Positions 1 to 39,024 of a stretch of 39,024 nucleotides of DNA are shown here, piece after piece (positions within the stretch are counted from its first letter, which is position 1; the number at the start of each line of letters is the position of its first letter). The notes under the pieces were generated by a model. It saw only the letters and a program-made list of their open reading frames with translations. It was not told where the DNA came from and made no database searches. The position numbers and the translations under genes were made by a program. Origin of the DNA: Thiohalobacter sp. (GTDB taxonomy: Bacteria > Pseudomonadota > Gammaproteobacteria > Thiohalobacterales > Thiohalobacteraceae); assembly GCA_026993645.1 (NCBI GenBank), contig JALWSQ010000252.1, forward strand, positions 1-39,024, given 5' to 3'.

Positions 1-2
1 CC

Positions 3-497
3 GGCCCGCTGGCGGCGGTCGCCCTCGAGGCGTTCGACGAGGCCCTGGCCGAGCTGGCGGCCACCCGGGAACGGGAGGGTGGGCGGCTGCGGGAGATGCT
101 GCTGCAGCGGCTGGATACGCTGGGCCCCCTGGTGGGCCGGGTGCGGGCGCGGCAGCCCGAGGTGCGCCAGGCCATCCGCGAGCGCCTGGAGGGCCGGCTG
201 GCGGAATTGGCGGCGCGGGTGGACCAGGACCGGGTGGAGCAGGAGCTGGTCATGCTGGCCCAGCGGATGGACGTGGAGGAGGAGCTGGACCGGCTGGACG
301 CCCACATCGCCGAGGCCCGCCGCATCCTGGACGGGGACGGCGCCGTCGGCCGGCGGCTGGACTTCCTGATGCAGGAGTTCAACCGCGAGGCCAACACCCT
401 GGCCTCCAAGTCGGCGGACACCGAGACCACCGCGGCCGCGGTGGAGATGAAGGTGCTCATCGAGCAGATGCGGGAACAGGTGCAGAACATCGAATAG
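3..497 (+). CDS. yicC: YicC-family endoribonuclease/stress protein, C-terminal part (5' end outside window)
   Basis: Frame open from window edge; C-terminus DFLMQEFNREANTLASKSADTETTAAAVEMKVLIEQMREQVQNIE is typical of YicC; directly upstream of gmk. Confidence 0.9.
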   Translation, partial: GPLAAVALEAFDEALAELAATREREGGRLREMLLQRLDTLGPLVGRVRARQPEVRQAIRERLEGRLAELAARVDQDRVEQELVMLAQRMDVEEELDRLDAHIAEARRILDGDGAVGRRLDFLMQEFNREANTLASKSADTETTAAAVEMKVLIEQMREQVQNIE

Positions 498-589
498 GCC
501 GCCGGCCGTGGCACAATACCGGTCCGGCAGGCGGTCGCAGGATGCGCAAAGGCGCGGTACGCGCCGCGCGCATCGAACGCCAATCGTAG

Positions 590-1303
<714 letters not shown>

Positions 1304-1347
1304 ACTGAGCGGTCTTCCATCGAGAACCGAACCACTGAGGATCACCC

Positions 1348-1710
1348 ATGGCCCGTGTCACCGTGCAGGATTGTCTGGAGAATGTCGCCAACCGCTTCGA
1401 ACTGGTACTGGTGGCGGCCAAGCGCGCGCGGCAGCTGTCCCAGGGCAGCGCCGCCCAGTTGCCCTGGGAGAACGACAAGCCCACGGTCATGGCCCTGCGG
1501 GAGGTGGCCGAGGGCCTGGTGGGACCCGACATCCTGAAGGAGGAGCCACCCAAGCCGGAGGTGGAGTTCATCATGCCCGGCAGCGAGGCGGCGGAGGCCG
1601 GGGAGGCGCCGGCCGCCGCTGCGTCCGACGCGGGCGAGGCAGCGGGGGACGAGGCGTCGGGCGACGAGGCGCCGGGGGAGGAAGGGTCGGAACCGTCCGC
1701 CGACGCCTGA
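1348..1710 (+). CDS. rpoZ: DNA-directed RNA polymerase omega subunit with acidic low-complexity C-terminal tail
   Basis: [30 protein letters not shown]; between gmk and spoT. Confidence 0.95.
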
Positions 1711-1886
1711 TCCCAGTACCCCCTGTTTCCCCTGCTGCAGGCGGGTCATCTGTTCGTGCGTGCCCGCTTGGCCTATGATTCCCTGGAACTTGCGTCCCGG
1801 CGCGCCATGCCCTGGCGGGGCGAACGCGCGTGCCTGAGCGCCGTCTCCGCCGGGCCCGGCCCGGCGCCCGACCGGAATGGGGGACG

Positions 1887-4055
1887 ATGGCGGTTAGCAC
1901 CGAACAGCTGGGCGGGCAACCCGAATCCCGCTACCTGATCAGCGACCTGTGCGAGTTGCTGGAGACCTACCTGGAGCCGGAACAGGTGCGGGAGGTCTAC
2001 CGCGCCTACCTGTTCGCCGCCGAGGCCCACGAGGGCCAGCACCGGCTCACCGGCGAACCCTACATCTACCATCCCATCGCCGCCGCCCGCATCCTGGCCG
2101 AGATGCACATGGACGCCGACAGTATCGTGGCCGCCATCCTGCACGACGTCATCGAGGACACCCCCACCGCCAAGGCCCAGGTGGCCACCGAGTTCGGCAG
2201 CGAGGTGGCGGAGCTGGTGGATGGCGTCAGCAAGCTGACCCAGATCCGCTTCGAGAGCCAGGCCGAGGCCCAGGCGGAGAACTTCCGCAAGATGATGCTG
2301 GCCATGGTCAAGGACATCCGCGTCATCCTGGTGAAGCTGGCCGATCGCCTGCACAACATGCGCACCCTGGGCGTGATGCGGCCGGAGAAACGCCGCCGCA
2401 TCGCCCGCGAGACCCTGGAGATCTACGCCCCCATCGCCAACCGGCTGGGGATGAACCAGGTCCGGCTGGAGCTGGAGGACCTGGGCTTCACCGCCCTCTA
2501 TCCCCTCCGTTCGCGGGTGTTGCGGGAATCGGTGCGGCGGGCCCGCGGCAACCGCAAGGAGATCCTCAGCAAGATCGAGACCGCCATCAAGCGGCGCCTG
2601 CGCCAGGAGGAGGTGGAGGGCCGGGTGCTGTCGCGGGAGAAGCATCTCTACAGCCTCTACCAGAAGATGCGCGGTCGCGGCCTGTCCTTCTCCGAGGTGC
2701 TGGACGTCTACGCCTTCCGCATCATCGTCGACAAGGTGGATACCTGTTACCGCGCCCTGGGGGTGGTTCACAACCTGTACAAGCCGGTGCCGGGCCGGTT
2801 CAAGGACTACATCGCCATTCCCAAGGCCAACGGCTATCAGTCCCTGCACACGGTGCTGTTCGGCCCCTACGGGGTGCCCATCGAGGTGCAGATCCGCACC
2901 GAGGAGATGGACCAGGTGGCGGAGGCGGGCATCGCCGCCCACTGGCTGTACAAATCCGGCGAGGACAGCGCCAACAGCGCCCAGGTGCGGGCCCGCAACT
3001 GGCTGCGGGGGCTGCTGGAGATGCAGCGCAGCGCCGGCAACTCGTTGGAGTTCCTGGAAAACGTCAAGATCGACCTGTTCCCGGACGAGGTCTACGTCTT
3101 CACCCCCCGTGGCGACATCATGGAACTGCCGCGCGGTGCCACGGCGGTGGATTTCGCCTACGCCGTGCACACGGACGTGGGCAACAGCTGCATCGCGGCC
3201 AAGATCGACCGCCGCCTGGCACCCCTGCGCACGCCGCTGGTCAACGGCCAGACGGTGGAGATCATCACCGCGCCGGGCGCCCATCCCAACCCGGCCTGGC
3301 TCGCCTTCGTGGTCACCGGCAAGGCCCGCGCCGGCATCCGCCACCACCTCAAGCACCTGCAGGGGGCGGAGGCGGTGGAGCTGGGGCGGCGGCTGTTGAA
3401 CAAGGCCCTGGTGACCCTCGGCAGCTCCCTGGAACAGCTGCCGGCCGACCGCATGGAGGGCTTCCTGCGCGCCCACCAGCTGGATGGTGAGGGGCCGCTG
3501 CTGAGCGACATCGGCCTGGGCAACCGGATGCCGCTCCTGGTGGCGCGGGAGCTGCTGGGGCTGGGGGCCTCGGAGGGGGCGCCGGCGGAACCGGGCGCCG
3601 GCCGGCTCGCCCGGCCCCTGGCCATCAAGGGGACCGAGGGCATGGTGGTGAGTTTCGCCCGCTGCTGCCGGCCCATCCCCGGCGATCCCATCGTCGGTTT
3701 CGTCAGCACCGGGCGCGGCATCGTCATCCACGTGGAGAACTGTAAGAACGTCGCCGATTTCCGCAACCGGCCGGAGAAGTGGGTGGACGTGGAATGGGAG
3801 CCCGAGGTCGAGGGCGAGTTCCCGGCCGAGATCCGGGTCGAGGTGGCCAACCGCCGTGGGGTGCTGGCCACCGTGGCCACCGCCATCGCCGAGGCCGGTT
3901 CCAATATCGAGAACGTGTCCATCGAGGAGCGGGATGGCATGAACACCTCCATCCTGTTCACCATCAATGTCCAGGGCCGCATCCACCTGGCGCGGGTGAT
4001 GCGGCGCATCCGGCGTATTTCCGTGGTCCATCGCATCAGCCGCCAGCGCAGCTGA
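1887..4055 (+). CDS. spoT: Bifunctional (p)ppGpp synthetase/hydrolase SpoT
   Basis: HD motif HDVIEDT, RelA_SpoT domain, TGS (VFTPRGDIMELPRGATAVDFAYAVHTDVG), C-terminal ACT; ATG at 1887 preferred over the 1830 start in the ORF track. Confidence 0.95.
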   Translation: MAVSTEQLGGQPESRYLISDLCELLETYLEPEQVREVYRAYLFAAEAHEGQHRLTGEPYIYHPIAAARILAEMHMDADSIVAAILHDVIEDTPTAKAQVATEFGSEVAELVDGVSKLTQIRFESQAEAQAENFRKMMLAMVKDIRVILVKLADRLHNMRTLGVMRPEKRRRIARETLEIYAPIANRLGMNQVRLELEDLGFTALYPLRSRVLRESVRRARGNRKEILSKIETAIKRRLRQEEVEGRVLSREKHLYSLYQKMRGRGLSFSEVLDVYAFRIIVDKVDTCYRALGVVHNLYKPVPGRFKDYIAIPKANGYQSLHTVLFGPYGVPIEVQIRTEEMDQVAEAGIAAHWLYKSGEDSANSAQVRARNWLRGLLEMQRSAGNSLEFLENVKIDLFPDEVYVFTPRGDIMELPRGATAVDFAYAVHTDVGNSCIAAKIDRRLAPLRTPLVNGQTVEIITAPGAHPNPAWLAFVVTGKARAGIRHHLKHLQGAEAVELGRRLLNKALVTLGSSLEQLPADRMEGFLRAHQLDGEGPLLSDIGLGNRMPLLVARELLGLGASEGAPAEPGAGRLARPLAIKGTEGMVVSFARCCRPIPGDPIVGFVSTGRGIVIHVENCKNVADFRNRPEKWVDVEWEPEVEGEFPAEIRVEVANRRGVLATVATAIAEAGSNIENVSIEERDGMNTSILFTINVQGRIHLARVMRRIRRISVVHRISRQRS

Positions 4056-4097
4056 GGGGATGGCCACCCATGTTCCCGAAGATCACTGGAGGCAGGT

Positions 4098-4484
4098 ATG
4101 GCGCGCGACATCATTCGCACCGAGGCGGCCCCGCAGGCCATCGGCACCTATTCCCAGGCGGTCCGCTGTGACCGCACCGTCTATCTCTCGGGCCAGATCC
4201 CGCTGGATCCGGCCACCATGCAGATCGTGGACGGCGGCATGGAGCTGCGCATCCGCCAGGTGTTCGATAACCTGGCGGCGGTCTGCACCGCCGCCGGCGG
4301 TTCCCTGGCCGACATCGTCAAGCTCAACATCTACCTCACCGACCTGGCGCACTTCGGCCTGGTGAACGAGGTGATGGGGGAGTATTTCAGTGAGCCCTAC
4401 CCGGCGCGCGCAGCGGTGGGCGTGGCCGCCCTGCCGCGCGATGCGGGGGTCGAGATGGACGCCATCATGGTGTTGCCCGACTGA
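4098..4484 (+). CDS. ridA: RidA family reactive intermediate/imine deaminase
   Basis: [50 protein letters not shown] keeps the catalytic Arg region. Confidence 0.93.
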
Positions 4485-4501
4485 GGGCCGCCCGCGCCCG
4501 C

Positions 4502-6619
4502 ATGCCCGGCCAGAGCCCGAGCGGATGCCCGCCGGAGGCGGCGGATGGGGATGCCCTGGAACGGCAGCCCGTGACCGCCCTGCGCGGGGTGGGCCCGCGC
4601 CTGGCCGAACGGCTGGAGCGGCTCGGCATTGTCCGGGTCCAGGACCTGCTGTTCCACCTGCCGCTGCGCTACGAGGACCGGACCCGGCTGCTGCCCCTGG
4701 GCGCCCTGCGCCCGGGCATGCGCTGCCTGGTGGCGGGCGAGGTGGCGCTGGCGGACGTCCACTTCGGCCGCCGTCGCGCCCTGCTGGTGCGCCTGGTCGA
4801 CGGCACCGGCGGACTCACCCTGCGTTTCTTCCATTTCGGGGCCGCACAGCAGCGCGCCTTCGGCCGCGGCAGCCATTGCCGCTGTTTCGGCGAGGTGCGG
4901 CGGGGGCCGGCGGGGCTGGAGATGGTGCACCCGGAGTACCAGCTGTGGCAGGGGGAGGCGGCACCGCCGCTGGAACGGACCCTGACACCGGTCTATGCCG
5001 CCACCGAGGGGTTGAGCCAGGCCAGCCTGCGCCGTCTCACCGACCAGGCCCTGGCGCGCCTCGATCAGGTCGACGAGCTGCTGCCGGCCCGGCTGCCCGG
5101 GCGCCAGGGTCTGCCATCGCTGGCGGCGGCCCTGCGCTACGTCCATCGGCCGCCACCGGACGCCGACCTGGCCGAGCTGGAGCAGGGGCGTCATCCCTGC
5201 CAGCAGCGGCTGGTGTTCGAGGAGCTGCTGGCCCACCACCTCAGCCTGCGCCGCCTGCGCCAGCGGGTCCGGCGCCATCGGGCACCGGAGATCCGCCCCG
5301 GGGGGGCGCTGGCCCGGGGCCTGCTGGCGCGACTGCCGTTCACGCCCACCGCCGCCCAGGCGCGGGTGGTGGCGGAGATACTGGCGGACCTGGCCCGGCC
5401 CCACCCCATGCTGCGCCTGGTGCAGGGCGACGTGGGCTCGGGCAAGACCCTGGTGGCCGCCCTGGCGGCGGCCGCCGTGGTGGATGCCGGCTGGCAGGTG
5501 GCCTTCATGGCGCCCACCGAGCTGCTGGCGGAACAGCACTATCGCACCCTGTGCGACTGGTTCGAGCCCGTCGGCCTGCACCCGGTCTGGCTGGCCGCCC
5601 GCGGGCGCGGGTCGGGGCGACCGGCCCTGCTGGCCGACATCGCCGCCGGCCGCCACGCCCTGGTGGTGGGGACCCACGCCCTGTTCCAGGCGGACGTGCG
5701 CTTCGGTCGCCTGGGGCTGGTGGTGGTGGACGAGCAGCACCGCTTCGGCGTGCACCAGCGCCTGGCCCTGCGTGACAAGGGCGCCGACGGTCGCCTGCGG
5801 CCGCACCAGCTCACCATGACCGCGACCCCCATCCCGCGCACCCTGGCCATGGCCTTCTATGGTGACCTCGACCTGTCCGTGATCGACGAGCTGCCGCCGG
5901 GACGGCAGCCGGTGACCACGGTGGCCGTGCCGGCGGAGCGGCGCGACCAGGTGATCGCGCGGGTGCGCCAGGCCTGCGGCGCCGGCCAGCAGGCCTACTG
6001 GATCTGCACCCTGATCGAGGCCTCGGAGGCATTGCAGTGCCAGGCGGCGGAGGAGACCCTGGCGCGGCTGCGGGCGGAGCTGCCGGAGCTGCGCCTGGGG
6101 CTGGCCCACGGCCGCATGAAGGGGGCGGAGCGGGAGGCGGTGATGCAGGCGTTCAAGGCGGGGGACATCGACCTGCTGATCGCGACCACCGTGGTGGAGG
6201 TCGGGGTCGACGTGCCCAACGCCAGCCTCATGATCATCGAGAACCCGGAACGCCTGGGCCTGTCCCAGCTGCACCAGCTGCGGGGCCGTGTCGGCCGCGG
6301 CCGGCGGGCCTCGGCCTGCGTGCTGCTCTACCAGGGGCCCCTGTCGCGGCGCGCACGGGAGCGGCTGGCGGTGATGCGCGAGACCAACGATGGTTTCGAG
6401 ATCGCCCGACGCGATCTGGCCCTGCGCGGGCCGGGCGAGGTCCTGGGTACGCGCCAGACCGGCCAGGTGACCCTGCGCGTGGCCGACTACCTGCGTGACG
6501 AGGCCTTGCTGCCGGCGGTTGAGCGGGCGGCGGGCGTGGTCGAGCAGACCTGCCCCGATGTCGTGCCCCGTCTCGTCCGCCGCTGGCTCGGCAATGCGCC
6601 CCGTTACGGCGAGGTCTGA
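4502..6619 (+). CDS. recG: ATP-dependent DNA helicase RecG
   Basis: LVQGDVGSGKTLVA, DEQHRFGVHQR, TMTATPIPRTLAMAFYGDLD, QLRGRVGRG. Confidence 0.96.
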   Translation: MPGQSPSGCPPEAADGDALERQPVTALRGVGPRLAERLERLGIVRVQDLLFHLPLRYEDRTRLLPLGALRPGMRCLVAGEVALADVHFGRRRALLVRLVDGTGGLTLRFFHFGAAQQRAFGRGSHCRCFGEVRRGPAGLEMVHPEYQLWQGEAAPPLERTLTPVYAATEGLSQASLRRLTDQALARLDQVDELLPARLPGRQGLPSLAAALRYVHRPPPDADLAELEQGRHPCQQRLVFEELLAHHLSLRRLRQRVRRHRAPEIRPGGALARGLLARLPFTPTAAQARVVAEILADLARPHPMLRLVQGDVGSGKTLVAALAAAAVVDAGWQVAFMAPTELLAEQHYRTLCDWFEPVGLHPVWLAARGRGSGRPALLADIAAGRHALVVGTHALFQADVRFGRLGLVVVDEQHRFGVHQRLALRDKGADGRLRPHQLTMTATPIPRTLAMAFYGDLDLSVIDELPPGRQPVTTVAVPAERRDQVIARVRQACGAGQQAYWICTLIEASEALQCQAAEETLARLRAELPELRLGLAHGRMKGAEREAVMQAFKAGDIDLLIATTVVEVGVDVPNASLMIIENPERLGLSQLHQLRGRVGRGRRASACVLLYQGPLSRRARERLAVMRETNDGFEIARRDLALRGPGEVLGTRQTGQVTLRVADYLRDEALLPAVERAAGVVEQTCPDVVPRLVRRWLGNAPRYGEV

Positions 6620-6687
6620 GCCGGCCGCGCTCTGACGCCGGCTCGCCGGCGTGCGATAATGCCCACTTTCGGCCGGAGCAGGGCGAG

Positions 6688-7311
6688 GTGAAGCGGGGGA
6701 TTCTGGCGCAGCGTGGCGGTGGTTCGGGCACCCAGCTGGGACCCTGGCGGCCGGGCCGGCAATGGCGTCGGGGCGGCATACCGCCGCGGCTCTGGCCCTG
6801 GCTGTTCGATCCCGGTTCCCTCACCGCCAGCCTGCGCCGGGCCTGTGCCGGCCGCCTGCGGGTGGAGGTACTGCGGCAGGGGCTGGGCCGGCCGCGGCGC
6901 GACGAGTGCCTCGCCCTGGGCATTCCCTGCCATGCCCGGGCGTTGATCCGCCAGGTCTATCTTCGCTGTGAGGGCGAACCCTGGGTCTACGCCCGCACCG
7001 TCATTCCCCTGTCCTCCCTGCGCGGCCGGCTGCGGCGCCTGCGCCACCTGGGGGTGCAGCCCCTGGGCGCCCTGTTGTTCGCCGATCCGGCCATGACGCG
7101 GGAGCCGGTGGCGGTGGCCCGGATCGAGCCGGGTTCGCGGCTGCATGCCCTGGCCCTGGCCGACAGTCCCCCGCACGCCGGTTGCCTCTGGGCCCGCCGC
7201 ACCTGCTACCGCCTGTCCGGCCACCCGCTGCTGGTCAGCGAGTTCTTCCTGCCGGCCCTGCCGGACCATCCCACGGCGGCCGCTCAGAACGCGAGGTGCA
7301 GGCCGGCGTAG
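6688..7311 (+). CDS. ubiC: Chorismate lyase (chorismate--pyruvate lyase)
   Basis: IRQVYLRCEGEPWVYARTVIP and LLVSEFFLPALP motifs of the UbiC family. Confidence 0.85.
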   Translation: MKRGILAQRGGGSGTQLGPWRPGRQWRRGGIPPRLWPWLFDPGSLTASLRRACAGRLRVEVLRQGLGRPRRDECLALGIPCHARALIRQVYLRCEGEPWVYARTVIPLSSLRGRLRRLRHLGVQPLGALLFADPAMTREPVAVARIEPGSRLHALALADSPPHAGCLWARRTCYRLSGHPLLVSEFFLPALPDHPTAAAQNARCRPA

Positions 7312-8042
7312 GGACCGGAGAACTCCAGGTTGCTGGAGGCGCCGTCGAAGTCGTTCAGGTCGAGCCGGATGGCACGGTAGCCCGCCTGCACGCCCACCCG
7401 CCAGGGGGTGCGGTAGCGGACCTCGGCGCGATAGTCGTAGAAGCGGCTGCCCTGGTAGCCGATCCAGGCGCCGTCCAGGCCCAGTGACAGGCCGGTGAGC
7501 GGCAGGTCCGCGCCCACCCCGGCATAGAGCATGGGCACCCAGCCCTGGACGTGCGCGGACTGGTGTCCGCTCAGGCTGCCGTCGAGGTCCACGTCCAGCT
7601 CCACCCGCTTGGCATCGATGCCCAGGTCCAGGTCGACCCAGTTGTCCAGCGGCGAGTAGTAGAGGGTGACGTCGGCCTGGTTGAGGCGGATATGGCTGGC
7701 CACCGCCTCGCTGGCGCTGAAGACCCGGCCGCCGTAGCTCACCGAGCGGCTCAGGCGGCCGTTGGCGCTGCTGTCCAGGTCGGTCACCGCCAGGCGGATG
7801 TTGGGCACCATGGGGACCGGTTGTTCCAGCCGGACGAAGACGCTGGTGACCTGGTCGCTGCCGTAGCCCAGGTCGTTGCGCAGGTTGATGTCGTCCGCCG
7901 GGTTGCTGCTGCGGTAGCGGGCGGTACCGCTGAGGTCGTAGTACCAGTAGCTGGCGCCGGCGGCCAGTCCCAGGCTGTCGGCCAGGGCCGGCAGCGCGGG
8001 TAGGAGCAGCAGGGCGAAGGTGAACAGGCGTGATGGCTGCAT
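7284..8042 (-). CDS. Outer membrane beta-barrel protein, TIGR04219-like
   Basis: Signal peptide MQPSRLFTFALLLLPALPALA, alternating amphipathic strands, C-terminal Phe (AGLHLAF); the track ORF starts at 8072, start at 8042 preferred. Confidence 0.8.
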   Translation of the reverse strand: MQPSRLFTFALLLLPALPALADSLGLAAGASYWYYDLSGTARYRSSNPADDINLRNDLGYGSDQVTSVFVRLEQPVPMVPNIRLAVTDLDSSANGRLSRSVSYGGRVFSASEAVASHIRLNQADVTLYYSPLDNWVDLDLGIDAKRVELDVDLDGSLSGHQSAHVQGWVPMLYAGVGADLPLTGLSLGLDGAWIGYQGSRFYDYRAEVRYRTPWRVGVQAGYRAIRLDLNDFDGASSNLEFSGPYAGLHLAF

Positions 8043-8271
8043 GGGTGTCCTCCCGATGTGGGTCCGATCCATCTACTTTCGCAGGCACACCATGCAAAAA
8101 CCATGAACGGGCGCACAGCCCGCCATACCAGACAGCAGGCCATGTCATCTCCATCCCGGATATTGGAATGGCCCATTCCGGCGTAGGAGGGGTGGTTGGT
8201 TGTCGTGGCATGGTGATGCGGAATCATGGGATACTGCGTGACCTCGGTGGATCGACGGAGAAACCTGACAC

Positions 8272-8886
8272 ATGCGTATCGGGATCATCAGCGGCAGCCA
8301 CCGCCGGGAGGCCCAGAGCCTCAAGGTGGCGCGCTTCATCGAACGGTTGCTGCGGGACCAGGGCATCTGCGAGGAGAGCTGGCTGTTCAGCCTGTCCGGC
8401 AACCCCCTGCCGCTGTGGGACGAGGGCATCTGGGCGGGGGAGCCGGAGTGGACGGCGCGGCTGGCGCCCATTGGGGCAGAACTCGCGGCCTGTGACGGTT
8501 TCGTGGTGGTCTCCCCCGAGTGGCACGGCCAGGTGCCGGCGGGGCTGAAGAATTTCTTCCTGCTCTGGGGCAAGGGAGAGCTGGCCCACAAGCCGGCCCT
8601 AATCGTGACCGTCTCGGCCGGCGACGGGGGTGCCTACCCGGTGGCGGAGCTGCGCATGAGCAGTTACAAGAACAACCGCCTGTGCTACATCCCGGAACAG
8701 GTGATCCTGCGCCATGTCGAACGGGTGCTGAACGAGGATCCCGCCGCCAACGATGCGGAGGCGGACGCCTATTACCGCGCCCGGCTGGCCTGGGCGCTGC
8801 GCATCCTGGTGGCCTATGCCCAGGCCCTGGCGCCGGTGCGCGCCAGCGGGGTGACGGCCACGACCGAATTCAAGAATGGCATGTAG
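8272..8886 (+). CDS. NAD(P)H-dependent FMN reductase family protein
   Basis: MRIGIISGSHRREAQSLKVARFI ... VVSPEWHGQVPAGLKNFFLLWG, flavodoxin-like FMN-binding motifs. Confidence 0.87.
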   Translation: MRIGIISGSHRREAQSLKVARFIERLLRDQGICEESWLFSLSGNPLPLWDEGIWAGEPEWTARLAPIGAELAACDGFVVVSPEWHGQVPAGLKNFFLLWGKGELAHKPALIVTVSAGDGGAYPVAELRMSSYKNNRLCYIPEQVILRHVERVLNEDPAANDAEADAYYRARLAWALRILVAYAQALAPVRASGVTATTEFKNGM

Positions 8887-8924
8887 GACGGCCGCGGTGG
8901 CCGTCCCTGCCGGACAGGTGAGAC

Positions 8925-9344
8925 ATGACCGACGACAACGATTTCATACCCCATAACGACCTGGAGCGACAGCTCCTCGACGCCCAGGAGGGCCGGCTGG
9001 CGCCGGACCGTTTCATGCAGGCCCTGCTGGAGGCCCAGGTGTTCCTGCCGGTGCAGGACGATCCCGCCCAGGTGGCCGGCCTGCAGACCAGCGACCGGGC
9101 CGTGCCCCTCAGCCTGACCACCGAGGATGGCATGACGGTGGTGCCCATCTTCACCAGTCCCGACCGCGCCCAGGCCTTCCTGTCCGGCTTCCCGGATTTC
9201 AACGGCGGCATCCTGGCGGAATTCCGCTGGGTGGCGGCGCGGGTACCCGGCTGCGGCATCAGTCTCAACCCGGGCTGGCCGGTGGGCCTGGACGTGGAGC
9301 CGGAGCAGCTCCGCCGCCTGGTCGACGCCGGCAGCGAAGCCTGA
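8925..9344 (+). CDS. SseB-family protein (SseB N-terminal domain)
   Basis: NDLERQLLDAQEGRLAPDRFMQALLEAQVFLPVQD ... GISLNPGWPVGLDVEP. Confidence 0.75.
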   Translation: MTDDNDFIPHNDLERQLLDAQEGRLAPDRFMQALLEAQVFLPVQDDPAQVAGLQTSDRAVPLSLTTEDGMTVVPIFTSPDRAQAFLSGFPDFNGGILAEFRWVAARVPGCGISLNPGWPVGLDVEPEQLRRLVDAGSEA

Positions 9345-9347
9345 TCC

Positions 9348-10520
9348 GTGGCCGGGAAGGGTACGCCTGAGCTGCCCAGCGAGTGGATCGACACGCCGGC
9401 GGCGCTGGAGGGCCTGTGCCGGCACCTGGCGCAGCAGCCCTGGTTCGCCCTGGACACCGAGTTCCTGCGCGAGAAGACCTACTACCCCCGGCTGTGCCTG
9501 GTCCAGGTGGGTACCCCGGAACGGTTGGCCTGCATCGATCCCCTGGCCCTGGACGACCTGGCACCCCTGCGGCCGGTGCTGGAGGATCGGGGGATCGTCA
9601 AGGTGGTGCATGCCGCCCACCAGGACCTGGAGATCTTCTATCACCTGTTCGGCCGCGCCCCGGCCCCGGTGTTCGACACCCAGATCGCCGCCCCCCTGTT
9701 GGGTCTGCGTGACCAGGCCGGTTACGGCGCCCTGGTCCAGCATTTCCTCGGCATCAAACTGCAGAAGGGGCATGCCCGCACCGACTGGTGTCGGCGGCCC
9801 CTGTCGGCGGCCCAGGTGCGCTACGCGGCGGACGACGTCCGCTACCTGGCCCGGGTCTATCCACTCCTGCGCGGCGAGCTGGAACGCCGCGGGCGGCTGG
9901 ACTGGCTGGCGCCGGATTTCGAGGCGCTGGTCCAGGCCGCGCGCTTCGACCAGGATCCGCAGGAGGCCTGGCGCCGGATCAAGGGCGCCGGGCGGTTGCG
10001 CGGCCGGGCGCGGGCGGCCCTGCAGGCGCTGGCCGCCTGGCGCGAGCACCAGGCCCGGCGCCTGGACCGGCCCCGGCGCTGGATCCTGTCCGATGAGGTG
10101 CTCCTGGCCATCGCCCGGCTGCGGCCGGATTCGCTGGAGACCCTGGCCAGCGTGCGTGGCCTGCCGCCGCGCACCCTGCGCGAACAGGGCCAGGCCCTGC
10201 TGGATGCCCTGGCCGGCGCCGACCGGGCCGGTCCCGAGGCGCCGCCCTCGCGGGTACCGCAGCCCCCCCTGACCCCGCAACAGGAGGCCCTGGTGGACAT
10301 CCTCACCGGCGTGCTGCGGCTGCTGGCGGACGCCGAGTCGGTGCATCCCTCGGTACTGGCGGTGCGCCGCGACCTGGAGCAGGCGGTACGCGGGGATCGT
10401 TCCGGCCCCCTGTTTCAGGGTTGGCGCTACCGGCTGGCGGGGCAGGCGCTGGAGGAGGTCCTGGCCGGCGAACGTTGCCTGCGCCTGGCCGGTGGCAGCG
10501 TCCAGTGGGTGGATTGCTGA
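9348..10520 (+). CDS. rnd: Ribonuclease D
   Basis: DEDD exonuclease motifs (ALDTEFLREKTYYPRLCLVQV, HAAHQDLEIF, YAADDVRYL) plus HRDC-like region; GTG start. Confidence 0.94.
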   Translation: MAGKGTPELPSEWIDTPAALEGLCRHLAQQPWFALDTEFLREKTYYPRLCLVQVGTPERLACIDPLALDDLAPLRPVLEDRGIVKVVHAAHQDLEIFYHLFGRAPAPVFDTQIAAPLLGLRDQAGYGALVQHFLGIKLQKGHARTDWCRRPLSAAQVRYAADDVRYLARVYPLLRGELERRGRLDWLAPDFEALVQAARFDQDPQEAWRRIKGAGRLRGRARAALQALAAWREHQARRLDRPRRWILSDEVLLAIARLRPDSLETLASVRGLPPRTLREQGQALLDALAGADRAGPEAPPSRVPQPPLTPQQEALVDILTGVLRLLADAESVHPSVLAVRRDLEQAVRGDRSGPLFQGWRYRLAGQALEEVLAGERCLRLAGGSVQWVDC

Positions 10521-10542
10521 GCGCGGCGACCCTCGCCCTCAG
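10517..10542. terminator. Candidate bidirectional hairpin between convergent rnd and the ABC-2 permease gene
   Basis: CTGAG-cgc-GGCGA-ccc-TCGCC-CTCAG; both genes' stop codons lie in the outer stem; no clear U-tract. Confidence 0.35.
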
Positions 10543-11312
10543 TGGCGGATGCCGTAGCCGCGGTCGAGCAGCCGCAGGGCCAGCGCCCCCAGCACCAGGA
10601 TGAAGCCGATGACAATACCGTAGGAGAGCGCCAGCGGGATGTCGGTGATACCCAGGATGCCGTAGCGGAAGGCGTTGATCATGTACAGGATGGGGTTGGC
10701 CAGGGACAGTTTCTGCCAGAACGCCGGCAGCATGTCGAGGCTGTAGAACACCCCGCCCAGGTAGGTCAGCGGCGTGAGCACGAAGGTGGGCACGATGGAG
10801 ATGTCGTCGAATGTGCGGGCATAGACCCCGTTGATGAAACCCGCCAGGGAGAACAGGATCGAGGTCAGCAGGATCATGCTCAGCACGGTGGCCAGGGAAT
10901 GCAGGTGGAAGCTGGCGAACAGGAACGCGGTGGTGCTCACCGCCGCGCACACGGTCAGGCCGCGGGCCACGCCACCGGCCACGAAGCCGGCCAGGATGAC
11001 GTAGTTGGGGATGGGCGCGACCAGCATCTCCTCCACGTAGTGTTGCAGCTTGGCGCTGAAGAACGAGGAGACCACGTTGGCATAGGAGTTGGTGATCACG
11101 GCCATCAGGATCAGCCCCGGCACGATGTAGTCCATGTAGGAGAAGCCCTCCATGGGCCCGATCTGGCGGCCGATCAGGTTGCCGAAGATGATGAAGTAGA
11201 GCGCGGTGGTCACCACCGGTGGCAGCACCGTCTGCACCCAGATGCGGATGAAGCGCAGGAACTCCTTGATCACGAGGGTCTCGAAGGCGATCCACTGCTG
11301 CCGCCATCTCAT
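10539..11312 (-). CDS. ABC-2 type transporter permease (YadH-like)
   Basis: Multi-TM protein with EFLRFIRIWVQTVLPPVVTTALYFIIFGNLIG; overlaps its ATPase gene by 4 bp. Confidence 0.9.
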   Translation of the reverse strand: MRWRQQWIAFETLVIKEFLRFIRIWVQTVLPPVVTTALYFIIFGNLIGRQIGPMEGFSYMDYIVPGLILMAVITNSYANVVSSFFSAKLQHYVEEMLVAPIPNYVILAGFVAGGVARGLTVCAAVSTTAFLFASFHLHSLATVLSMILLTSILFSLAGFINGVYARTFDDISIVPTFVLTPLTYLGGVFYSLDMLPAFWQKLSLANPILYMINAFRYGILGITDIPLALSYGIVIGFILVLGALALRLLDRGYGIRH

Positions 11313-12241
11313 GCCTGCCGCTCCCGGTCGTCGTTGCCCACGATCTCCATGAACAGCTGTTCCAGCCGGTTGCTCTCGTTGCGCAGGCTCAGCACCTCGA
11401 TACCATGACGGGACAGGGCCTGGAACAGGTCGTTGAGGGTGCAGTGGCGGGTCAGATCCACCTCCAGGGTGAGGGGGTCGATCTGGCGCAGGCCGAAGTC
11501 CGGGATGGCCGGCAGCTGTGTCAGCGGCCGGCGCAGGTCGAGGATGAAGGTCTCCCGCGGCATGCGCGTGAGCAGGGTCTTCTTGTCCGCGTGCTCGATC
11601 ACCCGGCCATCGTTGATGATGGCGATGGTGTCACAGAGCGCCTCGGCCTCCTCCAGATAGTGGGTGGTGAGGATGATGGTGGTGCCGGCGCGGTTGCGCT
11701 CGCGCATGAACTGCCACATGGAACGGCGGATCTCGATGTCCACCCCGGCGGTGGGTTCGTCCAGGATCAGCAGCCGGGGTTCATGGGTGAGGGCGCGGGC
11801 GATCATCAGCCGCCGCTTCATGCCGCCGGACAGGTTGCGGGCGATGCTGTTGCGCTTGTCCCACAGGCCGAGCTGGTGCAGGTTGCGCTCTGCGCGCTCG
11901 CTGGCGATGCGGCGCGGGATGCCGTAGTAACCGGCCTGGTTGATCAGGATCTCGATCACCGGCTCGAACACGTGGAAATTGAATTCCTGGGGCACCAGCC
12001 CGATGTGGCTCTTGGCGCTGGAGAAGTCGCGGTCGATGTCGATGCCGAACACGCGCACCTGGCCCGCGGTCTTGCGCACCAGGGAGCAGACGATGCCGAT
12101 GGCGGTGGACTTGCCGGCCCCGTTGGGGCCCAGCAGGCCGAAGAAGTCCCCTTCCTCCACCGTCAGGTCGATGCCGTGCAGGGCCTCGAAGCCGTTGCCG
12201 TAGACCTTGCGCAGTCCCCTGATGTCCAGTGCCTTGCTCAT
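11309..12241 (-). CDS. ABC transporter ATP-binding protein (YadG-like)
   Basis: GLLGPNGAGKST, NLSGGMKRRLMIARAL, LLILDEPTAGVD. Confidence 0.94.
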   Translation of the reverse strand: MSKALDIRGLRKVYGNGFEALHGIDLTVEEGDFFGLLGPNGAGKSTAIGIVCSLVRKTAGQVRVFGIDIDRDFSSAKSHIGLVPQEFNFHVFEPVIEILINQAGYYGIPRRIASERAERNLHQLGLWDKRNSIARNLSGGMKRRLMIARALTHEPRLLILDEPTAGVDIEIRRSMWQFMRERNRAGTTIILTTHYLEEAEALCDTIAIINDGRVIEHADKKTLLTRMPRETFILDLRRPLTQLPAIPDFGLRQIDPLTLEVDLTRHCTLNDLFQALSRHGIEVLSLRNESNRLEQLFMEIVGNDDRERQA

Positions 12242-12330
12242 GCCTTGTCGGTGCCCCTTCCGTTCGGTCCGAACCCGTCCCCGGGCCGGCTGTCGAATGG
12301 TACAGGAAGAAGCCGAACGAGGTGGGATCG

Positions 12331-12420
12331 ATGTTCCTCTCCTGTTACCGAAGGGCGTTCCGCTGGTATTCCGCGCTGACCGCCTTCATCCTGGTGCTGG
12401 CCTGCCTGCTGGCGCCCTGA
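12331..12420 (+). other. Candidate 29-aa single-TM small ORF
   Basis: MFLSCYRRAFRWYSALTAFILVLACLLAP preceded by a purine-rich gaggtggg; antisense overlap with the 3' end of the glycosyltransferase gene. Confidence 0.25.
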
Positions 12421-13880
12421 TCCGCGGCGGGCCCGGGTGTGCCCGCATCCTCCCCGGTGCAGCGATGCCGGGCCAGCAGGCCCCGGTAGGCGCCCGCGCC
12501 CAGGTCGGCGGTCTCCAGGATACAGCCGCCCTGGTGGCGGATGACCGCGGCGATGGCCGGCGCCCGGCCGGGCCGGGCGAGCACGAGCAGTGGCCGCCGG
12601 TCCTGCTGCCATTCACCGGCCAGGGTCTCGTCGGGCCCGCGCGGAGCCAGGTGCGCGTGTTCCACGGACCGACCCAGGTAGAAGGCCAGGCTGTAGCGGG
12701 CGTTGGTATCCACGAACAGGATTTCCGCATAGGGTCGGTGGAAGCCGGCGCGGATCTCCGCCGCCAGGGCGCGGCCGTCCTGGCGGCTGGGCAGCTGCGC
12801 CAGCCCCCCCTTGAGGCCGACCAGCAGCAGGACCCAGAGCCATCCCAGCCACTGCCAGCGCCGGGCGGCCGCCAGACCGGCCAGGGACGGGGCCAGCAGC
12901 AGGGCGATGGGGACGAACAGCGGCAGCAGGTAGAAGGGCAGCCGGGAACGGGCGAGGAAGAACACCGCCAGCGGCAGCAGCAGCCAGGTGCGCAGGAAGC
13001 CGGCCGCCGGGGCCGGCGCGGCCGCCCCGCCGCGGTAGCGCCGCCAGGCCGCCAGCAGGCCCCAGGGCAGGGTGCCCAGCAGCAGGGTGGGCAGGTAGAC
13101 CAGCAGGCCACCGTACCATTCGCCGTGGCGGTGATGGGCGTTGCTGGCCACCCGCGCCACCACCTCCTGGCGCAGGAAATAATCCAACAGCCCGGGGGTC
13201 TGCATCACCACCAGCAGGTACCAGGACAGGCCGCTGGCGGCGAACAGCAGCAGGCCCCAGGGGTCGAACAGGGGCCGCAATCGCAGCGGGGTGCTGCGGG
13301 CCAGGCCATAGGCCAGGATGGCCAGCAGCGGCAGCAGCCCCGGCGGCCCCTTGGTCAGGAAGGCGAGTCCGAAACCCAGCCACATCAGGCGCAGCATGCC
13401 CTTGGCCGGTGGTTCACCCTGCAGCAGCCCGCTGCCGATGAAGCCGGCCATGGCCAGGGTCTCCCACAGGGTCAGCAGGCAGTCGGTGCTGACCGTGTTG
13501 GCGGCGACGAAGGGCAGGACCGCGGTGGCATAGGCCGCCGCCGCCAGTTCCGGCCGGGCCTGGCCCAGCCGGCGTGCCATCCACCAGACCAGCAGGCTGG
13601 TGAGCAGGTAGGCCAGGGCATAGGGGGCGCGCACCGCCCACTCGCTGTGCCCGAACAGGCGCAGGGCGGCGGCGATGGCCCAGTAGGTGAGCGGCGGCTT
13701 GGTGTAGTGCGGGTGTTCCGGGTGCAGCCGGGGATGCAGCCAGTCGCCGGAGTCCAGCATCTGCAGCGCCACCGCCGTGTAACGTCCCTCGTCGGGATCC
13801 CAGAGTCCGCGGCTGCCCTGGAAGGCGCAGGCGAGCAGCAGCAGGGCCAGCAGGGGCAACAGCGGGCGGAAGTGGTCCAT
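12345..13880 (-). CDS. PMT/ArnT-like membrane glycosyltransferase
   Basis: MDHFRPLLPLLALLLLACAFQGSRGLWDPDEGRYTAVALQML ... HPHYTKPPLTYWAIAAALRLFG; many TM helices; start at 13880 chosen within the longer track ORF. Confidence 0.88.
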   Translation of the reverse strand: MDHFRPLLPLLALLLLACAFQGSRGLWDPDEGRYTAVALQMLDSGDWLHPRLHPEHPHYTKPPLTYWAIAAALRLFGHSEWAVRAPYALAYLLTSLLVWWMARRLGQARPELAAAAYATAVLPFVAANTVSTDCLLTLWETLAMAGFIGSGLLQGEPPAKGMLRLMWLGFGLAFLTKGPPGLLPLLAILAYGLARSTPLRLRPLFDPWGLLLFAASGLSWYLLVVMQTPGLLDYFLRQEVVARVASNAHHRHGEWYGGLLVYLPTLLLGTLPWGLLAAWRRYRGGAAAPAPAAGFLRTWLLLPLAVFFLARSRLPFYLLPLFVPIALLLAPSLAGLAAARRWQWLGWLWVLLLVGLKGGLAQLPSRQDGRALAAEIRAGFHRPYAEILFVDTNARYSLAFYLGRSVEHAHLAPRGPDETLAGEWQQDRRPLLVLARPGRAPAIAAVIRHQGGCILETADLGAGAYRGLLARHRCTGEDAGTPGPAADQGASRQASTRMKAVSAEYQRNALR

Positions 13881-13915
13881 GGCCGCTAGCTTAACAGGCT
13901 GCCGGCACCTGCTCA

Positions 13916-13938
13916 CGCCGCCGCTGTCCACGGCGGCG
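13916..13938. repeat. Perfect 8-bp stem hairpin between divergent glycosyltransferase and ubiA genes
   Basis: CGCCGCCG-ctgtcca-CGGCGGCG. Confidence 0.6.
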
Positions 13939-13955
13939 GCGCCGGAACTGGTATC

Positions 13956-14840
13956 ATGGGGCCAATGGAGAAGACCCCTTCCTGGAAGCGCAAATGGCAT
14001 GAATATGCCCGGCTGATGCGGCTCGACCGGCCCATCGGCATCTACCTGCTGCTGTGGCCCACCCTGTGGGCGCTGTGGCTGGCCGCCGGCGGGCTGCCCG
14101 ATCTCCGGGTGCTGGCGGTGTTCGTGGCCGGGGTGGTGCTGATGCGGTCCGCCGGCTGTGTCATCAACGACTTCGCGGACCGGCACTTCGATCCCCACGT
14201 GGCCCGTACCCGCGACCGGCCCCTGGCGGCGGGCCGGGTGCGGCCGGCCGAGGCCCTGGCCCTGTTCGCCGTGCTGGTGCTGCTGGCCTTCGGCCTGGTG
14301 CTGACCCTCGACCGGCTCACCATCGAACTCTCCTTCGTGGCCGTGGCTCTGGCCGCGGTCTATCCCTTCACCAAGCGGGTGACCCATCTGCCCCAGCTGG
14401 TTCTGGGGGCCGCCTTCGGCTGGTCCATCCCCATGGCGTTCGCGGCCCAGACGGGGCGCGTGCCCCAGCTCGCCTGGCTGCTGTTCACGGTCAACGTGCT
14501 CTGGGCCACCGCCTACGACACCCTCTACGCCATGGTGGACCGCGAGGACGACCTCAAGATCGGGGTACGCTCCACCGCCATCCTGTTCGGCGACAGTGAC
14601 CGGCTGGTGGTGGGCATCCTCCAGGGCCTGGTGCTGGCGGGGCTGGTGCTGGTGGGGCTGCGCGCCGAGCTGGGCGGCCTCTACTACCTGGCGCTGGCCG
14701 TGGCCGCCGGCCTGGCGGCCTACCAGCAGTACCTCATCCGGACCAGGGATCCCCGCCGCTGTTTCGAGGCCTTCCTCAACAATCACTGGTTCGGTGCCGT
14801 GGTCTTCGCCGGCATCGCCCTCGCCCTGCTGGGCCGTTGA
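13956..14840 (+). CDS. ubiA: 4-hydroxybenzoate polyprenyltransferase
   Basis: [77 protein letters not shown] at 13965 also possible. Confidence 0.95.
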
Positions 14841-14841
14841 T

Positions 14842-15552
14842 TCAGGGGCCCGGCGGCGGGGTGCGGGCACAGACCCAGGCCTCCACCCGGCGCGCGCCCC
14901 GGCGCCGGAGGGCGCGGGCCAGCGCGTCCAGGGTGCTGCCAGTGGTCATCACGTCGTCCACCAGGGCCAGGTTCAGCCCGTCGAGGCGGCCCTGGACGCG
15001 GAAGGCGCCGCGCAGGTTGACGCGCCGCGCCCGGGCGTCCAGGCCACTCTGGGGCGGCGTGGGGCGGCAGCGCCGGACCCGTTGCGGTGCCAGGGCCAGG
15101 TGCCAGCGTCGGGCCAGGGGGCGGGCGATCTCCAGCGCCTGGTTGTAGCCCCGTTGGTGCAGGCGCCGGCGGTGCAGGGGCACCGGCAGCAGCAGGTCGG
15201 GCCAGGGCCACGGGGGGCGGCGCTCGGCCAGCGCCTCCGCCAGCAGTCGGCCCAGGACCGGGGCCAGGTCGAGCCGGCCATGGAACTTGAGCAGCTGCAC
15301 CATGCGATCCACCGGCAGTTCGTAGGCCAGGGCGGCGATGCAAGCGTCCAGGGCGGGGGGCTGGCGCTGGCAGGCTCCGAAGGGGCCGGACGGAGCGCCC
15401 GGGGGCAGGGGCCGGGCGCAGCGCGGGCAGGCATGGGCCAGCCAGGGCAGGTCCCGGCGGCAGCCCGGGCACAGGCCCCCGGGGGCGGCCGGGGCCGCGC
15501 AGAGCGCGCAGCGTTCCGGCAGCAACCGGTCCAGCAGCCAGTGGTAAACCAT
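14842..15552 (-). CDS. comF: ComF family protein (zinc-finger + phosphoribosyltransferase domain)
   Basis: CALC..CPGC..CPRC cysteine pairs, [28 protein letters not shown] loop [19 protein letters not shown]; start at MVYHWLLD (15552) preferred over 15594. Confidence 0.9.
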
Positions 15553-15574
15553 CTGCCATCTCCATGGTTGACAA
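15542..15574. promoter_or_regulatory. Putative BirA (biotin repressor) operator between comF and bioB
   Basis: TGGTAAACC-N15-GGTTGACAA, one mismatch per half against TTGTAAACC...GGTTTACAA. Confidence 0.8.
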
Positions 15575-15597
15575 CGGCCCGCCCCCCTCGCCATAGT
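15568..15597 (+). promoter_or_regulatory. Putative sigma70 promoter for the bio operon
   Basis: TTGACA (15568-15573)-N18-CATAGT (15592-15597); -35 lies inside the right half of the BirA-like operator. Confidence 0.55.
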
Positions 15598-15693
15598 GCC
15601 CGCCTGTCCCGGCGGACCGGGGACCCAGTCTGGGCCGCGGTCGCGGCTGGAGGCCAGCGTGGCCAGCGGTTGCAGCGATCAGGAGGTACGGTG

Positions 15694-16677
15694 GTGCAGG
15701 CAGAGGCGATGGAGGCGGACCGCGGCCCGGCCGTGGACGGCCCGCGGACGGACTGGACCCGGGCGGAGGTGGCGGCACTGTTCGCCCGGCCCTTCATGGA
15801 CCTGCTGTTCCAGGCCCAGCAGGTGCACCGGCGTTTCTTCCCCCCCGGCGAGATCCAGATCAGCACCCTGCTCAGCATCAAGACCGGGGCCTGCCCCGAG
15901 GACTGCGGCTACTGTCCGCAGAGCGCACACCACCGCACCGGCCTGCCGGTGGAACGCCTCATGCCACTGGAGGAGGTGGTGGCGGCGGCGCGGCGGGCAC
16001 GGGCGCAGGGCGCGAGCCGGTTCTGCATGGGGGCCGCCTGGCGCGCACCGCGCCAGCGGGACCTGGAACCGGTGCTGGAGATGATCCGCGCGGTCAAGGC
16101 GCTGGGCCTGGAGACCTGCGCCACCCTGGGCATGCTGGACCTGGAACAGGCGCGGCAGCTCAAGGAGGCGGGCCTCGACTACTACAACCACAACCTGGAT
16201 ACCTCGCCGGAATACTATGGACGTGTGGTCAGCACCCGCAGCTACCAGGAGCGGCTCGACACCCTGGATGCCGTGCGGGCGGTGGGCATCCGCGTCTGCT
16301 GTGGCGGGATCCTGGGCATGGGGGAATCGGACGAGGACCGTATCGGCCTGCTGCACCGCCTGGCGACCCTGCCCCGGCACCCGGAGAGCGTACCGGTCAA
16401 CCTGCTGGTGCGGGTGCCGGGCACCCCGCTGGCCGAGTGCGAGCCGCCGGACCCCTTCGACCTGGTGCGCACCGTGGCGGTGGCGCGCATCCTGATGCCG
16501 GCCTCGCGGGTGCGCCTGTCGGCGGGGCGGGAGGCCATGTCCGACGAACTGCAGGCGCTCTGCTTCCTGGCCGGGGCGAATTCCATTTTCTACGGTGAGC
16601 GGCTGCTCACCACCCCCAACCCCGATGCCCATCACGACCAGCGCCTGTTCCGGCGGCTGGACCTGAGCCCCGTCTGA
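15694..16677 (+). CDS. bioB: Biotin synthase
   Basis: Radical SAM motif [25 protein letters not shown] at 15681 upstream of tandem GTG GTG codons (15691/15694). Confidence 0.95.
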
Positions 16678-16693
16678 GGGCCCCCGGGCGACG

Positions 16694-17857
16694 GTGAAGG
16701 ACCTGGCGGCGGAGCTGGCGCGGCGCAAGGCGGCGGATCTGTACCGCCGGTGCCGGGTGGCGCAGGATCCGCAGGGTCCGGAGCGGGTGGTGGACGGCGA
16801 GCCCTGCCTCACCTTCTGCAGCAATGACTATCTGGGGCTGGCCGGCCATCCCCGCGTGGTCCGGGCGCTGCAGGCGGGCGCCGAGCGCTGGGGCGTGGGC
16901 AGCGGCGCCGCGCACCTGGTCAGCGGCCACACCGCGGCCCACCAGGCGCTGGAGGAGGCGCTGGCGGAATTCCTGGGCCGGCCGCGGGCGCTGCTGTTCT
17001 CCACCGGCTACATGGCCAATCTCGGGGTCATCGGCGCCCTGGCGGGGCGGGGCGAGACCCTGTTCCAGGACCGGCTCGACCACGCCTCGCTGCTGGACGG
17101 CGCCCGCCTCAGCGGGGCGCGCCTGGTCCGGTACCGGCACCGGGACCTGGACGACCTGGCCCGGCGCTGGGCGGCCGCCCGGCGCCCGGCGCTGGTGGCC
17201 ACGGACGCCGTGTTCAGCATGGACGGCGACCTGGCGCCGCTGCCGGACCTGGCCGCCCTGGCCGGGGCGCGGGCGGTGCCCCTGATGGTGGACGACGCCC
17301 ATGGCCTGGGGGTGCTGGGCCGTGGCGGCCGCGGCACCCTGGATCACTTCGGCCTGGGCCCGGACCAGGTGCCCATTCTCATGGGTACCCTGGGCAAGGC
17401 CTTCGGCGTGTTCGGCGCCTTCGTGGCCGGCAGCGAGCCGCTGATCGAGACCCTGGTGCAGCAGGCCCGCAGCTATGTCTACACCACGGCCCTGCCCCCG
17501 GCGCTGGCCGTGGCCATCCAGGCCAGCCTGGAACTGGTGCGCAGCGAGGATTGGCGTCGCGAGCGGCTGCAGGCCCTGGTGGCGCGTTTCCGGCGCGGGG
17601 CCGCCGACCTGGGTATCGCCCTGGGCGACTCGCCCACCCCCATCCAGCCGCTGCTGCTGGGCAGTGCGCGGCGCGCCCTGGCGGTGAGCGAGGCCCTGCG
17701 CCGCCAGGGTATCTGGGTGCCGGCCATCCGCCCGCCCACGGTGCCGGAGGGGACCGCCCGGTTGCGCATCACCTTTTCCGCCGCTCATGGCGAGGACCAG
17801 GTCGACCGGTTGCTGGAGGCCCTGGCCGTGGCCCTGCGCGAGGCCGGGACCTCATGA
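16694..17857 (+). CDS. bioF: 8-amino-7-oxononanoate synthase
   Basis: [65 protein letters not shown] start. Confidence 0.95.
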
Positions 17858-18576
17858 CCCGGCTGGTGCTGCTGCCCGGCTGGGGGATGGGCCCGGCCAC
17901 CTGGAGACCACTGACCGAGCGGCTGCCCGCGGCCTGGAGGTTCCGCACCCCGGTCCTGGCGTGGCGACCGCAGCCGGCCGGGGCGGCCGGCCTGGATGGC
18001 TGGCTGGAACCGGATCTCCCGGCCGGGGTCTGGGTGGGCTGGTCGTTGGGTGGGCTGCTGGCCCTGTGGGCGGCACACCGGGCACCAGGGCGGGTGCGGG
18101 CCCTGATCTGGATCGCGGCCACGCCCCGCTTCCTCGCCACGGCGGACTGGCCGGGCATGGCGCCGGAGACCTTCGCCGGCTTCGCCCAGGGGTTTCGGGC
18201 CGACCCGGTGGCCGGCTGGCGCCGGTTCCTGGCCCTGCTGGCCCGGGGGGACCGGGACGGCGCCCGCCTGCGCCGCCGCCTGGCCCGGCTGGCGCCTGTC
18301 CCGGCCCTGGATCCGGCGGCCCTGGATGCCGGCCTGGCCGCATTGCAGGGCCAGGATCTGCGGCCTCAGTTCACCGGGCTGCAATGCCCCTGCCTGTGCC
18401 TGCTCGGCAGTGGCGATGCCCTGATCCCGATCGCGCTGGCCCGGGCCCTGCGCGCCCTGCGTCCCGGGGTCCGGGTGGTTCGGCTGGCGGGCCGCGGCCA
18501 TGCCCCCCACCTGTCCGACCCGGAACGGGTCGCGGCCGAGATCCGCAGTTTCCTGGAGGCGGCCGGTCATGGCTGA
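17854..18576 (+). CDS. bioH: Pimeloyl-[ACP] methyl ester esterase
   Basis: [20 protein letters not shown], nucleophile elbow [26 protein letters not shown] overlap with bioF; internal start in the track ORF 17551..18576. Confidence 0.93.
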
Positions 18577-19405
18577 GGGCCTGCTCGACCGGCGCGAGGT
18601 GCGGCGCGCCTTCGATCGGGCCGCCGCCGCTTACGATGCCCTGGCGGTGCTGCAGCGGGAACTGGGCCGGCGCTTGCTGGAGCGGCTGGACCCCATCCGC
18701 CTGGCCCCGGCGACGGCCCTGGACCTGGGCGCCGGCACCGGGCAGCTGAGCCGGGGCCTGCAGCGGCGCTTTCCCCGCTGCCGGGTCGTCGCCCTGGATC
18801 TCTCCGCCGGGATGCTGCGGCAGTTGCGCCGGCGCCAGGGCTGGTGGCGGCGGGCACGCCTGGTGCAGGCGGATGCCCAGTGCCTGCCCCTGGCGCCGGC
18901 CAGCCTGGATCTGGTGCTGTCCGGGCTCACCCTGCAGTGGTGTGACGAGCCGGCCCGGGTGTTCCGCGAGGTGCGGCGGGTGTTGCGGCCGGGCGGCCTG
19001 TTCCTGTTCACCACCTTCGGTCCCGACACCCTGCGCGAGCTGCGCGCCGCCTGGGCGGTGGTGGACAGCCGGCCCCACGTCAGCCCCTTCATCGACATGC
19101 ACCTGCTGGGGGACGCCCTGGTGGAGGCGGGTTTCCAGGACACGGTGATGGACATGGAGATGCTGCGTCTCACCTATGATTCGCCCCTGGCCATGATGCG
19201 TGACATCAAGGGGATCGGGGCCCACAACGCCCTGCGCGACCGCCCCCGCGGCCTGACCGGCCGCCGCCGGTTCGAGGCCCTGCTGCGGGCCTGCGAGGCC
19301 CACCGCAGCGAGGGGCGGCTGCCGGCCACCTACGAGGTGGTCTATGGCCATGCCTGGGCACCGGAGCCGGGGGTGCGGGTGTCCCTGCCGGGACCGCGGC
19401 GGTGA
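18569..19405 (+). CDS. bioC: Malonyl-ACP O-methyltransferase
   Basis: REVRRAFDRAAAAYDALAVLQRELGRRLLERL, SAM motif LDLGAGTGQLSRGL, TFGPDTLRELRAAW; internal start in track ORF 18500..19405. Confidence 0.95.
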   Translation: MAEGLLDRREVRRAFDRAAAAYDALAVLQRELGRRLLERLDPIRLAPATALDLGAGTGQLSRGLQRRFPRCRVVALDLSAGMLRQLRRRQGWWRRARLVQADAQCLPLAPASLDLVLSGLTLQWCDEPARVFREVRRVLRPGGLFLFTTFGPDTLRELRAAWAVVDSRPHVSPFIDMHLLGDALVEAGFQDTVMDMEMLRLTYDSPLAMMRDIKGIGAHNALRDRPRGLTGRRRFEALLRACEAHRSEGRLPATYEVVYGHAWAPEPGVRVSLPGPRR

Positions 19406-20070
19406 GCGGCGGCTGGTTCGTGACCGGCACCGACACCGGGGTCGGCAAGACCCTGGTCACCTGCGGCCTGGTGCGCGGCCTGGTGCGCCAGGGCCTGCGG
19501 GTGGCGGCCATGAAGCCGGTGGCGGCGGGGTGCCGCCGAACCGCGGCCGGCTGGCGCAACGAGGATGCCCTGGCGTTGCAGCGCTGCGCCAATCTGGAAC
19601 TGGATTATGCCGAGGTCAACCCCTGTGCCCTGGCCGCGCCCCTGGCCCCGGCCCTGGCCGCTGCGCGCCAGGGGGTGAGCATCGATCTGGCTGCCCTGGC
19701 GGCCACCGGTCGCGACCTTGCCGGCCGCGCCGACCGCCTGCTGGTGGAGGGCATCGGTGGCTGGCGGGTGCCGTTCGATGATCGTACCGGGGTGCCGGAC
19801 CTGGCCGCCGCCCTGGGGTTGCCGGTGATCCTGGTCGTGGCCCTGCGCCTGGGCTGTATCAATCATGCGCTGCTGACCGCCCGGGACATCCAGGCCAGCG
19901 GCCTGGCCCTGGCCGGGTGGGTGGCCAACTGCCCGGACCGGGCACCGGCCGCGCCGGACACGGCGGAGACCCTCGACTGGCTGGAACGGGCACTGCCGGT
20001 CCCGCTGCTGGCCGTGGTGCCGCCACTGGCCCCCGCGGCCCGGGCCGAACTGGTCCTGTCCCTGCCCTGA
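19402..20070 (+). CDS. bioD: Dethiobiotin synthetase
   Basis: GWFVTGTDTGVGKTLVTCGLVRGL, MKPVAAGC, LLVEGIGGWRVPF; GTG start overlapping bioC stop. Confidence 0.95.
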   Translation: MSGGWFVTGTDTGVGKTLVTCGLVRGLVRQGLRVAAMKPVAAGCRRTAAGWRNEDALALQRCANLELDYAEVNPCALAAPLAPALAAARQGVSIDLAALAATGRDLAGRADRLLVEGIGGWRVPFDDRTGVPDLAAALGLPVILVVALRLGCINHALLTARDIQASGLALAGWVANCPDRAPAAPDTAETLDWLERALPVPLLAVVPPLAPAARAELVLSLP

Positions 20071-20164
20071 CCCCTTTCCCGCCACCCGGCATCATCCCGC
20101 CGCTGGCGGTTGTCGCCCCCCCGGTGGCTGCCATGTTGCGTATCCAATATTCAGTATATGCGGA

Positions 20165-20182
20165 ATCAATCATATGATTGAT
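20165..20182. repeat. Perfect 18-bp palindrome ATCAATCATATGATTGAT in an AT-rich intergenic island
   Basis: Self-complementary over all 18 bases. Confidence 0.8.
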
Positions 20183-20216
20183 AATCACTTGCAACCGCCA
20201 ATGGAAATGAGAATTC

Positions 20217-20245
20217 TTGCTAGCCCAACTCCAATAGGATAGGAT
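20217..20245 (+). promoter_or_regulatory. Putative sigma70-like promoter upstream of DUF2244/cox genes
   Basis: TTGCTA-N17-TAGGAT at the 3' side of the AT-rich island. Confidence 0.4.
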
Positions 20246-20289
20246 CGGCCCCTGTCCGGACGGCGGTCCAGGCCCCCGCGCGCGGTGCG

Positions 20290-20793
20290 GTGCAGCGAAG
20301 ATCGCGAGGAGTCGGGTTGGATTGTGTGGAACAAAGCGTCAACGGCGGTACCTGCTTCATCATTCGCCCGAATGCGTCCCTTTCGTGGCGCGGCTCCCTG
20401 TTCTGCTATGGCCTCATCGTGACGGTGTCTCTGACCATCGCCCTGGGTTTTGCTGCGATCGGCCTGTGGCCGGTGTTGCCCTTCGCCGGCGCCGAGCTGC
20501 TGTTGCTGGGCGCGGCCATGTACCACGTGGCCCTGCGCTGCCGCGAGCGCGAGATCATTCGTATCGCCGCCGGCAAGGTCGAGGTCTTGCGGGGCCGCCG
20601 GCGGCTGGTGCGGGAGGCCGAGTTCCACTTGCCCTGGGTCCGGGTGGTCCTGCAATCGACGGCCGCGTCGCTGGCCCCTCTGCGGGTGCTGCTGCGGGGC
20701 CAGGGCCGGGAGACGGAGGTCGGGCGCTTCCTGGTCGAGGCCGAGCGGCGTCGCCTGGCCCGGCGCCTGGCCCATTCCATTGGATCCGCCTGA
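20290..20793 (+). CDS. DUF2244 family integral membrane protein
   Basis: Two TM segments; CFIIRPNASLSWRGSLFCYG ... GAELLLLGAAMYHVALRCREREII; exact start uncertain (GTG 20290, or a later TTG/GTG). Confidence 0.78.
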   Translation: MQRRSRGVGLDCVEQSVNGGTCFIIRPNASLSWRGSLFCYGLIVTVSLTIALGFAAIGLWPVLPFAGAELLLLGAAMYHVALRCREREIIRIAAGKVEVLRGRRRLVREAEFHLPWVRVVLQSTAASLAPLRVLLRGQGRETEVGRFLVEAERRRLARRLAHSIGSA

Positions 20794-20864
20794 GGGCGGG
20801 CGTAGAACGACGAATCTTTGAGATAGCCGTACGTGAAGCGTAATTTCAGCTGAAGGAGAGAGGG

Positions 20865-22013
20865 ATGTTTGACCTGAGAAGTCGAGGGTGCCGGGTGGCG
20901 GGTGCCGCGGCGCTGCTGGCTGCAGCCGCAACCGCCCGGGCGGACTATGCCCTCAACATGCACCAGGGCGTCACGCCCATCAGCCACGAGGTGTACCATC
21001 TACACATGCTGATCCTGTACATCTGCTGCGCCATCGGCGTGGTGGTGTTCGGGACCATGTTCTACTCGATCATCAACCACCGCAAGTCCAAGGGGGCGGT
21101 GGCGGCCCAGTTCCACGAGAGCACCACGGTCGAGATCATCTGGACCATCATCCCCTTCGTCATCCTCATCAGCATGGCCATTCCCGCCACCAAGACGCTG
21201 CTGGCCATGGAGGACACCCGCAACGCCGACGTCACCATCAAGGTCACGGGGTACCAGTGGAAGTGGGGCTATGATTATCTGAACGACGGTGTCAGTAGCG
21301 GTGCCGGTCCACACATCCACTTCCTCAGCACCCTGTCGACGCCCAAGGAGGAGATCTACAATCACCGCGCCAAGGGTGAGAATTACCTGCTGGAGGTCGA
21401 TCATCCGCTGGTGGTGCCGGTAGGGCGCAAGGTACGCCTGGAGATCACGGCGGCCGACGTCATCCACTCCTGGTGGGTGCCCGACCTGGGCATGAAGAAG
21501 GATGCCATCCCCGGCTACGTCAACCAGATGTGGCTCCAGGTGGACAAGCCCGGTACCTATCGCGGCCAGTGTGCGGAACTCTGCGGCAAGGATCACGGCT
21601 TCATGCCCATCGTGGTGGTGGCGAAGAACGAGGCCGATTACGAGCGTTGGGTGCACGACCGCAAACGGGCGCTGGCGGGTGACGCCGCCGCGGCCAGCAA
21701 GACCTGGACACGCCAGGCGCTGATGGCCAAGGGTGCCAAGGTGTACCAGGCCAACTGTGCTGCCTGCCACCAGGCCAACGGCGGCGGGCTGCCGGGCACC
21801 TTCCCGGCCCTCAACGGCAGCAAGGTCGTCAATGGCCCCCTGGCCCAGCATCTCCAGGTGGTGCTCAAGGGCCGGCCGGGGACCGCCATGCAGTCCTTCG
21901 CCGGGCAGTTGAGCGATACCGAGATCGCCGCCGTGATCACCTACGAGCGCAACAGCTGGGACAATCACACCGGCGACCTGGTGCAGCCCGCCATGGTCAA
22001 GGCCGCGCGTTGA
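20865..22013 (+). CDS. coxB: Cytochrome c oxidase subunit II with C-terminal cytochrome c domain (caa3-type)
   Basis: CuA motif CAELCGKDHGFM; TIIPFVILISMAIPATKTL; heme c motif NCAACHQANGGGLPGTFPAL. Confidence 0.96.
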   Translation: MFDLRSRGCRVAGAAALLAAAATARADYALNMHQGVTPISHEVYHLHMLILYICCAIGVVVFGTMFYSIINHRKSKGAVAAQFHESTTVEIIWTIIPFVILISMAIPATKTLLAMEDTRNADVTIKVTGYQWKWGYDYLNDGVSSGAGPHIHFLSTLSTPKEEIYNHRAKGENYLLEVDHPLVVPVGRKVRLEITAADVIHSWWVPDLGMKKDAIPGYVNQMWLQVDKPGTYRGQCAELCGKDHGFMPIVVVAKNEADYERWVHDRKRALAGDAAAASKTWTRQALMAKGAKVYQANCAACHQANGGGLPGTFPALNGSKVVNGPLAQHLQVVLKGRPGTAMQSFAGQLSDTEIAAVITYERNSWDNHTGDLVQPAMVKAAR

Positions 22014-22039
22014 TGCAGAGTAACGAGGAGAAGTGAGCG

Positions 22040-23614
22040 ATGACTACCGCAGTAGCACATGAAGCACACCACGACGGGCCGGCGCGCGGGCTGAGCCGCT
22101 GGTTGTTCACCACCAACCACAAGGACATCGGTACCCTGTACCTGCTGTTCTCGCTGCTGATGTTCTTCGTCGGTGGCAGTATGGCGATGATCATCCGCGC
22201 CGAGCTGTTCCAACCAGGTCTGCAGTTCGTCAATCCGGCATTCTTCAATCAGCTCACCACCATGCACGCCCTGGTCATGATCTTCGGTGCGGTGATGCCT
22301 GCCTTCGTCGGGCTCGCCAACTGGCTCATCCCCATGATGATCGGGGCACCGGACATGGCGCTGCCGCGCATGAACAACTGGAGCTTCTGGATCCTGCCGT
22401 TCGCCTTCGCCCTGCTGCTGTCGACCCTGTTCATGCCCGGTGGCGGCCCGGCCGGCGGCTGGACGCTGTATCCGCCACTGTCGCTGCAGACGGGCGCCGC
22501 CTTTCCCTTTGTCATCTTCGCCATTCACCTGATGGGCATCTCCTCCATCATGGGCGCGATCAACGTCATCGTCACCGTGCTCAACATGCGCGCGCCCGGC
22601 ATGACGTTGATGAAGATGCCGCTGTTCGTCTGGACCTGGCTCATCACCGCCTATCTGCTGATCGCGGTGATGCCGGTGCTGGCCGGGTCGGTCACCATGC
22701 TGCTGACCGACAAGTTCTTCGGTACCAGCTTCTTCAACGCGGCCGGCGGCGGTGACCCGGTGCTGTTCCAGCACATCTTCTGGTTCTTCGGTCATCCCGA
22801 GGTGTACATCATGATCCTGCCGGCATTCGGTATCATCTCGGCGATCATCCCCACCTTCGCCCGTAAGCCGCTGTTCGGCTACAGTTCCATGGTGTACGCC
22901 ACGGCTTCCATCGCCTTCCTGTCGTTCCTTGTCTGGGCCCACCACATGTTCACCGTGGGCATCCCGGTGGCGGGTGAGCTGTTCTTCATGTATGCCACCA
23001 TGCTGATCGCGGTACCGACCGGGGTGAAGGTGTTCAACTGGGTGGCCACCATGTGGCGCGGCTCGATGACCTTCGAGACACCGATGCTGTTTGCCATCGC
23101 ATTCGTGATCCTGTTCACCATCGGCGGCTTCTCTGGACTGATGCTGGCCATGGCGCCCGCCGACTTCCAGTACCATGACACCTACTTCGTGGTGGCCCAT
23201 TTCCACTACGTGCTGGTGCCGGGGGCGGTGTTCGCCATCATGGCGGCGGTGTACTATTGGCTGCCCAAGTGGACTGGCAACATGTACGACGAGAAACTGG
23301 GTAAGTTGCACTTCTGGCTGTCGGCGATCTCGGTCAACGTGCTGTTCTTCCCGATGCACTTCCTGGGGCTGGCCGGCATGCCACGGCGCATCCCCGACTA
23401 CTCGGTGCAGTTCGCCGGTTTCAACGAGCTGGCCTCAATCGGCGGTTTCGCCTTTGGCCTGTCGCAGCTGATCTTCCTGTATGTGGTGATCAAGACCATC
23501 CGCGGTGGCGCCAAGGCAACCGACCAGGTGTGGGAGGGCGCGCACGGCCTGGAATGGACGCTGCCGTCGCCACCGCCCTACCACAGCTTCCAGACGGCAC
23601 CGGAGATCAAGTGA
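22040..23614 (+). CDS. coxA: Cytochrome c oxidase subunit I (A1-type)
   Basis: [85 protein letters not shown]. Confidence 0.98.
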
Positions 23615-23676
23615 GACGGGCGGGAGGGTGGCCTGGGATGTCCCCCGCGCCGCCATTTCCCGTTGTAGGTGAGGCT

Positions 23677-23799
23677 ATGACGGAGCAGCAGATGGAGCGT
23701 CGCCGCCGGGCGGCCACCCGCCATGCCCTGGTGCTCGGGCTGGTCGCGGTATCGGTGTTTTTGGGGTTCATCGCCTGGACCCTGGTCCACCGGGGCTGA
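23677..23799 (+). CDS. Cytochrome oxidase small assembly protein-like, single TM, 40 aa
   Basis: MTEQQMERRRRAATRHALVLGLVAVSVFLGFIAWTLVHRG between coxA and coxC; RBS-like gtgaggct upstream; internal start in track ORF 23530..23799. Confidence 0.65.
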   Translation: MTEQQMERRRRAATRHALVLGLVAVSVFLGFIAWTLVHRG

Positions 23800-23847
23800 T
23801 GGCGGCGGACCACGACAGAGATTGGACAATCGAGTGAGGATGGATGG

Positions 23848-24711
23848 ATGAGTAGTGAGACACACGCGGGATACTACGTACCCCATGGAACGCGCTGGCC
23901 GATCGTCGGTTCCATCGGCCTGACCACCCTGGTTTCGGGCTTTGCCATATTCCTCAACGGCAATCCCCTGGGCGCCAAGGTCATGGCTGCCGGCGTGGCC
24001 ATCGTGCTGCTGATGATGTTCGGCTGGTTCGGCACCGTCATCCGGGAGAGCGAGAGCGGCATGTACAACATGCAGGTGGACCGCTCCTTCCGTTGGGGTA
24101 TGGCCTGGTTCATCTTCTCCGAGGTCATGTTCTTCGCCGCCTTCTTCGGTGCCCTGTTCTATGCCCGCGTGCTGGCGGTGCCGTGGCTCGGTGGTGGTGA
24201 CGCGGCGACCCACAGCCTGCTCTGGCCACAGTTCAGCCCGGCCTGGCCGACCAATGGCCCCGGCGACCTGGGAGGCAAGTTCGAGACCATTTCACCCTGG
24301 GGCATCCCAGCGCTCAATACCCTGCTGCTGCTGTCCAGTGGCGTGACCATCACCTTCGCCCACTGGGCGCTGAAAAAGAACCAGCGGGGTGCCCTGCTGT
24401 TCTGGCTGGCGGCGACCGTGATTCTGGGTGTGACCTTCCTCGGTTTCCAGATTCACGAGTACGGCCATGCCTATTCCGAGCTCAACCTGACCTTGGGTTC
24501 GGGTATCTACGGCTCGACCTTCTTCATGCTCACCGGGTTCCACGGCATGCACGTGACCATCGGCGCCATCATGTTGACCGTGATCCTGTTGCGTTCCGCC
24601 AAGGGCCACTTCACGCCCGACCGGCACTTCGCCTTCGAGGGCGTGGCCTGGTACTGGCACTTCGTGGACGTGGTCTGGCTGGGGTTGTTTATCTTCGTGT
24701 ACGTGCTCTGA
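23848..24711 (+). CDS. coxC: Cytochrome c oxidase subunit III
   Basis: FRWGMAWFIFSEVMFFAAFFGALFYAR, GFHGMHVTIGAIML, FEGVAWYWHFVDVVWLGLFIFVYVL. Confidence 0.97.
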   Translation: MSSETHAGYYVPHGTRWPIVGSIGLTTLVSGFAIFLNGNPLGAKVMAAGVAIVLLMMFGWFGTVIRESESGMYNMQVDRSFRWGMAWFIFSEVMFFAAFFGALFYARVLAVPWLGGGDAATHSLLWPQFSPAWPTNGPGDLGGKFETISPWGIPALNTLLLLSSGVTITFAHWALKKNQRGALLFWLAATVILGVTFLGFQIHEYGHAYSELNLTLGSGIYGSTFFMLTGFHGMHVTIGAIMLTVILLRSAKGHFTPDRHFAFEGVAWYWHFVDVVWLGLFIFVYVL

Positions 24712-24735
24712 GGCGCGGGGCCGGCCCGGGTGCCG

Positions 24736-24975
24736 TCACCTGGGCTGGCCGCCGGCTGGCGGGGTCGCGGGGTAGATGCCGTGGGGATGGATGTGGCCGG
24801 TGAGGTAACCGACCACCAGGATGGCGAACAGGGCGACCGACAGCGCGATGCGCACCGTGAGGGCCTTGACGGTCCGCTCGGAACGGCCCTTGTCGAGAAT
24901 GAGGAAGAACAGGCCGCTGGTCAGGCTGAGCAGGATGAGGGCCAGCAGGGTCAGGATCAGGATCTTGATGAACAT
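24736..24975 (-). CDS. Twin-transmembrane protein, DUF2909-like
   Basis: MFIKILILTLLALILLSLTSGLFFLILDKGRSERTVKALTVRIALSVALFAILVVGYLTGHI; two TM helices, cox-cluster context. Confidence 0.82.
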   Translation of the reverse strand: MFIKILILTLLALILLSLTSGLFFLILDKGRSERTVKALTVRIALSVALFAILVVGYLTGHIHPHGIYPATPPAGGQPR

Positions 24976-25041
24976 GGGCCTTGGGTTCCGTGGCGGCAAG
25001 GCCCGCAGTATAGCCGAGCCGGACGGAAGGGGCGAGAGACC

Positions 25042-25791
25042 GTGGCGAGAAGGAGGCAACTGTTGCTGGGCATCACCGTGCTAGCCCTGTTTGCCGGCCT
25101 GGTGCGGCTCGGCTTCTGGCAGATCGCCCGGGCCCATGAGAAGGAGCGCATCCTGGCCGCCTTCGAGCAGCGGCGCCACCAGCCGCCGGTCCGCCTGGTC
25201 ACGGGCAGCCGCCCCGGCCCGGCGCTCCAGTATCACCCGGTGGTGGTCAAGGGCCGTTACGATGGCGTGCACCAGTTCCTGCTCGACAACCGGGTGCGCC
25301 ACCAGCGACCGGGGTTCGAGGTCTTGACGCCGCTGCGCCTGCGCGGCGGCGGGGCGGTGCTGGTGGACCGCGGCTGGGTACCCCAGGGGGCCCGCCGGAC
25401 GCAGTTGCCGTCGCTGCCGGTCCCCGACGGTGAGCAGCGGGTGCATGGCCTGATCCGGCTGCCGGGCCGGGGATTCGTGCTGGGCGAGGGCGAGGCGCGG
25501 CAGCCCGGCTGGCCCAAGGTGGTGCAGCGCGTGGCATTCGGGCTGGAGTCGCGCCAGCTCGGCTATCCCCTGGTGCCGGCGCTGGTGCTGATGGACCGGG
25601 GCGAGGCCGGCGGCTTCGAGCGCGGCTGGCAGCCGGTCACCCCGGGGTTCGGTCCGGCCCGGCACTACGCCTATGCCTTCCAGTGGTTTGCGCTGGCGGC
25701 GGTATTCGCCTTCCTGCTGCTGCGGCTGGCGTTCCGCGCCTGGTGGTGGCGCGACCGGCAGCGGACCCTGGTCCAGGGCGGGCATGGCTAG
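25042..25791 (+). CDS. SURF1 family cytochrome oxidase biogenesis protein
   Basis: LVRLGFWQIARAHEKERIL, RPGFEVLTPLRLRGGGAVLVDRGWVP, HYAYAFQWFALAAVFAFLLLRL; GTG start within the longer track ORF. Confidence 0.9.
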   Translation: MARRRQLLLGITVLALFAGLVRLGFWQIARAHEKERILAAFEQRRHQPPVRLVTGSRPGPALQYHPVVVKGRYDGVHQFLLDNRVRHQRPGFEVLTPLRLRGGGAVLVDRGWVPQGARRTQLPSLPVPDGEQRVHGLIRLPGRGFVLGEGEARQPGWPKVVQRVAFGLESRQLGYPLVPALVLMDRGEAGGFERGWQPVTPGFGPARHYAYAFQWFALAAVFAFLLLRLAFRAWWWRDRQRTLVQGGHG

Positions 25792-25827
25792 CCGAGTCAT
25801 GGGGGCGTAGCGAGAGGAGATTGCAGG

Positions 25828-26457
25828 ATGGAGACCATGGCAGTGGAACGAGGACAGATGAGGGGTGGGCGCCGGCGGTCACGCTGGACCCTGGTGGTCC
25901 TGTTTCTCATGTTCGCCACGCCGTTGGCCATCGCCTGGTTGCTGAATTTCTCGCCCTGGGCCTGGCACCCGGCACCCAGCCTCAACCATGGCCGGCTCAT
26001 CCAGCCGGTGCGGCCGCTGGCGGAGGCGGATTTCGCCGAGCTGGCCCCCCGGGGCGCGGGTGGCCTGGTGCATGGCCGCTGGACCCTGGTGTTCGCGGCC
26101 GGACCCGAGTGCAACGACCGTTGTCGCCAGGCCCTGTACACCATGCGCCAGGTGCGGCTGGCCCAGGGCCACAACATGGGCCGGGTGCAGCGCCTGCTGC
26201 TGCTGCTGCCCGCCGGCCGCGTACCGGCCTGGCTGGGCGAGGTCCGGCGCCACTATCCGGGGCTGCGCGTGGCGCGGATGCGGGCGGGGGCGGCGCCACG
26301 CTTGCGCAAGCTCTTCGAACTGGACGGCGCGGGGCGGCACTCCCTGTTCATCGTCGACCCGCGCGCCAATCTGATGATGCGGCACGACCTGGATGCCCGG
26401 CCCAAGGGCCTGATTCGGGATCTGCAACGGTTGCTCAAGGCGTCCTACATCGGCTGA
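25828..26457 (+). CDS. Membrane-anchored SCO-like/thioredoxin-fold protein of cox cluster (PA0111-like)
   Basis: N-terminal TM; FAAGPECNDRCRQALYTMRQV (CxxxC) and RHSLFIVDPRANLMMRHD; between surf1 and ctaB. Confidence 0.65.
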   Translation: METMAVERGQMRGGRRRSRWTLVVLFLMFATPLAIAWLLNFSPWAWHPAPSLNHGRLIQPVRPLAEADFAELAPRGAGGLVHGRWTLVFAAGPECNDRCRQALYTMRQVRLAQGHNMGRVQRLLLLLPAGRVPAWLGEVRRHYPGLRVARMRAGAAPRLRKLFELDGAGRHSLFIVDPRANLMMRHDLDARPKGLIRDLQRLLKASYIG

Positions 26458-26516
26458 AGCCGGGTGCCGGAACATGACAGGGCCTGCTTGCCCGGGCCGA
26501 ACGAGGTGGTTTCCAA

Positions 26517-27416
26517 ATGGGTAGAGCGATAACGGCATGGGCGGTCAGCGCACGGGTCAACTGGCGTGACTACCTCGCCCTGTGCAAGATCAAGGTGGTG
26601 GCACTCATCGTCTTCACCGCCATGGTCGGGATGTTCCTGGCCACCCCCGGCATGGTGCCCTGGCACGTGCTGCTGCTCGGCAGCCTGGGCATCGGGATGG
26701 CGGCGGCCTCGGCGGCCGCCATCAACCACCTGGTCGACCAGCGGGTGGATGCCGTCATGCAGCGCACCCGCAACCGCCCCCTGCCAGCGGGTCATCTGCG
26801 CCCGACCCAGTGCCTGGTCTTCGCCCTGACCCTCGGCACCCTGGCCATGCTCATGCTGGCCCTCGGGGTCAACGGCCTCACCGCGGTCCTCACCTTCCTC
26901 TCGCTCATCGGCTACGCCCTGGTCTACACCCTGTTCCTCAAGCGCGCCACGCCGCAGAACATCGTCATCGGCGGGGCGGCGGGCGCGGCACCGCCGGTGC
27001 TGGGCTGGACCGCGGTCACCGGCACGGTGGATCCTGGCGCCCTGCTGCTGTTCCTGCTGATCTTCACCTGGACCCCGCCTCACTTCTGGGCCCTGGCGGT
27101 GCACCGCCGGGCCGACTACGCGCGCGCCGGCGTGCCCATGCTGCCGGTCACCCACGGCAGCCGCTTCACCCGGCTGCAGATCCTGCTCTACACGGTGATG
27201 CTGGTGCTGGTGTCCGTGCTGCCCTACCTCACCGGCATGAGCGGCCTGCTGTACCTGGTGGGCGCCCTCGGCCTGGGGGCCGGCTTCCTGTGGTACGCGG
27301 TGCGGCTGCTGGCCGACGAGGCGGTGGCCATGAAGACCTTCGGTTACTCCATCCTCTACCTCATGGCCCTGTTCGCCTTCCTGCTCCTGGATCACTACTG
27401 GCTGATCCGGCCCTGA
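26517..27416 (+). CDS. ctaB: Heme O synthase (protoheme IX farnesyltransferase)
   Basis: [73 protein letters not shown]. Confidence 0.96.
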
Positions 27417-27485
27417 CCGCGCGCCGGCGCTGAACCCCGCCGCGGCCCACGGCGGCCGCCGGATCGGGTATCATGCGCCCGGCAC

Positions 27486-29936
27486 ATGACCGAGGCCAGC
27501 GACAAGACCTGTTTTCACTGCGGGTTGCCGGTGCCGCCCGGCGCCGAGTACCGGGTGGAGATCGACGGCAAGCCGCGGGCCATGTGCTGTCCGGGCTGCA
27601 AGGCGGTGGCGGAGAGTATCCTCGCCGCCGGCCTGGAGGACTTCTACCGCTACCGGGAGGGACCGTCCCAGCGTCCCGACGAGCTGGTACCCGAGGCCCT
27701 GCGCGAGGCCGAGCTCTACGACCGGCCCGAACTGCAGCAGGCCTTCGTCCGGGTGGACGAGGACCAGGTGCGGGAGGCAGCGCTGATCCTGGAGGGCATC
27801 ACCTGTGCCGCCTGCGTCTGGCTCAACGAGCGCCATCTGCGGGCGCAGCCCGGGGTGCTCTCGTTCCAGGTCAACTATTCCACCCGCCGCGCCCGGGTGC
27901 GCTGGGACGACAGCCGCATCCACCTGTCCGACATCATCAAGGCCATCGCCGCCATCGGGTACCTGGCCCACCCCTTTGATCCCGGCCGCCAGGAGGAGGT
28001 CTATCGCCGTGAGCGCCGCCAGGCCCTGAAGCGGGTGGCGGTGGCCGGACTCGGCGCCATGCAGGTGATGATGCTGGCGGTGGGGCTCTACGCCGGTGAG
28101 TACCAGGGCATGGAGGCCCGCTTCCGTGACCTGCTGCGCTGGGTCAGCCTGCTGATCGCCACCCCGGTGGTGCTGTACTCGGCCCGGGTGTTCTTCACCG
28201 GCGCCTGGCGGGACCTGCGCCGGCGGCGCCTGGGCATGGACGTACCGGTGGCCCTGGCGGTGGGCAGCGCCTACCTGGCCAGCCTGTGGCACACCCTGAC
28301 CGGCGGCGGCGAGGTCTATTTCGATTCCGCCACCATGTTCACCTTCTTCCTCCTCACCGGCCGCTACCTGGAGATGGGCGCCCAGCACCGCGCCGGCCAG
28401 GCCGCGGAGGAGCTGGTGCGCCTGCTGCCCGCCATGGCCACCCGGCTGCTGCCCGGGGGCGGCGAGGAGGAGGTGCCGGTCACCGACCTGGTCCCCGGCG
28501 ACCGGGTGCGGGTCAAGCCGGGCCAGACGGTGCCCGCCGACGGCCGCATCGAGAGCGGCCGCAGCGCCCTGGACGAGTCCCTGCTCACCGGCGAGAGCCA
28601 CCCCCTCGCCCGGGGTCCGGGCGACCGCGTGGTGGGGGGGACCCTCAACACCGAGAGCCCGCTGGTGGTGCGCGTGGAGCAGGTGGGGGAGGCGACCGTG
28701 CTGTCGGCGATCCAGCGCCTGCTGGATCGGGCCCAGGCCGAGCGGCCGCCGGTGGCGCGGCTGGCGGACCGGGCGGCCGGCTGGTTCGTGGGTGCCCTGC
28801 TGCTGCTGGCGCTGGCGGTGGGGCTGTACTGGCTGCAGGCGGATCCGGGGCGCGCCTTCGCCATCACCCTGTCGGTGCTGGTGATCACCTGCCCCTGCGC
28901 CCTGTCGCTGGCGACCCCGGTGGCGGTGACGGCGGCCACTGGGGCCCTGACCCGGCTGGGGGTGTTGCCGACCCGGGGCGAGGCGCTGGAGACCCTGGCC
29001 CGCGCCAGCCACATGGCGTTCGACAAGACCGGCACCCTGACCCGGGGTGAGCTGGGACTGAGCCGGGTACAGGTGCTCCGCCCCAGGGCGGATGCGCTCT
29101 GTCGCCGGGTGGCGGCGGCACTGGAGCAGCAGTCGGAGCATCCTCTGGCACGGCCCTTCGCGGGCTGGCACGAGGCCGGGACCCGGGTCGGGGCGCTGCA
29201 GGCGGTGCCCGGCGAGGGGCTGGAGGCGGAGGTGGACGGTCGCCGCTACCGCCTGGGGACGGCCGCCTTCGTCGCCGGCCTGGCCGGGGCGGCACCGGCG
29301 GACACGCCGGACGGGCCCGGGACGCCGGTCTGGCTGGGGGATGCCGAGGGTCCCATCGCCCTGTTTCTGCTGGAGGACCATCTCCGCCCGGACGCCGCGA
29401 CGGCGGTGGAACGGCTGCGCGAGCTGGGCCTGGAGCTGCTGCTGCTCAGCGGCGACGCTCCCGGCAGCGTGGCGGCGGTGGCGCGCGAACTGGGGATCGC
29501 CGACTGGCATGCCCGGCTGCTGCCGGAGGACAAGCTGCGGCTGTTGCGTGCCCTCCAGTCCAGGGGGGCGGTGGTGGCCATGGTGGGGGATGGCGTCAAC
29601 GATGCGCCGGTGCTGGCCGGGGCGCAGGTGTCGGTGGCCATGGGCAGCGGCACCACCCTGGCGGCGGCCAGCGCCGATCTCATCCTCCTGTCGGAGAAGT
29701 TGACGCGGCTGCCGGCGGCGGTGGCCAAGGCGCGCCAGACCCTGCGCATCATCCGCGAGAACCTGGCCTGGGCGCTGGTGTACAATCTCTGCGCGGTTCC
29801 CCTCGCCGCCATGGGCGACGTCCGGCCCTGGATGGCGGCCCTGGGGATGTCGCTCAGTTCCCTGCTGGTGGTCCTCAACGCCCTGAGGCTGCGGGACAGA
29901 CGCCGGCCGGTCGTGGCCGGCAGCGAGGCACGATGA
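27486..29936 (+). CDS. ccoI: Heavy-metal P1B-type ATPase, CcoI/FixI-like copper exporter
   Basis: N-terminal Cys cluster CFHCG...CCPGCKAV, HMA GITCAACVWLN, CPC motif ITCPCALSLATP, DKTGTLTRGE, GDGVNDAPVL. Confidence 0.92.
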   Translation: MTEASDKTCFHCGLPVPPGAEYRVEIDGKPRAMCCPGCKAVAESILAAGLEDFYRYREGPSQRPDELVPEALREAELYDRPELQQAFVRVDEDQVREAALILEGITCAACVWLNERHLRAQPGVLSFQVNYSTRRARVRWDDSRIHLSDIIKAIAAIGYLAHPFDPGRQEEVYRRERRQALKRVAVAGLGAMQVMMLAVGLYAGEYQGMEARFRDLLRWVSLLIATPVVLYSARVFFTGAWRDLRRRRLGMDVPVALAVGSAYLASLWHTLTGGGEVYFDSATMFTFFLLTGRYLEMGAQHRAGQAAEELVRLLPAMATRLLPGGGEEEVPVTDLVPGDRVRVKPGQTVPADGRIESGRSALDESLLTGESHPLARGPGDRVVGGTLNTESPLVVRVEQVGEATVLSAIQRLLDRAQAERPPVARLADRAAGWFVGALLLLALAVGLYWLQADPGRAFAITLSVLVITCPCALSLATPVAVTAATGALTRLGVLPTRGEALETLARASHMAFDKTGTLTRGELGLSRVQVLRPRADALCRRVAAALEQQSEHPLARPFAGWHEAGTRVGALQAVPGEGLEAEVDGRRYRLGTAAFVAGLAGAAPADTPDGPGTPVWLGDAEGPIALFLLEDHLRPDAATAVERLRELGLELLLLSGDAPGSVAAVARELGIADWHARLLPEDKLRLLRALQSRGAVVAMVGDGVNDAPVLAGAQVSVAMGSGTTLAAASADLILLSEKLTRLPAAVAKARQTLRIIRENLAWALVYNLCAVPLAAMGDVRPWMAALGMSLSSLLVVLNALRLRDRRRPVVAGSEAR

Positions 29937-30145
29937 ACATTCTCTTTCTGCTGATTCCCCTGGCGGTCGCCCTGCTGGCGCTGGCGGTCTGGGCCTTCCT
30001 GTGGGCGGTGCGCAGCGGCCAGTTCGAGGACCTGGAGGGCGAGGCCTACCGCATCCTCATGGACGACGACCGGCCCGTGGCCGGCACGGACCCGGAAGGG
30101 GAACGGAAAGAGAAACCGGCCGGCGGCGGGCCACCGGCCGGCTGA
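29933..30145 (+). CDS. ccoS: Cbb3-type cytochrome oxidase assembly protein CcoS
   Basis: MNILFLLIPLAVALLALAVWAFLWAVRSGQFEDLEGEAYRILMDDD; 4-bp overlap with ccoI. Confidence 0.93.
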   Translation: MNILFLLIPLAVALLALAVWAFLWAVRSGQFEDLEGEAYRILMDDDRPVAGTDPEGERKEKPAGGGPPAG

Positions 30146-30168
30146 ACCCTGGTGCGGCCGGCGGCCCC

Positions 30169-31038
<870 letters not shown>

Positions 31039-31070
31039 CTCGTATCCCTCCCTAAGCCGATCGGCGACTG

Positions 31071-31097
31071 TTAGCACTCTCGACCTTTGAGTGCCAA
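31071..31097. promoter_or_regulatory. Putative CIRCE element (HrcA operator) in the rpoH leader
   Basis: TTAGCACTC-TCGACCTTT-GAGTGCCAA; one mismatch to TTAGCACTC-N9-GAGTGCTAA. Confidence 0.85.
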
Positions 31098-31113
31098 TCG
31101 TCGCCGGAGTTCC
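31086..31113 (-). promoter_or_regulatory. Putative sigmaE-type promoter for rpoH
   Basis: On the minus strand GGAACTC-N16-TCAAA, close to the sigmaE consensus GGAACTT-N~16-TCAAA; -10 lies inside the CIRCE. Confidence 0.5.
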
Positions 31114-31209
31114 CCTCTGTTGTCAAGCCTAGACGCTGCCAGGGGTTTGTCGAGCAGGAATGGGGGCGGAAGTGACCGGGATCAAGGCCCCACGGCCGAA
31201 ATCGGGCAG

Positions 31210-32178
31210 TCAGGGCTCGATGGCGCCCAGGTGACGGCCCACCGCCAGCCAGGAGCCGGCCAGGCCCAGCAGGATGCCCAGGCCCAGCACGGCCAGGGCG
31301 GCCTCCGGCGTCAGGCCCTGGAGGCTGAAATCGGACAGGTACAGGCCCGCCAGGCGCCGGACCGGGACGTTCAGGGCGGCGATGGCCAGGGCCAGCAGCA
31401 GCCAGGCCAGCAGGGCGCCGCCCAGGCCGTACCAGAGCCCGCTGTAGAGGAAGGGCCGGCGCACGAAGCCGTCGGTGGCGCCGATCATCTTGCTGACCAT
31501 GATCTCCTCGCGCCGGTTCTCGATGTCCAGCCGGATGGTGTTGCCCACCACGATCAGCACCGTCAGCGCCAGCAGGGTCCCGACGATCAGGGTGCCCTGG
31601 TGGGCCAGCGCCATGATGCCCTGGAACCGGCGCACCCAGTCCAGGTCCAGGCGCACCTGGGCGACCTCCGGCAGCGCCTCCAGGCGGCGGGCCAGTCCGG
31701 CCATGCCGGTGGGGGTCGCGGCCACCGCCGTCGGCCGTACCAGGATCACGTCGGGCAGGGGGTTCTCGCCCAGGGTGGCCTGGATGTCGCCCAGGCCGGC
31801 ACGTTGTTCCAGTTCCTGCAGGGCGGTGGCGCGGGACAGGAAGCGGGTGGCCGCGATACCGGCGTCCTGCCGCAGCCGTCCCGCCAGGCCGCGGGCGCGG
31901 ACGTCGCTCACCTCGGTGCGCAGGAACAGGGACAGGCTGGGCTGGCCGTTCCAGTCACCGCTCAGGCGTTCCAGGTTGGAGACCACCAGGTACAGCCCCG
32001 TGGGCAGGGCCAGGGCGATGCCGATGGCGGCCACGGTCATCAGGCTGGCCACGGGGGTGCGGCTCAGGCGGCCAAGGCTGGCCACCAGCACCTGGGCCCG
32101 GTGCAGCAGCCAGACCGCCAGCGGGTGGTCGTCCCGCCGGGGCCGTGCCCGCCGCTCCGGGTGCCCTGGCCGGCTCAT
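31210..32178 (-). CDS. ftsX: Cell division ABC transporter permease FtsX
   Basis: NTIRLDIENRREEIMVSKMIGATDGFVRRPFLYSGLWYGLGGAL; ATGA overlap with ftsE; internal start in the track ORF. Confidence 0.95.
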   Translation of the reverse strand: MSRPGHPERRARPRRDDHPLAVWLLHRAQVLVASLGRLSRTPVASLMTVAAIGIALALPTGLYLVVSNLERLSGDWNGQPSLSLFLRTEVSDVRARGLAGRLRQDAGIAATRFLSRATALQELEQRAGLGDIQATLGENPLPDVILVRPTAVAATPTGMAGLARRLEALPEVAQVRLDLDWVRRFQGIMALAHQGTLIVGTLLALTVLIVVGNTIRLDIENRREEIMVSKMIGATDGFVRRPFLYSGLWYGLGGALLAWLLLALAIAALNVPVRRLAGLYLSDFSLQGLTPEAALAVLGLGILLGLAGSWLAVGRHLGAIEP

Positions 32179-32849
32179 GGCGTCGCGGCCGCCGCCGGGG
32201 CCAGGAGCCGGCCCTGCCGCAGCTGGAGTTCCGGCAGGCCCAGGCGGCGGATGAGGTCGAGGTCGTGGGTGGCCACCAGCACCGTGGTGCCCACCCGGTT
32301 GAACTGGCGGAACAGGTGCATGATCTCCCGCGACAGCTCCGGGTCCAGGTTGCCGGTGGGCTCGTCCGCCAGCAGCAGGGTCGGTCGGTTGACCACGGCG
32401 CGGGCGATGCCGACCCGCTGCTGCTCGCCGCCGGACAGGGTCACCGGGTAGGCGCGTTCGCGCTCGAGCAGACCCACCTTGTCCAGCGCCGCCCGCACCC
32501 GGCGGCCGATCTCGCGGCGGCCGGCGCCGGCGATGACCAGCGGCAGGGCGACGTTGTCGAATACGGTGCGGTCCTCCAGCAGGTGGGGGTTCTGGAACAC
32601 GATGCCGATCTGGCGCCGCAGGTAGGGGGTGGCGCCGCGGCTCATGCGGTCCAGGTTGCGCCCGGCCAGCACCACCTGGCCGCGGGTGGGCCGTTCCAGG
32701 CGCGCGATCAGGCGCAACAGGGTGCTCTTGCCGGCGCCGGAGTGGCCGGTGAGGAAGGTCATCTGGCCACGGGGGATGCGGAAATTGACGTCGCGCAGGG
32801 CCTCGTGACCACCGGGGTAGCGCTTGGAAACCTGGATGAACTGGATCAT
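32175..32849 (-). CDS. ftsE: Cell division ATP-binding protein FtsE
   Basis: LTGHSGAGKSTLLRLI, TLSGGEQQRVGIARAVVNRPTLLLADEPTGNLDP. Confidence 0.97.
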   Translation of the reverse strand: MIQFIQVSKRYPGGHEALRDVNFRIPRGQMTFLTGHSGAGKSTLLRLIARLERPTRGQVVLAGRNLDRMSRGATPYLRRQIGIVFQNPHLLEDRTVFDNVALPLVIAGAGRREIGRRVRAALDKVGLLERERAYPVTLSGGEQQRVGIARAVVNRPTLLLADEPTGNLDPELSREIMHLFRQFNRVGTTVLVATHDLDLIRRLGLPELQLRQGRLLAPAAAATP

Positions 32850-33865
32850 GAGGCGCCGGCTTCGGCCTCCTCCGCCGATGGCGCCGGTGCGAACAGGGCG
32901 GCCACGAAGTCCTCGGCATCGAACAGCCGCAGATCCTCGATGGCCTCGCCGACACCGATGAAGCGGATGGGGATCCCCAGGCGCTGGGCGATGGCGAAGA
33001 TGATGCCCCCCTTGGCGGTCCCATCAAGCTTGGTCAGGACGATGCCGGTGACGCCGATGGCCTGGTGGAACTGGAGTGCCTGGTTGAGGGCGTTCTGGCC
33101 GGTGCCGGCATCCAGCACCAGCATGACCTCGTGCGGGGCCTCCGGGTCCTGCTTGCGCAACACCCGCTGGATCTTCTTGAGCTCGTCCATCAGGCCGGCC
33201 TGGGTATGCAGGCGGCCGGCGGTGTCGGCGATGAGCACGTCCATGCCCCGGGCCCGGGCCGCGGCCAGGGCGTCGTAGACCACGCTGGCGGCGTCGGCGC
33301 CCTGGTGCTGGGCGATCACCGGGATACCGTTGCGCTCGCCCCAGACCTGGAGTTGCTCCACCGCGGCGGCGCGAAAGGTGTCGCCGGCGGCCAGCATGAC
33401 CTTGAGCCCCTGATCGGTCAGGCGGCGGGCCAGCTTGCCGATGGTGGTGGTCTTGCCGGCACCGTTGATGCCGGCCATCAGGATCACGAAGGGGCGCGGC
33501 GCCGGCGGGATCTCCAGCGGCACCGCCACCGGTCGCAGGATGTCGGCCATGTCCTCCTGCAGCGCCGCCAGCAGGGCCTGGGCGTCGTCCAGCTGGTGTC
33601 GTGCCACCCGCCGGCCCAGGTTCTGCACGATGCGCTGGGTGGCCTCGACCCCGAGATCGGCCAGCAGCAGCTGGGTCTCGATGTCCTCCAACAGGGCATC
33701 GTCGATCCGGCGACGGCCGCGCAGCAGGCCGGTGATGCCATCGGCCAGGTTGCGCCGGGTGCGGGCCAGGCCTGCCCGCAGCCGCGCGAACAGGCCGACG
33801 CGGGCCGGCTTCCCGTCGTCGGCCGGGCCGTCGGGGTCCTGCCTGTCGCGTCGGAAACCAAACAT
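32846..33865 (-). CDS. ftsY: Signal recognition particle receptor FtsY
   Basis: MAGINGAGKTTTIGKLARRL, AAGDTFRAAAVEQLQVW, DTAGRLHTQAGLMDELKKI, TKLDGTAKGG. Confidence 0.97.
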   Translation of the reverse strand: MFGFRRDRQDPDGPADDGKPARVGLFARLRAGLARTRRNLADGITGLLRGRRRIDDALLEDIETQLLLADLGVEATQRIVQNLGRRVARHQLDDAQALLAALQEDMADILRPVAVPLEIPPAPRPFVILMAGINGAGKTTTIGKLARRLTDQGLKVMLAAGDTFRAAAVEQLQVWGERNGIPVIAQHQGADAASVVYDALAAARARGMDVLIADTAGRLHTQAGLMDELKKIQRVLRKQDPEAPHEVMLVLDAGTGQNALNQALQFHQAIGVTGIVLTKLDGTAKGGIIFAIAQRLGIPIRFIGVGEAIEDLRLFDAEDFVAALFAPAPSAEEAEAGAS

Positions 33866-33969
33866 TGGAAAAAAATGGCTTTCACTGATGTGGGGAGAGC
33901 GCTTATCCTACCACCCGCATCCGGTGGGGGTCACTACCCGCCGGCGGTTTCGAGGGAGAGGAAGGCATC

Positions 33970-35349
33970 ATGAGCATTGCACGCTGCGGGCTCTTCGCCC
34001 TGGGCTGGCTGGCCGCGGTCGCCCTGGCCGGGCCGGTCCATGAATACCGGCTGGACAACGGCCTCAAGCTGGTCGTCAAGGAGGATCACCGCGCGCCGGT
34101 GGTGGTGAGCCAGATCTGGTACCACATCGGCGCCAACTACGAGCACGGGGGCATCACCGGCATCTCCCACGTGCTGGAACACATGATGTTCAACGGCACC
34201 CGGGCCCACGGCCCCGGTGAGTTCTCCCGTATCATCGCCGAGAACGGCGGACGCGAGAACGCCTTCACCAGCCGTGACTACACCGCCTACTTCCAGCGCC
34301 TGGAACGCAGCCGTCTGCCGGTGGCCTTCGAGCTGGAGGCGGACCGCATGCGCAACCTGCGCCTGCTGCCCAAGGAGTTCCGCAAGGAGGTCCAGGTGGT
34401 GATGGAGGAGCGCCGCATGCGGACCGACGACAAACCGGAATCGCTGACCTACGAGCGTTTCAATGCCGTGGCCTTCCTCAACAGCCCGCAGCGGATCCCC
34501 ACCATCGGCTGGCCGGACGACTTGCGGCACCTCCGCCTGTCCGATCTCCGCCAGTGGTACCGGCGCTGGTATGCGCCCAACAACGCCACCCTGGTGGTGG
34601 TGGGGGACGTGGATCCCGCCTGGGTGCTGAAGCTGGCCAAGCGTTATTACGGCCCGATCCGCCCCAGCGACATCGAACCACCGAAGCCCCAGCACGAAAT
34701 CGTCCAGCGCGGGGAACGCCGGTTGACGGTGCGGGTGCCGGCGGAGGTGCCCTACGTCATCATGGGCTACAAGGTGCCCAGCCTGGGCACCGCACCCAAG
34801 CCCTGGGAGGCCTATGCCCTGGCGGTGGCGGCAGCCGTGCTGGATGGCGGCGACAGCGCCCGCTTGTCCCACGACCTGGTGCGCGGTCGCCAGATCGCGG
34901 CCAGCGCGGGGGCCGGCTATGATCTCTACGGCCGCATGGACACCCTGTTCCTGCTCGACGGCAACCCGGCCCCGGGACAGGACACGGCGACCCTGGAACG
35001 GGCCCTGCGCCGCGAGGTGCACCGGCTGGCGGCCCAGCCGGTCTCGGCGGCCGAGCTGGAGCGGGTCAAGGCCGGGGTGGTGGCGGAGAACGTGTTCCGC
35101 AAGGATTCCATGTTCTACCAGGGCATGCAGATCGGTATCCTCGAGTCGCTGGGACTGGGCTGGCGGCGCATGGACGAATACGTGGACCGCATCCAGGCGG
35201 TCACCGCGGCCCAGGTCCAGGCGGTGGCCCGGAAGTATTTCGACGACGATCACCTGACGGTGGCGGTGCTGAAACCCTTGCCGCTGGACGCCCGCACCCG
35301 GACCCGGCAGCGGGCGGCGGCCCGCCGGGGAGGCAGCGATGTTCAGTAA
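33970..35349 (+). CDS. M16 family zinc metallopeptidase, predicted active subunit
   Basis: HxxEH motif GISHVLEHMMFNGT and downstream zinc-site region; signal peptide-like N-terminus. Confidence 0.93.
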   Translation: MSIARCGLFALGWLAAVALAGPVHEYRLDNGLKLVVKEDHRAPVVVSQIWYHIGANYEHGGITGISHVLEHMMFNGTRAHGPGEFSRIIAENGGRENAFTSRDYTAYFQRLERSRLPVAFELEADRMRNLRLLPKEFRKEVQVVMEERRMRTDDKPESLTYERFNAVAFLNSPQRIPTIGWPDDLRHLRLSDLRQWYRRWYAPNNATLVVVGDVDPAWVLKLAKRYYGPIRPSDIEPPKPQHEIVQRGERRLTVRVPAEVPYVIMGYKVPSLGTAPKPWEAYALAVAAAVLDGGDSARLSHDLVRGRQIAASAGAGYDLYGRMDTLFLLDGNPAPGQDTATLERALRREVHRLAAQPVSAAELERVKAGVVAENVFRKDSMFYQGMQIGILESLGLGWRRMDEYVDRIQAVTAAQVQAVARKYFDDDHLTVAVLKPLPLDARTRTRQRAAARRGGSDVQ

Positions 35350-36724
35350 GGTGAGCAGGATGCAAAGGGTCCACGGGTTCCTGGTCGGCTGCCTGCTGGC
35401 GTTGCCCCTGGTGCTGGCGGCCTGTGCCGCCGGTCCCCGTGCCGCGGCGGTATTTCCGGGCCCCGCCGCCGGCCGCGCCGGCCATCCCCACATCCAGCAC
35501 TGGCGCACCTCGCGCGGCGCGCGGGTGTTCTTCGTGCGGGCGCCGGGATTGCCCATGGTGTCGCTGCGGGTGGTGTTCTATGCCGGCGGCGCCCGTGACG
35601 GCGGTCGGGCCGGCCTGGCCGCCCTGACCAACAGCCTGCTGTCCCAGGGCGCGGGCGGCCTCGATGCCGACGAGATCGCGCGCCGGATGGAGGCGGTGGG
35701 GGCGGAGCTGGGCAGCGGCTCCCTGCGCGACATGGCCTGGGTCAGCCTGCGCAGCCTCACCGATCCGCGCCGGCTGGATCCGGCCATGGCGGTGCTGGCG
35801 AAGGTGGTGGGGCAGCCCGACTTCCCGCCGCGGGCGCTGGAGCGCAAGCGGCGCCAGATGCTGGTGGGCCTGCGCCAGCAGCGGCAGGAACCGGGTTCGG
35901 TGGCCGAGCGCGCCTTCTACCGGGCGCTCTACGGCCGCCATCCCTATGCCTCACCGCCGGACGGGACCGAGGCATCGGTGCGGACCCTGACTCGCCGCGA
36001 CGTGGAGGCCTTCTACCACCGCTACTACGTCGCCCGCAACGCCCTGGTGGCCATCGTGGGTGACCTGGACCGGCAGCAGGCGGCTGACCTGGCGGAACGG
36101 GCGACCGCCGGCCTGGCCGAGGGTGACCGGGCGCCGGCATTGCCCCGGGTGCCGCCCCTGCAAAAGGCGCGGGAGATCCGCATCGACTTTCCCTCCACCC
36201 AGACCCACATCCTGCTGGGCCAGCCGGGGGTGCGGCGCGGGGATCCCGACTACTTCGCGCTCTACGTCGGCAACTACATCCTCGGCGGGGGTGGCCTGGT
36301 GTCGCGGGTGAGCCGGGAGATCCGGGAGAAGCGCGGCCTGGCCTACAGCGCCTACAGCTATTTCTCCCCCATGGCCGCGGCCGGTCCCTTCACCCTGGGG
36401 TTGCAGACCCGGACCGCCAAGGCGGGCCTCGCCCTGCAGGTGGCGCGCGCCACCCTGCGCCGGTTCGTGGCCGAAGGCCCCACGGCGGCGGAACTGGCGG
36501 CGGCCAAGCGCCACATCACCGGTGGTTACCCGCTGCGCATCGACAGCAATGCCAAGATCCTGGAATACATCGCCATGATCGGCTTCTACGGCCTGCCGCT
36601 GGATTACCTGGAGACCTTCAACGCCCGGATCCAGGCGGTCACCCTGGACCAGGTGAAGGATGCCTTCCGGCGCCGGATCCATCCCGACCGCATGGTGACC
36701 GTGATCGTGGGCAAGGCCGGCTGA
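35339..36724 (+). CDS. M16 family peptidase-like lipoprotein, predicted inactive subunit
   Basis: No HxxEH (GLAALTNSLLSQGA at that position), keeps REIREKRGLAYSAYSYF; lipobox-like LVLAAC; overlaps upstream gene by 11 bp. Confidence 0.9.
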   Translation: MFSKVSRMQRVHGFLVGCLLALPLVLAACAAGPRAAAVFPGPAAGRAGHPHIQHWRTSRGARVFFVRAPGLPMVSLRVVFYAGGARDGGRAGLAALTNSLLSQGAGGLDADEIARRMEAVGAELGSGSLRDMAWVSLRSLTDPRRLDPAMAVLAKVVGQPDFPPRALERKRRQMLVGLRQQRQEPGSVAERAFYRALYGRHPYASPPDGTEASVRTLTRRDVEAFYHRYYVARNALVAIVGDLDRQQAADLAERATAGLAEGDRAPALPRVPPLQKAREIRIDFPSTQTHILLGQPGVRRGDPDYFALYVGNYILGGGGLVSRVSREIREKRGLAYSAYSYFSPMAAAGPFTLGLQTRTAKAGLALQVARATLRRFVAEGPTAAELAAAKRHITGGYPLRIDSNAKILEYIAMIGFYGLPLDYLETFNARIQAVTLDQVKDAFRRRIHPDRMVTVIVGKAG

Positions 36725-36730
36725 GCGGCG

Positions 36731-37957
36731 TCAGGGCCGGGTACGGCGCAGCCGCCGCAGGGCGGCCAGCCGTGCCTGGCGCACCCGTTCCCCCAGCGCC
36801 GGACCCTCGATGCCCTGGGCCAGGAAGGGGCGGGCATCGATGTCGCGGGTGACCGCCAGCGCCTGGCGCATCAGTGTCGCCTGGGGATAGTCGGGGGGCG
36901 GCGTCTGGCCCCGGCCCTGGGCGTCCGCGGTGCAGGCCAGCAGGAACTGCTCGAAGCGTTCCGGCCGGCGGTAGGCATCGGTGCCCTCCAGCACCTGGAG
37001 CAGGGTGGCGGGCCGCAGTTCCAGGGCTCGGTGGACATGGCTGTGCCAGCGGGCGGTGAGCAGGGCCAGGTCGCGGTAGTCGTTGGGGATCTTCAGCCGG
37101 CGCGCCATGGCCTCGATGAGCTTGCGGCCACGCTGCTCGTGGCGGTGGTGGTGGGGCAGTCGGTCACCGGGCGTGGTGCCCTTGCCCAGGTCGTGCACCA
37201 GGGCAGCGAAGCGGACCCGGGGATCCGGTGTCAGGCGGGCGGCCGCGGCCAGGGCCAGCAGGCTGTGCCGGCCGGCATCGCCTTCCGGGTGCCAGTGGGC
37301 CGGCTGCGGCACCCCGAACAACCGGGCCAGTTCCGGGAACAGCCGGTCCAGGGCGCCGCACCGGTGCAGCACCTCGAAGTAGCGCTCCGGGTTGTCGGTC
37401 TGCAGGGCCTTGACCGTCTCCGTCCATACCCGTTCCGGCACCAGGTGATCGATCTCGCCGCTCTCCACCATGCGCTTCATGAGGGCGAAGGTGCCGTGGG
37501 CGATGTGAAACCCCCAGCGGGCGAAACGGGCCGCGAACCGGGCCACGCGCAACACCCGCAGCGGGTCCTCCGCGAAGGCGGGGGAGACGTGGCGCAGCAC
37601 GCCCTGCTCGAGGTCGTCCAGGCCGTGCCAGGGGTCGATCAGCCGGCCCTGCTCGTCCTCGGCCATGGCATTGATGGTGAGGTCGCGGCGGCGCAGGTCC
37701 TCCTCCAGGGTGACGTCCGGCGCGGCATGGAAGCTGAACCCCTTGTAGCCGTGGCCGGTCTTGCGCTCGGTGCGGGCCAGGGCGTACTCCTCCCCGGTCT
37801 CAGGGTGGAGGAAGACCGGGAAGTCCTTGCCCACCGGTTTGAAGCCACGCGCCCGCATCTCCTCCGGTGTCGCGCCCACCACCACCCAGTCCCGCTCCTT
37901 CACCGGCAGGCCCAGCCGCTTGTCGCGCACGGCCCCGCCCACCAGGTAGGTCTTCAT
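36731..37957 (-). CDS. cca: Multifunctional CCA-adding tRNA nucleotidyltransferase
   Basis: [49 protein letters not shown] motif LVHDLGKG. Confidence 0.96.
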
Positions 37958-38934
37958 TGGCCGGATGGGGCGCCGCCGCGCCGGGCCTGTCGCCGGTAGC
38001 GATCGTAGCGGCGGCGGTGGCCGCGGTGGCCGAGGTGGAAGGGTACGACGGACTCCACGGCGGTGGGCGTGATGCCCAGCTGCGGGAGGCAGTTCTTGTC
38101 ACAGACGGCGGGGCGCTGCAGGGACCAGAAGTTGTCCAGCGAGAACGGCCGGCCCGGCACCCATTCCAGGATCTGGGCCTGCAGGCGCGAGGCCAGGGGC
38201 GGCAGGCCCAGGATCTCGCGTTGCAGCCCCAGCTGTTCGGCGGTGTAGCGCACCAGGTCCTCGAGCCGGTATTCCCGCGGGCCGCACAACTGGCAGCGGC
38301 GCCCGGCATAGCCCGGGTCCTCCAGCACCCGGGTGAAGGCCTCCACCACGTCGCCCACGTACACCGGTGCCATGCGGGCGTCCGGGCAGGCCAGGGGGAA
38401 GACCCAGGGGATCATTTCCAAGAGCGCCGCGAAGCGATTGAAGAAGCTGTCGTCGGACCCGAAGATCACGGCGGGCTGGAAGCTGGTGACCTGCAGTGCC
38501 GCCGAGGCCATGGCATGGACGGCGTCCTCCCCCTCGCCCTTGGTGCGCAGGTACTGGCTGTGACGCTCCGCCGGGTTGGCATTGAGCGCGCTCATGTGCA
38601 ACAGGCGCGGCACGCCGGTCTCCAGGCAGGCCGCCGCCAGCCGGCGCGGCAGTTCCACGTGGACCCGGGTGAAGTCCCGGCCCTTGCGGGACTCGTTGAG
38701 GATGCCGACCAGGTTGATGGCGGCAGCGCAGCCGGTCAGCAGCTCGCGCAGGGTGGCATCGTCGTGGACCGAGGCCTCGACCAGGTGCACCCCGGGCACC
38801 ACCAGCAGGTCCCGGTGCCGGCTCAGATGGCGGGTGGGGACCCGCAGCCGCCAGCCGGCCGCGCTCAACCGGTTGCAGAGATGGCGGCCGACGAAACCGG
38901 TACCGCCGAGGACGCAGATCGTTCGGGTCTTCAT
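37954..38934 (-). CDS. Complex I NDUFA9-like NAD(P)-binding protein
   Basis: [53 protein letters not shown]; 4-bp overlap with cca. Confidence 0.85.
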
Positions 38935-38940
38935 TGGGCT

Positions 38941-39024
38941 CGCTCCTGCCTGCCCCTTGGCTGCCGGGGCGCCGTCGGCATAGTGGCGGCAGGGCGGGGG
39001 CAGGTCAAGGGGCAGGCAGGAGCG
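38941..39024. repeat. Perfect 19-bp inverted repeat, 46-nt loop, at window end
   Basis: CGCTCCTGCCTGCCCCTTG (38941-38959) and its exact reverse complement CAAGGGGCAGGCAGGAGCG (39006-39024). Confidence 0.9.

Follow-up and report, generated by a model that had tools for sequence, protein, structure and literature searches.

We analyzed a stretch of 39,024 nt from a Thiohalobacter sp. genome (the window), in which rpoH lies downstream of ftsX on the same strand, in the usual gene order ftsY-ftsE-ftsX-rpoH. The leader that separates ftsX from rpoH is about 170 bp long and contains a predicted HrcA operator of the CIRCE type as well as a sigmaE-type promoter (Table 1).

Table 1. Coordinates of the genes and sequence elements at the rpoH locus of the window.
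Feature	Position	Strand	Evidence or remark
rpoH (sigma32), 289 aa	30169..31038	-	TIGR02392 415 bits (cut-off 323); NF005143 434 bits
rpoH start codon ATG	31038-31036	-	
rpoH ribosome-binding site GGGAGGG	31046..31052	-	Sequence
CIRCE, predicted HrcA operator	31071..31097	-	rpoH strand TTGGCACTCAAAGGTCGAGAGTGCTAA; 1 mismatch to consensus, kept in relatives
SigmaE-type -10 element TCAAA	31086..31090	-	TCNNA in 94/104 in-register sites (see text)
SigmaE-type -35 element GGAACTC	31107..31113	-	Register -16 to CIRCE start, conserved
ftsX	31210..32178	-	TIGR00439 345 bits
ftsE	32175..32849	-	TIGR02673 293 bits
ftsY	32846..33865	-	TIGR00064 354 bits

The original prediction had placed a CIRCE with one mismatch at positions 31071-31097, and a pattern search of the window returned exactly these coordinates. 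The segment reads TTAGCACTCTCGACCTTTGAGTGCCAA and presents a single mismatch relative to TTAGCACTC-N9-GAGTGCTAA, with a spacer of 9 bp. When up to three mismatches were allowed, it was the sole match in the window, relative to an expectation of 0 in the shuffled window. The element had also been described as lying about 33 bp before rpoH: its position upstream of the gene holds, and the measured distance to the ATG is 32 bp.

SigmaE control of rpoH is textbook knowledge. On the rpoH strand, the leader of the window reads GGAACTC-CGGCGACGATTGGCAC-TCAAA with a 16-nt spacer, which agrees with the consensus of sigmaE promoters (GGAACTT as -35 element, 15-17 bp, TCNNA as -10 element). The claim that the -10 element of this promoter falls inside the CIRCE was confirmed: the left arm of the CIRCE, TTGGCACTC, ends in TC, and because these are the first two bases of TCAAA, the -10 element and the operator have bases in common. 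The fifth base of the -10 element, for its part, falls in the nine-base spacer of the CIRCE and is not part of either operator-defining arm. We searched positions 30980-31320 for a sigma70 promoter and found none, and this type of promoter was rejected for the rpoH leader of the window.

The genome was also searched for hrcA and for other copies of CIRCE, both of which were found. Allowing up to three mismatches, the whole 2.38 Mb assembly contains exactly three CIRCEs, located before groES-groEL, hrcA and rpoH, and the reversed pattern yielded 0 matches. The hrcA gene is split over two contigs (C197 and C134) whose ends share an exact overlap of 127 bp; once joined, these contigs encode an intact HrcA of 352 aa (TIGR00331 matches), followed by grpE, dnaK and dnaJ. 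The CIRCEs of groES and hrcA lie behind or over sequences that, read by eye, are sigma70-like (TTGACT-N16-TATTAT and TTGACA-N18-CATTAT), whereas the CIRCE of rpoH is placed on a sigmaE-like promoter. As judged from its genes and operators, this genome possesses a complete HrcA circuit.

We further analyzed the distribution of the rpoH CIRCE using a named set of 80 diverse rpoH loci from GTDB genomes. A CIRCE was called when it was found shortly before rpoH with at most two mismatches, and the Xanthomonadaceae form GCAGTC-N9-GACTGC was counted. The motif was present at 39 of the 80 loci (40 when adding a degenerate Xanthomonas site, L033), among both beta- and gamma-proteobacteria, and no CIRCE was found before rpoH in the enterics, vibrios and pseudomonads of this set. 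With one locus excluded because its upstream side was truncated, 38 loci possess both hrcA and the rpoH CIRCE, 34 possess neither, five possess hrcA only and two the CIRCE only (P about 1e-14; Fisher test; here and below, P-values overstate independence and certainty because the sampled genomes share ancestry). Both of the loci with a CIRCE and without hrcA come from metagenome bins. In these genomes, the rpoH CIRCE appears tightly associated with the presence of hrcA. Closer to the window, the repeat proved to be conserved in related rpoH leaders, including those of three further genera in the window's family (L176, L177 and L178), where the composite presents 0-1 core mismatches. The repeat itself, an intact hrcA, the sister CIRCEs and a conserved position were all found, and they assign the rpoH CIRCE to the class of predicted HrcA operators.

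Several rpoH operators present sequence variation. Among Xanthomonadaceae/Lysobacteraceae (L033, L046 and L063), the operator GCAGTC-N9-GACTGC, degenerate in L033, is found in the same register behind GGAACTT or GGAACCT, which suggests that the specificity of HrcA may have changed in this lineage. Asymmetric operators, GCACTC-N9-GACTGC, were observed at rpoH in two genomes of the window's own family (L176 in G202 and L178 in G414). Pseudoalteromonas luteoviolacea (L055) possesses a perfect rpoH CIRCE and no hrcA other than a divergent one (117 bits, under the family cut-off). A bin labelled Verrucomicrobia (L070) presents a proteobacterial-type rpoH with a composite leader and is probably mislabelled. 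Finally, the right arm of most rpoH CIRCEs runs on into TGCTAAAAT or TGCTAATAT, an extended sigma70-like -10 element with TTAGCA or TTGGCA 18 bp upstream. The window itself has TGCTAACAG after the right arm, and the extended -10 element is absent.

The spacing between the -35 element and the CIRCE was analyzed with the pattern GGAAC-N{0,30}-GCACTC-N9-GAGTGC across 369 genomes of Gammaproteobacteria (GTDB class). This search yielded 145 matches, and the reversed control yielded 0. The gap was 14 in 84 matches, 15 in 15 and 13 in five; another 13 matches had a gap of 29-30 and the remaining 28 were spread over all other gaps at about one per gap (the gap tallies, like the family tally below, were transcribed by hand from the search listings). 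A gap of 14 means that 16 bp separate GGAACTT from the TC in the CIRCE arm. A total of 104 of the 145 matches were in register, and such counts are lower bounds because the exact search for GGAAC misses the forms TGAAC and GAAAC, which do occur (L177, L181-L185). As determined from rpoH coordinates and sequences, 101 of these 104 matches immediately precede rpoH and come from 101 genomes, which represent 61 families; only three were found at other sites, and at least two of these adjoin hrcA. The same 369 genomes contain about 675 CIRCEs with at most two mismatches, yet the in-register matches are nearly all at rpoH, which indicates that the register is specific to rpoH rather than common to CIRCEs.

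The composition of the -10 element follows the same division. Its fifth base is A at 94 of the 104 in-register sites vs 6 of the 41 other sites (P about 2e-18) and, in the named set, at 23 of 26 vs 1 of 13 sites (P about 1e-6), with the same reservation about shared ancestry for both values. The named set was chosen without regard to the -35 element, and a GGAACTT-like sequence (at least 5/7) was found within 1 bp of the register at 26 of its 39 CIRCE loci; at other offsets, the number of loci reaching this score averaged 1.1 with a maximum of 4. Most of the matches with a gap of 29-30 (11 of 13) are also located at rpoH. In this class (L090, L109, L172, L175 and others), the whole sigmaE promoter lies just ahead of the CIRCE, a few bases away from it and without base sharing, which represents a second design on the same principle.

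We considered whether GGAACTT could be part of the HrcA operator and rejected this reading, since the motif precedes TCNNA in rpoH leaders devoid of CIRCE and, in this register, is nearly absent at CIRCEs that are not at rpoH. The sequence GGAACTT-N15-17-TCNNA (at least 9/10) was found in 28 of the 40 CIRCE-less rpoH leaders, relative to 0.65 expected by shuffling; because these leaders keep a sigmaE-like promoter, GGAACTT is a promoter element. The promoter therefore stands independently of the operator, and the CIRCE was either laid over it in the lineages with hrcA or the promoter was uncovered after the loss of hrcA. The coupling of promoter and CIRCE is not universal, because Burkholderiales and some others present an rpoH CIRCE without an in-register sigmaE -35 element (L068, L069, L077, L081, L084, L086 and L087, mostly Burkholderiales). 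Transcription of rpoH at those loci probably relies on another promoter.

In the assembly of the window, canonical RpoE was not found (the best ECF match reaches 69 bits, against a cut-off of 236 bits), and neither were rseA and rseB. These absences would fit a scenario in which HrcA represses rpoH while sigma70 or another sigma factor reads the promoter, sigmaE having been lost here and GGAACTC-N16-TCAAA persisting as a relic. The extended sigma70-like -10 element into which the CIRCE right arm extends in many relatives points in the same direction. However, TGCTAACAG occupies this place in the window, in whose leader no sigma70 promoter was found, and canonical RpoE is present in 9 of the 11 genomes of the family Thiohalobacteraceae. 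The relative G202 presents the order nadB, rpoE, rseA, rseB, rseC-like, degP-like, lepA, lepB and rnc-like (gene names partly assigned by reading translations), and the entire nadB-rpoE-rseA-rseB-lepA block, syntenic in that genome, appears to be missing from the window's assembly (G000; 95%-complete, 301 contigs): its sole nadB-like match is partial and below the cut-off, and its best LepA match, 38% identical, is a paralogue. Almost all members of this group are known to carry lepA, and its loss would be odd. Because nadB, rseAB and lepA are gone as well, the absence of rpoE is most simply explained by a missing contig, which is the likely cause; a true loss of rpoE was considered but is disfavored, since nadB, rseA, rseB and lepA are equally missing. 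We therefore regard the relic scenario as unlikely.

Another explanation is that HrcA does bind the CIRCE but that the overlap with the sigmaE promoter is incidental in this strain and creates no regulatory gate, either because sigmaE polymerase outcompetes HrcA or because an upstream promoter dominates. It is generally known that the rpoH gene of E. coli has several promoters, and read-through from ftsX across the leader is possible in the window. An incidental overlap is nevertheless difficult to reconcile with an exact register that 61 families share and that is confined to the CIRCEs of rpoH, with only the three exceptions mentioned above, and we find this explanation quite improbable. That the inverted repeat arose by chance and has no HrcA function would be very surprising: in this strain the element is only a sequence match, with one mismatch to the consensus, but none was expected in the shuffled window, the reversed pattern was absent from the genome and the repeat occupies the same place in relatives, and chance was rejected on these grounds.

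These results support the original interpretation of the rpoH promoter. We consider it likely that the element is a composite switch, in which the left half of the CIRCE incorporates the -10 element of a sigmaE promoter and HrcA blocks sigmaE-RNA polymerase, forming a two-input gate. The operator, hrcA, its regulon, the promoter register and their conservation were observed in the sequences, and from these we infer the binding of HrcA, the steric block, the gating by GroEL and the use of sigmaE in this strain. When there is no folding stress in the cytoplasm, HrcA, kept active by free GroEL, would occupy the CIRCE and cover the -10 element together with the position where transcription should start (about 31079), thereby excluding sigmaE-RNA polymerase. 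Envelope stress would supply sigmaE, and unfolded proteins would titrate GroEL and cause HrcA to leave the CIRCE, such that strong rpoH transcription from the sigmaE promoter would require both envelope stress and a shortage of GroEL. In proteobacteria generally, sigma32 raises GroEL. For this reason HrcA would also complete a negative feedback circuit acting on rpoH, in which the GroEL produced under sigma32 would restore repression. Several steps have precedents: HrcA is stimulated by GroE in B. subtilis, Chlamydia and H. pylori, its binding to CIRCE is lost in B. subtilis and others once unfolded proteins occupy GroE, and core promoter elements can be overlapped by sites for HrcA (PMC6032397).

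Parts of this arrangement resemble known systems. The original prediction mentioned that HrcA sites had previously been predicted before rpoH in some proteobacteria, and this is the case for Geobacter sulfurreducens, where a CIRCE is predicted 51 bp before rpoH and the regulon is equally small and likewise comprises groESL, hrcA-grpE-dnaK-dnaJ and rpoH (PMC545781, which cites Permina and Gelfand 2003 for HrcA/CIRCE). Unlike the window, G. sulfurreducens is a delta-proteobacterium with sigma32-type promoters, and the available text of PMC545781 describes neither a sigmaE promoter nor a base-sharing overlap for it. The rpoH gene of E. coli is a known RpoE-dependent target (PMC5493296), with a promoter similar to that of the window (GGAACTT-like -35, spacer of about 16 bp, TCNNA -10), but E. 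coli possesses neither hrcA nor CIRCE, and thus no HrcA site on this promoter. At groES and hrcA of H. pylori, HrcA footprints overlap core promoter elements and the start site, and GroE stimulates binding, a situation comparable to the one predicted for the window; in contrast, H. pylori HrcA targets chaperone operons rather than a gene for a sigma factor that is itself transcribed by another alternative sigma factor (PMC6032397). We found no description of the shared-base sigmaE/CIRCE composite, or of its breadth, in the open-access literature searched.

It is conceivable, although we propose it only tentatively, that the base-sharing composite represents the ancestral control of rpoH in Gammaproteobacteria (together with Betaproteobacteria), and that the much-studied rpoH promoters of E. 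coli, Vibrio and Pseudomonas are remnants left after the loss of hrcA. If so, the textbook separation between HrcA and sigma32 circuits would be a product of which model organisms were chosen. Whatever its ancestry, the proposed switch would bring the GroEL/HrcA sensor and sigmaE, the envelope sensor, together on one promoter of the cytoplasmic heat-shock sigma factor. E. coli lacks both the two-input gate and the feedback loop in transcription (from sigma32 through GroEL and HrcA back to rpoH) that would result. The composite gives a simple prediction that can be tested in dozens of families and suggests an origin for the arrangement of E. coli. Two alarm systems that are usually described apart appear to be wired to one rpoH switch in many Gammaproteobacteria.
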